Shown in pieces: positions 1 through 64,000 of a stretch of DNA of 64,000 nt. The stretch spans positions 1 to 64,000 of the forward strand of contig NZ_LFVU01000002.1 in the NCBI RefSeq assembly GCF_001047375.1, read 5' to 3'. The stretch comes from Clostridium cylindrosporum DSM 605 (lineage in GTDB: Bacteria > Bacillota > Clostridia > Clostridiales > Caloramatoraceae). The position numbers and the translations under genes are program-made. Under the pieces are notes generated by a model. That model worked only from the letters and a program-made list of their open reading frames with translations. It did no database searches and was not told where the DNA came from. Each line of letters begins with the position of its first letter. The first letter of the stretch is position 1.

Positions 1-65
1 ACACACAAAATTATTGTACGCTCGCTATAGTTACTGTTTAGTTTTCAATGACCAAGTGCTTTATT

Positions 66-94
66 ATTATAAAATATAATTTTTATTATGTCAA
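66..94 (-). promoter_or_regulatory. consensus sigma-A promoter of an rRNA-type operon (leader runs off left edge)
   Basis: On the minus strand a perfect TTGACA (94-89) and a perfect TATAAT (71-66) are separated by 17 bases. Downstream (about 56-30) the transcript would carry CATTGAAAACTAAACAG, which matches the leader usually found just before 16S rRNA in Firmicutes. The rRNA genes themselves are not in the window, so the operon identity is inferred. A GTCGC/GCGAC hairpin lies upstream at 143-163. Apart from this promoter, the leader and the terminator at 316-362, nothing is seen in 1-365. Confidence 0.7.
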
Positions 95-315
95 CCATAT
101 TTTATAATTTATTTTACTAAGCTTGTTTCAACTAACTTCGTCGCTGATTACCTCGGCGACAAAATATATTTTATCATCATATAAAAACACAAGAAGGATA
201 TACTCTCTTATTTAAAGGAATTATATTAATATTTCTAGATATTACTTTAAATTTCTATGTTTTTTTATGGTAGATATGCTAGGATGTGTTGTTATGAAAA
301 TTATCATAAAATAAA

Positions 316-362
316 AAATCCTAAGAAGTTACCTACTAATATTATGGTACTTCCTAGGATTT
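316..362 (-). terminator. intrinsic terminator of the DEAD-box helicase gene
   Basis: Imperfect stem of about 15 bp (AAATCCTA...TAGGATTT, interrupted by one mismatch and one bulge). On the minus strand it is followed by a run of Ts, directly after the helicase stop codon. Confidence 0.8.
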
Positions 363-365
363 ATT

Positions 366-1517
366 TTAGCTAATTACTATTTCACCTTTATCATCTTTCA
401 TATTGTTTACTCTTGCATACAGTTTCTTCACCTTAGTGTTAACACTTTTTTCTATTAAATCCATGTGCTTTTGCTCTTTAGGTTCAACTAAAGTAATTGC
501 AATTCCATCTTGGCCTGCTCTTCCTGTTCTGCCAATTCTATGTACATAAAGATCTACTTCTCTAGGTATATCATAGTTAATAATATGAGTCACACCTTCA
601 ACATCAAGACCTCTACATGCTATATCACTAGCAACAAGTACTTGTATCTTTAAATCTTTTAAATCCTTCATAACTTTTCTTCTTTTTTGAGGAGTTAAAT
701 CCCCATGAAGTTCATCGCAAAGATATCCTTTATTAAATAGATAATTAAATACCTCTTTAACCTTATCCTTACTTTTACAAAATACAATTGACATAAAAGG
801 CTTCTCTTTATTAATAACAGCTTCAAGAACCTCTTCTTTTTTAAGTTCACCTATGGAAACTGATATCTGAGATATATTTTCAACAACTAAACCTTTCTTT
901 TTAATTCTAATTGTAGAAGGACTTTTCATATGCTTTAGTGTAATAGTTCTAATACCTTTAGGAACCGTTGCAGAAAATAACATTGTTCTTCTATTTGGAT
1001 TTACTTTCTTTATTACTTCATTAAGCTCTTCAATAAACCCCATATTAAGCATTTGGTCCGCTTCATCAATAACTAGGAATCTTACTCTAGATAAATCTAA
1101 TGTCTTTCTTTGAACATGATAAAGTATTCTACCAGGTGTACCAACTACTATATGACTTTCACTTTTAAGCTTTCTTATTTGTCTTTCAACATCTTGGCCT
1201 CCAAATATAGAAAGGACCTTATAATCATCATTTGAAAGCTTTTCTACTTCTTGAGTTATCTGAGCCGCGAGTTCCCTTGTTGGTGTTATTATTAAGGATT
1301 GGATTTCATCCTTATTTATATTAATAGATTGTAGTATTGGAAGTAAAAACGCTAATGTTTTACCTGTACCAGTTTGGGACTCAACTACTATGTCCTTTTT
1401 ATCAAATCCTAGCGGTATTACTTTTTCTTGTACTTCAGTTGGTGTTACTATTCCTGTTTTCTTTAGTCTTTCACACAGAATCTTGTTAACTCCAAGGTCT
1501 GAGAAGTTTTTACTCAT
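366..1517 (-). CDS. DEAD-box ATP-dependent RNA helicase
   Basis: RNA helicase of superfamily 2, 383 residues, the length of the minimal DEAD-box core without a long C-terminal tail. Visible in order are the Q motif region (residues 5-35), motif I SQTGTGKT (about 47), motif Ia PTRELA (about 80), GG, TPGR, DEAD (about 150), SAT (about 183), and motif VI HRIGRTGR (about 325). A good ribosome site (AAAGGGAG) precedes ATG. Family members unwind short RNA duplexes in ribosome assembly, mRNA decay or cold adaptation; which role applies here cannot be read from the core. It is monocistronic with its own terminator. Confidence 0.95.
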   Translation of the reverse strand: MSKNFSDLGVNKILCERLKKTGIVTPTEVQEKVIPLGFDKKDIVVESQTGTGKTLAFLLPILQSININKDEIQSLIITPTRELAAQITQEVEKLSNDDYKVLSIFGGQDVERQIRKLKSESHIVVGTPGRILYHVQRKTLDLSRVRFLVIDEADQMLNMGFIEELNEVIKKVNPNRRTMLFSATVPKGIRTITLKHMKSPSTIRIKKKGLVVENISQISVSIGELKKEEVLEAVINKEKPFMSIVFCKSKDKVKEVFNYLFNKGYLCDELHGDLTPQKRRKVMKDLKDLKIQVLVASDIACRGLDVEGVTHIINYDIPREVDLYVHRIGRTGRAGQDGIAITLVEPKEQKHMDLIEKSVNTKVKKLYARVNNMKDDKGEIVIS

Positions 1518-1611
1518 TTTACATCTCCCTTTTCCTATTCAATTTAAGGATTAATCTCCTTATATTATCTCCTCTTTATGTATATATAATTACTTAGAAT
1601 ATAAAAAAATA

Positions 1612-1629
1612 AGCAGGCGTAAACCTGCT
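1612..1629 (-). terminator. intrinsic terminator after the tRNA pair
   Basis: AGCAGG/CCTGCT stem with a six-base loop, followed on the minus strand by TTATTTTTTTAT, 24 bases beyond the tRNA-Glu CCA end. Confidence 0.75.
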
Positions 1630-1652
1630 AAATGAATTATATTATCTAATTC

Positions 1653-1727
1653 TGGTGACCCCTAGGGGAATCGAACCCCTGTTACCACCGTGAAAGGGTG
1701 GTGTCTTAACCGCTTGACCAAGGGGCC
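1653..1727 (-). tRNA. tRNA-Glu (UUC)
   Basis: A 75-base cloverleaf on the minus strand with acceptor GGCCCCT pairing AGGGGTC. The anticodon loop CTTTCAC gives anticodon TTC, the T loop is GGTTCGATTC, and CCA is encoded. It forms one transcript with the tRNA-Leu just upstream. Confidence 0.96.
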
Positions 1728-1731
1728 AAAA

Positions 1732-1815
1732 TGGTGCGGATGGAGGGACTTGAACCCCCACGTACTTGACACTAGATCCTAAGTCTAGCGCGTCTGCCAA
1801 TTCCGCCACATCCGC
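1732..1815 (-). tRNA. tRNA-Leu (UAG)
   Basis: An 84-base class II tRNA with acceptor GCGGATG pairing CATCCGC. The anticodon loop CTTAGGA gives anticodon TAG. It has the long variable arm expected for leucine, T loop GGTTCAAGTC, and an encoded CCA. It lies 4 bases upstream of tRNA-Glu. Confidence 0.96.
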
Positions 1816-1895
1816 TTAACATATGTCATTATATTTCTTTCTATTTAATTTGTCAACTTAATTTTACAAAAAAATATATTTCCTTATTTTAGTCT

Positions 1896-1923
1896 TTGAA
1901 TTGACCTTAATTAATGTTATAAT
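1896..1923 (+). promoter_or_regulatory. promoter of the NlpC/P60 gene
   Basis: TTGAAT (1896-1901), 16 bases, then TATAAT (1918-1923). Transcription would start near 1930, inside the longest open frame. This rules out the upstream ATG at 1901-type starts and supports initiation at 1949. Confidence 0.6.
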
Positions 1924-1948
1924 TTTCTGTAGAAGGAGGGTGATAAAA

Positions 1949-3169
1949 CTGAGACTTACGAAAAAGTTAATAGTTGCTACGACCTCTTTACTTCTTATGA
2001 CAATGGGGACAGCCTTTGCTGCTCCATTAAGTCAAACAAAAAGCCAGCTAAACAAAAGTAAACAACTTTATAACGAAGCCGTTAGAAAAGTTGAATCTTT
2101 GGAAATTCAAGTTGAAAAACTTGACTCTCAAATTGAAAATGCTATGGCAAAACTTAATGATACTAATAAAAAAATTAGTGCTTCAAAGTCCGCTATAACT
2201 AAAACTGAGGGAGAAATTAAGGTTATCTCAAGAAACATAAACGAAGAGCAAAAGCTGTTCGGAGAGCGTATGGAAGCTCTATACATAAATGGTGTAACAA
2301 GCTACGTTGATGTAGTACTTGAAGCTACAAGCTTTAGTGACTTTATTTCAAGAGTAGATACTGTTAAAACACTAATAGAATTTGATAACCAAATTATAAA
2401 AGGATTAAATACACAAAAAACTATGCTGGCAAATAAGAAAAAAGGACTTGAAAAGGAACAAGCTAGTCTTGTTGCTCTTCAAACTGAAAGTAAAAAAGAG
2501 GTAGCAGCGCTAAGTAACAAGAAAAAAGAACAGAATACTGTTATTGCTGATTTAAGGACGAAAACACAAACATATGCTGCAGATATAAAGGCATATCAAG
2601 CTGCAGTAACACAAGCTCTTTTAGTAGAGTCTAACTCAGGCACATCTAACACTTCTAATTCAATCACATCTAATAATTCGTCAAAGCCTAGTACTTCTAA
2701 TAATTCTAGTAGTTCTAGCACATCTAACACTTCTGACAATAAGCCAAGTAAACCAAGCACAAGCAAAGGTAATGGCGGTGGAACTGTTGATGTTCCAAGC
2801 AGAGGTGATGGCGACGCATCAGCACAGGAAGTAATAAACTATGCAAGAAGATTCCTTGGAACACCATATGTATGGGGTGGAACAACTCCATCTGGATTTG
2901 ACTGTTCAGGATTCACTTCATATGTTTTCAGAAATGCAGCCGGTATAAGTTTACCACGTGTATCTGGTGCCCAAGCTGGAACTGGTACATACATTGGCTC
3001 AAAGGGAAGTCTTCAACCAGGTGACCTAGTATTCTTTGGTAGTCCTACACATCACGTTGGGATATACACAGGAAATGGTAATTACATTCATGCACCAAGA
3101 ACTGGTGATGTTGTAAAGGAAGTACCTATGAATCGTTCAGATTTTACACATGGAAGAAGATTACTTTAA
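1949..3169 (+). CDS. secreted NlpC/P60 peptidoglycan endopeptidase with coiled-coil N-terminus
   Basis: Predicted secreted cell-wall hydrolase of the CwlO/PcsB layout. It has a signal peptide (K-K, hydrophobic stretch, cut near AFA-AP), a long coiled coil (about residues 25-220 of this start), a Ser/Thr/Asn-rich linker, and a C-terminal NlpC/P60 domain. The domain shows the catalytic Cys in FDCSGF, the His in HHVGIY and a further His in YIHAP; the family cleaves D-gamma-glutamyl-diamino acid bonds in stem peptides. The best start is CTG at 1949, nine bases after GGAGG; ATG choices upstream lie before the likely transcription start. The in-frame GTG at 1940 touches the ribosome site. Coiled-coil partners of FtsEX are known for this layout, but no ftsEX is nearby. 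Confidence 0.9.
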   Translation: MRLTKKLIVATTSLLLMTMGTAFAAPLSQTKSQLNKSKQLYNEAVRKVESLEIQVEKLDSQIENAMAKLNDTNKKISASKSAITKTEGEIKVISRNINEEQKLFGERMEALYINGVTSYVDVVLEATSFSDFISRVDTVKTLIEFDNQIIKGLNTQKTMLANKKKGLEKEQASLVALQTESKKEVAALSNKKKEQNTVIADLRTKTQTYAADIKAYQAAVTQALLVESNSGTSNTSNSITSNNSSKPSTSNNSSSSSTSNTSDNKPSKPSTSKGNGGGTVDVPSRGDGDASAQEVINYARRFLGTPYVWGGTTPSGFDCSGFTSYVFRNAAGISLPRVSGAQAGTGTYIGSKGSLQPGDLVFFGSPTHHVGIYTGNGNYIHAPRTGDVVKEVPMNRSDFTHGRRLL

Positions 3170-3192
3170 AAAATGATGACTCAAAATAAATG

Positions 3193-3225
3193 ACGTAAGT
3201 TCACGCTTACGTTATTTATTTTTTT
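3193..3225 (+). terminator. intrinsic terminator of the NlpC/P60 gene
   Basis: ACGTAAG/CTTACGT stem (3193-3212) with a six-base loop followed by TATTTATTTTTTTG. Confidence 0.8.
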
Positions 3226-3359
3226 GTTTAATCTTTCATATTATAGCCTTAAGAATTTATTTTATACATTTATATTATCAACATATAAAAATTAAATATT
3301 AACAAAGCAATTACAAATTAATTAAGTCTTTTATTATATATATATATATAATTAGATAT

Positions 3360-3401
3360 AAAAAAAGCTATAAAATACAAAAGTGTATCTTATAGCTTTT
3401 T
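3360..3401 (-). terminator. terminator of the amino acid ABC transporter operon
   Basis: Long stem AAAAAAGCTATAA...TTATAGCTTTTTT with A-run and T-run flanks, just beyond the ATPase stop codon. The gap 3226-3359 holds only AT-rich sequence including a short TA microsatellite. Confidence 0.8.
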
Positions 3402-3405
3402 TTAT

Positions 3406-4128
3406 TTATATAACCTTTGATAAAAATTCTCTTGTTCTAACTTCCTTTGGATTATTGAAAATTTCCTCTGGAGTACCCTCTTCAAGTATTTTTCCATCAT
3501 CCATGAAAATTACTCTGTCTGCAACTTCTCTAGCAAATCCCATTTCATGGGTAACAACGATCATTGTCATACCTTCCTTTGCAAGCTCCTTCATAACCTC
3601 AAGAACTTCTCCAACCATTTCAGGATCAAGTGCAGATGTTGGTTCATCAAATAGCATAACTTCTGGTGACATAGCAAGTGCCCTTGCAATAGCTATTCTT
3701 TGTTTTTGTCCACCTGACAACTGTGAAGGGTAATAGTTTGCTCTATCTTTAAGCCCTACTCTTGATAAAAGGTTTAATGCAGTATTTTTAGCATCACTTT
3801 CTAAACTTTTCTTAACCATTTTAGGGGCAATTGTTAAATTCCCCATTACATCCATGTGCGGAAATAAATTAAAATGTTGAAATACCATACCCATTTTCTG
3901 TCTATATTTATCTAAATTCTTTATATCATTTTTTATAGATGTTCCATCAAAAATAACATCGCCTTCTGTTGGCTCTTCTAAAAAATTTAAGCATCTTAAA
4001 AAAGTGCTTTTCCCAGAACCCGATGGTCCAATAACAACTACAACTTCACCTTTTTTTATGTGAGCATCTACCCCTTTTAGTACGTGAAGATCTCCAAATT
4101 TCTTGTGTAAGTTTTCAACCTTAATCAT
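3406..4128 (-). CDS. glnQ: polar amino acid ABC transporter, ATP-binding protein
   Basis: Cytoplasmic ATPase of a polar amino acid importer (GlnQ/ArtM/HisP family), 240 residues, the usual length. It shows Walker [10 protein letters not shown] (about 33-41), a Q loop, the ABC signature LSGGQKQR (about 137), Walker B VMLFDEP followed by TSALDPE, and the H loop VTHEMGFA. It is the last gene of a three-gene minus-strand operon (binding protein, permease, ATPase). Its ATG shares one base with the permease stop codon, which implies translational coupling. Substrate is not certain; glutamine, arginine or cystine are all carried by this family, so the symbol marks the family only. Confidence 0.93.
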
Positions 4129-4808
4129 TACTTTAATCTCCTTTCCAAAACACCAAGTGCCTTTGATAAAGTAAATGTTAATACAAAGTAAATAATTGCC
4201 GCTACAATTAATGGTGGGAATGGGCTGAATGTTGCTGATGTTATAGTTTGAGCATTATACATAATTTCTTGAATTCCTATAACTGAAACTATAGAGGATT
4301 CTTTAATAACAACTATAAATTCATTCCCAAGTGCAGGAAGTATATTTTTTATAGCCTGTGGAAGAATAATATATCTCATAGCTTGTACCTTATTCATTCC
4401 CAAGCTTCTAGCTGCTTCCATTTGACCATTGTCTATAGATTCTATTCCCGCTCTTATAATTTCCGCAACATAAGCAGCACTATTAAGAGAAATAGCTATA
4501 ATACAAGCCATAAAACCTATAACATCTCCACCGAAAATTGTGTCTCCCCTTGAATTAACCCCTAAAGCTGGAAGTATAGCATAATAAAAGATAGACAACT
4601 GAATTAAAAGTGGAGTACCTCTTATAAATTCAATATAAGCTACTGAAATACTCTTTAATATTTTGCTTTTAGAAAGCTTCATTAATGCTAGTCCTGTTCC
4701 AATAATTGCACCTATTAAAACTGAAAATATCGCTAATAAAATAGTGTTCTTTGTACCTGATATATATAATGGATAGTACTCTGAAAGAAAACTAAAGTCT
4801 AAACTCAA
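4128..4808 (-). CDS. glnP: polar amino acid ABC transporter, permease
   Basis: Inner-membrane permease, 226 residues, of the HisM/GlnP family. It has an N-terminal membrane helix (about 20-45) and further helices at about 55-75, 95-115, 150-170 and 190-215. The EAA motif [22 protein letters not shown]-type loop lies near residues 130-150 and contacts the ATPase. It needs a partner ATPase (next gene) and binding protein (preceding gene). One permease gene implies a homodimer. Confidence 0.92.
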
Positions 4809-4827
4809 CTTAATCCCTCCTTAAAAT

Positions 4828-4855
4828 GAAAATAGTGGATATATCCACTATTTTC
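4828..4855 (-). other. 28-bp perfect palindrome between binding-protein and permease genes
   Basis: Each half is GAAAATAGTGGATA or its complement (14 bases). It lies between the binding-protein stop and the permease ribosome site (CCTCC at 4816-4820 on the plus strand). Intercistronic stems at this place in importer operons are known to protect the upstream binding-protein mRNA or to terminate part of the transcripts. That role is inferred here. Confidence 0.65.
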
Positions 4856-4858
4856 CAA

Positions 4859-5692
4859 TTACTTCTTTTCGTTTAAAGCATTCGCATCTTTAATAAACTT
4901 TTGCATTAAATTTTCTTTTTCAACTCTTGCAATAGTTTTATTAACAGAATCAACTAAATCCTTGTTACCTTTTTTAATTGCAACTGCAATACCTGAGTAG
5001 TTAACTCCTACTTCAAATGGAGCCATTGTAATATCTGTTCCAGTTTTCTTAATCCATTGTTCAGCAACTACTTTTTCAAGAACAAGGGCATCTATATTTT
5101 TGTTTTTAAGTTCTTGTATAAGATTTGGTATGTTAGCAACCGCTTTCGGCTTAGAAGCCTTAAATTCGTTTTTAACAATTTCTTCTTGTATTGATCCCTT
5201 TTGAGCTCCTACAGTAAGTCCCTTTAGGTCATTTACAGATTTAATCTTTCCTGCATTTTCTTTTCTAATTAATAAAGTTTGTGGTGAATCTTTATAGTAT
5301 AGTTCTGAGAAGTCTACACTTTGTCTTCTCTTATCTGTAGGAGTCATACCCGCTACAACCATATCTATATTACCAGCATTTAACGCTTCAAGCAGACCAT
5401 CAAAGTTCATGCTTTTTATTTCAAGCTTTACTCCTAAATCCTTAGCTATTTCCTGTGCAAGAGCTATATCTGCTCCAACAACTTCACTTTTTCCGCTTTT
5501 TACAGTTCTGAACTCAAAAGGAGGAAACTCTGGATTTGTTGCAAGAATTATTTTTTTACTTTGTTTTATCTTATCAACTATTCCTGATGGCTTTTGCCCT
5601 GCTTCCTTAGAATTTGAGCATGATACTAGTGAAAAAATCATTACTGTACTTAAAATTCCAACTGTTACCTTTTTTAATAAACCTTTTACCAT
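4859..5692 (-). CDS. amino acid ABC transporter substrate-binding lipoprotein
   Basis: Extracellular lipid-anchored binding protein, 277 residues, of family 3 solute-binding proteins. It has a lipoprotein signal ending in LVSC (Cys about 25). The mature domain starts ATNPEFPPFEF, with the family signature around GADIALAQEIAKDLG, MNFDGLLEALNAG, and VVAGMTPTDKRRQSVDFSE. The conserved Arg-Asp/Ser elements bind the amino acid alpha groups. It is first in the operon with the permease and ATPase and has its own promoter upstream. Substrate cannot be settled from motifs alone. Confidence 0.93.
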   Translation of the reverse strand: MVKGLLKKVTVGILSTVMIFSLVSCSNSKEAGQKPSGIVDKIKQSKKIILATNPEFPPFEFRTVKSGKSEVVGADIALAQEIAKDLGVKLEIKSMNFDGLLEALNAGNIDMVVAGMTPTDKRRQSVDFSELYYKDSPQTLLIRKENAGKIKSVNDLKGLTVGAQKGSIQEEIVKNEFKASKPKAVANIPNLIQELKNKNIDALVLEKVVAEQWIKKTGTDITMAPFEVGVNYSGIAVAIKKGNKDLVDSVNKTIARVEKENLMQKFIKDANALNEKK

Positions 5693-5727
5693 ATTTATCT
5701 CCTCACTTAATTCATTATCTCATTGCT

Positions 5728-5756
5728 ATTATACATTCAATATTATATTTATTCAA
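5728..5756 (-). promoter_or_regulatory. promoter of the amino acid ABC transporter operon
   Basis: On the minus strand TTGAAT (5756-5751), 17 bases, TATAAT (5733-5728), about 35 bases before the binding-protein ATG. Confidence 0.65.
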
Positions 5757-5947
5757 GAAATAAAACATCATTTCTTTATAAAAATTTCAAATCCTTTATA
5801 TAGACTTCCCTTGCTAAAACATCTTTATTATTTTAGTCATTTAATTAAGGTAATATATTATGGAAATTTTTTATAATAATTCTTTATAATGTATATAACT
5901 CACATTTTATAACTTATAACTTTAATCTGTATGTTTATCATAAATTT

Positions 5948-5956
5948 TGATATAAT
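5948..5956 (+). promoter_or_regulatory. extended -10 promoter element of the cyclophilin gene
   Basis: TGATATAAT (TGn plus TATAAT) with no convincing -35 box, 41 bases before the chosen ATG. Between 5757 and 5947 only AT-rich DNA is seen. Confidence 0.45.
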
Positions 5957-5996
5957 ACTAATGAAAAATATATTTACATAGGAAAGGATGATACAT

Positions 5997-6518
5997 ATGT
6001 CACAAAATCCAATCGTAACAATAGAAATGGAAAATGGTAATGTAATTAAGGCTGAACTTTACCCTGAAGTTGCTCCTAATACTGTTAAGAACTTTATATC
6101 TCTTATTAATAAAGGATTCTATAATGGAGTTATATTCCATAGAGTTATTCCAGGGTTTATGATACAAGGTGGAGACCCTGATGGAACAGGTATGGGTGGA
6201 CCAGGTTACTCAATTAAAGGTGAATTTAAATCAAATAACTTTAATAATGACCTAAAACACACAAGAGGTGTTCTTTCAATGGCAAGATCATTTGTTAGGG
6301 ATTCAGGTGGATCACAGTTTTTCGTAATGACTTCAGACTCACCACATCTTGATGGAGACTACGCTTCATTTGGTAAAGTTATAGAAGGTATGGAAGCAGT
6401 TGATGCAATTGTAAACTCTAAGAGAGATAGAAGTGATAAGCCTCTTGAAGATCAAAAAATGAAGACAGTAACAGTAGATACTTTCGGCGTAGAATATGCT
6501 GAACCTGAAAAAATGTAG
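5997..6518 (+). CDS. peptidyl-prolyl cis-trans isomerase, cyclophilin type
   Basis: Cytoplasmic cyclophilin, 173 residues from this start, no signal peptide. It catalyses proline cis-trans isomerisation. The family core is visible: [24 protein letters not shown] with the catalytic Arg, [25 protein letters not shown], and SFGKVIEGM. The tryptophan of the eukaryotic cyclosporin site is absent (LDGDYASFG). The start is ATG 5997, nine bases after GGAAAGG. The ATG at 5988 abuts that ribosome site and is unlikely. Confidence 0.95.
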
Positions 6519-6526
6519 TTTTAACT

Positions 6527-6550
6527 AAGGCATAGATTAATCTATGCCTT
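6527..6550. terminator. bidirectional terminator between cyclophilin and pncC
   Basis: Perfect 24-bp palindrome made of AAGGCATAGATT and its complement, followed by TTATTTTG on the plus strand. It overlaps the last codons of the convergent pncC gene. Confidence 0.75.
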
Positions 6551-7001
6551 TTATTTTGTCATAAAGTGCTTTTAAAGAAGCTTCTACTGCCTTATTTCTA
6601 ATTTCTTGTCTTTCTCCAGAAAACTTCTTTTCTATAAAACTGCTATCTCCATCAATATAAAATCCTATATATACAAGCCCTAAAGGTTCTCCACTAGGAC
6701 CTGCAACTCCCGTAGTTGATATACCTATGTTACTTCCAGAAGTTTTTGCTATACCCCTAGCCATTTCGATTGCAGTTTCAGAACTTACATCTGAAAACTC
6801 TTCTATCGTTTTAGATTTTACTCCAAGTCTTTTTATTTTAGATTCTATACTATAGCTAACTACACCCTCAAGTAACACCTTTGATATACCAGGAAAATTT
6901 ACTAATTTACCACATAGTAATCCTCCTGTAAGTGATTCTGCTATAGATATAGTCTTGTTTTTATCACATAGTACTTTTCCGATGTCATTTTCAATACCCA
7001 T
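6537..7001 (-). CDS. pncC: CinA C-terminal-type nicotinamide-nucleotide amidohydrolase
   Basis: Stand-alone CinA-C/PncC protein, 154 residues. The family deamidates nicotinamide mononucleotide to nicotinate mononucleotide in NAD salvage. Visible are ISIAESLTGGLLCGKL with the catalytic Ser, GVVSYS, and the GISTTGVAGPSG motif (about 95-106). The COG1058 MoCF-like domain of full CinA is missing, as in single-domain PncC. Start MGIEND follows a GGAGG-type site. Confidence 0.9.
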   Translation of the reverse strand: MGIENDIGKVLCDKNKTISIAESLTGGLLCGKLVNFPGISKVLLEGVVSYSIESKIKRLGVKSKTIEEFSDVSSETAIEMARGIAKTSGSNIGISTTGVAGPSGEPLGLVYIGFYIDGDSSFIEKKFSGERQEIRNKAVEASLKALYDKIKGID

Positions 7002-7162
7002 ATTTATCTATCCTCCCTAATACAAATTAAATATATTGTAATAAAAATACATCCTTCTTTTATTTATTCCTATTACTCCAAAAATTAATTTTTTTTCCCC
7101 TAATAATTAAGAGGTTATTGACAAATAATAATCTATATACCCAAGTAGGAGGTTATCAGATT

Positions 7163-7906
7163 ATGAGATGTTTACTAAGCAAAAAAATTATAGCATCTTT
7201 ATGTGTAAGTTTACTATTGTTAATATCCTTTATTTCAATTATCCCTAAAAATTCCTACGCTTATTCTCAAAATACTAATGAAAAGATAATATATTTAACA
7301 TTTGATGACGGTCCTTCGAAGAAAGTTACCGAAGATGTGTTAGACATATTGCAAGCATATAAGGTTAAAGCAACCTTTTTTGTTGTTGGAGAACAATTCA
7401 AAGGAAATGAGAGCGTTTTAAAAAGGATTCATAATGAAGGACATTCACTAGGACTTCATAGCTATACACATAATTTTTCTAAACTTTACAATGGAAATAT
7501 CGTGAATCAGGAGTTTTTTATAGGTGAAATGTTAGAATGCCAAAAAGAACTTAAAGAAATAACTGGTGTAGAATCAACTATTTTGCGTTTTCCAGGTGGA
7601 AGCCACAAAAGACTAAGTGATTCACTTTTAGATGAGTTAAATAAACATAATTTAAAAGTATATGATTGGACCCATAGCTCCGAGGATGCAGTTAATCTTA
7701 AATCCCCACCTTGCAAATTATTTAAAAACTCTCTAAAAAAGATTCCATCATGTAAGAAAGCTCCTGGAGCTATATTATTAATGCATTGTAATGGTAGCAA
7801 TAAAAATTCCGTAAAAGCACTTCCCTTAATAATTGAACATTATCAAAAAGAAGGATATAAATTTCTAACAATAACCCCTAATACCCCTGTGTATCACTGT
7901 GAATAA
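7163..7906 (+). CDS. exported polysaccharide deacetylase (NodB/PdaA-like)
   Basis: Predicted exported or membrane-anchored carbohydrate esterase family 4 enzyme, 247 residues. A signal sequence (about residues 8-28) precedes the NodB domain. It shows the metal site Asp-Asp in TFDDGP, HSYTH giving H-x3-H, the RFPGGS motif (usually RPPxG), and a late LMHCNG with the His expected at the end of the domain. The length and the RFPGGS/KAPGAILLMH pattern fit peptidoglycan or muramic-acid deacetylases. The start is ATG 7163, ten bases after AGGAGG; the TTG at 7118 lacks a ribosome site. Confidence 0.9.
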   Translation: MRCLLSKKIIASLCVSLLLLISFISIIPKNSYAYSQNTNEKIIYLTFDDGPSKKVTEDVLDILQAYKVKATFFVVGEQFKGNESVLKRIHNEGHSLGLHSYTHNFSKLYNGNIVNQEFFIGEMLECQKELKEITGVESTILRFPGGSHKRLSDSLLDELNKHNLKVYDWTHSSEDAVNLKSPPCKLFKNSLKKIPSCKKAPGAILLMHCNGSNKNSVKALPLIIEHYQKEGYKFLTITPNTPVYHCE

Positions 7907-7920
7907 ATTAATAATAAAAG

Positions 7921-7956
7921 TAGAGTCTGAATTTAGTATACTAAAAACAGACTCTA
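7921..7956. terminator. bidirectional terminator between deacetylase and GNAT genes
   Basis: TAGAGTCTG/CAGACTCTA stem (9 bp) with AT-rich flanks, between two convergent genes. Confidence 0.7.
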
Positions 7957-7960
7957 TTAT

Positions 7961-8470
7961 TTATTGTATATTTTTTTCAAAACATACATATTCTCCTCTT
8001 CTTGCTGATAATACTCCAACCTTCTCATATCCTAACTTTTCGTAAAATCTAATTGCTTTTTTATTTTCTACCGCAGTATCAAGTCTTATTGCCTTGTAAC
8101 CCTTAGAGGCTGCAAAAGTATTTGTAAAATCCATGATTTCCTTTGCAACTCCATTACCCTGATACTTTGGGGACACACATAATCTATGAATGATTAAACT
8201 TTTTTCTTTCTCATACTTCCAATCTAAATTTTCATAACCTTTATCATCATGTTCATTTAAAACTATAAATCCTTTAATTGTTTCATCTTCAACCTTTACA
8301 AATAACTCTTCTTTTTCCATATCATTTAGTATAATTTCTTCATTTGGATAATTTTCATTCCATTGATACAATCCTTCAGTATTCATGCTAATTATTGTGT
8401 CTTTTAGTACGTCCATAATTTTAGGTAAGTTATTTTTATTAGCCTTTGTTATCAATGTTTGTACCTCCAT
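7961..8470 (-). CDS. GNAT family N-acetyltransferase
   Basis: Acetyl-CoA-dependent acetyltransferase, 169 residues. Motif A is clear at about residues 105-125: LCVSPKYQGNGVAKEIMDF with the Q/RxxGxG/A loop that binds CoA pyrophosphate. It is followed by AIRLDTAVENKKAIRFYEKLGYEKVG, the usual motif B. The acceptor substrate is unknown. It stands alone between terminators. Confidence 0.88.
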   Translation of the reverse strand: MEVQTLITKANKNNLPKIMDVLKDTIISMNTEGLYQWNENYPNEEIILNDMEKEELFVKVEDETIKGFIVLNEHDDKGYENLDWKYEKEKSLIIHRLCVSPKYQGNGVAKEIMDFTNTFAASKGYKAIRLDTAVENKKAIRFYEKLGYEKVGVLSARRGEYVCFEKNIQ

Positions 8471-8604
8471 GTTTAATAATTTATTGCTATATATAAATTT
8501 TTCATAATGATATATTATATTATTTAAATTCTCCTGTCTAGATAATTAATTTTAATTTTACATTACAAATTTCATACACACTTGTAAAATTTTGAAACAG
8601 AAAG

Positions 8605-8637
8605 GAACACCTTATTTATATACTAAATAAGGTGTTC
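8605..8637 (-). terminator. probable terminator of the fatty-acid operon
   Basis: GAACACCTTATTTA paired with TAAATAAGGTGTTC (14 bp) just beyond the accDA stop. The T-tract on the minus strand is weak (CCTTTCTGTTTC), so it may instead protect the mRNA end. The rest of 8471-8670 shows no gene. Confidence 0.6.
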
Positions 8638-8670
8638 AAAATTTTTATAAATATAATCTTTAATCGAACA

Positions 8671-10440
8671 CTATTCTTCGAATACTCCCATTGATTTAAA
8701 CTTATTGTATCTATCACTTAGAAGTTTATTATCGTCTACTGCTAAATACATTAACATAGTAGAAATAAGCTTAGTTTTTACATTTTCAGCAATTACATCG
8801 AAATCTATGTGAATACCATCCATAGGCTCTTCGATTATTTTATCTATTATACCGAATTCTTTTAAATTAGATGCAGTGATTTTCATTTTTTCAGCAGCTT
8901 CCTCGGCACGAGAAGCATCTTTCCATAGAATACTTGCAAACCCTTCTGGAGATAAAACTGAATATACTGCATTTTCCATCATCCATACTTCATCAGCAAG
9001 TGCAAGTGCAAGTGCACCTCCGCTACCACCTTCACCTACAATTAGTGAAATAACAGGTGTTTTAAGACTACTAAGTACTAATAAGCTTTCTGCAATAGCC
9101 TCTCCTTGTCCTCTTTCTTCAGCCTCTATTCCACAGTATGCACCTGGAGTATCTACAAAGCATATTACAGGTCTTCTAAATTTTTCTGCTTGCTTCATAA
9201 GTCTCATTGCTTTTCTATATCCCTCAGGCTTTGCCATACCAAAGTTTCTTCTTATATTTTCTTCTATATTTTTACCCTTTTGATGTCCTATAATAGTTAC
9301 TGGAATTCCTCCAAGGAATCCTATCCCACCAATTATTGCCTCATCATCAGAATAATATCTATCTCCATGTAGTTCTAAGAAACTACTACATAACTTATCC
9401 GCAAAATCTTTAGTTGTTGGCCTTTGAGGACTTCTAGCTATTTGAACTCTTTCGTATGCAGTTAGGTCTTGTTTCTTGTAGTTTTTCTTACTCTTATTCG
9501 GTGCAGCATATTTTATTACTTCATCATCATCCTTAGAATTATAGTTTTTAGAATGAATATTCAATATGTCTATTAAAACATTTCTTATATCACGTCTATG
9601 ACAAACCATATCTAAAAATCCATGCTTTAAAAGGAACTCTGCACTTTGGAAACCTTCAGGTAGTTTTTGTCTAATAGTATCCTCGATTACTCTTCTACCT
9701 GCAAAACCAATTTGCGCTCCTTTTTCTGCTATAATAATATCTCCCTGCATAGCAAAACTTGCAGTTACCCCTCCAGTTGTAGGGTCTGTTAAAACAGCAG
9801 TGTATAAAAGACCTTTTTCACTATGTCTTGATACCGCAGCACTTACCTTAGCCATTTGCATTAGTGAGAATATTCCCTCTTGCATTCTAGCTCCGCCTGA
9901 TACAGTAAAAATAATTACAGGAAGATTTTCATCAGTTGCTATTTCAAAAGCTCTTGAAAGTTTTTCTCCAACTACGCTTCCCATACTACCCATAATGAAG
10001 TTACCATCCATAATCCCAATTATACAAGGATTAGAACCTATCGTACAATAACCTGTGATTATAGCATCATTTACATTAAGTTTTTCCTTTAAACTACTAA
10101 GCTTGTTATCATACCCTTCAAACTCTAGAGGGTTTTTGCTTTTAAGACCTTCGTTTAATTCCTTAAAACTTCCTTCATCAATAGTTATTTCAAGTCTTTC
10201 CTTTGCACCTAATCTAAAATGATTTGAACAATTAGTACACACCATTTGATTTTGCTTTAAATCTTCATTATATATAATTTGATTACATGAATTACATTTT
10301 CTCCACATACCATTTGGTATAATTGGTTTTTGATTAACAGTTTCAGTTTCTTTTTCAAGTTCAGGGTTCTTTTCTTCTGCTTTTGTACCTACAGTACCTA
10401 CAGTAATATATTTTGTCTTTTTAAATAATCCTTTAAACAA
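8671..10440 (-). CDS. accDA: fused acetyl-CoA carboxylase carboxyltransferase, beta plus alpha (AccD-AccA)
   Basis: Cytoplasmic carboxyltransferase that moves CO2 from biotin to acetyl-CoA to make malonyl-CoA. The N-terminal half is AccD, with a four-Cys zinc ribbon (CNSCNQ...CTNC, about residues 50-75) and the SGGARMQEG region. The C-terminal half is AccA, starting near DLTAYERVQIARSPQRPT, with PGAYCG and GEGGSGGALAL. In most bacteria these are two proteins of about 290 and 275 residues; here one uninterrupted frame of about 590 encodes both, joined by a Lys/Asn/Asp-rich linker (about 300-325). TTG 10440 gives the normal MFK...KKTKYITV N-terminus. TTG 10452 and GTG 10449 sit too close to the AAAAAGG site, so the start is not certain. 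Last gene of the operon. Confidence 0.95.
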   Translation of the reverse strand: MFKGLFKKTKYITVGTVGTKAEEKNPELEKETETVNQKPIIPNGMWRKCNSCNQIIYNEDLKQNQMVCTNCSNHFRLGAKERLEITIDEGSFKELNEGLKSKNPLEFEGYDNKLSSLKEKLNVNDAIITGYCTIGSNPCIIGIMDGNFIMGSMGSVVGEKLSRAFEIATDENLPVIIFTVSGGARMQEGIFSLMQMAKVSAAVSRHSEKGLLYTAVLTDPTTGGVTASFAMQGDIIIAEKGAQIGFAGRRVIEDTIRQKLPEGFQSAEFLLKHGFLDMVCHRRDIRNVLIDILNIHSKNYNSKDDDEVIKYAAPNKSKKNYKKQDLTAYERVQIARSPQRPTTKDFADKLCSSFLELHGDRYYSDDEAIIGGIGFLGGIPVTIIGHQKGKNIEENIRRNFGMAKPEGYRKAMRLMKQAEKFRRPVICFVDTPGAYCGIEAEERGQGEAIAESLLVLSSLKTPVISLIVGEGGSGGALALALADEVWMMENAVYSVLSPEGFASILWKDASRAEEAAEKMKITASNLKEFGIIDKIIEEPMDGIHIDFDVIAENVKTKLISTMLMYLAVDDNKLLSDRYNKFKSMGVFEE

Positions 10441-10467
10441 ATGAATCACCAACCTTTTTAAGAAGGA

Positions 10468-11802
10468 TTAAAGACTATTTATAAATCCGGTATGATATTT
10501 TCCATCTAAAAATTCTTTTTCATTAATAAGTCTATATTGGAAGTCAACATTATTCTCTACTCCTTGAATAACGAACTCTCCAAGAGCTCTTCTCATTCTT
10601 GAGATAGCTTCTTCTCTATCCTTACCGTATGTTATAAGTTTCCCTATCATTGAATCATAAAATGGAGATATTGTATATCCTTCATAAACTCCACTATCAA
10701 CTCTTATTCCAGGGCCCCCAGGCATAAATAATTTTTCTATTTTTCCTGGAGATGGTCTAAAGTCATTTTGGGGATCTTCAGCATTAATTCTACATTCAAT
10801 CGCATGACCTTTTATTTCAACATCTCTTTGCTTAAATTCAAGTGGAAGACCCGCTGCTATTTTAAGCTGCTCTTTTACAATGTCAACTCCAGTTATCATT
10901 TCAGTAATACCGTGTTCTACTTGAATTCTAGTGTTCATTTCAATAAAGTAAAAATTATCAAACTTATCTACTAAAAACTCAACAGTACCAGCATTTTTAT
11001 ATCCTACTGCCTTTGCCGCATTAACCGCAGCTTCTCCCATTTTCTTTCTAAGAATCTTTGATAAAGATGGAGATGGCGCTTCTTCAATAACCTTTTGATT
11101 TCTTCTTTGAATAGAACAATCTCTCTCCCCTAGATGAACAACATTACCAAATGAATCAGCTAATATTTGAATTTCTATATGTCTTGGTTCTACAACATAT
11201 TTTTCAAGATATAATTCACCATTTCCGAATGCTGCTTGTGCTTCAGCCTTAGCATTATAAAATTCCTTCTCAAGCTCAATAGGATCCCATACTATTCTTA
11301 TACCACGTCCACCACCACCATGGGCAGCTTTTATCATTACAGGGTAGCCAATTTCTTTAGCTACAGCTTTGCACTCATCAAAGCATGAAAGACTTCCTTC
11401 TGAACCTGGTACTACAGGTACATTATGCTTTTTCATTAAAGCAATAGCATTAGACTTATTCCCCATAGAATCTATGGCATCATAATCTGGACCTATAAAC
11501 TTTATGTTACATTCTTCACAAATTCTTGCAAACTTACTGTTCTCAGATAAGAAACCGAACCCTGGATGAATAGCTTCTGCACCTGTTAGTATTGTAGCAC
11601 TTAATATGTTATTTACATTAAGATAGCTTTTTCTAACATCCCCAGGGCCTATACATACTGCTTCATCTGCAAGCTCAACATGTAATGATTCTCTATCTGC
11701 CTCTGAGTACACAGCTACAGTTTCTATATTCATTTCTCTACAAGCTCTTATTATTCTAACAGCAATTTCGCCTCTATTAGCGATTAATATCTTTTTAAAC
11801 AC
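10468..11802 (-). CDS. accC: acetyl-CoA carboxylase, biotin carboxylase subunit
   Basis: ATP-grasp enzyme that carboxylates biotin on AccB, 444 residues, normal length. The start MFKKILIANRGEIAVRIIRA is typical. Also visible are GFGFLSEN, the ATP-grasp glycine loop KAAHGGGGRGIR (about 158-170), ERDCSIQRRNQK, the metal-binding FIEMNTRIQVEH (about 285-296), and the late RMRRAL. It lies 27 bases before accDA and is separated from fabZ by a GC-rich hairpin. Confidence 0.97.
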   Translation of the reverse strand: MFKKILIANRGEIAVRIIRACREMNIETVAVYSEADRESLHVELADEAVCIGPGDVRKSYLNVNNILSATILTGAEAIHPGFGFLSENSKFARICEECNIKFIGPDYDAIDSMGNKSNAIALMKKHNVPVVPGSEGSLSCFDECKAVAKEIGYPVMIKAAHGGGGRGIRIVWDPIELEKEFYNAKAEAQAAFGNGELYLEKYVVEPRHIEIQILADSFGNVVHLGERDCSIQRRNQKVIEEAPSPSLSKILRKKMGEAAVNAAKAVGYKNAGTVEFLVDKFDNFYFIEMNTRIQVEHGITEMITGVDIVKEQLKIAAGLPLEFKQRDVEIKGHAIECRINAEDPQNDFRPSPGKIEKLFMPGGPGIRVDSGVYEGYTISPFYDSMIGKLITYGKDREEAISRMRRALGEFVIQGVENNVDFQYRLINEKEFLDGKYHTGFINSL

Positions 11803-11860
11803 CTATATTCCTCCTTTGGGATATTTAAACCTCTTTCATTATCCCTGGATTTACGTAAAC

Positions 11861-11886
11861 TTAGTGGGGGAATCCTCCCCCACTAA
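11861..11886 (-). other. GC-rich hairpin between fabZ and accC
   Basis: TTAGTGGGGG paired with CCCCCACTAA around a six-base loop, in the 93-base gap between fabZ and accC. No T-tract follows on the minus strand, so it is more likely an RNA processing or stability stem than a terminator. Stands out in this AT-rich operon. Confidence 0.6.
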
Positions 11887-11895
11887 TAGTTTCTC

Positions 11896-12321
11896 CTAGC
11901 CAATAGCAAATGAAAACTCAGCTTCACATGCTTTTTGACCTTCAACAGTTATAATTCCTTTTGCAACTCCAAAACTACTTCTAAGCTTTATAAGTTCAAC
12001 ATTTATTTCTAATACATCTCCTGGAACAACTTTTCTTCTAAACTTTGCTTCCTTAACTCCAGTAAAGAATCCAAGCTTTCCTTTAAACTCTTCCTTAGAT
12101 AAAAGTACTACAAGGCCTGCTTGTGCCATAGCTTCAACCATAAGAACTCCAGGCATTACTGGTTCACCTGGAAAATGCCCATTAAAATAGTCTTCATTTA
12201 TAGTAACATTCTTAATAGCCTTTACACTAACCCCTGGTGTAATATCAACAACCTTATCTATCAATAGCATAGGATATTTATGAGGTAGGATATTAAGAAT
12301 TTCTTTTATTCCCATTTCCAT
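11896..12321 (-). CDS. fabZ: 3-hydroxyacyl-ACP dehydratase
   Basis: Hot-dog fold dehydratase of the elongation cycle, 141 residues. The signature [13 protein letters not shown] and the active site [20 protein letters not shown], with catalytic His and Glu, are present. ATG 12321 follows AAGGAGAGC, two bases after accB ends. No fabA or fabM is in the cluster; clostridial FabZ with FabF is thought to supply unsaturated acyl chains, which is established for C. acetobutylicum FabF and inferred here. Confidence 0.96.
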
Positions 12322-12323
12322 TT

Positions 12324-12791
12324 TTAGCTCTCCTTAACAAGAAATATCTCTTGTCCATATTCTATAAGGTCACCGTCATTTACTAAAACCTTAACTATTT
12401 CACCACTAAATTCACTTTTAACTTCGTTCATAAGCTTCATTGCTTCAATTATACAAACAACTTGACCATTTTTCACGCTACTTCCCTCAGTAACATAAGC
12501 GTCCTTATCTGGTGCTGGTTTACCATAAAATGTACCAACAATTGGTGACTTTATAGCTTTAATATTTTCATCTCTTTTTTCTACTTTAACTTCTTTAGTT
12601 TCAGTAGCAATACTTGTACATACTTCAGCTTGTTCCTTTACAGTTACATCTGAAGAATTTACATATACAACTTTTTCTTTAGCTTCCTTAGCCATATTTA
12701 TCTGAATACCTTCATATGCGATTTGAAGACTTGTTAAACTACTTTCGTCTAATGCCTTAATAAGCTTTTCTATTTCTCTGTAATCTATCAT
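12324..12791 (-). CDS. accB: acetyl-CoA carboxylase biotin carboxyl carrier protein
   Basis: Biotin carrier, 155 residues from this start. An N-terminal helical region ([14 protein letters not shown]) and a Lys/Glu-rich linker lead to the C-terminal biotinyl domain, starting near [10 protein letters not shown] and carrying the biotinylation site EAMKLMNE. The start is the ATG at 12791, which shares a base with the fabF stop (TAATG), with GGTGGGAG upstream. The longer MGELM start inside fabF is unlikely. Confidence 0.95.
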
Positions 12792-14029
12792 TAGTTCTCC
12801 CACCTTTTAAAAAGTAATACTGAATTATGACCACCAAAACCTAAAGAGTTAGACATTGCATATTTTATATTCTTTTCTCTTCCTGTTTGTGGAACATAGT
12901 CAAGGTCACAATCTTCATCAGGAACTATAAGTCCCACTGTTGGAGGTATGAATCCCTCTCTAAGTGCATTAATACAAGCAATTGATTCAACTGCCCCTGC
13001 AGCCCCAAGTAAGTGACCAGTCATTGATTTTGTTGAACTTACTAAAAGATTCTTAGCATGTTCACCGAAAACTGTCTTTATAGCTATAGTTTCAAACTTA
13101 TCATTTAGTTCAGTACTTGTTCCATGTGCGTTAACATAATCAACGTCTTCTTTGTTTATATTTGCTTCATCTATTGCAAGTGCTATCGCCCTAGCGCCAC
13201 CTTCACCATCTGGTGATGGAGCAGTTATATGGTGAGCATCACATGTTATTCCATATCCAACTACCTCAGCATAGATTTTAGCTCCTCTTTTCTTTGCATG
13301 TTCATATTCTTCAAGAAGTAACATCCCTGCACCTTCACCCATAACAAAGCCATTTCTTTCCTTGTCAAATGGTATAGATGCTCTTTTTGGATCTTCACTT
13401 TTACTTAGTGCAGTTAATGCAGTAAAACCTGAAATTCCAAGTGGTGTAATAGATGCCTCAGCACCACCAGCTAGCATTAAATCCACATAACCATTTTTTA
13501 TGTTTCTAAATGCTTCCCCTATACAATCTGTTCCTGTTGCACATGCAGTTATAGTACAAGTACAAGGACCCTTAGCATTAAATCTAATAGCTATATTCCC
13601 TGCTGCCATATTAGCAATCATTATAGGAATTGTAAGAGGAGACACCTTTCCAAGACCTCTTTTAGTCATTGAAGTATGTTCTTTTTCCATAGTTTCAAGT
13701 CCACCAATTCCTGAACCTACTGAAACTCCAAATCTATAATTATCTATTTCATCAAGGTTAATCCCTGAATCTTTTACTGCTTCATCTGCAGCACAAACTG
13801 CAAATTGAGTATATCTTCCCATTCTTTTTGCTTCTTTTTTATCTATACAACCATCAGCTGAAAAGTCCTTAACTTCCGCTGCAAGTTTTACCTTTGAATC
13901 TTCTGTATCAAAAGCCTTAATAAAATCTACACCACATACTCCGTTTTTTGCAGATTTCCAGAATTCCTCTACATTATTCCCTATTGGAGTTATGGCTCCC
14001 ATTCCAGTTACTACAACTCTACGTTTCAT
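12791..14029 (-). CDS. fabF: 3-oxoacyl-ACP synthase II
   Basis: Elongating condensing enzyme, 412 residues, usual length. The catalytic triad is visible: Cys in TITACATGTDCIG (about 164), and His in NAHGTSTELND (about 303) and KSMTGHLLGAAG (about 340). The N-terminus RRVVVTGMGAITPIGN is typical. It takes malonyl-ACP and acyl-ACP and is 12 bases downstream of fabG. Confidence 0.97.
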   Translation of the reverse strand: MKRRVVVTGMGAITPIGNNVEEFWKSAKNGVCGVDFIKAFDTEDSKVKLAAEVKDFSADGCIDKKEAKRMGRYTQFAVCAADEAVKDSGINLDEIDNYRFGVSVGSGIGGLETMEKEHTSMTKRGLGKVSPLTIPIMIANMAAGNIAIRFNAKGPCTCTITACATGTDCIGEAFRNIKNGYVDLMLAGGAEASITPLGISGFTALTALSKSEDPKRASIPFDKERNGFVMGEGAGMLLLEEYEHAKKRGAKIYAEVVGYGITCDAHHITAPSPDGEGGARAIALAIDEANINKEDVDYVNAHGTSTELNDKFETIAIKTVFGEHAKNLLVSSTKSMTGHLLGAAGAVESIACINALREGFIPPTVGLIVPDEDCDLDYVPQTGREKNIKYAMSNSLGFGGHNSVLLFKRWEN

Positions 14030-14041
14030 CTGTTTTCCTCC

Positions 14042-14788
14042 TTACATTACCATTCCACCATCACAGTTAATAACCTGACCTGTGATGTAATTTGAAGAAG
14101 GTGTGCTTAAAAATGCTACAATTTCAGCTACATCCTCTGGCTTACCAAATTTCTTCATTGGAATTGCACTTTCCATCTTTTCTATTACAGCTTCACTTAA
14201 CACCTTAGTCATATCAGTTTCTATAAATCCAGGTGCAACTGCATTGATGCAAATTTCCTTACCTCCAAGTTCCTTTGCCATAGATTTTGTCATACCAATT
14301 AATCCTGCTTTAGCAGCAGCATAATTAGCTTGACCTACATTACCTATTAATCCAACAACTGAAGATATATTAACTATTTTTCCCTTAATCTTTTTCTTAA
14401 GCATTAAAGAAGCAACATGTTTACTACAGTTAAATGCTCCCTTTAGATTAACATCTAAAACAGCTGAAAAATCCTCATCATTCATTCTAAGAATAAGTTT
14501 GTCCCTTGTTATTCCAGCATTATTCACAAGAATATCAACTGCACCAAACTCTTCTGCTATATTCTTAACCATATCCTCACAGCTTTTATAGTCAGCAACA
14601 TTACATTGTAGTGCAAGCCCTTTTACTCCAAAGCTTTCTACTTCTTTAATAACATTATCAGCTGACTCTTGATTTTTCTCATAATTTATAACAATATTTG
14701 CACCAAGTGACGCAAGTTTCAGTGCAATTGCCTTACCGATTCCTCTACTTCCTCCAGTAACTAATGCTACTTTATCCTTTAAAATCAC
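14042..14788 (-). CDS. fabG: 3-oxoacyl-ACP reductase
   Basis: NADPH-dependent short-chain dehydrogenase, 248 residues. It shows the cofactor loop TGGSRGIGKAIA (about 11-22), NNAGITRD, the catalytic Ser (NISSVVG), Tyr-x3-Lys (YAAAKAG, about 153-157), and the FabG hallmark VAPGFIETDMT. It sits between fabD and fabF in the usual order. Confidence 0.97.
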   Translation of the reverse strand: MILKDKVALVTGGSRGIGKAIALKLASLGANIVINYEKNQESADNVIKEVESFGVKGLALQCNVADYKSCEDMVKNIAEEFGAVDILVNNAGITRDKLILRMNDEDFSAVLDVNLKGAFNCSKHVASLMLKKKIKGKIVNISSVVGLIGNVGQANYAAAKAGLIGMTKSMAKELGGKEICINAVAPGFIETDMTKVLSEAVIEKMESAIPMKKFGKPEDVAEIVAFLSTPSSNYITGQVINCDGGMVM

Positions 14789-14800
14789 TTAAACCACTCC

Positions 14801-15733
14801 TTAACCTTCAAAATGCTCTAATACATTTTTTAGAGTATCTTCATTTTCAATGTTTAATATCTTAGCTTTTCTGTTCACTCTTTTTATAAAACCACTTAGC
14901 GCTTTACCAGGCCCTAATTCTATAAATGTATCTACTTCCATTTCTATCATTTTTCTTATATTATCTTCAAAATGAACTGTACTACACATTTGTCCCGTTA
15001 AAGTACTTACAATATCAGCCTCTTCTAGTATACCACCTGTATAATTTGTAAGTACAGGAATACTTAACTTATTAAAGTTAACTTTTTCAAGTTCCTTTTT
15101 AAGATTTAAACTAGCTTCCTTTAAAAGTGATGAATGGAATGGCCCACTTACCTCTAGTCTTACCACTTTCATAGCCTTTCTCTCTTTAAAAAGCTCTTCT
15201 GCTTTTTCAATTCCTGAAACTTCTCCCGTTACTACAATTTGTCCAGGACAGTTTAAATTTGCAATTTCTACTAGTCCAAATTCCTTTACTTCATCAATAC
15301 ACTCTTTAATTACTTCTTTATCAAGGCCTATTACAGCTGTCATAGCACCCTTGCCTTCTGGATAGGCATTCGCCATTATTTCTCCTCTAATCTTTAATAG
15401 CTTTAAGCCATCTTCAAAACTCAAACCTTCAGCATAATAAAGAGCTGAATACTCTCCAAGACTTAGTCCACATGTAACATCTGCCTTTATTCCTTTATTC
15501 TTCAATATATTTGCTATTCCTGCACTTAATGTAAATATTGCTGGTTGAGTTACATCAGTTCTATTTAAAACTTCCTTAGGTCCATTGAAACAAACATCCT
15601 TTAAAGAATATCCTAGGATACTTTCAGCATTGTCAAAAGCCTCTTTAACTTCTATGTAATTATTATATAGTTCTTGTCCCATACCAACGTATTGTGCACC
15701 TTGGCCTGAGAAAAGAAAACCTATTTTACTCAT
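14801..15733 (-). CDS. fabD: malonyl-CoA:ACP transacylase
   Basis: Loads malonyl from CoA to ACP, 310 residues. It shows FLFSGQGAQYVGMG, the nucleophile Ser in TCGLSLGEYSAL (about 90), Arg about 115 (KIRGEIM), and the catalytic His in VSGPFHSSLL (about 198). The ATG at 15733 gives the canonical MSKIGFLFSGQ start and overlaps the fabK stop by 8 bases (ATGAGTAA). The 19-residue longer frame is inside fabK. Confidence 0.96.
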   Translation of the reverse strand: MSKIGFLFSGQGAQYVGMGQELYNNYIEVKEAFDNAESILGYSLKDVCFNGPKEVLNRTDVTQPAIFTLSAGIANILKNKGIKADVTCGLSLGEYSALYYAEGLSFEDGLKLLKIRGEIMANAYPEGKGAMTAVIGLDKEVIKECIDEVKEFGLVEIANLNCPGQIVVTGEVSGIEKAEELFKERKAMKVVRLEVSGPFHSSLLKEASLNLKKELEKVNFNKLSIPVLTNYTGGILEEADIVSTLTGQMCSTVHFEDNIRKMIEMEVDTFIELGPGKALSGFIKRVNRKAKILNIENEDTLKNVLEHFEG

Positions 15734-16670
15734 TAAATACACCTGTTCCCTTCTTAAGTAATACTTCAGCCTCATTAAACATTTCTTCAATTATTTCCTT
15801 GCAGCTTTGCTTTTTACTTATAAGTCCTGATATTTGTCCTGCCATAACTGAACCATATTCTACATCACCATCAAATATAGCTTTTTTATATGCTCCTGTT
15901 CCTATAGCATCATACTCTTCAGCACTAGCTTTTTCCTTCTCAAGCTGTAAAAATTTTCTTGATAGTTTATTTCTAATTACTCTAACTGGATGTCCTGTAT
16001 CTCTTCCTGTAACATCAGTATCTATATCCTTTGCAGATATTACTTTGTCCTTATAATTTTCATGAACAGTGCATTCATTAGAAACAAGAAATCTAGTTCC
16101 TACTTGCACTCCTTGTGCCCCAAGCATAAAGGATGATGCTATTCCTCTTCCGTCACCAATGCCCCCTGCAGCAATTACAGGTATATTAACAGCATCTGCT
16201 ACCTGTGGCACTAAAGCCATTGTAGTTAATTGTCCAATATGCCCACCTGCTTCACAACCTTCAGCAATAATTGCATCTACTCCAGCTCTTTCAAGTCTTT
16301 TAGCAAGAGCCACTGATGGAACAACAGCTAAAACCTTTATTCCATGACTTTTCCACATCTCCATATACTTACCTGGTGTTCCTGCACCAGTTGTAACTAC
16401 CTTAACTCCTTCTTCACAAACAAGCTCTGCTATCTTATCTACTTCTGGATGCATAAGCATTATATTTACTCCGAAAGGATTATTTGTCGATGCCTTTGTT
16501 TTTCTTATTTCATCTCTTATCCAGTCTAGAGAAGCATATCCTGTAATTAGTCCCAGACCTCCTGCATTTGAAACTGCTGATGCAAGTGATGAATCTGCTA
16601 TCCAGGCCATTCCACCTTGTATAATAGGATACTTTATTCCTAGCATCTGGGTAAACTTATTTTCAAACAT
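15726..16670 (-). CDS. fabK: enoyl-ACP reductase II (FMN-dependent)
   Basis: FabK-type flavoprotein enoyl reductase, 314 residues, related to nitronate monooxygenase. The N-terminus LGIKYPIIQGGMAWI, the FMN phosphate region IPVIAAGGIGDG and GAQGVQVGTRFL are clear; EGCEAGGHIG carries the conserved catalytic His. FabK replaces FabI and is known to be insensitive to triclosan. There is no fabI or fabV in the window. Confidence 0.95.
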   Translation of the reverse strand: MFENKFTQMLGIKYPIIQGGMAWIADSSLASAVSNAGGLGLITGYASLDWIRDEIRKTKASTNNPFGVNIMLMHPEVDKIAELVCEEGVKVVTTGAGTPGKYMEMWKSHGIKVLAVVPSVALAKRLERAGVDAIIAEGCEAGGHIGQLTTMALVPQVADAVNIPVIAAGGIGDGRGIASSFMLGAQGVQVGTRFLVSNECTVHENYKDKVISAKDIDTDVTGRDTGHPVRVIRNKLSRKFLQLEKEKASAEEYDAIGTGAYKKAIFDGDVEYGSVMAGQISGLISKKQSCKEIIEEMFNEAEVLLKKGTGVFNE

Positions 16671-16756
16671 TTATACTCCTCCTAAAATTCTAACTTTTAT
16701 TATTTTAATAGTTTTTTATATTCTAAGATTTTCACATTATATATATCGAGAGAATT

Positions 16757-17749
16757 CTACCATGTAATAAGTGCAGATCCAAAGGTTAATCCGCCACCAA
16801 AACCTAAAAGGATAATATTATCTCCCTTACTAAGTAACCCTTTTGCGTTCATCTCATGTAATGCAATAGGTATACTTGCAGCTGAAGTATTAGCATACTC
16901 CTCCATATTAGTATAAAAAACATCACTACTAACCTTAAGTTTTTTTGCTGCATAGTCAATAATTCTAATATTAGCCTGATGTGGAACCACATATTTTATG
17001 TCAGATATATCCAAATTATGTTTCTCTAATATATCTTTTACCATAGATACCATTATTGTCGTAGCAAATTTGAATACCTCTCTACCTTCCATGAAGATAT
17101 CCCTTGTATTATCCGAAACATATGTAAATTCTTTATCTTCAAAATTAGCATCTTTAATGGAACCTAAAGCTGGCATAGTTATTAAACCTGCTCCACTTCC
17201 ATCTGTCTTTATATATATATCCTTTATTCCATTTTCAAAATCATTCTTAGAAATAACAGCAGCACCTGCCCCATCTCCAAATAAAACCGCTGTATTTCTG
17301 TTTTCAAAATTTATAAGCTTAGTCATAACTTCTGATCCTATGACTAAAGCATTTTTATATTCGCTAGATTTAAGTAAGCTCTCTGCTGTTTTAAGTGCAA
17401 ATATAAATCCTGTACATGCCGCTGATATATCAAATGCAACTGCATTAACAGCAAGTAACTTTTCTTGAACCATGCACGCAACAGAAGGACAATAATTATC
17501 AGGAGTACATGTAGCCACGATTAATACATCTATATCTTCTGGCTTAAGCTTTGCATTCTCTAATGCAGATATAGCTGCTTTAGTTGCAAGATCCACACAT
17601 CCCTCTTCTATTGCCATCCTTCTTTGTCCTATACCCGTTCTTTGACGTATCCACTCATCATTTGTATCCATAATTTTAGATAAGTCGTCGTTTGAAATAG
17701 TTTTCTCAGGTAAATAGGATCCTGTCCCTATAAATTTTATCCCCTTCAT
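16757..17749 (-). CDS. fabH: 3-oxoacyl-ACP synthase III
   Basis: Initiating condensing enzyme, 330 residues. The Cys-His-Asn triad is visible: Cys in DISAACTGFIFAL (about 112), His in VVPHQANIRI (about 250), and Asn in YANTSAASIPIAL (about 280). C-terminal GFGGGLTFGSALI is typical. In many Firmicutes acpP follows fabH; here an 86-base gap without a gene leads straight to fabK. Confidence 0.97.
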   Translation of the reverse strand: MKGIKFIGTGSYLPEKTISNDDLSKIMDTNDEWIRQRTGIGQRRMAIEEGCVDLATKAAISALENAKLKPEDIDVLIVATCTPDNYCPSVACMVQEKLLAVNAVAFDISAACTGFIFALKTAESLLKSSEYKNALVIGSEVMTKLINFENRNTAVLFGDGAGAAVISKNDFENGIKDIYIKTDGSGAGLITMPALGSIKDANFEDKEFTYVSDNTRDIFMEGREVFKFATTIMVSMVKDILEKHNLDISDIKYVVPHQANIRIIDYAAKKLKVSSDVFYTNMEEYANTSAASIPIALHEMNAKGLLSKGDNIILLGFGGGLTFGSALITW

Positions 17750-17769
17750 ATTTAAATCCTCCCTAGAAG

Positions 17770-18222
17770 CTATTTTGATATTTTATATTTGTCTCTAAAG
17801 AAATTATTTAGTTTATCTAGGGATCTTACTAATACATCAATTTCATGTTCTGTAAGTCCTTGAATACTTGACATTACCATATCACAATGAAACATTTCAT
17901 GTAGTCTATGTACTAATTTTCCCTTTTTTGTAAGTGAAATTTTAACCACTCTTCTATCACTTTCTGATTTTTGTCTTTCGACATAGCCCTTCTTTACAAG
18001 GTTATTAATGGCAGTTGTTAGTGTACCTACAGTAATGTTAAGCTCTGCAGCTATCTCTGACATAGACTTTAAATTACTTATTCCTATAGCCTCTATTGTA
18101 TGAATTTCCGTAACAGAAATATCTTTATACTCTCCATAAGATATAGTTTTTTGTTCTATAATAAGTATGTCATTAAAAATATCTACTAATAAATCGTTAA
18201 TCACTTTTTGTTTATTTTCCAT
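17770..18222 (-). CDS. fabT: MarR-family regulator of fatty-acid synthesis (FabT-like)
   Basis: Winged-helix repressor, about 150 residues, first gene of the fatty-acid operon. The DNA-binding part runs through SEIAAELNITVGTLTTAINNLVKKGYV and the wing RQKSESDRRVVKISLT (about 50-105). FabT of lactic acid bacteria represses fab genes with long-chain acyl-ACP as co-repressor; a FabT-type palindrome lies directly upstream, which implies autoregulation of the whole operon. The start is ATG 18222 after GGTGG; the upstream MMKIYGGA start lacks a ribosome site. Confidence 0.88.
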   Translation of the reverse strand: MENKQKVINDLLVDIFNDILIIEQKTISYGEYKDISVTEIHTIEAIGISNLKSMSEIAAELNITVGTLTTAINNLVKKGYVERQKSESDRRVVKISLTKKGKLVHRLHEMFHCDMVMSSIQGLTEHEIDVLVRSLDKLNNFFRDKYKISK

Positions 18223-18252
18223 AGCACCACCATAAATTTTCATCATGTAATA

Positions 18253-18276
18253 ATTTGACTATCAAATAATTTGATA
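18253..18276. promoter_or_regulatory. FabT-type operator (two overlapping palindromes)
   Basis: ATTTGACTATCAAAT (18253-18267) matches the FabT box ATTTGA-N3-TCAAAT. TATCAAATAATTTGATA (18260-18276) is a second perfect palindrome that shares half a site, and a looser ATTTGATAACCAAA follows. They cover the transcription start of the fatty-acid operon. Confidence 0.7.
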
Positions 18277-18281
18277 ACCAA

Positions 18282-18310
18282 AGTATATAAAAATTTTTTA
18301 TTTTTGTCAA
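18282..18310 (-). promoter_or_regulatory. promoter of the fatty-acid operon
   Basis: On the minus strand TTGACA (18310-18305), 17 bases, TATACT (18287-18282). Its predicted start near 18275 lies within the FabT palindromes. Confidence 0.75.
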
Positions 18311-18398
18311 TGGCACGTCCATTTCTTTAGCACATATTTTAGATACTTTACCTTAATTTTACTTATTAAATTTTTTTATTTTTATTCCTTCAAAAACA

Positions 18399-18432
18399 AA
18401 AACAGTCTTTAAAATATTTTAAAGACTGTTTT
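18399..18432. terminator. terminator of the amidase gene
   Basis: Perfect 34-bp palindrome (AAAACAGTCTTTAAAAT and its complement) with its own A and T tails, directly after the amidase stop. Confidence 0.75.
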
Positions 18433-18442
18433 CGTCATCTTT

Positions 18443-21145
18443 CTACCTATTCCAATACTTAGCTATACCATTTGCTATACCATTTGCCGCTTTTTGTTGA
18501 AAAACAGGATCTTTCAGTTTAGCTTCATCGCTTAAAGTATCAATAAATGCTAACTCAACTAATGATGCTGGCATTTTTGTATTATTCAATACATATAAAC
18601 TTCCTGGTTTAGCACCTCTATTGTAAAGTCCTATAGAGGCAACAAGTTCCTGCTGTATAGAGGTTGCAAGAGCCTGATCTTTACTTACATAATTCTTACT
18701 ATAGAATGTCTCTGTTCCTGTACCCCCTCCAGCATTACAATGAATAGATACAAATAAATCTGCTCCATTTGAATTTGCAAAGTTTGTTCTATATGCTAAA
18801 GATTCTGATTGAACTAAGCTATTCCAACTGACTACATCATTTTGTGTTCTTGTATAGAGAACTTCGTATCCAGTTGACTGTAAAATTGATCCTAATTTTA
18901 GTCCAACACTTAAAGCTATATCTCTTTCCCTTGTCCCACTTGCAGATAGTGCTCCTGGATCTTTTCCTCCATGTCCTGGGTCAACAATTATTTTCTTTTT
19001 TAAAGGTGCAGGTCTTATAGCATCTATATTTACTATTTTGTAGTCTTCATATACTTCACCTGAAATCCATGCCCTTTTAGCCCATAGAAGTACTTTATTC
19101 GTACCTGATTCTAGTGGAGTACTAAGGCTAATTGTTGTCTTTTCTCCACTTTTAATAGGATCAGTATACTCCGATGAACTTACCCATTGACCTTTGCTAT
19201 TCGAAAACATAAACGCCTTATAACTTATGTTACTTCCATCACCGGCACTTGCGCTAACTGTTAATTCTGGTATTGTTCCTTCGTTGACTTTAGCAGAATT
19301 AACTGTCGCTTCTGATATCTTAGGAGTTTTATCAGCATTAACAGTTACATTTGAAATATCGTGCACATAGGAATCATATCCACCTGGGTCAATAGGAGAA
19401 TATCCCGCTCTTTTCACCCATATACTAAAGGTATTGCTTCCTGGTTGTAATGGTTTAGTTATTTTTACTGTAGTCGGCGTACTTGGATCTACAGATTCAG
19501 TATATCCATTTGAAACATCTTCCCATATTCCTTTACTTTGTGAGTATAAATATATTCTATATTGTACATTTACATCTGCACTTGACTTTAGAGTTACACC
19601 TGGATATCCTCCTAGCTTTATTCCTGAACTATCTACATTTACGCTAGTTATCTCTGGTATTGTATTACTTTCACTAGTTACATTAATCCTATAGCTTAAG
19701 AAATTATCATAACCTTCTTTGTTAACAGGTGTTTTTCCTGCTCTTTTAACCCAGATACTAAAACTGCTTTCACCTTTTTGCAGTGCTATATTAGACTGAA
19801 GATTATATATACTTGATGGATTTACTGCTTCAGTGTATCCATTTGATATATCTTCCCATATCTTTTTAGTTGATGAATATAAAAATACTCTATATTGCAC
19901 ATTTTCACTTCCAGTTGAAGTTAAGCTTATTATTGGCTTTATTCCAACCTTTTGCTGAGTAGCCGATATAGTTGCAGATTTAACTGTTGGTAGAAGAGCT
20001 TCACCTTCTGTATTATCAGAAGTGCCTGCATTAATTCTATAACTTAAAAAGTTATCATAACCTGCACTGTTTGCAGGAACTTTACCTGCTCTTTTTACCC
20101 ATATGCTAAAGCTATTCTCACCTTCATGTAATGCTATATTAGACTGAAGATTATATGTACTTGACGGACTTACCGCCCCAGTATATCCACCTGATACATC
20201 TTCCCATATCTTTTTAGTTGGTGAATATAAATATACCCTATATTGTACATTTTCACTTCCAGTTGAAGTTAAGCTTATTATTGGCTTTATTCCAACCTTT
20301 TGCTGAGTAGCCGATATAGTTGCAGATTTAACTGTTGGTAGAAGAGCTTCACCTTCTGTATTATCAGAGGTACCTACACTTACTCTATAACTTAAAAAGT
20401 TATCATAACCTGCTTTATTTATAGGGTCCCTATCTGCTCTTTTTACCCACACGCTAAAGCTGTTTTCGCCTTCATGTAAGGGTTTGTTTAGCTTTAAACT
20501 AGTAGTAGATGCAGAATCAACAGGCGCAGTATATCCTCCTGTAACATCTTCCCATATTTTACTAACTGGAGAGTATAAATACACTCTATACTGAACCTTA
20601 GTATCTCCAGTAGATGTCACTCTTAAACTTGGATATATACCAGCCTTTTGCTCTGTAGATAAAATACTAGCTGATTTAATTTCTGGAATAATCTCAGAAG
20701 TTGAAGAAGCATTTACCGTTACCCTATAACTTTGAAAATCATCATATCCCCCACTGTTTATAGGGGTACTCCCTGACTTTTTAACCCAAACACTAAAGCT
20801 ATTTTCTCCACTATGTAAAGGCTTTGTAAGTTTTAAAGTATAGGTTCCATTTCCTGCTACAGAGGTAGTATATCCTCCTGATACATTTTCCCATATCTTT
20901 TTAGTTGGTGAGTACAGATAAACACTATACTGTACTGCAGCACATCCTGTTGAACTAAGCCTTAAAGTAGGATATACTCCAGCAGCTGGAGATTTTTCTA
21001 CCATCTCTACTCCTGTCATTTTAGGACGTGTATCTGTAGTTGCCGCATTAACATTATTAATTGAAGCTAATAATCCTAAAGTATTTAAAACAAGAGTAAA
21101 TAGCAAAATAAATAGTATTCTGTTTTTTGTTTTATCTTTTATAAT
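18443..21145 (-). CDS. secreted N-acetylmuramoyl-L-alanine amidase with six repeat domains
   Basis: Exported cell-wall amidase of about 900 residues. A signal peptide is followed by six tandem repeats of about 105-116 residues (pattern VQYRVYLYSPTKKIWEDVSGGYT...ENSFSIWVKRAG...GYDNFLSYR; the sixth is divergent). They resemble triple-tyrosine/Ig-like modules, a tentative match. The C-terminal Amidase_3 domain (about 190 residues) has zinc ligands in DPGHGG, the Glu in TRERD and the His in SIHCNAG, plus catalytic Glu in VELAF. The first canonical start (TTG 21106) has no ribosome site. A perfect GGAGG sits 8 bases before an in-frame ATT (21145) or 11 before ATA (21142), adding 13 Lys/Arg-rich residues that complete a normal signal peptide; I therefore extend to ATT. 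Confidence 0.9.
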   Translation of the reverse strand: MIKDKTKNRILFILLFTLVLNTLGLLASINNVNAATTDTRPKMTGVEMVEKSPAAGVYPTLRLSSTGCAAVQYSVYLYSPTKKIWENVSGGYTTSVAGNGTYTLKLTKPLHSGENSFSVWVKKSGSTPINSGGYDDFQSYRVTVNASSTSEIIPEIKSASILSTEQKAGIYPSLRVTSTGDTKVQYRVYLYSPVSKIWEDVTGGYTAPVDSASTTSLKLNKPLHEGENSFSVWVKRADRDPINKAGYDNFLSYRVSVGTSDNTEGEALLPTVKSATISATQQKVGIKPIISLTSTGSENVQYRVYLYSPTKKIWEDVSGGYTGAVSPSSTYNLQSNIALHEGENSFSIWVKRAGKVPANSAGYDNFLSYRINAGTSDNTEGEALLPTVKSATISATQQKVGIKPIISLTSTGSENVQYRVFLYSSTKKIWEDISNGYTEAVNPSSIYNLQSNIALQKGESSFSIWVKRAGKTPVNKEGYDNFLSYRINVTSESNTIPEITSVNVDSSGIKLGGYPGVTLKSSADVNVQYRIYLYSQSKGIWEDVSNGYTESVDPSTPTTVKITKPLQPGSNTFSIWVKRAGYSPIDPGGYDSYVHDISNVTVNADKTPKISEATVNSAKVNEGTIPELTVSASAGDGSNISYKAFMFSNSKGQWVSSSEYTDPIKSGEKTTISLSTPLESGTNKVLLWAKRAWISGEVYEDYKIVNIDAIRPAPLKKKIIVDPGHGGKDPGALSASGTRERDIALSVGLKLGSILQSTGYEVLYTRTQNDVVSWNSLVQSESLAYRTNFANSNGADLFVSIHCNAGGGTGTETFYSKNYVSKDQALATSIQQELVASIGLYNRGAKPGSLYVLNNTKMPASLVELAFIDTLSDEAKLKDPVFQQKAANGIANGIAKYWNR
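19899..20020. repeat. 122-bp direct repeat, copy 1, inside amidase gene
   Basis: Identical base for base to 20247-20368; period 348 bases (116 codons). It spans the junction between repeat domains 3 and 4. Confidence 0.9.
20247..20368. repeat. 122-bp direct repeat, copy 2, inside amidase gene
   Basis: Identical to 19899-20020. The other domain repeats are similar in protein but not in DNA, which points to a recent duplication or gene conversion of this pair. Confidence 0.9.
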
Positions 21146-21391
21146 GTTCTACACCTCCTCCAAATTAATGTAAAAATTTACAATAGTCTATATATTATTA
21201 TATAGCTAACTATATAATACCATAAAAACCACTTTATATTGTTAATTTTAACACTTTTTTTAATATTTTTTTTAATCAAATGCCATAAATATACTACATT
21301 TCGACTTATATATTTTAAAATAATTTTTTCCTTCCTAATTATATATACAATTCATTTATACTGATTCAAGTTCTTAAAATAATACTTATAC

Positions 21392-21419
21392 TTGACATAG
21401 AATTATTATTTGATAGAAT
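21392..21419 (+). promoter_or_regulatory. promoter of the T-box-argS unit
   Basis: TTGACA (21392-21397), 16 bases, TAGAAT (21414-21419) preceded by TGA (extended -10). The 21146-21391 part of the gap shows no gene. Confidence 0.65.
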
Positions 21420-21439
21420 TATTACAAAAGATAGATTAT

Positions 21440-21668
21440 AGTCAATGAAAAGGATAAGTACCTTAAGAAATACTTTGTAGCGAGTAAGGGATGGTGTAAG
21501 CCTTATAATGTATTCTTTAGGGAATAGAACCTTTGAGATTCTACCGGAATTTAGTATGGTTTGACCTTTGCCTTAGGTTACAAAGGCTAAAGTGAGTACT
21601 TTTGTACTAACTAGAGTGGTACCGCGGATATTCTCCGTCTCTTGATATAAGAGATGGGGTTTTTTGTG
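21440..21668 (+). promoter_or_regulatory. T-box leader (arginine) of argS
   Basis: tRNA-sensing leader. The T-box core AGAGTGGTACCGCGG is at 21613-21627. Stem I carries the AGTA motif (about 21456), the distal-loop sequence GGATGGTGTAAGCC (about 21489-21502) and the AAAGG/CCTTT base. The terminator CCGTCTCTT/AAGAGATGG with a T run is at 21635-21666. Uncharged tRNA would favour the antiterminator and argS expression. The specifier should be an Arg codon; AGG (21519-21521) and AGA (21526-21528) both fall in the specifier-loop segment and I cannot choose between them. Confidence 0.88.
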
Positions 21669-21710
21669 TTTAATAATGAAATTTACCAAGAACTATCAGG
21701 AGGTTTAAAT

Positions 21711-23402
21711 ATGGATTACAAAAATATATTAGCAAAAAATCTTAGCGAAAAAACAGGTCTTAATCTTGAAGAAATTGAAGGCTTTATTGAAATTCCACCT
21801 AAAAGTGACATGGGTGACTTTGCTTTTCCTTGTTTTAGATTAGCTAAAACTATGAAAAAAGCTCCAAATTTAATAGCTGAAGAACTTAAGTCTACACTTA
21901 ATATTGATTGTGTTGAAAGAATAGAATCACTTGGTGGATATCTTAACTTTTTTATTGCAAAGGGCAATTTCTCCAAGGAAGTTATAGAGAAGGTTATTTC
22001 TGAAAAAGAAAAATATGGTTCATGTAATATAGGTGATAATAAAAATGTTATTGTTGAATATTCATCCCCTAATATTGCAAAACCTTTCCATGTAGGACAT
22101 CTTTGTTCAACTGCTATTGGAAATTCACTTTACAAAATCCTTTCCTTTGCAGGATACAACACTATAGGTATAAATCACTTAGGGGACTGGGGAACTCAAT
22201 TTGGTAAACTTATTGTTGCATATGAAAGATGGGTTGATGAAAAGGCTCTAGAAAATGAACCAATTAAGGAGCTTCTTAGAATATACATTAAATTTCATGA
22301 TGAAGCAGAAAAAGACCCTTCACTTGAGGACCTAGCAAGAGCACACTTTAAAAACCTTGAAGATGGTTGTGAAAAGGAAGTTAAGCTTTGGCAAAGGATA
22401 AAAGATGTAAGTCTTGTTGAGTTTAATAGAGTTTACGATTTACTAAACATTAAATTCGATTCACTTGCAGGTGAAAGCTTCTACAGTGATAAGATGGAAT
22501 CTGTCGTTTCAGAAATAAAAGATAAAGGTATTTTAGTTGAAAGCAAAGGTGCCTTAGTTGTTGAACTCGATGAATTTAATATACCACCATGTATGATAAT
22601 GAAGTCAGACGGAGCAACTATATATGCAACAAGAGATCTAGCTGCTGCTACATACAGACAAAAAACATATGATTTTTATAAAAATATTTATGTAGTTGGT
22701 ACACCTCAATCATTACATTTTAATCAAATATTCTCAACTCTTAAAAAAATGGGTAAAGAATGGGCTAACGACTGTGTACATGTTGGTTTTGGTACTGTAA
22801 GAATTGGAAATAAGAAGCTTGCAACTAGAAAAGGTGATGTTGTTTTATTAGAAGAACTTTTAAGTGAATCTATATCACGTTCACTTGAACTTATTAATGA
22901 AAAAAATCCAGCACTTGATAACAAAGAAGATGTTGCCAAAAAAATCGGAATAGGTTCAGTAATATTTACATACCTAAAAAACAATAGGGAAAGAGATTTA
23001 TCATTTGACTGGAAAGACATATTAAACTTTGATGGAGAAACTGCACCATATGTACAATATACCTATGCTAGAGGTAAAAGTATTCTTAAAAAAGCTGGTG
23101 ATTTTTCCTCTACTGCTGATTACACAAAACTAAATACTACAGAGGAGTTTGAACTTACAAAGCTTATTTCAAGGTTTAATGAAACTCTTCTTCTTTCTAT
23201 CGAAAAGTATGAGCCATCAATTATTACAAGATATATAATAGATGTTGCAAAGGCATTTAATAAATTTTATAATCACTGCTCAATTATGAATCTTGAAGAT
23301 GATTCACTTAAAATGGCAAGATTAAATCTAGTTGTAGCTACAACTATAGTAATTAAAAATGGTCTTTCTCTTCTAGGAATAGATACTGTAGAAAGAATGT
23401 AA
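21711..23402 (+). CDS. argS: arginyl-tRNA synthetase
   Basis: Class I aminoacyl-tRNA synthetase, 563 residues from this start. The order is an N-terminal additional domain (MDYKNILA...), the HIGH-like motif in [21 protein letters not shown] (about 110-130), the catalytic Rossmann fold, YATRDLAAA, and the C-terminal helical anticodon-binding domain (DALR type) from about residue 440, ending [13 protein letters not shown]. No canonical KMSKS is seen; LATRKGDV lies at its position, as is usual for ArgRS. ATG 21711 follows AGGAGG. The upstream T-box controls it. Confidence 0.96.
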
Positions 23403-23404
23403 CT

Positions 23405-23432
23405 AAAAAAGGTACCTAAAGGTACCTTTTTT
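23405..23432. terminator. bidirectional terminator argS / lipoprotein
   Basis: AAAAAAGGTACC-TAAA-GGTACCTTTTTT, between convergent genes. Confidence 0.85.
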
Positions 23433-23961
23433 ATCTAAACACTTCACATATTAGCCATTTTCCTGTTTTCAAATCCCTAATCAGTGCAAACTTTTGTGAG
23501 TTTTCTCCTCCAAATTCTTCACTATATCCTTTATTAATATTTATATTAAAACTAATCTTAAATATCTTTATACTGTGTTCATCTACACCATACTCACTTT
23601 TAATATAATCAACATAAACTTTTATTTTATCATCATTATAATCAGTTTCCATTATATTGTTAATTGTAATACTTTTTACATAGTCTACGTTAAAATTCTC
23701 AGGTAAATTAGATAATTTATTAAAAAATAAGTTTCTCATATTAGGTACATCATGATTCTCCATTGCTCTAAAGTATTCTTTTATAATTTTAAGCGATTGT
23801 TCATTAGAATCTTTATTTGTACTATTTACATCAACTTTATTACTTTGACTATTCTTAACCTTATTTGTGCTGCCTAATGAATTTTCTTCTTTAATTGAAC
23901 ATCCTACAAGAAAAAGCATTCCAAATATTATGCTTAAACATACCTTTGCCTTTAAACTCAT
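23431..23961 (-). CDS. small lipoprotein of unknown function
   Basis: Predicted lipid-anchored extracellular protein, 176 residues from ATG 23961 (after GGAGGG). The signal peptide ends in a lipobox LVGC (Cys about 21), followed by an Asn/Ser/Lys-rich linker. The C-terminal part (about 60-176) begins LKIIKEYFRAMENHDVPNMRNLF, an opening helix of the kind seen in NTF2-like folds and DUF4829-type clostridial lipoproteins. That resemblance is by eye only and no active site is evident. It stands alone downstream of argS on the opposite strand. Confidence 0.8.
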   Translation of the reverse strand: MSLKAKVCLSIIFGMLFLVGCSIKEENSLGSTNKVKNSQSNKVDVNSTNKDSNEQSLKIIKEYFRAMENHDVPNMRNLFFNKLSNLPENFNVDYVKSITINNIMETDYNDDKIKVYVDYIKSEYGVDEHSIKIFKISFNININKGYSEEFGGENSQKFALIRDLKTGKWLICEVFR

Positions 23962-24100
23962 GTTAGTACCCTCCAAGACTAACTTACTAAACTATTTACT
24001 ATTCCTGATATATATCGTAGATTATCTCCTTGAATAATAATGTTTATAATACAATGATACCCCTATACAAAGAATCATTCAATAAAGATTTTAAAGAAAT

Positions 24101-24141
24101 AGGTATCCTTAAAGGCAAAACTTTTACCTTTAAGGATACCT
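24101..24141 (-). terminator. terminator of the McrBC-like operon
   Basis: AGGTATCCTTAAAGG paired with CCTTTAAGGATACCT (15 bp, 11-base loop), overlapping the end of the nuclease gene region. The T-tract (ATTTCTTT) is modest. Confidence 0.7.
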
Positions 24142-25893
24142 CTATATTAGTTTACTTATTAACATATTTTCCAAATCCTTAAATCCATAGATTTCTCCAC
24201 TTTCATCAGGCTTTAATTGTAAAAATGTATAATCTCCCCATTCTTTACTAATAACTCTATCAATATCTTCTTGTCCTGGATATACAACTATAATCTTTTT
24301 AATTGGATAAATAGGTTTTCTATTATTATCAAAGATATATTTAATTGTTGTTTTATAGTTTTTTATTTGAATCATTGTATTAGTATTATAAAGATCACTC
24401 CAAAGATAAGAATATCTTCTATACTTAGATTCAATTATTATAGAATCTTTTAGACTATTATTTTCTAAATAATCCACTCTAATATCAGGCAGTCTATTTG
24501 GAGCATGAGTATAAAATCCATTTCCTGTTTCTAAACTTTCACTAGGCATTGATAGAACTTCCTTTTCATACCACACCCTAACTTCCTTTTCACCATTTAT
24601 AAATCTAGCTAAGCATCCCTTTGGAATCTTATCTAAAAAATTACACTCGCTTATATCCTTAAAGTCACAATTTGAAAGACTCATTCCAATATCTTTAAAT
24701 ACCTTAACAACAACAAGAAATACAAAATACTCATATAGAAGCTCAGATGGCTTATAACTAATAGATTTTTTTTCCTTACTTAAATAAATTTTATTATATA
24801 TTTTTAGTATAGACTTATATCTATTATCTTCCATCCTAACACTTTTATAATTAATATTATGAATAGTAGGTACTTCCTTTATATATGTACTTTTTATAAA
24901 AGATGCAAGGGTTGTTTTTGCACCTTTTAATACTCTCATTATATATTTTAGATCATCTCTTCTTTTTTTTACACTTCCTAGGGATAAACAAGTTTGATCA
25001 TAGGATTTTATTCTTTTCTCTATCTCTTTTGTATCAAAACTTACTCCTTTAACTTTTTCAATATTGCTTTTTTTAAATTCTGATTCTTTTCTTACTGCCA
25101 CTTCTTCTATTTTATTTTGTTCATATGCATAGGTTAACTTCTCTTCGATATCAGAAATACTAATCAACATTTTCGTAGCAATACTTTTTATAATAATATT
25201 TTGCTTATTACGGAAATCCTTAACCTTCTTATAACTATATTCATCATTTTTGTTCCCTTTAGAATTTAAATATTCAACCTTTCTATCTATCCTTTGATGT
25301 TTACCACTTTTTATATAATTCCTATCTAAAGTAAAATAAGGATTTTTCATTATACTGCTCAAATTATATTTTAATAAACTATGAAATTCGTTATACTGTT
25401 TTAATATACTCATATAGTCATTAACTACAGAAGAATTACTCCTATGTAATTTTGAACCCATATTATAAGATAGATTACTGATCTGTGTATTTACAAAATC
25501 CCTTAAGTTCTTAAGCTGAATATCATTTATGTGTCTAGGAACAATTTCAAACATAGAATAATACTTTCCATTATTTAAAGTTAACTTAACAATATAGCTT
25601 CCTGGAATAAGCATAGAATAATTATTGTCAAGTTCAAATAACATTTTACTTTGGCCTGGAAAAAGTATAAATGCTTCTCCATCCTCTTGAAATACATTTT
25701 CTACAAGTAAAGTTGCCCTTTCATCATTTGCCTCAAATTCTATATAAACCTTTGAACATTCCTTTATCACAACTTCAATATCATCTATGCTCCATAAATC
25801 TTTATGAAACTTAGTAACTTCTTGAACATATTCTTTTCCAAAGTTCTGAATTATAAATCGTACTTTAATACTCTTACTATAAAGTGTATCCAT
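24142..25893 (-). CDS. McrC-like protein: DUF2357-type N-terminus and PD-(D/E)XK nuclease
   Basis: Predicted nuclease subunit of a McrBC-type system, 583 residues. The N-terminal 140 residues have a beta-rich Ig-like feel (GSYIVKLTLNNGKYYSMFEI), then a long helical region typical of DUF2357 McrC relatives (about 140-420). The C-terminal domain has the PD-(D/E)XK pattern: LPDIRVDY (about 480), IIIESKYRR (about 498), then MIQIKNYK. The gene starts inside the ATPase gene (17-base overlap, with GAGGAGATG as ribosome site), which implies a coupled complex. No DNA methyltransferase accompanies it, so modification-dependent or RNA/DNA invader-directed cleavage is inferred, not shown. Confidence 0.82.
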   Translation of the reverse strand: MDTLYSKSIKVRFIIQNFGKEYVQEVTKFHKDLWSIDDIEVVIKECSKVYIEFEANDERATLLVENVFQEDGEAFILFPGQSKMLFELDNNYSMLIPGSYIVKLTLNNGKYYSMFEIVPRHINDIQLKNLRDFVNTQISNLSYNMGSKLHRSNSSVVNDYMSILKQYNEFHSLLKYNLSSIMKNPYFTLDRNYIKSGKHQRIDRKVEYLNSKGNKNDEYSYKKVKDFRNKQNIIIKSIATKMLISISDIEEKLTYAYEQNKIEEVAVRKESEFKKSNIEKVKGVSFDTKEIEKRIKSYDQTCLSLGSVKKRRDDLKYIMRVLKGAKTTLASFIKSTYIKEVPTIHNINYKSVRMEDNRYKSILKIYNKIYLSKEKKSISYKPSELLYEYFVFLVVVKVFKDIGMSLSNCDFKDISECNFLDKIPKGCLARFINGEKEVRVWYEKEVLSMPSESLETGNGFYTHAPNRLPDIRVDYLENNSLKDSIIIESKYRRYSYLWSDLYNTNTMIQIKNYKTTIKYIFDNNRKPIYPIKKIIVVYPGQEDIDRVISKEWGDYTFLQLKPDESGEIYGFKDLENMLISKLI

Positions 25894-27814
25894 TATAATA
25901 CATCTCCTCGGCTTTTCGCTTTAATTCATCAATTGATATTTTAAAATCTGATATTCCTTTATAATTTTCCTCTATTAATATTTTATAAATCTCTCCATGA
26001 TTTATATGACCCTTTTCTATATTTCCAATAAGCTTTCCATATTGCTCCTGATGCCCTTTTACTTTTGTTAAAATTCTTTGCTTAATTTGTATATCAAATG
26101 ATTTTTCTCTCGATAAAAGCAACTCTCCCTTTTCAGTTTCTGGTATGTTAAATATATAGGATGCCATATTATACAAAGTTCTATAGGATATACCCTTTTG
26201 CCTATCTATTGCATTAATTGCATTATGTATATCATCTAATAATTTAAGCTCATTTTCCCTAAATATGTCTAAAGGAGATGTACAATCTCTTCTCCAAAAT
26301 TTAAAGTTTAAATAGTATTTTTCATCTAAATTCTCTAAAGTCTTTCCCCTATAGGATTCTAATATATTTTTCATTTCAATAAATGAAATCTTTTTAGGAT
26401 TAATAAGATTTGCCCTATCTAAAAGTCTATCTGAAAACTCCTTAGTTGTTTCATCTATATTAACAGTACCAACAAATACAACATTCTTACCTATTTTGAT
26501 GGATGCTGGATAATCACTGGAATTTTTGCATTTTGAATTTTTGTTATATAGGATTAAATTTCTTTCTTCTTTTTCCATTTCAAGTATTGAAATAAATGGA
26601 CTAAACCAATACTCTACCTGACTTAAGTTCATTTCATCAAATATAATCATAAAAACTTCATCGGTATTTTCCTGTGCAGTTCTTAATAAATCTACAACCC
26701 CTGTTTCTGACGGTATATATTCATCCTTTGATGTATTTAAGTATCCTATTATATCAGATGGCTCTGTATATGAAGGACTAATAGGTACTACTATATAATT
26801 TTTATCTTCAAGTCCAAGAGCCTTTGCATATGAAATTGCAAGACTAGTCTTCCCTATTCCAGACATTCCACTAATAATTGTTAAAGGATTTGTCTTAAGC
26901 GATATATGAAAATTATAAATATCTTCTTCTTTGTAAAAAAGACCTGTATTTGTAAGATTATATTTAAATCTTTTTAAAAATTCATATTCACTTTTTATTA
27001 TTTTATAGTCTAATTTTTCCTCTGAATTTTTTAAGACGTGTTCTCCATTTTTGAAGTATTCTTTCAACTCCCCATCAATGTATTCCTTAGTTAAAAAAAG
27101 TAAGTTGTCATTTACTTTATATACAATATTTTTTCTGAAGTGATCTGGTATCTCAATTTTTTTAATTTCACCTATTCCTTGAAGCATTCTTTTATCATCT
27201 AATGTTCTTCCCCAATTTAAATTATAATAGATATAATCATCACATATTATAAATTCTGGATCATCCATATACTTACTATAGTTTTCAAATCTGATTGGAT
27301 CTTGTCTCATAATTGCTCTTTCAAACTCTTCGAATCCTCTAACAATAGGTGACGGAATAGGAACAAAGGTGTGTCCCCTATAATTGTTTAAGTCCTCTAC
27401 ATCTCTTACAACTAAATTCCTATAATAAATTTCAACTTTTCCTAGCTTCTCTTCCTTTTTAAGATAAGGTGTAAATAATACAAGCTTATTCTTTAATTTT
27501 TCATATATATATTCCTTTTTTTCCTTTATTTCAAGATCCCAATATTCAAGGGGCATTCCAATTCCTTCTATTCCCTTTTCAAATCCTACGAACATGTTAT
27601 TTTCAAAAGGTCCAGGAATATCATATAAGTTTTTCGGTATACTTGACATTGCTTTAATATAAAATAATATATATTGAGGATTCTTCCTTAAATACGTTAT
27701 ACAACTTTGATCCTCACCTATACTGGGAAATACTTTTTCTTCTATCGCAAGATATCCTAATAAATAACATTCCTCAATTGACCTAATATCCTCTTCTTTG
27801 AAAATTCTTTGCAT
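25877..27814 (-). CDS. McrB-like AAA+ NTPase
   Basis: Motor subunit of the McrBC-like operon, 645 residues. The first 300 residues match nothing I recognise and may be the target-recognition part. The AAA+ module (about 310-560) has Walker A GMSGIGKTS, PISPSYTEPSDIIGYL, Walker B MIIFDEMNLSQVEYWF, and VGTVNIDETT (sensor-1 and the McrB family N-x-D signature), then FSDRLLDRAN. McrB is GTP-specific in E. coli; nucleotide preference here is unknown. ATG follows GGAGGGG, two bases after the preceding gene. Confidence 0.87.
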   Translation of the reverse strand: MQRIFKEEDIRSIEECYLLGYLAIEEKVFPSIGEDQSCITYLRKNPQYILFYIKAMSSIPKNLYDIPGPFENNMFVGFEKGIEGIGMPLEYWDLEIKEKKEYIYEKLKNKLVLFTPYLKKEEKLGKVEIYYRNLVVRDVEDLNNYRGHTFVPIPSPIVRGFEEFERAIMRQDPIRFENYSKYMDDPEFIICDDYIYYNLNWGRTLDDKRMLQGIGEIKKIEIPDHFRKNIVYKVNDNLLFLTKEYIDGELKEYFKNGEHVLKNSEEKLDYKIIKSEYEFLKRFKYNLTNTGLFYKEEDIYNFHISLKTNPLTIISGMSGIGKTSLAISYAKALGLEDKNYIVVPISPSYTEPSDIIGYLNTSKDEYIPSETGVVDLLRTAQENTDEVFMIIFDEMNLSQVEYWFSPFISILEMEKEERNLILYNKNSKCKNSSDYPASIKIGKNVVFVGTVNIDETTKEFSDRLLDRANLINPKKISFIEMKNILESYRGKTLENLDEKYYLNFKFWRRDCTSPLDIFRENELKLLDDIHNAINAIDRQKGISYRTLYNMASYIFNIPETEKGELLLSREKSFDIQIKQRILTKVKGHQEQYGKLIGNIEKGHINHGEIYKILIEENYKGISDFKISIDELKRKAEEMYYNGYTL

Positions 27815-27816
27815 TA

Positions 27817-29049
27817 CTACCCCTCCATAGTAAACTTACTGATAATTATATTTTGAGTAAGCTCTTCTATACTTTTAGAAAATATCGTTATCTTTTTCAA
27901 TTTTAACGCTATAAGATAATCTTCTAATATTAATAAATTTTTAGTACTATCTATTGATCCTCTATCAATAAACACAACTCCTTTAAAATTTGAAAAATAG
28001 TTTGAAAAAGTCTCTATAAAATCAGGTGGGATTATTTTATAATTACCAATAGAATCCATTATCCTATCTGGTACATAATTGGTTATAATTATAATATCTG
28101 GATTATATTCATTTAAATTGAAACTTTCATTTTTCATAATTTTATATTCTAAACTCTTAATATTTTCTTCATAGCCTTTTAATATCATTTCAAACCTAGA
28201 TATTTCCTCCTTTAGACTATTAATATTTTTATTTAATAAGGCTATTTCATTATTTTTATTTAAGCACTCTCCCTCTAAACAATCTATTTTTTCTCCATTA
28301 AACATTAATAAATCTTTATTTATACGTTGAAGGATATTAAAAAGTAATTTATTAAAAAATCCTACTTTATTCTGATCTCCTTTTATATAATCTATATTAA
28401 GACTTATAAAAGCAAGCCATAAAAGACTTTCATCAAATGACTCTGAAAGATCCCCAAGCTCTCTACAAATATCTACTATGGACTTATCTTTTATAATACT
28501 TCTTACTCTTGTATATTCACTAATTCTTCCAAGTTTTAAAAGATGTTCTTCTATAGACTCTACATTATTTTCAAGAAAACTAATCTCATCCTCAATGTTT
28601 AGATATTTTTCCACTATAGATAAACAGTTTTCCTCTGTAATATCTCCATCATTTACAAGAAGTCCAGAAAAAATATGTTTACCACTTTCAATGTTTATAC
28701 TTATTTTCTCACATAACCTCTCTGCATCCTCAGGAAACAAATTCATAAATATTGCAAATGTTTCAAACATACCATATTTATTTTTACATGATGATAAGTA
28801 AAGCTCACTTAAAAACTCTTCTAAACTCTTTCCCTTATACTTCTGAGATTTTTCATTAAAAATTTCATAGAGTAATTCTTGAAACTTTTTTTTATTACTA
28901 AAATTCATTTTTATTACATTTCTTATTAAACTTTTAGGAGCCTTTTTAATATTCATAAATCCGTTTATTTTAATATTTTTCCTCTGTGCAACTAATATCA
29001 AAAATTCATAATCCATTAATTCAAAAAAAAGTTCAATGCTTTTCATCAT
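27817..29049 (-). CDS. unrecognised coiled-coil protein, first gene of the McrBC-like operon
   Basis: Not recognised; 410 residues. Residues 1-240 are helical with many Lys/Asn/Ile. A coiled coil follows (about 255-310: LNKNINSLKEEISRFEMILKGYEENIKSLEYKI). The last 100 residues look like an alpha/beta Rossmann-type fold: PDIIIITNYV, GNYKIIPPDF, FKGVVFIDRG, KKITIFSKS give strand-helix alternation. This layout is reminiscent of coiled-coil partners in CoCoNuT-type McrBC systems, but that is inference. It precedes the ATPase by two bases and carries the operon ribosome site GGAGGGG. Confidence 0.78.
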   Translation of the reverse strand: MMKSIELFFELMDYEFLILVAQRKNIKINGFMNIKKAPKSLIRNVIKMNFSNKKKFQELLYEIFNEKSQKYKGKSLEEFLSELYLSSCKNKYGMFETFAIFMNLFPEDAERLCEKISINIESGKHIFSGLLVNDGDITEENCLSIVEKYLNIEDEISFLENNVESIEEHLLKLGRISEYTRVRSIIKDKSIVDICRELGDLSESFDESLLWLAFISLNIDYIKGDQNKVGFFNKLLFNILQRINKDLLMFNGEKIDCLEGECLNKNNEIALLNKNINSLKEEISRFEMILKGYEENIKSLEYKIMKNESFNLNEYNPDIIIITNYVPDRIMDSIGNYKIIPPDFIETFSNYFSNFKGVVFIDRGSIDSTKNLLILEDYLIALKLKKITIFSKSIEELTQNIIISKFTMEG

Positions 29050-29294
29050 TTCCCCTCCATTTATAAACTTATATATTCTATAAGATTGTGTCTATTTCCT
29101 TTTTATATAAACCCTTACATTATCAATGAATATTTATATAAAAATAACTAAATTTTAAAAACTAATACATCTAAATATATAGTAAAATAATGGATAATAA
29201 TTATTGTCTTTTTTTTAAATAAGTGATATATTCTTATTGGTACTTATTGTTTTGTCGAAATTCCCTATTACTTTACGAAAGGAGATGAGGGAAG

Positions 29295-30107
29295 ATGTTA
29301 GTTAAAGATTGGAAAGAGTTCTTAGTACCATATGAACAAGCTGTGGAAGAACTTAAGATTAAGTTTAAAAGTATACGTAAGCAAACTAGAAGCAAAAACA
29401 CCTACTCTCCAATAGAATTTGTAACAGGAAGAGTAAAAGAAATATCAAGTATATTAGAAAAGGCGAAAAAATTAAATATTCCTTTTAATAAAATATCAGA
29501 GGAAGTAGAAGATATTGCAGGAATAAGGATTATGTGTCAATTCGTTGAGGATATTTATACCATGGTTAACTTAATTAAGCAGCGTGAGGGAAAAGATTTA
29601 ACCGTTGTTTATGAGAAGGACTATGTGAAAAACTTTAAAGAAAGTGGTTATAGAAGCTATCACGTTATAATAAGATATCCTGTACAAACAACACTTGGAG
29701 AAGTTGAGGTACTTGCTGAAATTCAAATTAGAACGCTTGCGATGAATTTTTGGGCAACTATTGAACATTCTCTAAATTATAAGTATAAACAAAGTATACC
29801 TTCCCATATAAAGGAAAGACTTAAAAAATCTGCTGAACTTGCATTTCTTTTAGATCAGGAAATGTCTCAAATAAAAGAAGAAATTATGGACGCTCAAACG
29901 ATGTTTGAAATAAAGTCTAATATTATATCTGATGTTTTAGATAACATTACCAACCTATATTCACTTGGAAAAATTTCAGAATCAACTTCAATTCAAGACA
30001 AGTTTAATAAACTAATTGAATATGGAGATATATTTGAACTTAAAGACCTTCTTGATGAATCAAACTTGAAGGTACAAAAAGCAAGACTTGAACTTTACGA
30101 CTTATAA
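29295..30107 (+). CDS. small alarmone (ppGpp) synthetase, RelP/RelQ type
   Basis: GTP pyrophosphokinase of the single-domain class, 270 residues. The synthetase core is intact: GRVKEISSILEK (the RxKxxxS loop, about 50), VEDIAGIRIMC (about 73), ESGYRSYHVIIRY (G-Y-x-S-Y-H, about 115), and AEIQIRTLAMNFWATIEHSLNYKY (catalytic Glu, about 140). A C-terminal helix pair (about 175-270) fits the tetramerising tail of RelQ. No hydrolase domain is present. It is divergent from the McrBC-like operon, with a 245-base gap; start ATG after AAAGGAG. Confidence 0.93.
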   Translation: MLVKDWKEFLVPYEQAVEELKIKFKSIRKQTRSKNTYSPIEFVTGRVKEISSILEKAKKLNIPFNKISEEVEDIAGIRIMCQFVEDIYTMVNLIKQREGKDLTVVYEKDYVKNFKESGYRSYHVIIRYPVQTTLGEVEVLAEIQIRTLAMNFWATIEHSLNYKYKQSIPSHIKERLKKSAELAFLLDQEMSQIKEEIMDAQTMFEIKSNIISDVLDNITNLYSLGKISESTSIQDKFNKLIEYGDIFELKDLLDESNLKVQKARLELYDL

Positions 30108-30108
30108 G

Positions 30109-30144
30109 ACCAGTCATATTGTATTTTTATGCAATATGACTGGT
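30109..30144 (+). terminator. terminator of the alarmone synthetase gene
   Basis: ACCAGTCATATTG paired with CAATATGACTGGT, followed by TTTAAATATTTTT. Confidence 0.8.
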
Positions 30145-30217
30145 TTAAATATTTTTAAGTTTAAAAAGAAATTAATGATTATATACTTATAATAATAACT
30201 TTAAAGGGGGCATAAGG

Positions 30218-31648
30218 TTGAATCCTAAACATAGTAGGATGGTATATACTACCCTAACTTGTATTATAGTTCTTGTTTTACTTATTTCAAACCTTGGAAA
30301 TAACTTCAAAACAGATGTTTTTTCCTATAAGGATATAATAGAAAATATAGAAAAGCTAAAATCTAATTGGCTCTCTTCTTTTACTGAGGAAGAATATACA
30401 AAGATTACTTCAGATTATATATCCTCAAAACTTAAAAATTTTTCTCTAGAACCAATTGAAATAGATGGAAAGAAGTCCTATATACAAAACTTTTCTAGAG
30501 ACATACCATTTGAGGAAACAAAATCCTATATCCAAGTAATTTCTAAGCATGATAATGTTATAAGAAGTTACAAACATGGTGATGACTTTATTGAAGATAT
30601 TAGTGGGCTTTTTTCATCAAAATATGTAAAAGGAAATGCTCAAATACTAAATAGCACAACCTTTAAAGAAGATGTACCAAGTATTTTATTACTTGATAAC
30701 TACAAATCTATGTCTAGTTATAACGTAGAAAACTTTGATGAAAAGTTAGAAGCACTTGGTGTTTCTGCCATAATATATCCTGATATTAAGGAAAAGATCA
30801 TTGATAAGTCTACTTTATTTAATATAGAGTATACTCCAACATCTAATGGAATATTAAAATTTTGTGTATCAAACGAAACCTATAATGAGTTAAGCTCATT
30901 CATAAAAAAAGGATATAAATTAAGACTAAAATCAGGAATGAAGATCAAAAGCCAAACCCTTACTAATGTTTATGGTAAAGTTCAAGGAACAAGCAAAAAA
31001 TACAAACCCCTTATTATCGCTTCTTTTTATGATGGTGATCTACCTTCAAGGTTTAGAGATAATAAAGGGAGTTTATTTGAAGCTAATACCTATACGCCTT
31101 CAATACTATTAGAGTTTGCTAGAATAATAAAATTACAGGAAACAATAAATCCAGACAGAACTATAATCTTTGCTTTTATATCTGGTAAGGCTATAGATAA
31201 AATCGGGTTAGATGTATTTAGAAACCTAAATATTACTGGTGACTTTTTGTTATTAGATGATATTGGAAACTCGAGCAAATTCAATCTTACTGTTCATAAA
31301 AACTCAAAGGATTTTTCAAATACTATAAATCACTTTATGATTAAAAATGACTTAAAAATTGTATCAAGTACAACTAATAACTATATTCATGAAGAATCTG
31401 CATATCTCTTTGGGATAAATAATATACCAAATGGACTTAACTTTAACAGTTCATATAATACATGTAAGTTTATACTATCTTTAATCGCTGATGAATGCTA
31501 TAATCTTGATTTCATAACTGCTTATTATCGTGATATTAGAGCTATAAAAAGATTTTTAAAAGATTATACAATTCCAATAGCTACAATATCATTAATATTT
31601 ATTACCTTTGTTGTATTTAGATACCCTGAAATCAAAAATACTAATTGA
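30218..31648 (+). CDS. membrane-anchored M28-like protein with lost metal ligands
   Basis: Predicted extracytoplasmic protein, 476 residues, with an N-terminal membrane helix (about 10-28) and a C-terminal one (about 450-468). The middle (about 250-430) follows the M28 aminopeptidase order, but the metal ligands are replaced. The usual His-x-Asp strand reads IIASFYDGD, the ANDNASG segment reads EANTYTPS, and the Glu-Glu pair in the next strand reads ISGKAID. Only LLLDDIG keeps an Asp. Residues 50-230 could be a PA-like insert. It is therefore probably not a peptidase. TTG start after AAAGGGGG. Confidence 0.6.
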   Translation: MNPKHSRMVYTTLTCIIVLVLLISNLGNNFKTDVFSYKDIIENIEKLKSNWLSSFTEEEYTKITSDYISSKLKNFSLEPIEIDGKKSYIQNFSRDIPFEETKSYIQVISKHDNVIRSYKHGDDFIEDISGLFSSKYVKGNAQILNSTTFKEDVPSILLLDNYKSMSSYNVENFDEKLEALGVSAIIYPDIKEKIIDKSTLFNIEYTPTSNGILKFCVSNETYNELSSFIKKGYKLRLKSGMKIKSQTLTNVYGKVQGTSKKYKPLIIASFYDGDLPSRFRDNKGSLFEANTYTPSILLEFARIIKLQETINPDRTIIFAFISGKAIDKIGLDVFRNLNITGDFLLLDDIGNSSKFNLTVHKNSKDFSNTINHFMIKNDLKIVSSTTNNYIHEESAYLFGINNIPNGLNFNSSYNTCKFILSLIADECYNLDFITAYYRDIRAIKRFLKDYTIPIATISLIFITFVVFRYPEIKNTN

Positions 31649-31715
31649 CAATTTGTATTAACTTATAATACACTATTACTAGATAATAATTACAAATTAG
31701 ATTGGAATGATTACT

Positions 31716-32123
31716 ATGGAAAATCTTAGCAGCATTTTTAAAGAGAAGAACTTAAAACTAACTCCACAAAGATATGCTATTTATGGCTATCTTAAGTCTA
31801 CAAAATCTCATCCTTCTGCTGAAACAATATATGAAAATTTAAAAACAACTTATCCTACAATGAGTCTTGCTACTGTATATAAGACATTAAGAACTCTTAT
31901 TGACTTGAATTTAGTACAAGAAATAAATGTAGGCGAAGATAACTTCCGATTCGATGCATGTACAGATTGTCATCCTCATATTGTTTGTACAAAGTGTAGA
32001 TGTGTTGATGATATTGATGATGCAGATTTTTCTTTTGTAGATGAAATAGCAAAAAAGCATACTAATTATGAAATTCAAAAACACAAACTATATTTTTATG
32101 GGATTTGCCCAAATTGTGTTTAA
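31716..32123 (+). CDS. perR: Fur-family regulator, PerR-like
   Basis: Metal-dependent repressor, 135 residues. The winged helix (about 10-80) shows LTPQRYAIYGYL, SHPSAETIY (His ligand) and MSLATVYKTLRTL. The sensing part has FRFDAC, HPHIVCTKC and the second zinc pair GICPNC, so the structural zinc site of four Cys is complete. The Asp in RFDA at the regulatory site fits PerR (peroxide sensing through Fe) better than Fur. ATG 31716 is preferred over ATG 31707, which abuts the GGA. A clear Per box was not found upstream. Confidence 0.8.
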   Translation: MENLSSIFKEKNLKLTPQRYAIYGYLKSTKSHPSAETIYENLKTTYPTMSLATVYKTLRTLIDLNLVQEINVGEDNFRFDACTDCHPHIVCTKCRCVDDIDDADFSFVDEIAKKHTNYEIQKHKLYFYGICPNCV

Positions 32124-32134
32124 TATGTAACTTA

Positions 32135-32170
32135 AAATATCTCTTCATAATGGAGAGATATTTTTTTATT
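32135..32170 (+). terminator. terminator of the Fur-family gene
   Basis: AAATATCTCT/AGAGATATTT stem followed by TTTTATTTTTTG. Confidence 0.8.
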
Positions 32171-32223
32171 TTTTGCTTATATTTTCTTATTTATCTACAT
32201 ATAGATTTAGTGGAGGTGATATT

Positions 32224-33102
32224 ATGAAACTTAAGGTTTATATACTTAAGAAAAAACACATCATTCTTACTCTAAGTATAGCATTTATTTTAATTCTATC
32301 TCTAATACTTTTAATTTCTTTTAAAAGTAAGGAAACAATAAAAAATGTTAATCCTGTTCAAACAGTTCATGCAGATGTAGATGGGGACAAGAAACTCGAC
32401 ACTCTATACATATCTACTAACAAAGATAATAACTATACTGTAAATGTTCAAACAAAAAAAGGGGACGGCTTTAATTTAGAGCCGGACCCTTTACTTAAAA
32501 CCTTAGGATACAATGACAAATCTTGGCCTATGTCTATAGAATGTAAAGATATAAATAATGATAATGCCCAAGAGATAATAATTCAAAGTTCTGATAAAAG
32601 TGAATCTATTATTCATGTTTATACATATTCAAAACAAAACAAAGAATTTATAAGGCTCATATCTGGAAAATATAATGTTTTTGCTTCAGCAATACATAAT
32701 GGCACTCCTATAATTATGCTAGGTAAAAAGCTAAAAACAGATATAGACTTTTCATATTACACCCTCAATAATGATACACTCAGCACCTATAATCTTGACT
32801 ATATAAGTCTTGGTAAGAATACCTTAAACTCTCTTGCCTCCTTTATAAGTGAAGATAATATTGAAGTTATTTCATCCGACTCTAATTTATTAACTAACTT
32901 AGAAAAAGGAGAACTTCTAGATGCACTTTTATTAAATGTAAAATATAAAAATAATATCCCTAGTGAGTGTACTTATCAAATTAGAACTATGCCCTATGGA
33001 GAAAACTCAAAAATTAATTTATATGAGGTAAAAATGAACTCTGTATCATACAAAGACAATAATATTCAATATAAAATAAAAAATATAAAATCTCTTAACT
33101 AA
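32224..33102 (+). CDS. membrane-anchored protein with FG-GAP/VCBS-like calcium-binding repeats
   Basis: Predicted surface protein, 292 residues from ATG 32224 (after GGAGGTGAT). A Lys-rich cytoplasmic end (MKLKVYILKKKH) and one hydrophobic helix (about 13-33) anchor it. Outside are two Asp-rich loops, DVDGDKKLDTLYI (about 57) and DINNDNAQEIII (about 103), of the D-x-[DN]-x-D calcium-loop type found in FG-GAP/VCBS repeats. The rest is not recognised. Monocistronic. Confidence 0.72.
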   Translation: MKLKVYILKKKHIILTLSIAFILILSLILLISFKSKETIKNVNPVQTVHADVDGDKKLDTLYISTNKDNNYTVNVQTKKGDGFNLEPDPLLKTLGYNDKSWPMSIECKDINNDNAQEIIIQSSDKSESIIHVYTYSKQNKEFIRLISGKYNVFASAIHNGTPIIMLGKKLKTDIDFSYYTLNNDTLSTYNLDYISLGKNTLNSLASFISEDNIEVISSDSNLLTNLEKGELLDALLLNVKYKNNIPSECTYQIRTMPYGENSKINLYEVKMNSVSYKDNNIQYKIKNIKSLN

Positions 33103-33206
33103 AGTATTAGTATTATAACTTTTAATACCAACTAATAACTTTCAGAACAATCCTAAACTTCCTATCATATAATTATACAGTTATAATATTTTAGAAAGGT
33201 GTGCAC

Positions 33207-33860
33207 ATGGAAAAAAGAATTGATAATTTAGAAAATATATCACAAAATAACAAAGTTCCTATTTCTTACATCCGAATTTTACATGCTTCACCTGATGCTC
33301 CATCTGTAGATATTGTAGCCAACGGAGGACTTATTGCAAAAAATCTTAATTACAAAGATTTCACATCATACTTAAAAGTCATCCCTGGAAATTATAATAT
33401 TAAAATCTATCCATCAGGGAATATGTCTGTTACCACTTTAAATACAAATGTAAAAATACCGCCCTACTCTATCTTAACTCTTGTAATAGGAGATAATTTA
33501 TCTGACTTAAAGTTATTTGTAGTCCCTGATAACACTAGAAAGGTAGTTGAAAATAAAGCTCTTGTTAGATTCTCTAATCTTTCTCCAAGATCTAATTCTA
33601 TAGATACTTACCTAAAAAACGGTAAGCAACTTTTTAAAGGTGTAAATTTTGGAGAATACACAAACTATATAGAGATTCCTCCAGGTGTATATAGCTTTCA
33701 ATTTAAACCTGAAGATAGTAATTCTGTTATTCTCTCTGTTCCAAATACTCACTTAAAGGCATCAAATGCATATACAATATACTTTGTTGGTGAATCAAGT
33801 AATAACTCTCTCCTACAGATTTTGATACCAATGGACGGAAACTCATATATTAAGTTCTAG
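33207..33860 (+). CDS. DUF4397 domain protein without signal peptide
   Basis: 217 residues from ATG 33207 (AAAGGTG upstream). Two tandem copies of a beta-rich DUF4397 unit are visible. The first is IRILHASPDAPSVDIVANGG...PGNYNIKIYPSG (about 17-75). The second is ALVRFSNLSPRSNSIDTYLKNG...PPGVYSFQFKP (about 115-170). Members are usually exported, but no signal peptide or membrane helix is seen here. Function unknown; a structural or spore/envelope role is only a guess. Confidence 0.75.
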   Translation: MEKRIDNLENISQNNKVPISYIRILHASPDAPSVDIVANGGLIAKNLNYKDFTSYLKVIPGNYNIKIYPSGNMSVTTLNTNVKIPPYSILTLVIGDNLSDLKLFVVPDNTRKVVENKALVRFSNLSPRSNSIDTYLKNGKQLFKGVNFGEYTNYIEIPPGVYSFQFKPEDSNSVILSVPNTHLKASNAYTIYFVGESSNNSLLQILIPMDGNSYIKF

Positions 33861-33864
33861 ATAA

Positions 33865-33898
33865 ATCTCTGTAGAGTTAATATTCTACAGAGATTTTG
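33865..33898 (+). terminator. terminator of the DUF4397 gene
   Basis: AATCTCTGTAGA/TCTACAGAGATT stem around AATATT-type loop, followed by TTGTATTATAG. Confidence 0.75.
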
Positions 33899-33964
33899 TA
33901 TTATAGTCTTTAAATATCTATATGCTAAATATAATTACATTGGGAAAAAATTATTACATATACA

Positions 33965-34015
33965 AAAGACTTGATTCAGCCTATTTTATATGTTAATATT
34001 AATTAACAAGTCTTT
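33965..34015 (+). promoter_or_regulatory. possible structured leader of lysC-hom
   Basis: AAAGACTTG (33965-33973) pairs with CAAGTCTTT (34007-34015), enclosing a second stem GTTAAT/ATTAAC (33992-34007). It lies 50 bases before lysC. It matches no riboswitch or T-box I know; an attenuation stem or protein site is possible. Confidence 0.35.
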
Positions 34016-34065
34016 AATATGAAAACATATGTATTTGTATTGCGAACATTTAGGGGGGCTAAAAT

Positions 34066-35382
34066 ATGGCAGTAAAAGTGGCTAAGTTTGGAGGATCATC
34101 TCTTGCAAACTCTGAACAATTTAAGAAGGTTTATAATATTATACAAATGGATAAGGATAGAAAGTATGTGGTACCATCAGCTTTTGGTAAAAGAAGTTCT
34201 GATGATACGAAGATAACAGATCTTTTATTACTTTGCGGTACTCATGCTGAAAACAACAAACCATTTGATGATGTTTTCTCTATAATTGAAAATAGATGTC
34301 TAGATATTGTAAAAGAACTAGACCTTGACCTTGACATGACACCTTATTTAAAGGAAATTAAGGATACAATATCTACAAATGCTTCAAAGGAATATGCAGC
34401 AAGCCGTGGGGAGTATATGAGCGGTATTATATTATCAAAACTTCTTGGCTATGAATTTATTGATGCAGCTGAAGTTATTAGATTTGAAAAAAGCGGACAA
34501 CTAGACTATGAAACAACTATTGCATTATTAAAGAAAAAACTATCAAAAGCTCCAAATGCAGTAATACCAGGTTTCTATGGAGCAACTGGCAGCGGAAGAA
34601 TAGTTACTTTCTCAAGAGGAGGATCTGATGTAACTGGAGCACTTGTTGCACAGGCAGTAGATGCATCAGTTTATGAAAACTTTACAGATGTATGTGGTCT
34701 ACTAATGACTAATCCATGTATAGTAGAAAATCCAAAACCTATAGAAAAAGTAACTTACAGGGAGTTAAGAGAACTTGCATATATGGGTGCAACAGTTATT
34801 CATGAAGATGCGATAAGACCTGTTCGTGATGCTGCTATACCATTAAATATAAGAAATACAAATGATCCATCACATCCTGGAACTATGATTGTTGGAGATG
34901 TTGAACAAAATGCTTCAGCAGGTACAATAACAGGAATCGCAGGTAAAAAAGATTTCACTGTTATCGCGATAGAACAAAGCTATATGAATTCACACGTTGG
35001 ATATGCTCAAAAAATACTTTCAATACTTGCTGATTTTGATGTATCATTTGAATGTATGCCATCTGGAATTGACAACATCTCTTTGGTTATAGAAAGTAGC
35101 TATTTAGAAGGTAAACTTTATGATATAGTTGAACAAATAAGATTACAGTGTAACCCTGATTCAGTTGAGGTTTATCCTAATATGGCACTTATTGCAACAG
35201 TTGGAAGAGGAATGATTTATATGCCTGGAATGTCATCTAAACTATTCTCTTCACTATATAATTCTGGTGTAAATATTAGAATGATTAACCAAGGATCTAG
35301 TGAAATCAATATTATTGTTGGTGTAGAAAATGATGATTTCGAAAAAGCTATCAGATCAATTTATGATGCTTTTGTAGAATAA
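34066..35382 (+). CDS. lysC: aspartate kinase
   Basis: First enzyme of the aspartate pathway (Lys, Thr, Met, diaminopimelate), 438 residues. It shows KFGGSSLA (about 7-14), the SRGEYMSGIIL segment (about 122), FSRGGSDVTGAL (about 186), and two C-terminal ACT units (from about 295: SYMNSHVGYAQKILSILADF and NMALIATVGRGM) that carry feedback control. Start ATG 34066 follows AGGGGGG. It is 18 bases upstream of hom, so the pair is an operon feeding threonine/methionine. Confidence 0.95.
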   Translation: MAVKVAKFGGSSLANSEQFKKVYNIIQMDKDRKYVVPSAFGKRSSDDTKITDLLLLCGTHAENNKPFDDVFSIIENRCLDIVKELDLDLDMTPYLKEIKDTISTNASKEYAASRGEYMSGIILSKLLGYEFIDAAEVIRFEKSGQLDYETTIALLKKKLSKAPNAVIPGFYGATGSGRIVTFSRGGSDVTGALVAQAVDASVYENFTDVCGLLMTNPCIVENPKPIEKVTYRELRELAYMGATVIHEDAIRPVRDAAIPLNIRNTNDPSHPGTMIVGDVEQNASAGTITGIAGKKDFTVIAIEQSYMNSHVGYAQKILSILADFDVSFECMPSGIDNISLVIESSYLEGKLYDIVEQIRLQCNPDSVEVYPNMALIATVGRGMIYMPGMSSKLFSSLYNSGVNIRMINQGSSEINIIVGVENDDFEKAIRSIYDAFVE

Positions 35383-35400
35383 TTAAGAGGGGGTTTTTTT

Positions 35401-36681
35401 GTGGAAAAGGTTAAAATAGGGCTTCTTGGCTTCGGAACTGTAGGAAGCGGTGTTTGGAAAGTTATTGAGGCAAATAATAATGCTATTTCTAAAAGATGTA
35501 GAAAAGAACTTGAAATAACTAAAATACTTGTAAAATCACTTGAAAAAGCAAGATCTGCAGAAGCACCTGAGAATTTATTTACAGATAAATTCGAAGATGT
35601 TTTATCATCAGATGTTGATATTGTTGTAGAGGTTATGGGTGGTATTGAACCTGCTAAGGAATATATACTTAAGGCTATTTCAGCAAAAAAACATGTTGTA
35701 ACTGCTAACAAGCAACTTCTTGCAACTAATGGTGAAGAAATATATAAAGCAGCGGTAGAAAATGGTGTTAAGGTATTTTACGAAGCAAGTGTTGCAGGTG
35801 GTATTCCAATACTAAATACATTAAAAGATCCACTATCAGCTAACCAAATTGAAGAAATCATAGGAATTGTTAACGGAACTACAAATTATATATTATCTAA
35901 AATGACTGAGGATAAAAAAGATTTTGAAACAATGTTAAAGGTTGCTCAAGATCTTGGATATGCTGAAGCTGCACCTGCAGCTGACGTTGAAGGATTTGAT
36001 GCTGCATATAAGCTTTGTATTTTATCTTCACTTGCATTTAAATCAAGCATTGATGTTGAAAAAGTTCACCGTGAAGGAATTTGTGATATAACTCCACTTG
36101 ATATTGAATATGCAAGAGAAATGGGCTATACAGTTAAGCTTTTAGCTATAGCAAAGAAAAAGGAAAAAGGTTTAGAACTTCGTGTTCACCCTACTTTCAT
36201 TCCTTCTAATCATCCACTAGCATCTGTATCAGACTCATACAATGCAGTTTTCCTTAAGGGAAATGCAGTTGAAAATCTTATGTTCTATGGAAGAGGTGCA
36301 GGAGACCTTCCTACAGCTAGTGCAGTTGTAGGAGACATTGTATCTGTTATAACATCAGAGAACTCTCCTTCATATGAGGATAGCGTTCTAGGTAATATTG
36401 AAAAATGCGATATACTTCCAATAGGAGACCTTGAAACTCAATACTATGTTAGATTAACTGTTGAAGATAAACCAGGCGTTCTTGGTAAGATTACTTCAAT
36501 TCTTGGAGATAAAAATGTTTCTCTATCAACAGTTATACAAAAGGGAACTAAAGACTCAAGTGTTTCACTTGTATTTATGACTCATAAAACATCAGAATCT
36601 AATCTTCAAGCAGCTTTTGAAGAAGTTACTAAGCTTGAAGGAGTTCACAAAATAGAGAATCTAATAAGAATTGAAAGTTAG
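35401..36681 (+). CDS. hom: homoserine dehydrogenase
   Basis: NAD(P)H-dependent reduction of aspartate semialdehyde to homoserine, 426 residues. It shows the Rossmann loop GLLGFGTVGSGVWK (about 7-20), VEVMGGIEPAKEYIL, TANKQLLA, VNGTTNYILSKM (about 160), and GYAEAAPAADVEGFDAAYK with the catalytic Lys/Asp pair. A C-terminal ACT domain (about 350-426: YYVRLTVEDKPGVLGKI) offers feedback control. GTG start after AAGAGGGGG. Confidence 0.96.
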   Translation: MEKVKIGLLGFGTVGSGVWKVIEANNNAISKRCRKELEITKILVKSLEKARSAEAPENLFTDKFEDVLSSDVDIVVEVMGGIEPAKEYILKAISAKKHVVTANKQLLATNGEEIYKAAVENGVKVFYEASVAGGIPILNTLKDPLSANQIEEIIGIVNGTTNYILSKMTEDKKDFETMLKVAQDLGYAEAAPAADVEGFDAAYKLCILSSLAFKSSIDVEKVHREGICDITPLDIEYAREMGYTVKLLAIAKKKEKGLELRVHPTFIPSNHPLASVSDSYNAVFLKGNAVENLMFYGRGAGDLPTASAVVGDIVSVITSENSPSYEDSVLGNIEKCDILPIGDLETQYYVRLTVEDKPGVLGKITSILGDKNVSLSTVIQKGTKDSSVSLVFMTHKTSESNLQAAFEEVTKLEGVHKIENLIRIES

Positions 36682-36736
36682 TTTTTGAATAAATTCTTTG
36701 ACCTTTAGCCAACCTATTTATAAGGAGGTGATTGTT

Positions 36737-36868
36737 ATGAAATCAAAATCACAAAACTCTTTAGAAAATGGGAAAAATCAATCTCTAATTGATCATTCAA
36801 ATGATAGTAGAAATGATGAAAATGGCTATAAGCAAGCTGGAAACAGAAACCCTATAAAGGGAACATAA
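36737..36868 (+). CDS. 43-residue hydrophilic protein
   Basis: Short frame with a near-perfect ribosome site (AAGGAGGTGATT then ATG) and its own terminator. The product is highly polar (Asn, Ser, Lys, Asp rich; ends NRNPIKGT), has no Cys and no membrane segment. It follows hom by 55 bases and may be co-transcribed. Function not recognised; small spore or regulatory proteins of clostridia can look like this. Confidence 0.6.
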   Translation: MKSKSQNSLENGKNQSLIDHSNDSRNDENGYKQAGNRNPIKGT

Positions 36869-36870
36869 TA

Positions 36871-36902
36871 AAAAGAGGATGGAAAATTCCATCCTCTTTT
36901 TA
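36871..36902. terminator. bidirectional terminator (small protein / MATE)
   Basis: AAAAGAGGATGGAA and its complement TTCCATCCTCTTTT form a perfect stem; A and T flanks on both sides. Confidence 0.85.
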
Positions 36903-36910
36903 TATATCTT

Positions 36911-38284
36911 TTAAACTGCTTTAGTTAAATCATTTATCCACTTTGAACCTTTTAATCTATATGTTGCAATTATAAGCTTTACTATCTCCTCTAAAGCAAC
37001 TAATCCTGCTACTCCATATATAGGTAACTTAAATACTAATGCACCTATAAATGCAGCTGGAACACCTATACCCCACATAGTAAGTGATTCTGCAAATAAT
37101 GCAAATTTTGCATCTCCTCCACCTCTAAGTATTCCAAGAACTAGCACTATATTATAAACTCTAATTACAAATACGGCTCCAAGTACATATAGTATTTTCA
37201 GTGAATCATAATAGAGCCCTGGTGATGCTTTATACATAGATAAAATATATGGGGCTAAAATTATTAAAAGTCCACCAACGAGTCCTCCTATAACTATAGA
37301 TAATATAGCAAACTTCTTAGCATAAATTTTGCTTTTTCTATATTCTCCAGCCCCTATTGTATTACCAATAATAACAGCACACGCGCTTGCCATTCCTATA
37401 CTAACAACCATAAATATATTTTGTATAGTCGTACAAATTTGTATTGCTGCCATGGCTTGTACGCCAATTTTACCATATGCTATATTATATACAACTGCTC
37501 CAAGCCCCCAAAATAAGTCATTAAAAAGTACTGGTAATATTGTATAATAAGATTCTTTTATAAATAATCTATCAACACTTCTCATTTCTTTAACTGTAGC
37601 TGCTATTAAATATTTTTTCCTATATATAAATAACAAAAGTACAAAGCACTCTATAATTCTTGCTATTAAAGTTGCAAGTGCAGCACCCTTTACCCCCATA
37701 GCCTCTAGTCCTAAGCCTCCAAAAATAAACCATAAACTTAAAATAGTATTAAAAATCAAAGCCACACTACTTACTATCATAGGCAAAACTGTTTTTGATA
37801 TACATCTTGCTGCAACACTATATAAAAATGTAATCCCAGTAAAAACATAACTAAAACATATTATTATTAAATAGTCGCTCCCAAGTGAAACGACTCTACT
37901 ATCGTTATTGAATATAGAAACAATACTTTGAGGCATTATAATTGCAAATAGCATAAACACTAATGCAAGGATAATTACAGATATCATTCCTACTCCCATA
38001 ACTTTTTTAATTTTTTCTTTATTACCACTTCCATAATACTGGGAGATGAAAACTCCACAACCACTACATAATCCAATTATAATTACATCGAACAGAAAAA
38101 AATATTGATTAGCTATACCAACAGCAGCAACTTCTGCCTGTCCAAGTCTACCAACTAGGAGAGTACTAATCATATTAATAGATGATGTTATAAAATTCTG
38201 AATTATTATAGGAAGTGCTAACTTCCATAGGTTACTGTAAAATACACTATTCTCTTCTCTCGAAAGTTTTAATTTATTCTCCAC
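36911..38284 (-). CDS. MATE-family multidrug/sodium antiporter
   Basis: Inner-membrane exporter of 457 residues with about 12 hydrophobic helices in two six-helix halves. N-terminal LWKLALPIIIQNFITSSINMISTLLVGRLG, the repeated AVGIANQYF and later AAIQICTTIQNIF segments fit MATE (NorM/DinF-like). Such proteins expel cationic drugs using Na+ or H+. A leader terminator lies between its promoter and the ribosome site (AAAGGAGG), so expression is probably regulated by antitermination. Confidence 0.92.
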   Translation of the reverse strand: MENKLKLSREENSVFYSNLWKLALPIIIQNFITSSINMISTLLVGRLGQAEVAAVGIANQYFFLFDVIIIGLCSGCGVFISQYYGSGNKEKIKKVMGVGMISVIILALVFMLFAIIMPQSIVSIFNNDSRVVSLGSDYLIIICFSYVFTGITFLYSVAARCISKTVLPMIVSSVALIFNTILSLWFIFGGLGLEAMGVKGAALATLIARIIECFVLLLFIYRKKYLIAATVKEMRSVDRLFIKESYYTILPVLFNDLFWGLGAVVYNIAYGKIGVQAMAAIQICTTIQNIFMVVSIGMASACAVIIGNTIGAGEYRKSKIYAKKFAILSIVIGGLVGGLLIILAPYILSMYKASPGLYYDSLKILYVLGAVFVIRVYNIVLVLGILRGGGDAKFALFAESLTMWGIGVPAAFIGALVFKLPIYGVAGLVALEEIVKLIIATYRLKGSKWINDLTKAV

Positions 38285-38317
38285 TTTTAATCCTCCTTTA
38301 TAAATTTAAACACAAAA

Positions 38318-38347
38318 AAACCACTTTGAAGTTTTTCAAAGTGGTTT
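38318..38347 (-). terminator. leader terminator in front of the MATE gene
   Basis: AAACCACTTTGAA paired with TTCAAAGTGGTTT (13 bp, 4-base loop). On the minus strand a T run follows (TTTTTTTGTG), before the MATE ribosome site. A smaller hairpin (CTTC...GAAG, about 38350-38365) precedes it in the 27-base leader. Confidence 0.75.
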
Positions 38348-38380
38348 GCTTCTTCACTTGCGAAGTATTCTCTTAATTTT

Positions 38381-38409
38381 ATTATATAAAACAAAGATAT
38401 TTGTGTCAA
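38381..38409 (-). promoter_or_regulatory. consensus promoter of the MATE gene
   Basis: TTGACA (38409-38404), 17 bases, TATAAT (38386-38381) on the minus strand. Transcription would start near 38374. Confidence 0.75.
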
Positions 38410-38541
38410 TTAAAAAATACAGTACTTGTATTTCCTAGAAAGTATATGTAATTTCTTAGCCTTATCCATGTTCCCAGATTTTATTTCTGAATCTCTCCAT
38501 AAAATAAGATCATTATATACAGGGCTAATATATTTACTCAA
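38410..38541 (-). CDS. possible 43-residue protein upstream of MATE
   Basis: TTG start (38541) with GGAGTGAAGGA upstream; stop next to the MATE -35 box. The product is charged (MSKYISPVYNDLILWRDSEI... then a Lys-rich helix ending KYCIF) and has no membrane helix. The frame is short and the start is TTG, so it is a candidate only. Family not recognised. Confidence 0.4.
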   Translation of the reverse strand: MSKYISPVYNDLILWRDSEIKSGNMDKAKKLHILSRKYKYCIF

Positions 38542-38613
38542 TTCCTTCACTCCTCTTAATTATATATATTTATATATTATATTCAATAAGAGAAGTATTA
38601 TACTAATATTTTA

Positions 38614-39255
38614 TTAAATAACCCTTTCCAAATAACTCTTCATATCTTGATATACTCCATTTTCATATATAACAGGTTCAGTTTGATTATTCTTAATAGC
38701 CGTTATAAAATCATCTACTGTACAAGTTCCCCTTGGAAAACGAGTAGCATATTTACCTATATTCTCTATAACATGAGAATCGCTTCCACCTAAAAGTGCA
38801 ACTCCTCTTTGCAGTGCATCATTATATGCTATAAGATTAAGGTCCATTGGGGTACTTCCATTAAAGCACTCTACTCCATGTAATCCTTTAATAGTTCTTA
38901 TCTTTCCTTCTAGTCCTCTGTTATTTTTTCTATATGGATGAGCAGCTATTGCAGCCCCTCCTACTTTATCTACCATCTCCAAAAGTTCTTCAGCATGTAT
39001 TTTTTCCTTCGGAAGATTGTTAAGTCCAAAAACTAATATATCCCCTTCAAATGTTAGAAACTCTGCCCCTACAATAATAGGAAAACTTTCTTTAATTGAA
39101 AGTTTTCGGGCTTCTTCTTTAATTTCGTTACTTTCATGATCTGTTATACAAATTCCTTCAAGTCCTATTTCTTTAGCTTTTTTCACTATTTCCTTAAGAG
39201 AAATAAAACTATCTAAAGAATATTTGCTTTCATGCATATGAATATCAATAATCAT
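38614..39255 (-). CDS. PHP-domain metal-dependent phosphoesterase
   Basis: Predicted phosphoesterase, 213 residues from ATG 39255 (after AAGGAG). PHP motifs are visible: DIHMHESKYS at the N-terminus, CITDHES (about 43), AAHPYRK (about 112), and GSDSHV near residue 158. The substrate is unknown; relatives hydrolyse nucleotides or histidinol phosphate. It is unlike the second PHP protein at 61253 in length and motif spacing. Confidence 0.88.
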   Translation of the reverse strand: MIIDIHMHESKYSLDSFISLKEIVKKAKEIGLEGICITDHESNEIKEEARKLSIKESFPIIVGAEFLTFEGDILVFGLNNLPKEKIHAEELLEMVDKVGGAAIAAHPYRKNNRGLEGKIRTIKGLHGVECFNGSTPMDLNLIAYNDALQRGVALLGGSDSHVIENIGKYATRFPRGTCTVDDFITAIKNNQTEPVIYENGVYQDMKSYLERVI

Positions 39256-39364
39256 GCTATAAAACTCCTTAAGATATATAATTACTATATATAAATTATA
39301 TATCTTAAGCAAATATGTTTAAAATTCATCTTTTCTATGTTAATTTTATTAATATAGTTTTTTT

Positions 39365-40564
39365 CTATTTGAAATACTTAGCAATATTTTCAAAGTATTC
39401 ACTCCATGACCTTTTTTTAACTTCATCATAAATATCATTAAAATCTACTTCTCTTTCAAGCTGTTGTAAAATTGCATATTTTATTCTTTCTTCATACTCT
39501 TTAATGTCATCATCATGTGGCACATCTGTATTAATAAGCCTAGGAAGATCTATATATTTTATTGCTCCACTTGAATTTATTTTATCTCCAACCCACTGCT
39601 TTACACCATCAATATCAGACATTACAACCTTAGCACCGCATGCTAATGCTTCCATTATAACTAACGGTAATCCCTCATAAAATGAAGGTAGAATAAACAC
39701 TTGACTTTCTCTTATTACATTGGCTAAGCTTTCCTGAGAAATAGCTCCTAAAAACTTAATTCTATTATCATCTTCTGCCAGCTTTTTCATTTCAATTTCT
39801 TCTGAACCTGACCCAGCTATTATAAGTTCTAATCTATTATCTTTAATAGTTTTGAAAGAAGATATTAAACACTTTAATCCTTTAGATGAACTTATTTTCC
39901 CTGCATAAACCACTTTTCTTGAACTTTTCACTTCACTATTATGATAAAAAGTATCTGAATTATATCCAACACCCATTACTTTTATCTTTTTACTATCAAT
40001 ATTATAAACTCTAATAATTTCATCTCTTTGATAATTATTAAGTGCACATACAATATCTACATTTTCACACCCTTTAATAACCATATCTTTGTAATAAGGT
40101 GCTAACTTAAGTTGTCTAAGTTCTGTTCCCTGTGATAGTACTATTAACTTTATATCTTTTTTTATAGTTCCTATAATTGAGGTTAAAATCCAAAGATGAT
40201 GAGCTATTATAACATTAGGTTTAAAGTCATCTAATGCTTTTTTAAAAACTTCTAGAAAGTTTTCCTTCCATACTTTAAACATCTCTTCGTTAAGATCTGA
40301 ATATCTTGTGCTATCATATGGCATTATATCACTCATACCAACTATATCAAAATTAATTCTATCAGTATTAAATTCTACTGGATAAAATTTTATATGATCA
40401 TTTTTAAATTTAACACTTTCAAGCTTTTTAGAGGTAGCTGCTACTACCCCCTGAGAATAATTTAATTTGCTACCTTCGTTTACTAAAGATTGAAGAAAAA
40501 TGCCACTTCCTGTTTTTCCAGGATATTGCGCAATAACATGTAGAATCCTTTTCACATTTTTCAC
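39365..40564 (-). CDS. glycosyltransferase family 4
   Basis: GT-B glycosyltransferase, 399 residues. The C-terminal half has KVVYAGKISSSKGL (about 220) and the GT4 donor-sugar motif FILPSFYEGLPLVIMEALACGAKVVMSDI (about 290-318), with the E-x7-E pair. N-terminal RILHVIAQYPGKTGSG is typical. The acceptor is unknown. It is upstream of the PHP gene on the same strand with a 109-base gap. Confidence 0.9.
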   Translation of the reverse strand: MKNVKRILHVIAQYPGKTGSGIFLQSLVNEGSKLNYSQGVVAATSKKLESVKFKNDHIKFYPVEFNTDRINFDIVGMSDIMPYDSTRYSDLNEEMFKVWKENFLEVFKKALDDFKPNVIIAHHLWILTSIIGTIKKDIKLIVLSQGTELRQLKLAPYYKDMVIKGCENVDIVCALNNYQRDEIIRVYNIDSKKIKVMGVGYNSDTFYHNSEVKSSRKVVYAGKISSSKGLKCLISSFKTIKDNRLELIIAGSGSEEIEMKKLAEDDNRIKFLGAISQESLANVIRESQVFILPSFYEGLPLVIMEALACGAKVVMSDIDGVKQWVGDKINSSGAIKYIDLPRLINTDVPHDDDIKEYEERIKYAILQQLEREVDFNDIYDEVKKRSWSEYFENIAKYFK

Positions 40565-40621
40565 TCCTAAAATAGTTAAAATTTATTTTTGTTAATCCAA
40601 AAACACCATAATAGAAAGTAA

Positions 40622-40660
40622 AAAAAGCAAGAAGTCATCTTCTTACTTTTTTTACTTTCT
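40622..40660 (-). terminator. terminator of the chemoreceptor gene
   Basis: AAAAAAGTAAGAAG/CTTCTTGCTTTTTT-type stem, A-rich before and T-rich after on the minus strand. Nothing else is seen between 40565 and 40735. Confidence 0.75.
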
Positions 40661-40735
40661 ATTAAACTATATCATAAATTCATCAAATTCTTCTACATTT
40701 TTACATAATTTTTCTATAGTTTTTATCTTTTTATA

Positions 40736-42814
40736 CTATAGCTTAAATCTACTAACTATTAACTCCATGTTATCAACTACACCTTTTAATGATTCTGCTG
40801 TTTTACTAAGACTATTTATTACATTAGACTGGATTATTACATTTGCAGATACCTCTTCAATAGATGCAGCAGATTCCTGTGCAATAGTTGAAATTTCATT
40901 TATATGGAATATTACCCCTTCCTTTTCTTCTCCTACACTATTGATTTCTAAAATTAGTGCATCTAGTTTCATCATCATCTCAATTAAAACTCCATGTATA
41001 GTCTTAAAATCTACTTCTGCATTTTTTACAGCATCTTCAACTTCGTTTTGTATTTCTTCACCTTTACTTACACTATTTTTTGCCCTTCCTATTTCAGATT
41101 GTATTTCATCAACAAATTTACAAATTTCACGAGTAGACTGCTCTGTTTCTTCTGATAACTTCCTAACCTCATCTGCAACAACTGCAAAACCTTTACCAGC
41201 CTCTCCTGCTCTAGCAGCTTCTATTGCTGCATTTAACGCTAAAAGATTCGTTTGCTGAGCAATAGACTCTATTGTATTAACTATACTTTCAATTGAAATA
41301 GATCTTTGTGATAATTCACTTATGTTATCTTTTATTTCTTTAAAGGAAATACTACTTTCATTAAACTTATCCGAAAGAAAGTTTAACGATTCTATACACT
41401 TACAATTTACTTCTTGCGTCTTAACAGAATAATTCTTTATAGTTCTGGTTTCAATAATGGCAACATCAATGTTATCTGAAAAACCAATTAATTTATCATT
41501 TCCATCCTCTGCTCTTTTTGCCTGCTCCGTTGATCCCTGTGCTAGCTCTTCTACATTATGTGATATTATATTTATTGCATCTGATGCATTATCTGCCTCA
41601 TTAACAAGACCATTAGAGTAATCAAGGATCGTCTCAGATCCATTTTTTAATTCATTTATTATACTTCTAAACTCATTTCTAAGATTAAAAACTGCCTTGC
41701 TAATTAACCCTAATTCATCCTCATATTCATTTAGTTTATTGTACTTTTTATCTATTGATAAGTCTAATGATGCAGTTTTATTTAACAAATCTGAAATTAA
41801 TAAGATAGGACTTGTGATTTTTGTTGCTGATATAAAAGCTACAACTAGTGATAATAAAATCATAATAGCACTTATAAGTACTATAATTCTATTTATGCTA
41901 TTTATACCTGAGTATATCTCACTTTCTTTTAAAAATAAGATATAGTTCCATCCAGTTTCTTTTGATGTGTAATTTACAGCTATATATTTTCCTTCCTTAC
42001 TTTCAACAGTAATCGCTTCACCTTTTTTAAGCTTTTCGATGTTAATATTTAAATCCTTTGAATTTTTAAAGTTCATACTAGGATTTTTAGGGTTAGATAA
42101 TATTGTTCCATCTGCCTCTGTAAGTACTATATATCCTGTTTCACCAATTTTTATTGAGTCTACTAGCTTCGTTAGCGAATCAAGTCTTACATCCATGGCC
42201 TGTACTCCAACAGTTTTCCCTGATGGGCTTTTTATATTTCTAACAACACTAACATTAATACAATTTGCTCCTTCCCATAAATAAGCCTTTGTTTTAGTAG
42301 GAATTTCTCCAGACTCAATTCCCTGTTTATACCATGGCCTTTTTCTAGGGTCATAGTTATCATAGGTATCCCCCTTTGCAGCTTGAACATACCCTCCATC
42401 ATTTGTCCCTAAAAAAACATCTGTAACATATGGGTGATTATCCATATAATTTCTATATATATTATAAATTTGTGTCTCAACTCCACCTACAAGCCCAGGA
42501 TTCATAGGAATCTTACCATCGGTACCCTTTTTATCTAAATACTTTGTTATATTGTTGTCTACTGATTTTATTATTGGGTTTTCGGAAAGCATATTGATAT
42601 CATTATATAAAGAATCAAAAAATAGATTTATACTTTTATTTCCTCCCTTTACCTCTTCTAACTTCCCTTTTATTACATCTTTTTTGATTTGACTTCTTAT
42701 ATTACTGCTAATAACTATTCCTATACTAGTTACAGATACTAAAGTTATAAGAAAAAGTACAATGGATAATTTTAGTTTGATACTTTTGAATTTAAACAGA
42801 GATTTTCTTGACAT
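40736..42814 (-). CDS. methyl-accepting chemotaxis protein with periplasmic Cache domain
   Basis: Transmembrane receptor, 692 residues from ATG 42814 (after GGGGAGG). The order is TM1 (about 12-32), an extracellular double-Cache sensor (about 40-300, with [25 protein letters not shown]), TM2 (about 307-330), HAMP (about 335-385), and a cytoplasmic signalling hairpin whose tip reads [36 protein letters not shown]. It signals to CheA/CheW elsewhere. The RPWY motif is typical of ligand-binding Cache domains. Confidence 0.95.
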
Positions 42815-42974
42815 AAGCTGACCTCCCCTTAAATGTACAATCATATAATTGCTTTTATCTTGCCTATGATTGACCAAGTGATTTTAAATCCAAATAATTC
42901 ACTTCTTGAATTATTTAACATTTATATATTAATATTCCATATATTCACTATACATTCCTTCTCAAAAAAAGACT

Positions 42975-42999
42975 TAAGGGATGAGCGAATCATCCCTTA
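42975..42999 (-). terminator. terminator of the activase gene
   Basis: TAAGGGATGA/TCATCCCTTA stem, followed on the minus strand by AGTCTTTTTTT. Confidence 0.8.
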
Positions 43000-43071
43000 G
43001 TATAGTACCCCTACTTCTCATTTCCTAAAAGCATATAAAAATCTTATGACTTTAATATATATTGCCGCATT

Positions 43072-46000
43072 TTACTCTTCACTCTTATTAAGACTTCTAT
43101 ATGCATTATTTAACATTAACTTTATTCTATTTAATTGATTTACAGTACTAGCCCCTGGATCGTAATCTATTGCAATAATATTAGCCTCTTTATAATTTCT
43201 CTTAAGCTCCTTTATTACCCCTTTACCAGTTACATGGTTAGGTAAACATGCAAATGGTTGCATACACACTATATTTTTAATCCCTTCCTCTAAAAGTTCT
43301 ACCATTTCTCCTGTTAAAAACCATCCTTCTCCAGTATTGTGTCCAAGTGATAAGATTTTTGATGCTCCCTTTGCTATTTCATCAATAGGTTTTGGAGGAG
43401 TAAATCTTGTACTATTTCTTGTAGCTTCTATATATTCTTTCCTATATAAATTAATAATTTTAATAACAGAATTAGATATTAATTTATTCTTTTTACTCCC
43501 TGTTAAGTATCTTTCATCAAAGTTGGAATTATATAGGCAATAAAGAAAAAAGTCCATTAAGTCTGGTACAACAACTTCTACACCCTCATTTTCCAGTAAA
43601 TCTATAATGCTATTATTTGCAGTAGGATGGTATTTTACAAGTATCTCCCCAACAATCCCAACTCTAGGTTTTTTTCTTTCATCTATTTCAAGAATATCAA
43701 ATTCCTTAACCATATTCCTTAAATTAATATTAAACTTTTTTATACTTGGAAAATATAGAGATTCTTTAAAAATTTTATTCCATTTATTAAAAAGCTCATT
43801 TGATGAACCTTTAATCTTTTCATAGGGTCTAACTCTATATAGTACTTTCATTAATGCATCACCATAAATAAGAGCCATAATTACTTTATTTATAAGTGGA
43901 AGTGTTAATTTAAATCCTGGATTTTTCTCTATTCCTATTGTATTAACAGATATAACTGGTATATTTTCATATCCAGCATCTTTAAGTGCCTTTCTTAAGA
44001 AACCTATATAGTTAGTTGCCCTACAACCTCCCCCTGTTTGAGTAATAGCCACAGCTGTTTTGTTATTATCATACTCCTCTGACTTTAAAGCCTCAATAAT
44101 TTGACCAAGGGCTAATATTGCTGGATAACATGCATCATTATTTATATATTTTAATCCCTCTTCAACTGCATTATTATCTATTGATGGAAGCACCTTTAAA
44201 TTATATCCTGATATCTTGAAGGCTTCTTCTAATATGTCAAAGTGAATAGGTGACATTTGAGGAGATAATATTGTATAATTCTTTTTCATTTCTTTCGTAA
44301 ATACAACTCTCTTATTATTTACTTCTGCCTTTACTGGCTTAATATAGTATCTATCTCTCTCCTCTATAGCAGCTTTTAAAGATCTAAGTCTTATTTTTAC
44401 AGCACCAAGGTTTGCACCCTCGTCAATTTTAATCATTGTATATATTTTTTTACTTGATTCTAGTATCTCTTGAACTTGGTCTGTTGTAACTGCATCAAGC
44501 CCACACCCAAAGGAATTAAGCTGAACTATTTCTAAGTCATTTCGACAACTTACAAAACTAGATGCAGAGTAAAGTCTTGAATGGTATACCCATTGATCAA
44601 CTACTCTAAGAGGTCTAGTTGTGTGTCCTAAATGAGCTATGGAATCTTCAGTTAAAACTGCCATATTTAAAGAAGTAATAAGCTCAGGTATTCCATGGTT
44701 TATCTCTGGGTCTATATGATATGGCCTTCCAGATAACACCACACCCTTTATTCCTTCTTCCTCTATGAATTGTAATATTTCTTCTCCTTTTTTCCTAATG
44801 TCCTCTTTTAGGCGCTTATATTCTTTTACAGCTATTTTAAAAGCCTTTATAATTTCACCTTTATCAATTCCAAGTTCTACAAACTCTTCTACTAATCTTT
44901 TCTTAAGACGAGTATAGTCATCTACTGGTAGAAAGGGATTTAAATATTCAATATTATTTTCTCTAATAATATCACAATTACTTTTTATAACCTCAGGATA
45001 AGATGCTACAATAGGACAATTAAAATTATTGTTAGCTTCCTCATATTCCTTATTTTCCTTTGGAATTGAGGGATAAAATATCCTATTAACACCCTTTTCA
45101 ACTAAATCTATTATATGTCCATGAACAAGTTTTCCAGGATAACAAACTGATTCTGATGGAATTGTATCTATACCCTTTTCATATATTTTCTTCGAGGACT
45201 TATCAGATAAAACAACTTTAAACTTAAGCTCACTAAAAAATACATGCCATAGTGGATAGTTCTCATAAATGTTAAGAACTCTAGGTATACCAATAGACCC
45301 TCTTATAGCATCCTTGTCATCTAATGATTCATATCCAAATATCCTATCATATTTATATTTATACATATTAGGCATGTCATTTGATTTATTATTTTGACTG
45401 GGCCTTTCACACCTATTTCCAGATATAAATCTTTCTTTGTTAGTAAATTGAGTTATACTTAACTTACAATTGTTGCTACACATACCACATCTAGATATAC
45501 TATTTTCAAAACCAAAGTTGCCCAAGTCATCCTTACTTATCAAACTAGATTTATACCCTTTTTTATACTTTTCCTTTGCAATAATAGCTACTCCAAACGC
45601 ACCCATTATCCCTGATATATTAGGTCGAATAACTTCCTTATTTAAAAGTATCTCTAGACTTCTTAAAACAGCATCATTATAAAATGTTCCACCTTGAACT
45701 ACAATACTATTCCCTATTTCATTTTCATTTCTTATTTTTATAACTTTATACAAAGCATTTTTAATAACAGAATAGGATAATCCAGCAGATATATCCCCTA
45801 TATCAGCTCCTTCTTTTTGAGCTTGTTTAACCTTTGAGTTCATAAAGACAGTACATCTCGATCCTAAATCAACTGGATATTTAGAAAAATATGCACTTTT
45901 TGCGAATTCATCAATATTTAAACCGAGAGATATGGCAAAACCTTCTATAAATGATCCACATCCTGATGAACATGCTTCGTTTAATAAGATATTTTCTATA

Positions 46001-47295
46001 ACACCATTTTTTATCTTCATACATTTCATATCTTGACCACCAATATCAAGTATAAAATCAACATCTTCTTTAAAAAACTTAGCTGCCCTATAGTGTGCGA
46101 TTGTCTCAATTTCACCAACATCTATTCCTAGTCCTGCTTTTACTAATGCTTCTCCGTAACCTGTAACTGCTGAATTTACTATTTTCCCCTTATTATCTAT
46201 TACTTTATATACTTCCTTTAATACATTTAAGCATGATTCTAATGGACTTCCCTCATTACTTCCGTAGTAGCTATAAACAAGGTTATTATTACTGTCAATA
46301 AGCGCTGCTTTTGTAGTTGTTGATCCTACATCAAGTCCTAGAAAACATTCACCACTAAAATCATCTACTTTTTCTATATTATTTTTACTATGCCTTTCCT
46401 TAAACTCAGCATACTCCCTTTCATCAATAAAAAGTGGCCTTAAAGAATTGTATGGAGAAACTTGTATTTTGCTTACATCATTCATAATATTAAGAAGTTC
46501 AGAAATCTTATATGTCTTTTCATTTAATGCATATAATGCTGCTCCTAAAGCCACATATAGCTGAGAATTCTGTGGAAAAATTACTTGATCATTTTCTAGG
46601 CTTAAAACATCAATAAATCTTTCTCTTAACTCAGATAAGAAATGTAAAGGTCCACCTAAAAATGCAATTTTCCCATTTAAACTTCTTCCACAAGCAAGTC
46701 CACTTATAGTTTGGATTACAACAGCTTGAAATATAGATACCGCTATATCTTCCCTTCTTGCACCTTCATTTAAAAGTGGCTGAATATCCGTCTTTGCAAA
46801 AACACCACATCTAGCTGCTATAGGATAGATAGTTCCATAGTTTTTAGCAAGTTCATTAAGACCACTTGCATCTGTTTTTAGTAATACCGCCATTTGATCT
46901 ATAAATGCCCCTGTTCCTCCAGCACATGTACCATTCATTCTTTGATCTACACCATCTTTTAAAAAAGTAATTTTTGCATCTTCTCCCCCAAGTTCAATTA
47001 CTACATCTGTTTCGCTATTAAATGTTTCTATACTCTTTGTTGATGCTATAACTTCCTGTACAAATGGTAGATTTAAAGATTCTGAAATTGATATACCTGA
47101 AGAACCTGTTAAAACAACACTAATATTCTCGCATTTAGCCTCATTTAAAACATCTTTAAAAACAGATATAAAACATCCTTTTATATCTGAATTATGTCTT
47201 TTATATTGACTTAAAACAATGTCTTTATTTTTATTTATAGCAACCACTTTCAAGGTAGTTGATCCTATATCTATACCAATAAATAACTGCCTCAC
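43072..47295 (-). CDS. large acyl-CoA dehydratase activase (two BadF-type ATPase domains)
   Basis: 1407-residue protein of the clostridial 2-hydroxyacyl-CoA dehydratase activator type. Domain 1 (about 1-260) has [20 protein letters not shown] and [14 protein letters not shown]. Domain 2 (about 320-590) repeats this with [23 protein letters not shown] and [14 protein letters not shown]. The Cys in these loops hold the Fe-S cluster that accepts electrons. The C-terminal 700 residues match the DUF2229/HgdB-like part ([31 protein letters not shown]). Smaller activases reduce dehydratases at the cost of ATP. No dehydratase subunits are adjacent, so its partner is unknown. Confidence 0.88.
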
Positions 47296-47389
47296 TACAC
47301 TACCTCCATATGCTATTTATATATTTTTATATACTAGTAAATATATATGTTAATTAAAAACATACTAGAACCTTACCCTGTAGAACAAA

Positions 47390-47429
47390 AAGGCTAATAC
47401 AGAGCATTAACACCCTATATTAGCCTTTA
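47390..47429 (-). terminator. terminator of the large RelA/SpoT gene
   Basis: AAAGGCTAATA/TATTAGCCTTT stem immediately after the stop codon; T-tract TTTGTTC on the minus strand. Confidence 0.7.
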
Positions 47430-47430
47430 A

Positions 47431-48957
47431 TTACATTTTAAATAATGCTAATATCTCATCAGCACGTATTTCTTCTAAATTTTCTAATGTATCAATAAAC
47501 TTTAAAACATCTTTACTTACTTTTATTTTTTCAGACTTATTTTTAACTACTTCAATAAATTTCATAGCATCCTGAACTTTAACACTATTGCCAAATACGG
47601 ATAGTATTGAGAATTCTAGCAATCCATAATAAATATCCTCATATTTAACGAAACTTAAATATCCATCTATATTTTTTATAATTAGATCACAAATTTCTTC
47701 AATACATTCATTTATCCTAAGTATGTTATCTTCATATAGAAAATCAATTGTATCTATTTTATCAAAACATGATGCAATTTTCTTCATAAGGTCGTTTTTA
47801 ATATATTTAGAAGCACTCTTAAACTTCTCATCTAATTTCTTAAATCCATAGCTATTAAAATACATATTTCTAATAAACTCAACAAAATTTTCAAAGTCCT
47901 CTTCATTTGACTTTGACTCTATAGCAAAAAGCATCCTAAAGAACAAATTCCATTGAAGTTCACTATTAATTGATTTAAGAAGTTTATTTCCGAATATCTT
48001 TGAAAATCTATCTTCAAAAACTATTTCTCTATCAAATATAATCTCACTATTGAAAGATATATCCGTCTTTCCAACTTCATTTATTCTAGTTAAAATTTTC
48101 AAAAGTACTTCGGTATAATCATCTGCTTCCAGAACACTATTTTTCATAGTAATATATTTTATTATTATATAGGAAGCTTTTCTAAAGTCCACAATGAATC
48201 CTAGGCTATTTTTCATCTTTGTTGAAAATACATCATAAAGAATCTTAGCCAAAAGCGATTCAATCTGTTCACGTCTTGTGTCAATATCAGAGGTGTTTTC
48301 ACCATTAAAATAATTATCTATAACTAAAAGTTGATTATCAATCATAGTAAGATTATTTTTTATAGATCCCATAATTTCCTTGAAAAAATTATCATTTAGT
48401 ATATAGTTATAATTTTTATATATTATTTTATGTTCAATATCTCCCCAAAACATATTAACAATAGACTTTATTTGAAGTTCAAAATTAAAAATCTTGTTTC
48501 TATAAGTGTATTTTCCATCTATTCGATATATTTTAAATCCATTTTTTTGCTCCTCTGGCTGTATAGTTTTAAGTTGGAGCTTAACATTTTCATTATCACT
48601 GCTATAAAAATATCCATTTGAATCATTTAACTTTAACTTTTTCCTAAGAAATTTATGGATTGATTTTTCATCTTCAATAAATCTACATTCTATTCGAACA
48701 CCAATTAAATCAGATAAATTCTCTATAACCTCACAGGGTTTTTCATATCTTTTATAATACTCATTTCTTAATATCTTTTCTCTTAAACTAGTAGCAGATT
48801 TTACTCTTGAAACTGAATTTATAAAACCTTTATCTTCATCTATTAATAAATTTTCAAAATAATTTTCTAAATCTAAAGATGCCTCTTGTAGTTCACTTCC
48901 TAGGTCATCCAATATTTCTATCACTTCATCAACATAGTTAAATATTTTTAGTCTCAT
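47431..48957 (-). CDS. divergent RelA/SpoT-domain protein with long C-terminal extension
   Basis: 508 residues. Residues 45-200 follow a nucleotide pyrophosphokinase core: SRVKSATSLREK (R-x-K-x3-S), ENLSDLIGVRIECRF, FNFELQIKSIVNMFWGDIEHKIIY. The conserved G-Y-R-S-L/Y-H stretch is degraded to GFKIYRI, so normal guanine stacking may be lost. Residues 200-508 are a helical region I do not recognise, unlike the TGS/ACT tail of long Rel proteins. No hydrolase domain is seen. Activity could be altered alarmone synthesis, tRNA pyrophosphorylation as in toxSAS, or none; no antitoxin is evident beside it. GTG-free ATG start with a GGGGGTA site. Confidence 0.75.
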   Translation of the reverse strand: MRLKIFNYVDEVIEILDDLGSELQEASLDLENYFENLLIDEDKGFINSVSRVKSATSLREKILRNEYYKRYEKPCEVIENLSDLIGVRIECRFIEDEKSIHKFLRKKLKLNDSNGYFYSSDNENVKLQLKTIQPEEQKNGFKIYRIDGKYTYRNKIFNFELQIKSIVNMFWGDIEHKIIYKNYNYILNDNFFKEIMGSIKNNLTMIDNQLLVIDNYFNGENTSDIDTRREQIESLLAKILYDVFSTKMKNSLGFIVDFRKASYIIIKYITMKNSVLEADDYTEVLLKILTRINEVGKTDISFNSEIIFDREIVFEDRFSKIFGNKLLKSINSELQWNLFFRMLFAIESKSNEEDFENFVEFIRNMYFNSYGFKKLDEKFKSASKYIKNDLMKKIASCFDKIDTIDFLYEDNILRINECIEEICDLIIKNIDGYLSFVKYEDIYYGLLEFSILSVFGNSVKVQDAMKFIEVVKNKSEKIKVSKDVLKFIDTLENLEEIRADEILALFKM

Positions 48958-49182
48958 AGCTACCCCCTTATGCTATTAAACTTATAAATAGAGTTATAGC
49001 ATATACTTATTATTTAAAATAATATTTAAATAATTTTCTTCCTAATTAAGTAAATATTATCAAAATATACTTATACTTATATAAATACTCTTAAATTTAG
49101 TTTAAAATACCTAATTTTTAAATTAAATTAATAATTATCTGTTATAATTAATTATTAATGATACCTTTTAACAAAAATTCCA

Positions 49183-49211
49183 TTGACATATAAATAAAAT
49201 TCTTATATGAT
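49183..49211 (+). promoter_or_regulatory. promoter of the Mn riboswitch-ATPase unit
   Basis: TTGACA (49183-49188), 17 bases, TATGAT (49206-49211). The transcript would start about 49218, just before the aptamer. Confidence 0.7.
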
Positions 49212-49221
49212 GATATTTATT

Positions 49222-49358
49222 AAAGGGGAGTAGTTCAAAATATAACATCAACAATCTCGATTTTTATAATCTGGTGTTATATACCAATTTTGTTGGTTAC
49301 GAGACTTTTAATATAATTCTTATAAATGGGGAATTATATTAAGGGTCTCTTTTTTTAT
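49222..49358 (+). promoter_or_regulatory. yybP-ykoY manganese riboswitch
   Basis: The conserved opening AAAGGGGAGTAG is at 49222-49233. A paired arm (ATAACATCA/TGGTGTTAT) and the closing GAGAC...GGTCTC helix follow, then a T run. The terminator stem is long: AATATAATTC (49309-49318) pairs with GAATTATATT and is extended by GAGAC/GTCTC. Mn2+ binding is known to favour readthrough in this class. It sits directly before a P-type ATPase, its classic target. The rest of the 48958-49380 gap is AT-rich without a gene. Confidence 0.85.
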
Positions 49359-49380
49359 TATGTCACGAAGGGAGATAAAA

Positions 49381-51990
49381 ATGGAAAAATATTTTCTTAA
49401 ATCAAAGGAAACAGTTTTAGAAGAGTTCAATGTATCCCAAGGTACTGGGTTATCTACAAACCAAGTAGAGTCAAGTATAAGTAAACATGGATATAACGAA
49501 CTATTAGAAACAAAAAAAGATAGCCTAATTAAGGTGTTTTTTGATCAGTTCAAAGACTTATCTGTAATCATTCTAATAATTGCTGCCTTAATATCTATGT
49601 TTATGAAAAATGTAGAAAGTACAATTGTTATTTTCGCTGTACTCATATTAAATGCAATACTTGGAACAGTTCAGCATGTCAAGGCAGAAAAGTCCTTAGA
49701 TGCACTAAAATCCCTTTCCTCTCCTAAGGCTAAGGTTCTTAGAAACGGAGAAAAAATTGAAATAGTATCAAGGGATGTAGCCGTAGGTGATATTCTTTTG
49801 CTTGAGGCAGGAGACTTTGTTACTGCAGATGCTAGAATAATTGAAAACTATTCCCTTAGTGTAAATGAAAGTTCTTTAACAGGAGAAGCTGAAAATGTAT
49901 TAAAAACATCAGATGATATATCTAATGAGAATATACCTTTAGGAGATCAGAAAAATATGGTATTTTCAGGTACACTTGTTACATATGGAAGAGCTACAGC
50001 TGTTGTATGTGCAACTGGTATGAATACTGAAATAGGCAAAATAGCTTCTCTGCTAAATACAGCTAAGGAAAAGAAGACTCCTCTTCAAGTTAGTCTTGAT
50101 GATTTCGGCAAAAAGTTAGCTATAGGTGTTATACTAGTATGTATTCTTGTTTTTTTCCTAACAGTTTATAGAGGATCAACCTTAATTGATTCCTTAATGT
50201 TTGCAGTAGCACTTGCAGTTGCTGCTATTCCTGAGGCTTTAAGCTCTATAGTTACTATAGTTCTTGCACTAGGAACACAAAAAATGGCTAAACAAAATGC
50301 AATCATAAGAAATCTTAAAGCTGTTGAGGGTCTAGGTTCTGTATCAATTATTTGTTCCGATAAAACAGGAACCCTAACTCAAAATAAGATGACAGTTAAA
50401 GGCGCTTATGTAAATGACACTATGCTATCTATCGAAGAAATAAATATAAATAATCATTCTGAAAAATTCTTAATTGACTCTAGTGTACTTTGTAATGATT
50501 CAGAATCTGAGGGCGGTAAGGAAATAGGCGATCCTACGGAGGTTGCCCTTGTGAATCTTGCTCAAACATTAAACCTTAAAACTAAGGATATTAGAGATGC
50601 ATTCCCAAGAATAGCAGAAATACCTTTTGATTCTGATAGAAAACTTATGAGTACCTTGAATAAAATTGATAATAAACACCTACTTTTAACAAAAGGCGCC
50701 GTAGATGTTATGCTTCCAAAAATGAAAAGTATACATATTGAAGGCGAAGTACTTGACTTTACATCTGAACACAGAGAAAAAGTTGAAGAAGCTAATAAAA
50801 GTTTTTCTGAAAATGGATTACGTGTACTTGCTTTTGGATATAAAGAAATGTCTTCATCTACTGACATTTCAACAAATGATGAAAAAGACTTTATATTCCT
50901 TGGATTAGTTTCTATGATAGACCCACCAAGAGTAGAGTCAAAGATGGCGGTTTCTGATTGTAAAACTGCTGGTATTAAAGCAATAATGATTACTGGAGAC
51001 CATAAAATCACTGCTTCAGCAATAGCTAGGGAAATTGGTATACTCGAAGATGGTGATGAGGCAATAGATGGGATAGAACTTGATTCTATGTCAGATGAAG
51101 AGCTTAAAAATAGAATACGAAATATATCTGTTTATGCTAGAGTTTCTCCCGAACATAAAATAAGAATAGTAAAAGCATTCCAAGAACTTGGTGAAATAGT
51201 AGCTATGACGGGAGATGGTGTTAATGACGCACCTGCACTAAAACAAGCTGATATTGGTATATCAATGGGTATAACTGGTACTGAAGTTGCTAAGGATGCT
51301 TCTTCAATGATATTAACAGATGATAACTTTGCTACAATAATAAAATCAGTTGCTAATGGAAGAAACATATACACAAATATACAAAATGCTATTAAGTTCC
51401 TACTTTCAGGTAACACAGCTGGTATATTTGCTGTTCTATATGCTTCACTTGCTATGTTACCTACTCCATTTGCACCTGTACACCTATTATTTATTAATCT
51501 GTTAACTGATAGCTTACCTGCAGTAGCAATAGGTCTTGAAAAGCCTAAAAATGATTTACTTAAGCAAAAGCCTAGAAAATCAAATGAATCAATTTTGACT
51601 AAACCTATTATTAAGGCAATTGCTGTAGAAGGATTTATAATTGCTGTATGTACTATAATAGCGTACTATATAGGATCAAAAAGTGGAGATAAACATGTTG
51701 CTTCAACAATGGCGTTTTCTACACTTTGTCTTGCAAGACTTTTCCATGGATTTAACTGTAGATGGACTAAATCTTTATTTAAAATCGGGTTCTTCTCAAA
51801 TAAATATACTTGGTATGCATTTATTGTAGGTTCTGCACTTCTTGCTATAGTTTTAAGTGTTCCACCATTTATGAGAATATTTGAAACTGTTGCATTAACA
51901 GGAGAACAAGCAGGATATATGTTACTATTAGCATTTATCCCAACAATTATTATTCAAACATATAAAGTAATAGTTAATGATAGAAAATAA
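49381..51990 (+). CDS. P-type cation ATPase (Ca2+/Mn2+ type), Mn riboswitch-controlled
   Basis: Inner-membrane P2-type ATPase, 869 residues from ATG 49381 (after AAGGGAG). It shows the N-terminal cation ATPase domain, actuator LTGEA (about 165), M4 ion site IPEAL (about 287), phosphorylation site CSDKTGTLT (about 323), ITGDHK, GDGVNDAPALKQAD (about 610), and M6 NLLTDSLPA; ten helices in all. The layout is that of SERCA/PMR1 and YoaB-like pumps. The riboswitch upstream implies export of excess Mn2+, although Ca2+ is the family default. Confidence 0.93.
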   Translation: MEKYFLKSKETVLEEFNVSQGTGLSTNQVESSISKHGYNELLETKKDSLIKVFFDQFKDLSVIILIIAALISMFMKNVESTIVIFAVLILNAILGTVQHVKAEKSLDALKSLSSPKAKVLRNGEKIEIVSRDVAVGDILLLEAGDFVTADARIIENYSLSVNESSLTGEAENVLKTSDDISNENIPLGDQKNMVFSGTLVTYGRATAVVCATGMNTEIGKIASLLNTAKEKKTPLQVSLDDFGKKLAIGVILVCILVFFLTVYRGSTLIDSLMFAVALAVAAIPEALSSIVTIVLALGTQKMAKQNAIIRNLKAVEGLGSVSIICSDKTGTLTQNKMTVKGAYVNDTMLSIEEININNHSEKFLIDSSVLCNDSESEGGKEIGDPTEVALVNLAQTLNLKTKDIRDAFPRIAEIPFDSDRKLMSTLNKIDNKHLLLTKGAVDVMLPKMKSIHIEGEVLDFTSEHREKVEEANKSFSENGLRVLAFGYKEMSSSTDISTNDEKDFIFLGLVSMIDPPRVESKMAVSDCKTAGIKAIMITGDHKITASAIAREIGILEDGDEAIDGIELDSMSDEELKNRIRNISVYARVSPEHKIRIVKAFQELGEIVAMTGDGVNDAPALKQADIGISMGITGTEVAKDASSMILTDDNFATIIKSVANGRNIYTNIQNAIKFLLSGNTAGIFAVLYASLAMLPTPFAPVHLLFINLLTDSLPAVAIGLEKPKNDLLKQKPRKSNESILTKPIIKAIAVEGFIIAVCTIIAYYIGSKSGDKHVASTMAFSTLCLARLFHGFNCRWTKSLFKIGFFSNKYTWYAFIVGSALLAIVLSVPPFMRIFETVALTGEQAGYMLLLAFIPTIIIQTYKVIVNDRK

Positions 51991-51991
51991 G

Positions 51992-52028
51992 TTAAAAGGC
52001 TATGGGTTAATCCCTTAGCCTTTTTATA
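51992..52028. terminator. bidirectional terminator ATPase / pyrophosphatase
   Basis: AAAAGGCTATGGG/CCCTTAGCCTTTT stem (one mismatch) with T run TTTTATAT. Confidence 0.75.
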
Positions 52029-53289
52029 TATCTATAATTTCATATATTACATCACCTTCTGCTTCTTTTAAGGTAAATCCAAGTAGAGCTGAGAATGTTT
52101 TAGCATAATTAATAATGTGTCCTTTTTTAAGCTTTACACCTTTTTTAATTCCCTTTCCTGATGCAATAAAGAGTGCATTATAATCCTCTTTTAGTGGACT
52201 ATATCCATGCTGCCCTATTGGATGTGGAAGAAACTCTAAGTAATCTCCATGAAACTCATCACTAAAATAATATCCCCTTGATGCTTCTATCATAAAACTA
52301 CAATTAGTATTTGCACCTAAGAATGCTGCCTCCTCTGTTGAGTAAATACTTTCAATTATTCCTTTATTCTTTAAGTCTTCTAGGATAGTTTTAACATTAT
52401 ATAAACTCTTCTTATCTTTAACATAAATATATCCACTTCCATCGCAACTATCGAAATATGCCTTATAATTCCTAAATAATCCCTTTGAGTCTACATCTAA
52501 AAGATTATTTTCTGAAAATAGTACATTCGGCTTAATCTTTATATGAGCATCAATTTGACTATGGTCTCCAAAAGCTATAATTGCAGTATCATCATACATA
52601 TAGGCTTCTTTTAAAGCAGAGATTATATTTTGAATCCTTATATCCAATCTATCAAGTGCTGCTTTAGCTTCAGGTGAATCTACTCCATAATCATGTCTTT
52701 GAGTATCTAAATCTATAAAATGTACAAGCATTAGATTAGGTCTTTTAGATTTTATAGTATGTGCAACTGATGCAGATACAAAATCATCTAGAAATGGCTG
52801 CTTTATTCCGCGTCTAAGCTTACCGAATCTCAGTTCTAAATCTATCATAAAAGCCTTACTACCTGATAATAAAAGCTTTAATGCATCTTTTTCATATTTT
52901 TTAGTTGCCCATATTTCTGGTAAGTTATAGTTGATTTTTGCCCCTGCAGCTACTGGCCATAAAAATGCTGCTGTTTTTAAACCATCTCTTCTTGCGGCAT
53001 CGTAAATCGTATCTCCACTAATATACTTTCTGTACCAATACCATTCTCTATCTAAGTTACCCTCATCTAAAACCTTATTTGATACTATGCCATGATTCTT
53101 AGGATATTTTCCAGTTACTACTGTTGCATGAACAGGATATGTTAAAGATGGATATACTGTTTCTACATTTTCTATGTAAGAACCTCTTTCAAGTAAAGAT
53201 TTAAACCCTTTGAGATTTTTAATATATTCAAAGTCATTAGAAGATAGTCCATCTAATGATAAAATTATTAAATGCTTTGGATTCTTCAT
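52024..53289 (-). CDS. type I phosphodiesterase/nucleotide pyrophosphatase-like hydrolase
   Basis: Alkaline-phosphatase-superfamily enzyme, 421 residues, apparently cytoplasmic (no signal peptide). Metal-site motifs are visible: LIILSLDGLSSNDF (about 8-20), SLTYPVHATVVTGKYPKNHGI (nucleophile Thr, about 68), LVHFIDLDTQRHDYG (about 185-198), IIAFGDHSQ (about 240), and a late His near QHGYSP. The family cleaves nucleotide or phosphodiester bonds; the natural substrate is unknown. Confidence 0.87.
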   Translation of the reverse strand: MKNPKHLIILSLDGLSSNDFEYIKNLKGFKSLLERGSYIENVETVYPSLTYPVHATVVTGKYPKNHGIVSNKVLDEGNLDREWYWYRKYISGDTIYDAARRDGLKTAAFLWPVAAGAKINYNLPEIWATKKYEKDALKLLLSGSKAFMIDLELRFGKLRRGIKQPFLDDFVSASVAHTIKSKRPNLMLVHFIDLDTQRHDYGVDSPEAKAALDRLDIRIQNIISALKEAYMYDDTAIIAFGDHSQIDAHIKIKPNVLFSENNLLDVDSKGLFRNYKAYFDSCDGSGYIYVKDKKSLYNVKTILEDLKNKGIIESIYSTEEAAFLGANTNCSFMIEASRGYYFSDEFHGDYLEFLPHPIGQHGYSPLKEDYNALFIASGKGIKKGVKLKKGHIINYAKTFSALLGFTLKEAEGDVIYEIIDI

Positions 53290-53350
53290 TATATCACCTC
53301 TTTACTTATAATGCCCCAAATCATGAAATATCAATAATTAATTATAAAAC

Positions 53351-53794
53351 TTATTTAACAAGTGTCATTTTTATGTGGGGAATTCCTACTTCATCATATA
53401 CTTCACCAATTTTAACAAACCCAATTGATTCGTATAATCTTGAGACATATTCCTGTGCAGATATTGTAATACTATTCTCATTCATTTCTTCAAATATAAA
53501 CTTTACTGCCTCTATCATCATTTTCTCAGCAATTCCTTTTTTTCTATGCTCTTTGGCTACAAGTACCCTTCCTATTGATGCATCTTTGTAGGCTGCCCCT
53601 GGCTTTAGTATCCTACAATATGCTATTATGTCTTCATCCTTTAAAAACACATGATAAGCATCTAAATCTATACCATCTAAATCCTCTTCATCTAAAATAT
53701 TTTGCTCTAAAATAAAAACATTTGCTCTAACCCTTGCTATACTGTATACTTCACTACTTGTTAAATCACTAAAATGCTTAATCTCAAACTTCAT
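53351..53794 (-). CDS. GNAT N-acetyltransferase, ElaA-like
   Basis: 147 residues. The N-terminal RARVNVFILEQN-type segment, the YCRILKPG strand and motif A IGRVLVAKEHRKKGIAEKMM (about 72-92) are typical of the ElaA/YjcF group; EYVSRLYESIGFVKIGEVYDEVGIPHIKM ends it. Acceptor unknown. It is 23 bases downstream of the Sel1 protein gene and may share its transcript. Confidence 0.88.
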   Translation of the reverse strand: MKFEIKHFSDLTSSEVYSIARVRANVFILEQNILDEEDLDGIDLDAYHVFLKDEDIIAYCRILKPGAAYKDASIGRVLVAKEHRKKGIAEKMMIEAVKFIFEEMNENSITISAQEYVSRLYESIGFVKIGEVYDEVGIPHIKMTLVK

Positions 53795-53817
53795 ATTATT
53801 ATTCCCTTCTATATAAA

Positions 53818-55308
53818 CTAAAATAAACTTTCATCAATATTCTCTATATTTAAGCTCTCTAAAATACTTTTAATTTCATAATTATCTTCTTCTACATTCT
53901 TTGACTTTAAAGCAAAATCAATATCTTCAATATATTTCTTAGCATCTTCACTACCTGCTGCTTCTGCAAGCTTATACCACTTTAGTGCTTTTTCAAAATT
54001 CTTTTCACATCCTATTCCTATTTCGTAAATCATACCTAAGGAAAGCTGCGACTCTACATCTGAAAGTTTGGCTGCCTTTTCATATAATTCTATAGCCTTT
54101 TTTATATCCTTTTCTACACCTAATCCATTTTTATACATAGATGCTAAATACCTAGTTGCAGCTTTATCTTCTTCTACTACACTTGAATATAACTTTATGG
54201 CTTTTTTATAATCACTTTTCACACCAATACCTAACCTAAACATGTTTCCTAGAAGAACAACTGGTATATCCTGTCCATTTGATATAAGATTCTTATAATT
54301 ATCAAAGTAAGGACTTAAATTCTTATCCCTATACATTCCCCTATTATAGTAATTTTGTATCATTGTTAGTGCATCTAAATTCCCAAGTGATACAGCCTTA
54401 TTATACCATTTTAATGCTAATTGATACTTTTCCTGCATATCATATAAATTTGCTAAATTAAGTATAGCCTCTTCCACTCCATCCCTTGCTCTTGCAAAAT
54501 CCTCTAATGAAAAAGTAATACCTTCTATATTTATTGCCTCTACTCTATCAATGCTTTCTATATATATAAATGTATCAGCTATTTGAACTTGTCCCTCAAA
54601 CAAAGCTACCTTACCGTATAAAGGAATAGTACTTTGTTCAATTGATAACTTTTTAATATCTTCTTTTCTTAGTCTTATAAATGATTTTACAATATCGCTT
54701 TTTATTTTAAACCACTTATAAAAACCTATCTTTATAGGAAGTATTTCAACATCCTCAATATATTTATCTTCTCTAAGTTTTACCGCACCTATATTTATAT
54801 ATGGTGTGTAATTAACTCTTTTTTCAAATTCTTCAAATGTTTCGTATTCTGCCTTCATAAGTACCAGTGTATTTACTTTCACAAGTCCTTTTTCTTCTTT
54901 TATATAGATATTATTAATATCACCATAAATTTTGCCATCAAAAACTTTTAATCTTGCAACCAAAGGATATTTTCCATTTTGTAGTTTACCTTCTATATTA
55001 TTTTTATCTATATAAACCAATGCTATTCTTGGAATGGAGAATTTGAAGTTTTGATATATAGAAAAATCCAAATATATCATATCAGTATAGTTATCATATC
55101 TTTCAATATCAAAATAAACTATACCTATCTCAATTTCTTGATATCCTTCTACTCTTTCTCTAAAACCTTCATAGGTTTCATTATCTCTTTTCAAGTATAC
55201 ATTTTCACTTTTTATATCAAAAAAATCTCTATTCACATCAAAAGGATTATGAATTTTACCAATTCTATTTTTTAATGAAGTATCTATAATCTTATAAAAG
55301 GTATTCAT
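53818..55308 (-). CDS. Sel1-repeat protein with duplicated N-terminal domain
   Basis: 496 residues, probably cytoplasmic. The N-terminal 260 residues contain two related units of about 110 residues: Y-E-x-F-x-x-R-V followed by IGIVYFD at about 45, and YETFEEFEKRV followed by NIGAVKL at about 150. Each unit ends in a V-A-L/K-VFDG-type strand. From about 285, Sel1/TPR-like repeats follow (ALKWYNKAVSLGN, AIKLYSSVVEED, AIELYEKAAKLSD, ALKWYKLAEAAG), a protein-interaction solenoid. Function unknown. No recognised enzyme domain. Confidence 0.75.
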   Translation of the reverse strand: MNTFYKIIDTSLKNRIGKIHNPFDVNRDFFDIKSENVYLKRDNETYEGFRERVEGYQEIEIGIVYFDIERYDNYTDMIYLDFSIYQNFKFSIPRIALVYIDKNNIEGKLQNGKYPLVARLKVFDGKIYGDINNIYIKEEKGLVKVNTLVLMKAEYETFEEFEKRVNYTPYINIGAVKLREDKYIEDVEILPIKIGFYKWFKIKSDIVKSFIRLRKEDIKKLSIEQSTIPLYGKVALFEGQVQIADTFIYIESIDRVEAINIEGITFSLEDFARARDGVEEAILNLANLYDMQEKYQLALKWYNKAVSLGNLDALTMIQNYYNRGMYRDKNLSPYFDNYKNLISNGQDIPVVLLGNMFRLGIGVKSDYKKAIKLYSSVVEEDKAATRYLASMYKNGLGVEKDIKKAIELYEKAAKLSDVESQLSLGMIYEIGIGCEKNFEKALKWYKLAEAAGSEDAKKYIEDIDFALKSKNVEEDNYEIKSILESLNIENIDESLF

Positions 55309-55440
55309 ATTTACCCCCCTTACCTTTAATTACAGTATAATTCAAAACTTCTTTAGTATGTAAGTAATATTTTGTTAAAAATCTTCGCAAAAAAAGTTAT
55401 CCTGCATAAGTATACACTTTTCAGAACAACTCATTTTATT

Positions 55441-56508
55441 CTAATACATTTCTTTCTTATATCTATCATAGACCCTATAAAGGTTATATGCATCATTTAA
55501 AGCATTATGCTGATCACCTTCAAATTCCTCTTCATATACTGATAGAGCCTTAATTAACGAAATAACCTGGTTGCTTCCCTCGTGATAATAACTAAACTCC
55601 TTTTGGAAATCTACATAATTTTTTCTAATTTGGTATATTAATTGATTATGATTTCCTTCTAGTGTACTATTGCTTTTTAGTGCTTTTATATCTTCTCTAC
55701 CCCAGCTCATAAATACTATCTTACCATCACCAAGCCATCTTTGCATATTCTTCATAGCATCCTTATAATCTATTCCCATGTCTACCTCTAATTGTGTAAG
55801 GCCTGTAATTTGAATACACCTTTCACTTAAAATCCTCTGTACCTTTGGCTTTATTACAGTATAAAACTTATGAACTGATTTAGTTTTAATATGGTACTTT
55901 ACAACTCCAATAGAAACTACTTCCCAATAGCCTAATGTATTATCTTTTCTATCAATACAATTCATTTCAACGTCGAAAAAAGCTAGGCTTTCACATCCAT
56001 CGCCTATTGCATCTTGAACTTTCCTAATTCTTTGTTTTTTTCTTGGAAGTTTGTATCCTTTTAGCTTTTTACCATTCTTTCCAAGTAAACTTTGTGAATA
56101 GAGTTTTTTAAATATCTCTTTACTTTTTTCATCATATCTTATACTCCAATTAGTACGTGAGTTAAGCATAAATCTTAACTTTTCTATATTACTAATTTTA
56201 AATTTACCCTTTGCTAAATTTAAATTTATAAACGCAGGGACTATCTTTTTATCAAAACTAATAATGTCTATAGGAATTTTTGATTCTTCCTTGGAGTTTA
56301 ATGACCTTTCAAGCTCTGAAAGTGAAGAAAATAACTCTCTAAAGGCTATATATTTTGCCAAAGAAGAATGCTCAATATCTGTAATCTTTTTATTTTTTCT
56401 AAATATTATATGTCCTTTATTATCAATTACAAGAATTCTTATACTTATTTCCTTTTTTACGTTTTTATATAGATCACTATAATAACAAATAAACTTGTTT
56501 ACTCCCAT
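55441..56508 (-). CDS. DEDDh-type 3'-5' exonuclease with unrecognised N-terminal domain
   Basis: 355 residues. The exonuclease part (about 175-350) has FFDVEMN (D-x-E), ERCIQITGLTQLEVD, MSWGREDIKAL (Asp), and QHNALNDAYNLYRVY (His and Asp), the DEDDh set of DnaQ/oligoribonuclease-like enzymes acting on RNA or DNA 3' ends. The first 165 residues (IRILVIDNKGHIIFRKN...SSLAKYIAFRELFSSL) have a strand-then-helix order like an RNase H fold but lack clear acidic ligands. Start ATG after GAAATAAATGGG-type leader. Confidence 0.82.
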   Translation of the reverse strand: MGVNKFICYYSDLYKNVKKEISIRILVIDNKGHIIFRKNKKITDIEHSSLAKYIAFRELFSSLSELERSLNSKEESKIPIDIISFDKKIVPAFINLNLAKGKFKISNIEKLRFMLNSRTNWSIRYDEKSKEIFKKLYSQSLLGKNGKKLKGYKLPRKKQRIRKVQDAIGDGCESLAFFDVEMNCIDRKDNTLGYWEVVSIGVVKYHIKTKSVHKFYTVIKPKVQRILSERCIQITGLTQLEVDMGIDYKDAMKNMQRWLGDGKIVFMSWGREDIKALKSNSTLEGNHNQLIYQIRKNYVDFQKEFSYYHEGSNQVISLIKALSVYEEEFEGDQHNALNDAYNLYRVYDRYKKEMY

Positions 56509-56598
56509 TTATTTCACCTTTAAAATAAGAATTTGTTTTAATCCACAGAAATAAGTATAACACTTTTTATATAGGTATTACAAACTAGGTAATTTGAA

Positions 56599-56898
56599 TT
56601 ATAAATTCTCCCTAGCTTTATCAGTTAATATATATATGGATAATGCACCACTATGTTCTAAGGTAACACTGTCCATTTTCTTTAAAAGAACACCTGCTTC
56701 TTGAAGTTCCTTTCCTAAACTATCTGTCATATCTCTATTTTTTAGAGTTACATATTCTTTATTCATTTTATAGCCAATATCAACAGTTGGAGAAAGAATA
56801 GCCTTCCCATTTTCATCATAAATTTTAAATTCTGTATTACCATTTTCATATTTACTAAATATAATATTACAATTTTGACCGTTAAATTTTATTTCCAT
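56599..56898 (-). CDS. small conserved-looking protein of unknown function
   Basis: 99 residues from ATG 56898 (nine bases after GGGAG). Beta-rich: FNGQNCNIIFSKYENGNTEFKIYDENGKAILSPT, then a helical stretch (DSLGKELQEAGVLLKKM). No membrane helix. It lies 29 bases downstream of nrdB on the same strand and could be the last gene of the nrd transcript. Family not recognised. Confidence 0.65.
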   Translation of the reverse strand: MEIKFNGQNCNIIFSKYENGNTEFKIYDENGKAILSPTVDIGYKMNKEYVTLKNRDMTDSLGKELQEAGVLLKKMDSVTLEHSGALSIYILTDKARENL

Positions 56899-56927
56899 TT
56901 TTAACATCTCCCTTTATCTTAATTATA

Positions 56928-57962
56928 TTATAGATCATCTACTATTGCACCTGCTTTAGCGTATGCCGTAGGCTTTGCTTCAAAAAAATCAGTTTTAACT
57001 GAGTTTGAGTCTGCTAATATATCTACCCATGGAGCTGGATTCTCATCATAGCCCTCATAAAGTTTTCCAAGACCTAAAGCAGAAAATCTTAAGTTTCCTA
57101 GATACTTAATATAATTTTCAATAAGATTTTTATTTATACCTTGTATATTATCTCCAATTACATAGAAACCCCATTGAATTTCATTTTCCACTCCCTCTTT
57201 CATCATTTCTCGAAGCTGCTCTATAACTTCTTCTGTAAACATATCCCCTTCTTCAATAATTAATTCCTTTATTATATTTCTAAAAAGCCAAAGATGTGTA
57301 TTTTCATCTCTGTTTATATACCTTATCTCCTGCGCTGAACCTGGCATCTTACCATTTCTTTCAAGATTATAAAAGAACATAAATCCAGAGTAGAAATATA
57401 TTCCCTCTAGTATATAGTTAGCCATAAGAGTTTTTAAGAAATTAAGTTTTGTAGGGTTATTTTGAAAATTATTATAAAGGTCTCCTATAAATTTATTTCT
57501 CTCAAGTAAAAGTGAATCATCCTTCCACTGATATAAAATTTCATTTCTTTTATCAGGGGAACAAATAGTATCTAGCATGTAACTATAGCTTTGAGAATGA
57601 ACAGCCTCTTGAAAAGCCTGAATAGTTAAGCAAAGATTAACTTCTGATGCTGTAATGTAGTTATTAATATTTCCTAGATTTGCAGTTTGAATAGAATCTA
57701 AAAATATTAAAAATGATAATATCTTATCGTATGCTACTTTTTCTTCATTCTTTAATTTACTGTAATCTTTTAAATCCTGTGAAAGATTTATTTCCTCTGG
57801 TATCCAAAAATTATTCATAGCATTTCTATACCAATCAGATACCCAAGTATACTTCATATTGTTGAAATCATTTAGATTTGTTGTGTTTCCATTTATCATT
57901 TTTCTTTTAATTAAATCAATGTCTCCAAACTCATTAAAAAGCGGTCTTTTCTTTATACCCAT
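56928..57962 (-). CDS. nrdB: class Ia ribonucleotide reductase, beta subunit
   Basis: Di-iron radical subunit, 344 residues from ATG 57962 (after AAGGAGG). Metal ligands and radical Tyr are visible: Asp in FLDSIQ (about 86), Glu and His in FQEAVHSQSY, where the Tyr four residues after His is the radical site. LEGIYFYSG and RDENTHLW give the second Glu/His set. It supplies the radical to NrdA for dNTP synthesis. It is 10 bases downstream of nrdA. Confidence 0.94.
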   Translation of the reverse strand: MGIKKRPLFNEFGDIDLIKRKMINGNTTNLNDFNNMKYTWVSDWYRNAMNNFWIPEEINLSQDLKDYSKLKNEEKVAYDKILSFLIFLDSIQTANLGNINNYITASEVNLCLTIQAFQEAVHSQSYSYMLDTICSPDKRNEILYQWKDDSLLLERNKFIGDLYNNFQNNPTKLNFLKTLMANYILEGIYFYSGFMFFYNLERNGKMPGSAQEIRYINRDENTHLWLFRNIIKELIIEEGDMFTEEVIEQLREMMKEGVENEIQWGFYVIGDNIQGINKNLIENYIKYLGNLRFSALGLGKLYEGYDENPAPWVDILADSNSVKTDFFEAKPTAYAKAGAIVDDL

Positions 57963-57972
57963 AATATCCTCC

Positions 57973-60195
57973 TTAAGAACTACAACTCTCACACTTTTCT
58001 ATTTCCAGTGACCTTGAGCGTACATAATATATACTTTTTACACCTAATTTACAGGCTTCTACATATAGATTCATTATTTGTCTCATTGTATAATCAGTAG
58101 TTATATATAAATTAAATGATTGTGCCTGATCTATATGTCTTTGTCTAATTGCATTAGCTTTTATACTCATACTTTGATCAACATTATAAGCTGAAATGTA
58201 AAACCAGAAGTTTTCCTTTGATAGTTCTGGTGCAGTTTTAGGAACTATACTTCCCTTTTTTTCTTCAAGCCAAAACCTTGAAATAACAGGATCTACACCC
58301 TCTGATGTTCCTGCAATAGTTGCGGTTGATCCATTAGGAGCTACTGCTAATAAGTATCCATTTCTGATTCCATATTTCTTTACTTCTCTTTTTAATTTAT
58401 CCCATCTTTCTGATGTATAATTTCTTAATCTAAAATAATCTCCTGTATCATAATCTGAACCATCAAAAGCACTATACTTCCCTTTTTCTTTTGCTATGTT
58501 TAATGAAGCCTTAATTGCAAAATAATTAATATCTTCATAAACCTTATCACAAAATTCTAAATGCTTTTCAGATAACCAGCCAATTTTATTTTTAGCAAGC
58601 ATATGATGGTATCCACTTGTTCCGAGCCCTACTCCCCTATACTTTTCATTTGTAACCTTCGCATATGGAACTGCATAGTAATTAAGATCAATTACATTAT
58701 CCATTGCCCTTATTTGAGTTTCAACTACATATTCAAGTTCCTCTTTATCATTTACATCTACATTACCTAGTACTATTGAAGAAAGATTACAAACTACAAA
58801 GTCACCTGACTTTGTTCTTTCAATTATTATTTTATTAGAGTTCTCATCTATAACTTCAGATTGTTCAATTTCTAATTCACCCATGTTTTGCATTATCTCA
58901 CTACATAAATTAGAAGAATAAATCATACCTTTATGTTTATTAGGATTCATTTTATTTGCTGCATCTCTGAAAAACGCAAATGGAGTCCCGGTTTCAGATG
59001 CACTTTTTATAATGAGTCTTATAATATCTTTTATCTTCATTGCTCTCTTATCAATTCTATCGTCATTAACACAATCAAAATACCTTTTCTCCCATTCATC
59101 TCCATAAAAGTCCTCTAAGGAATATCCTTTTATGGTTTTCACTTCATGAGGACACATCATGTGCCAACTACCATCTATATTACTTTCCGCCATCTTCCAA
59201 AATAAATCTGGATAACATATCCCTGGAAAAACATCATGTGCCTTTTTTCTATCATCACCATTATTTGTTTTTATACCTAAAAATTCTGGAATATCTTTAT
59301 GCCATACATCAAGCCATACTGCAACTGAACCATTCCTAACACCTAATTGATCAACTGCAACCGCTGTATCATTATATAACTTTATCCATGGTATAACTCC
59401 TCCTGATGCTCCCTTAAATCCTCTTATTGTTGATCCAAGTGCCCTCACCTTTCCAAAGTATATACCCATTCCGCCGCCAAATTTAGAAATACTTGCAAAG
59501 TTATCAAGGCTTTTATATATACCTTTTAAGCTATCTCCAACAGTATCAATAAAGCATGAACTTAATTGATAGAAAGGCTTCCTTGCATTACTCATTGTTG
59601 GTGTTGCCATAGTTGCTTTTAATGTACTTAGACAATTATATATTCTTTTAGCCCAGTATAATCGATTTTCCCTTTTCTCTGGTATTGCAAGATGCATTGC
59701 TATTCCCATAAACATTTGTTGTGGTAGCTCTAAAACCTCTCTATTATAATTTTGTATTAAATATCTTCTTGAAAGAAGATGTATTCCACTATAGGTAAAT
59801 AAAAAATCACGATTTGGATCAATTTCCCTTTCAAGCTCTTCAATTTCTTCCTTGCTATAATTATCTAATATATACTTCCCATAAAGACCCAAACTTGTAA
59901 GTTCTCTAATAAAACTATAAAAACCTTGATATGGACTTGAATATTTTATACCTCTATTTTTACTTACCTCTTCATAAAGCTTTAAAACGTAAAGTTTTGA
60001 TGCAGCAAATTGCCATTTTGGCTCAGTCTCAGATGTAAGTTCAAGTAAGGATTGAATAATTGAGTCAATTAACTCATCCCTAGTCATGTTTTCTCTTATA
60101 ATATTTTTAAGTGCTTTGTGTAAATTATCTATACTATAAATATCTTCACTAGAATCAATCGCACCTAAAGCTATTTCACATAATTTCTCAAGCAT
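57973..60195 (-). CDS. nrdA: class Ia ribonucleotide reductase, alpha subunit
   Basis: Catalytic subunit, 740 residues. Redox and radical cysteines are visible: LSSCFIDTVGDS (about 215), SNLCSEI (radical Cys, about 435), CNLSSIVLGNVD, and the C-terminal KCESCSS shuttle pair. GSTATIAGTSEG is also conserved. The N-terminus begins MLEKLCEIALGAI and lacks the K-R-D-G glycine-rich start of the ATP-cone; only its tail (EPKWQFAASKLYVLKLYEE) remains, so allosteric activity control may be reduced. First gene of the nrd operon. Confidence 0.94.
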   Translation of the reverse strand: MLEKLCEIALGAIDSSEDIYSIDNLHKALKNIIRENMTRDELIDSIIQSLLELTSETEPKWQFAASKLYVLKLYEEVSKNRGIKYSSPYQGFYSFIRELTSLGLYGKYILDNYSKEEIEELEREIDPNRDFLFTYSGIHLLSRRYLIQNYNREVLELPQQMFMGIAMHLAIPEKRENRLYWAKRIYNCLSTLKATMATPTMSNARKPFYQLSSCFIDTVGDSLKGIYKSLDNFASISKFGGGMGIYFGKVRALGSTIRGFKGASGGVIPWIKLYNDTAVAVDQLGVRNGSVAVWLDVWHKDIPEFLGIKTNNGDDRKKAHDVFPGICYPDLFWKMAESNIDGSWHMMCPHEVKTIKGYSLEDFYGDEWEKRYFDCVNDDRIDKRAMKIKDIIRLIIKSASETGTPFAFFRDAANKMNPNKHKGMIYSSNLCSEIMQNMGELEIEQSEVIDENSNKIIIERTKSGDFVVCNLSSIVLGNVDVNDKEELEYVVETQIRAMDNVIDLNYYAVPYAKVTNEKYRGVGLGTSGYHHMLAKNKIGWLSEKHLEFCDKVYEDINYFAIKASLNIAKEKGKYSAFDGSDYDTGDYFRLRNYTSERWDKLKREVKKYGIRNGYLLAVAPNGSTATIAGTSEGVDPVISRFWLEEKKGSIVPKTAPELSKENFWFYISAYNVDQSMSIKANAIRQRHIDQAQSFNLYITTDYTMRQIMNLYVEACKLGVKSIYYVRSRSLEIEKCESCSS

Positions 60196-60211
60196 ATATT
60201 ACCCACCTAAC

Positions 60212-60258
60212 TACAATATCTTGTATATCATATAGCATATAAATTCCTATATATACTA
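60212..60258. promoter_or_regulatory. possible NrdR boxes in the nrd leader
   Basis: TACAATATCTTGTA (60212-60225) resembles the NrdR box core. A weaker TATATAT site about 32 bases away (60243-60258) has the expected spacing. They lie between the promoter and nrdA. The second match is poor. Confidence 0.3.
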
Positions 60259-60274
60259 TATATCATCTTTAATA

Positions 60275-60303
60275 ATTATAGTGATTAATTGCTTCATTGT
60301 AAA
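60275..60303 (-). promoter_or_regulatory. promoter of the nrdA-nrdB operon
   Basis: On the minus strand TTTACA (60303-60298), 17 bases, TATAAT (60280-60275). Confidence 0.65.
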
Positions 60304-60472
60304 ATTAATTATTAATTAAAATGAATTAATAATTAATAATTGCTATCCTTTTCTTCATATACTTCATCTTTTCTTAATTTTTGAACTTTTGTTTTATATA
60401 CAAAGAATAGAATATAAAAAAATAAAAAAACACATAATAAATTAACACTAAGTTATAGAAGGAGTGATATTT

Positions 60473-60652
60473 ATGACATCTCATAGAGAATTAAAAGTTA
60501 TAGGAGAAAACTGCACATACTATTCATCAAATTCACTAATATCAGCACTAGGAGTCAGCACACCAACAAGTTGCACAACTTGTTCTAATTGGAGTGGAGC
60601 AAAGTGTCTGATTGGAGTTTACGACTCTGTAAAAAATTTAATTAAAGAATAA
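60473..60652 (+). CDS. Cys-rich small protein of unknown function
   Basis: 59 residues with a strong site (GAAGGAGTGAT then ATG). It has four cysteines: one near residue 14 (ENCTYY), a C-x2-C pair and a further Cys eight residues on (SCTTCSNWSGAKC), which could bind a metal or form disulfides. A helix follows (IGVYDSVKNLIKE). No signal peptide. It is divergent from nrdA, but a functional link is only a guess. Confidence 0.65.
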   Translation: MTSHRELKVIGENCTYYSSNSLISALGVSTPTSCTTCSNWSGAKCLIGVYDSVKNLIKE

Positions 60653-60721
60653 ATTTTCCCTTGTTAATCATCTTCATACCTTAATATATAATTCCTTTAT
60701 AATATTTATAAAATCCAATAC

Positions 60722-60765
60722 AAAAAGGATAGAATATATTTATTTAAATATATTCTATCCTTTTT
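60722..60765. terminator. terminator of the Cys-rich small gene
   Basis: Near-perfect palindrome AAAAAGGATAGAATATATT and complement, T-rich end. Confidence 0.8.
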
Positions 60766-60828
60766 CCATCAATGTAAAACACCAAAATTTTATCTAGTAA
60801 TATTTTACCCTTAACTTTCCTAGCTTAT

Positions 60829-61167
60829 TTATTCCCAAGCTCCCCATACTTCAGGACAATATCCTACTGTAGCAAATTTTCCATTTCTAACAATAGGTGT
60901 TTTAAGAAGAAGTGGATTATTTAAAACCATTTCCTCCCTTACCAAAGAGTTTACCATCTTATCCATATTAAGACTATTATAAATTTTAGAATCTGAATTT
61001 ATTATATCCTTTAGTCCTAAAGAACTTTTAACACTTTGTAATTCACCTTTACTTAAACCTTTTAAATTAAGATCTATTAATTGGTATTTTATTTTTCTTT
61101 CTTTGAAATATCTTTCTGCTTTTTTTGTATCAAAACATTTTTTCACTCCAAAAATTTGTATATTCAT
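60829..61167 (-). CDS. ArsC/Spx-family thioredoxin-fold protein
   Basis: 112 residues. N-terminal FGVKKCFDTKKAERYFKER places the family Cys at about 11; there is only a single Cys there, not the C-x2-C of Spx. LLKTPIVRNGKFATVGY (about 86-102) is the family C-terminal cis-Pro/Arg region. This fits the YffB/YfgD-type ArsC-like proteins rather than a true arsenate reductase, and no ars genes are nearby. Function unknown. Confidence 0.82.
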   Translation of the reverse strand: MNIQIFGVKKCFDTKKAERYFKERKIKYQLIDLNLKGLSKGELQSVKSSLGLKDIINSDSKIYNSLNMDKMVNSLVREEMVLNNPLLLKTPIVRNGKFATVGYCPEVWGAWE

Positions 61168-61252
61168 ATTTTCACCACCTGTACTTATTTATATTTTATT
61201 ATATCAGTATAATTCTTTTCAATATTATATAAAAGATTATTCATAGATTTAA

Positions 61253-61972
61253 TTAACTTCTTTTTCTCTTATCTATATAAGGGCTTTTTTCTAGTTTTGA
61301 CCTTTTTAAAAACCTTTCTATCTCTTTACTATCGAGATAAACTTCTCCTATTAATCCATGATTAAAATCCTCTGTCTTATTAGTATGAAAATCTGATCCT
61401 GCAGTGTAAAACAAGTTCTTCTTTTTTGCAAGGTTAATATATATTTTTGTATCTCTAGAAGTGTTTCTATAATATTTAGCCTCTATCCCATCAAAGGGAA
61501 GATCTATAATCTCACGAGTATATTCCTTCTCAATCAAAACCGGATGCGCTAATACAACCTTGGCTCCAAAATATTTTAAAATTTTCATTCCACTTTTTAG
61601 TGACACTTTCCCTTTTTTAACTTCTATTTCAAATTCATTTTTAAATAGCTTTTTTAGCTCTTTATCCTTCTTCTTTTTTATATAACATAGAGCTTTTGAA
61701 AGTTTCTCTTCCTTATATCTATCATCCTTAAAATATCCTAATATGTGTACCCTATGACCTTTAAATCTTGTTGATAATTCTATACCTGGTATAACCCGAA
61801 TACTGTGCTTATTTCCTTCTATAATAGCCTCTTCCACCCCAAGAGTTGTATTATGGTCTGTTATAGATATAATATCTACTTTCATTTCACATGCGTATTT
61901 TATAACTTCAGTAGGTGTTAATTCTCCATCTGACATAGTTGTATGAACATGTAGGTCCGCTTTCCTAAACAT
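61253..61972 (-). CDS. PHP-domain phosphoesterase (YciV/RNase AM-like)
   Basis: 239 residues from ATG 61972 (after AAGGGGAG). Metal motifs: DLHVHTTMSDG (about 6-16), ITDHNT (about 38), IPGIELS (about 62), AHPVLI (about 140), and GSDFHTNK (about 196). Relatives are 3'-5' phosphatases/5'-3' exonucleases on nucleotides or RNA ends. It lies downstream of the viaA-like gene with a terminator between. Confidence 0.88.
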   Translation of the reverse strand: MFRKADLHVHTTMSDGELTPTEVIKYACEMKVDIISITDHNTTLGVEEAIIEGNKHSIRVIPGIELSTRFKGHRVHILGYFKDDRYKEEKLSKALCYIKKKKDKELKKLFKNEFEIEVKKGKVSLKSGMKILKYFGAKVVLAHPVLIEKEYTREIIDLPFDGIEAKYYRNTSRDTKIYINLAKKKNLFYTAGSDFHTNKTEDFNHGLIGEVYLDSKEIERFLKRSKLEKSPYIDKRKRS

Positions 61973-62023
61973 TACTCTCCCCTTAAAACTACTATTAATA
62001 TATAAGATATTTATAAGCATTAA

Positions 62024-62054
62024 AAATGTACCTAAATAAAATCTAGGTACATTT
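62024..62054 (-). terminator. terminator of the RavA-ViaA-like operon
   Basis: AAATGTACCTA/TAGGTACATTT stem followed on the minus strand by TTTTTAATGC. Confidence 0.8.
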
Positions 62055-62064
62055 AAAAAAGTAC

Positions 62065-63546
62065 TTATAATGTAAATAATGTTTCATTTGTAGCTTCTAC
62101 AGCTTCATTAGTTAACTCTCTCAAAAGAATTTGGGTGTCATTTATTTTGTTTAGTCCCTCTTCAATATTATCTGCTACATTTACTGTAATCATTCTAAAC
62201 TGCTTTTTCTCTTTGTTCAAAATAAATTCTTCTATAAAATCTTCATCTAGTGGTGCCTTACCATCTGTTATAAAGATAATATCAGCATATTTATATTTTG
62301 CTGTATTTATTAGTTTCATAGCCTCTGTTAAAGGTTCAACAAAGTTTGTTCCACTTCCAATAAATCCCGTTGCTAAATCATACATCTTTCTAGGCTCTAT
62401 TTTTCTTTTATTAAATTCTATAACTTGTCCTACTTTATAGGAAAAAAGTATACCAACAAAATCCCTTTTTTGTTTGAATGCTATATCAAGTAATGCAATA
62501 GCAACAGATTTTGACCATACTTCAAGTTCTCCTTCCATTGAACTTGAGGTATCTATACAGCATATAATAGGACCCTTTGATTTTATTCTATTATTTTTGT
62601 ATTTATATGACAAAAGTTCTTTTTGATGATATTTTTTATAAAAACTTTTTTTAGTTATTTCATTTGCTAAAAGAAGCTTTTCCGAAGGAAGAACCTTATG
62701 AATTTCGTCACCTAGCTTTACACCACAAATTTCTTGCCCTTCTTCTCTGGTTCTTCTTTTTTGAAGTTGACTTGCAGAGGCTTTAAATCTTCCTGCCATT
62801 TCAGATATTTGCTTAACTTTTTTTAGTCCCTTAAGTTTTATAGCAACTTCTACTTTTTCATCGTAGGATGTTGGAGTCATTTTTCCGTCATTAAGTCCCC
62901 ATGATTTAATAGTAGAGTTTATACCAATAAACTCTTTATATGCTGCAGATACACTTTTATACAATATATTAGAAGACAAAATACTTTTTTCTAGATCATT
63001 AATACTATTCTCTATAGAGGTTTCAAAACTAGTAATTTTCTCCTTCATAAGCTTTGATTCCTGTAGTTTTAACTCATCTTTACTACTTCTATATTCTAAA
63101 CATAGCTTTTTATAATCACTTAAAGCCCTTTTATAAGAAAATAATGCTTTTTCATATGATGCAACTTGACTTTTAAAATCATTATTATTATTTATAAACT
63201 TTATATAGTTTTGTATAAAATATTTTCCTATAAGTTCAGATCCTAAAAGTGAATTAAAGTAATTAACATTGCAGCTTTTTCTATATGAATCAAATTCATC
63301 TGTTTCAAATAGTTTAGTTATTAATCTATTGTTAAATTTATACTCTACATTAATTTCCTTCGATGACTTTATTTTAGGCATAGCTTTGAAAAGAGCTAAA
63401 TATATATCTTCACTTAATCTTTCATATGTAGGAAATACCTTTATATATTCCTCGATGCTTTTCTTTAACCTTTTGGAACCTTCGTGTATCTCCATATATA
63501 TATCAAGATCTAATTCAAAATATTCAATGGTATTTTTACTCTCCAC
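62065..63546 (-). CDS. VWA-domain protein, ViaA-like
   Basis: 493 residues, the size of ViaA. A helical N-terminal half (about 1-290) with a Lys/Glu-rich coiled coil (about 150-190) and the GRFKASASQLQKRR-type link is followed by a C-terminal von Willebrand A domain. Its MIDAS loop reads CIDTSSSMEGEL (D-x-S-x-S, about 320) with FITDGKAPLDEDF later. ViaA works with the AAA+ ATPase RavA; the preceding gene is RavA-like, 19 bases upstream, so the pair is an operon. Confidence 0.85.
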   Translation of the reverse strand: MESKNTIEYFELDLDIYMEIHEGSKRLKKSIEEYIKVFPTYERLSEDIYLALFKAMPKIKSSKEINVEYKFNNRLITKLFETDEFDSYRKSCNVNYFNSLLGSELIGKYFIQNYIKFINNNNDFKSQVASYEKALFSYKRALSDYKKLCLEYRSSKDELKLQESKLMKEKITSFETSIENSINDLEKSILSSNILYKSVSAAYKEFIGINSTIKSWGLNDGKMTPTSYDEKVEVAIKLKGLKKVKQISEMAGRFKASASQLQKRRTREEGQEICGVKLGDEIHKVLPSEKLLLANEITKKSFYKKYHQKELLSYKYKNNRIKSKGPIICCIDTSSSMEGELEVWSKSVAIALLDIAFKQKRDFVGILFSYKVGQVIEFNKRKIEPRKMYDLATGFIGSGTNFVEPLTEAMKLINTAKYKYADIIFITDGKAPLDEDFIEEFILNKEKKQFRMITVNVADNIEEGLNKINDTQILLRELTNEAVEATNETLFTL

Positions 63547-63565
63547 CTTTATTCTCCTTATATTC

Positions 63566-64000
63566 TTACATCATTAAGTCGTCTTCATCAACCTGTTTTG
63601 ATATATATTCCAAGTAATCCTCAACTTCCTTTTTTAAACTTTCGAACTTTTTCAGAACTCCATCTTCCATAAGTTCTTTTTCCTTCATAATCCTTTTAAG
63701 CTTTTCATATAAATATTCTACAGAACTTTTTATTTCAACTATCATTCTTACGTCAGTTATTGTCTCTGATGCATCTACTATTTCTACATATCTTTTCTTA
63801 ATAGTATTATATTCTTTTTCATATGCAGATACAGATGATTCTTTTAGAACCTCTTCTATTTTTTCAATTTCTGATGGTTCATTCCATAAAACATCACGTA
63901 AACACTTAAAATCACTTGAATTTACAGACTCTCTATTATCAAGAAGGGCACTAACTCTTAGTACCTTTAAGCATTCATTTTGTCTTCTATCAGAAACTAC
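63566..64000 (-). CDS. MoxR/RavA-type AAA+ ATPase (partial, C-terminal end)
   Basis: Only the last 144 codons lie in the window; the gene continues past the right edge. The visible start (VSDRRQNECLKVLRVSALLDNRESV...LRDVLW) is the AAA lid region of RavA, where ISDRRW and a late D-x4-L-K-D-x-LW are conserved. A Lys/Glu-rich helical tail follows (about residues 60-144). The Walker motifs are outside the window. It precedes the viaA-like gene by 19 bases. Confidence 0.8.
   Translation of the reverse strand, partial: VVSDRRQNECLKVLRVSALLDNRESVNSSDFKCLRDVLWNEPSEIEKIEEVLKESSVSAYEKEYNTIKKRYVEIVDASETITDVRMIVEIKSSVEYLYEKLKRIMKEKELMEDGVLKKFESLKKEVEDYLEYISKQVDEDDLMM

Follow-up and report, generated by a model that had tools for sequence, protein, structure and literature searches.

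Three adjacent genes of Clostridium cylindrosporum DSM 605, here referred to as A, B, and C, were examined on the minus strand of a stretch of 64,000 nucleotides (hereafter the window). These genes probably constitute a Type I-B CoCoNuT (cnuA-cnuB-cnuC), a McrBC-related Type IV-like restriction unit, for which we also propose a mechanism. The Type I-B placement rests on the layout, the signature motif, and the host range. The genes and the elements adjoining them are as follows.

27817..29049, minus strand: gene A, CnuA-like, 410 aa
25877..27814, minus strand: gene B, CnuB/McrB-like AAA+ NTPase, 645 aa
24142..25893, minus strand: gene C, CnuC/McrC-like, DUF2357 + PD-(D/E)XK nuclease, 583 aa
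25877..25893, minus strand: overlap of B and C, 17 nt
24101..24141, minus strand: intrinsic-terminator-like hairpin of 19 pairs, directly 3' of C
29050..29294, no strand assigned: divergent intergenic region between A and a RelA/SpoT-like gene, putative promoter region

The first-pass annotation of this DNA had described a three-gene operon, and the three open reading frames on the minus strand, the 410-residue A, the gap of 2 nt between A and B, and the 17-base overlap of B and C were all confirmed. A, B, and C form a single unit with one strong terminator-like hairpin at its end. This hairpin (24141-24101) was the sole terminator-like site observed between 23400 and 29400, for which the mean of the shuffled sequences was 0.8. 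A Shine-Dalgarno-like sequence was present at every start, namely GGAGGGGAA for A, GGAGGGG for B, and GAGGAG for C. The start codon of C (ATGG) lies inside the codons for the conserved C-terminal G-Y region of B, and the ribosome-binding site of C is located in the B codons immediately preceding that region. An overlap of 17 nt was shared by most A-B-C loci that we examined; the exceptions had 11, 23, or 68 nt. Similar overlaps, of 23-32 nt, were also seen in other NxD systems. The intergenic region 29050..29294 is the probable promoter region of the unit; promoter-like matches in it were no commoner than in shuffled sequences. On the A side, the unit is flanked by the divergent RelA/SpoT-domain gene; on the C side, its first neighbour is a DUF4829 lipoprotein-like gene, beyond which lies argS. 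Directly 5' of argS, a T-box leader was detected at 21436-21645 on the plus strand (Rfam RF00230, 126.6 bits). Tandem repeats of 348 bp (2.3-2.5 copies, 84-86% match) were also observed at 19679-20590, where they sit in a gene for a cell-wall-amidase-like secreted protein (18443-21106, minus strand).

Loci other than the window were sampled by searches at the order and phylum levels, with three Caloramator loci in addition. Besides the window, 24 loci carried a B gene of this kind; in 22 of them A adjoined B, and the genes stood in one strand order, A-B-C, or A-B where a contig ended. The trio was also found on three Bacillota plasmids, from Priestia, Paenibacillus, and Lactococcus, and that on the Lactococcus plasmid was flanked by two IS6-family transposase genes. 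As 22 further chromosomal loci and three plasmids repeat the A-B-C order, a chance origin of the arrangement was excluded. None of the phage records searched contained a full homologue. One locus (L070, 7940-10451) carried CnuB and CnuC with no adjacent CnuA and with a thioesterase-like gene upstream. In another (L036, 4631-6042), CnuA was present as two open reading frames (202 and 265 aa) that lie 5 nt apart and not in the same frame; the gene there is either naturally split or frameshifted, or its sequence contains an error.

Gene B showed a Pfam match to AAA_5. When a profile of 25 B homologues was used in a profile search of the PDB, the E. coli McrB chains came first, with 6hz4 as the best match, and hhalign of the B profile against E. 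coli McrB gave 96.5%. The nearest structure to the AlphaFold2 model of B (pLDDT 86.7) was likewise McrB 6hz4 (Z 17.1, rmsd 3.6, 191 residues). The Walker A motif GMSGIGKTS, the Walker B motif with DEMN, and TVNIDETT, on which B had originally been called a McrB-type AAA+ protein, were all present, and their key residues were invariant or nearly invariant in the 25 homologues. The signature motif of B was NxD (N452-I-D454), and NxD was found in all 28 B proteins of this kind, whereas E. coli McrB has NTAD; B thus departs from NxxD, the motif that characterises McrB of classical McrBC. NxD marks one McrBC branch including the CoCoNuTs (Bell et al., PMC11090510). In our tree, all B proteins of this kind formed one clade (UFBoot 100) that excluded other NxD proteins. 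Furthermore, the PADLOC candidate family PDC-M26A matched 25 of the 25 B proteins, that of the window at 5e-38; PDC-M26 was not found by name in the literature searched.

Ahead of the AAA+ module, the model of B contains a predicted, mostly beta N-terminal region. Its length, given as 300 residues in the first-pass annotation, was corrected to about 260-290 residues, and the accompanying remark that no McrB DNA-binding domain was recognisable there by sequence held. In Pfam and PDB searches the region was assigned to no known family, and the CSD, YTH, and EVE families were absent from the Pfam matches listed for B. By hhalign, no support was obtained for a CSD against E. coli CspA or for an EVE domain against a Chlorohelix EVE-McrB protein. 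The strand order of the region in the model was compatible with an OB fold, a CSD having no sequence support. The longest helix in the model was of 25 residues (265-289), and no long coiled coil was observed. The idea that this N-terminus points to a new target was not upheld, since domains of CSD-like and often YTH-like type occupy this part of the published Type I-B CnuB.

The window protein C alone showed no match in Pfam, PADLOC, NCBIfam, or the PDB, and its identity became clear through the family alignment and the homologues. DUF2357 was detected in 17 of 24 C homologues (best 6e-20) and PDDEXK_7 in 14 of 24 (best 3e-11); PDC-M26B of PADLOC matched 4 of the 24, the window protein not among them. 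P469, D470, and K490 were invariant in the 24 homologues and position 488 was always E or D, the catalytic centre in the window reading P469-D470 ... E488-x-K490. The presence of these domains in the homologues, together with the intact catalytic residues, bears out the initial reading of C as a PD-(D/E)XK McrC-like protein. Since the catalytic residues are intact, the nuclease looks active as judged from its sequence; some other types of CoCoNuT have versions that are inactivated. The hhalign score of the C profile against E. coli McrC was low (0.2%), and in this low-scoring comparison a short stretch placed D-A-K of McrC on E-S-K of C. The PDB profile matches of the C alignment, which were mostly helical and designed proteins, were judged to be chance coiled-coil matches.

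In the AlphaFold2 model of A (pLDDT 85.8), a helical N-terminal domain (residues approximately 1-225) is followed by a coiled coil, which is a single predicted helix of approximately 80 residues (226-307), and by a small (beta-alpha)4 domain at the C-terminus (approximately 318-409) that is predicted to be receiver-like. The predicted helix agrees with the coiled coil noted at first. The gene had been regarded as unknown; however, the order of a helical domain, a coiled coil, and a receiver-like domain fits the published CnuA layout. When residues 315-410 were compared with known structures, mainly Rossmann-like folds were retrieved, many of them response-regulator receivers, with Z of 6-7.6, a range that this common fold arrangement can reach. 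Response_reg was absent from the Pfam matches listed for A, Foldseek alone gave no significant match for A, and A matched neither PDC-M26A nor PDC-M26B of PADLOC. The modelled C-terminal domain is consistent with a receiver, which is not proof of one.

Histidine kinases have been suggested in the literature as regulators of Type I-B CoCoNuTs. At the phosphoacceptor position, which by alignment is residue 362 of A, Asp was found in one of 23 A proteins, namely that of the window, and the remaining 22 had His, Gln, Leu, or Thr. As this Asp is not conserved, control by an ordinary phosphorelay appears unlikely, and its loss in 22 of the 23 proteins speaks against the suggested regulation by histidine kinases. 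A role of the receiver-like domain in protein interaction seems more likely than one in a phosphorelay.

We also compared the location of the unit among the relatives. According to the first-pass annotation, occurrence at the same locus in all relatives with no defence signal would have spoken against a defence role. This was not the case: the unit was present in 6 of the 17 family genomes, being shared at the same junction with Caloramator, and absent from the other 11. In the window genome and four Caloramator genomes, it had argS on one side and the RelA/SpoT-like gene on the other and kept one orientation, and in G008 it was located elsewhere, near uvrA-like and uvrB-like genes. In several genomes of four other genera, argS adjoined the RelA/SpoT-like gene without the unit. 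In the tree of ArgS and RelA, the genus of the window grouped with a unit-less genus (support 81) and Caloramator grouped with another unit-less genus (support 100). There are two possible histories: an old insertion with several later losses, or transfer of the unit, flanks included, from one lineage to another. At the argS-relA junction, two further genomes (G005 and G006; loci L086 and L087) contained other DNA of approximately 5 kb, including an ABC-transporter-like gene by sequence inspection; the site therefore tolerates insertions, and the junction may be an insertion hotspot. Five genomes from two genera keep the unit at one and the same chromosomal position, which is uncommon for a defence island that moves freely. 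The identity between the window and Caloramator sequences was 31-34% for A, 34-37% for C, and 56-57% for B, as against 68-69% for ArgS and 80-83% for RelA in the flanks. The identities of A and C below those of ArgS and RelA indicate that A and C evolve faster than their housekeeping neighbours.

Genes related to defence or mobility were found near some of the A-B-C copies: AbiH and AbiEii-like ATPase genes in L039, Cas1, Cas4, and Cas3 genes approximately 2.8 kb from the CnuA-B-C unit in L043 (15213-19444), and serine recombinases in L038 and L071. The patchy presence, the empty sites, the plasmid carriage, and the AbiH, CRISPR, and recombinase neighbours in some relatives fit defence, and the same pattern argues against a housekeeping role. 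The earlier proposal of a defence unit without a methyltransferase is supported. A Type II CoCoNuT has been reported to protect P. aeruginosa PAO1 from at least one phage (PMC12735699). For Type I-B CoCoNuTs, which are immune systems by prediction, no experimentally demonstrated phenotype was found in the literature searched.

Three other explanations were weighed against a Type I-B CoCoNuT. The model of B was matched, too, by the AAA+ modules of RavA and of MoxR-like proteins, as would be expected if A-B-C were a housekeeping chaperone system of the MoxR/RavA type and not a defence unit. This is scarcely credible, because McrB came first both by sequence and by structure, the centre of the partner nuclease C is intact, and the unit is missing from most family genomes; a housekeeping role was rejected on account of the patchy presence. 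A classical modification-dependent McrBC, in which the N-terminus of B would read a modified DNA base, C would cut the DNA, and A would be an accessory, shares with our unit a B/C pair as the conserved core and an intact PD-(D/E)XK centre like that of DNA-cutting McrC. However, every member had NxD and never NxxD, A stood ahead of B in nearly all loci and therefore belongs to the unit, and sequence searches of B yielded no known McrB DNA-binding domain, all of which makes the classical system improbable.

The position of the unit bears on a further explanation, in which this same unit works as a cell-suicide or stress module that senses infection or translation stress and damages host DNA or RNA. 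The location beside argS and the RelA/SpoT-like gene would then be meaningful, and the unit is indeed kept between argS and the ppGpp-synthetase-like gene in five genomes; moreover, Bell et al. (PMC11090510) predicted that CnuA has pyrin/CARD-like domains and that there are links to translation. Against this, in more distant relatives the unit occupies many different locations and is also carried on plasmids, and the junction with other DNA in two genomes looks like a tolerant insertion point. We therefore regard such a module as rather unlikely.

For the Type I-B CoCoNuT, we propose the following mechanism, drawn largely by analogy with McrBC. CnuB would assemble into a nucleotide-driven hexamer, and its mostly beta N-terminus would bind foreign or modified nucleic acid. 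CnuC would dock on the CnuB hexamer, stimulate hydrolysis, and cut via its PD-(D/E)XK domain. Because the PD-(D/E)XK centre of CnuC is intact, DNA is the likelier substrate for cutting. Bell et al. make a case that CoCoNuTs recognise RNA (PMC11090510), which is compatible with the cutting of DNA. CnuA probably serves as a scaffold or gate: its coiled coil would scaffold or gate the complex, and its N-terminal helical domain would recruit partners. A bolder combination, that the degenerate receiver-like domain of CnuA is a phosphorylation-independent sensor or adaptor gating a McrBC-type nuclease and that the unit at the argS-relA junction has settled there as an immune module tied to translation or to the ppGpp state, is highly doubtful as a whole. 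If confirmed, the loss of Asp would shift the focus to CnuA as an adaptor and not as a phosphorelay target. Caloramator species are thermophiles. Since the present copy is compact, with three genes and one terminator, and its host is related to Caloramator, the proteins may suit biochemistry.

Finally, the unit was compared with known systems. Like E. coli K-12 McrBC (Type IV), it has adjacent genes for a McrB-type AAA+ protein and a McrC-type protein with DUF2357 and PD-(D/E)XK; it differs in having NxD instead of NTAD, an unrelated N-terminus, and an extra coiled-coil gene. The McrBC-like reading of the first-pass annotation is therefore sustained by McrB being first for the B profile and structure and by DUF2357 in the C homologues. 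With PDC-M26 of PADLOC, the unit shares the match of the window B to M26A and those of 4 of 24 C homologues to M26B, whereas gene A and the window protein C match no PDC-M26 model. The Pseudo-Type I-B CoCoNuT of Bell et al. 2024 (PMC11090510) has CnuB and CnuC of the same branch, and L070, with B and C but no adjacent A, resembles it; it is without CnuA, whereas the window has CnuA.

The published Type I-B CoCoNuT consists of CnuA with a pyrin/CARD-like domain, a coiled coil, and a receiver, CnuB with a CSD, often a YTH domain, and the NTPase but without a coiled coil, and CnuC with an IG-like domain, DUF2357, and PD-(D/E)XK, and it occurs mostly in Bacillota (PMC11090510). The present unit differs from it in that the receiver-like domain has no conserved phosphoacceptor Asp in the A proteins aligned here, and the CSD and YTH domains of CnuB were not detected at the sequence level in the window B. 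It agrees in the gene order A-B-C, the Bacillota host, the separate coiled-coil protein with a helical N-terminus and a predicted receiver-like C-terminus, the NxD McrB without a fused coiled coil, and the McrC with DUF2357 and PD-(D/E)XK, here recognised through homologues. The comparison with CoCoNuTs already drawn in the first-pass annotation is thus supported, the whole unit fitting the published Type I-B layout (PMC11090510). Taken together, these findings suggest that A-B-C most likely adds one more instance to an already described kind of system and is not a new kind.
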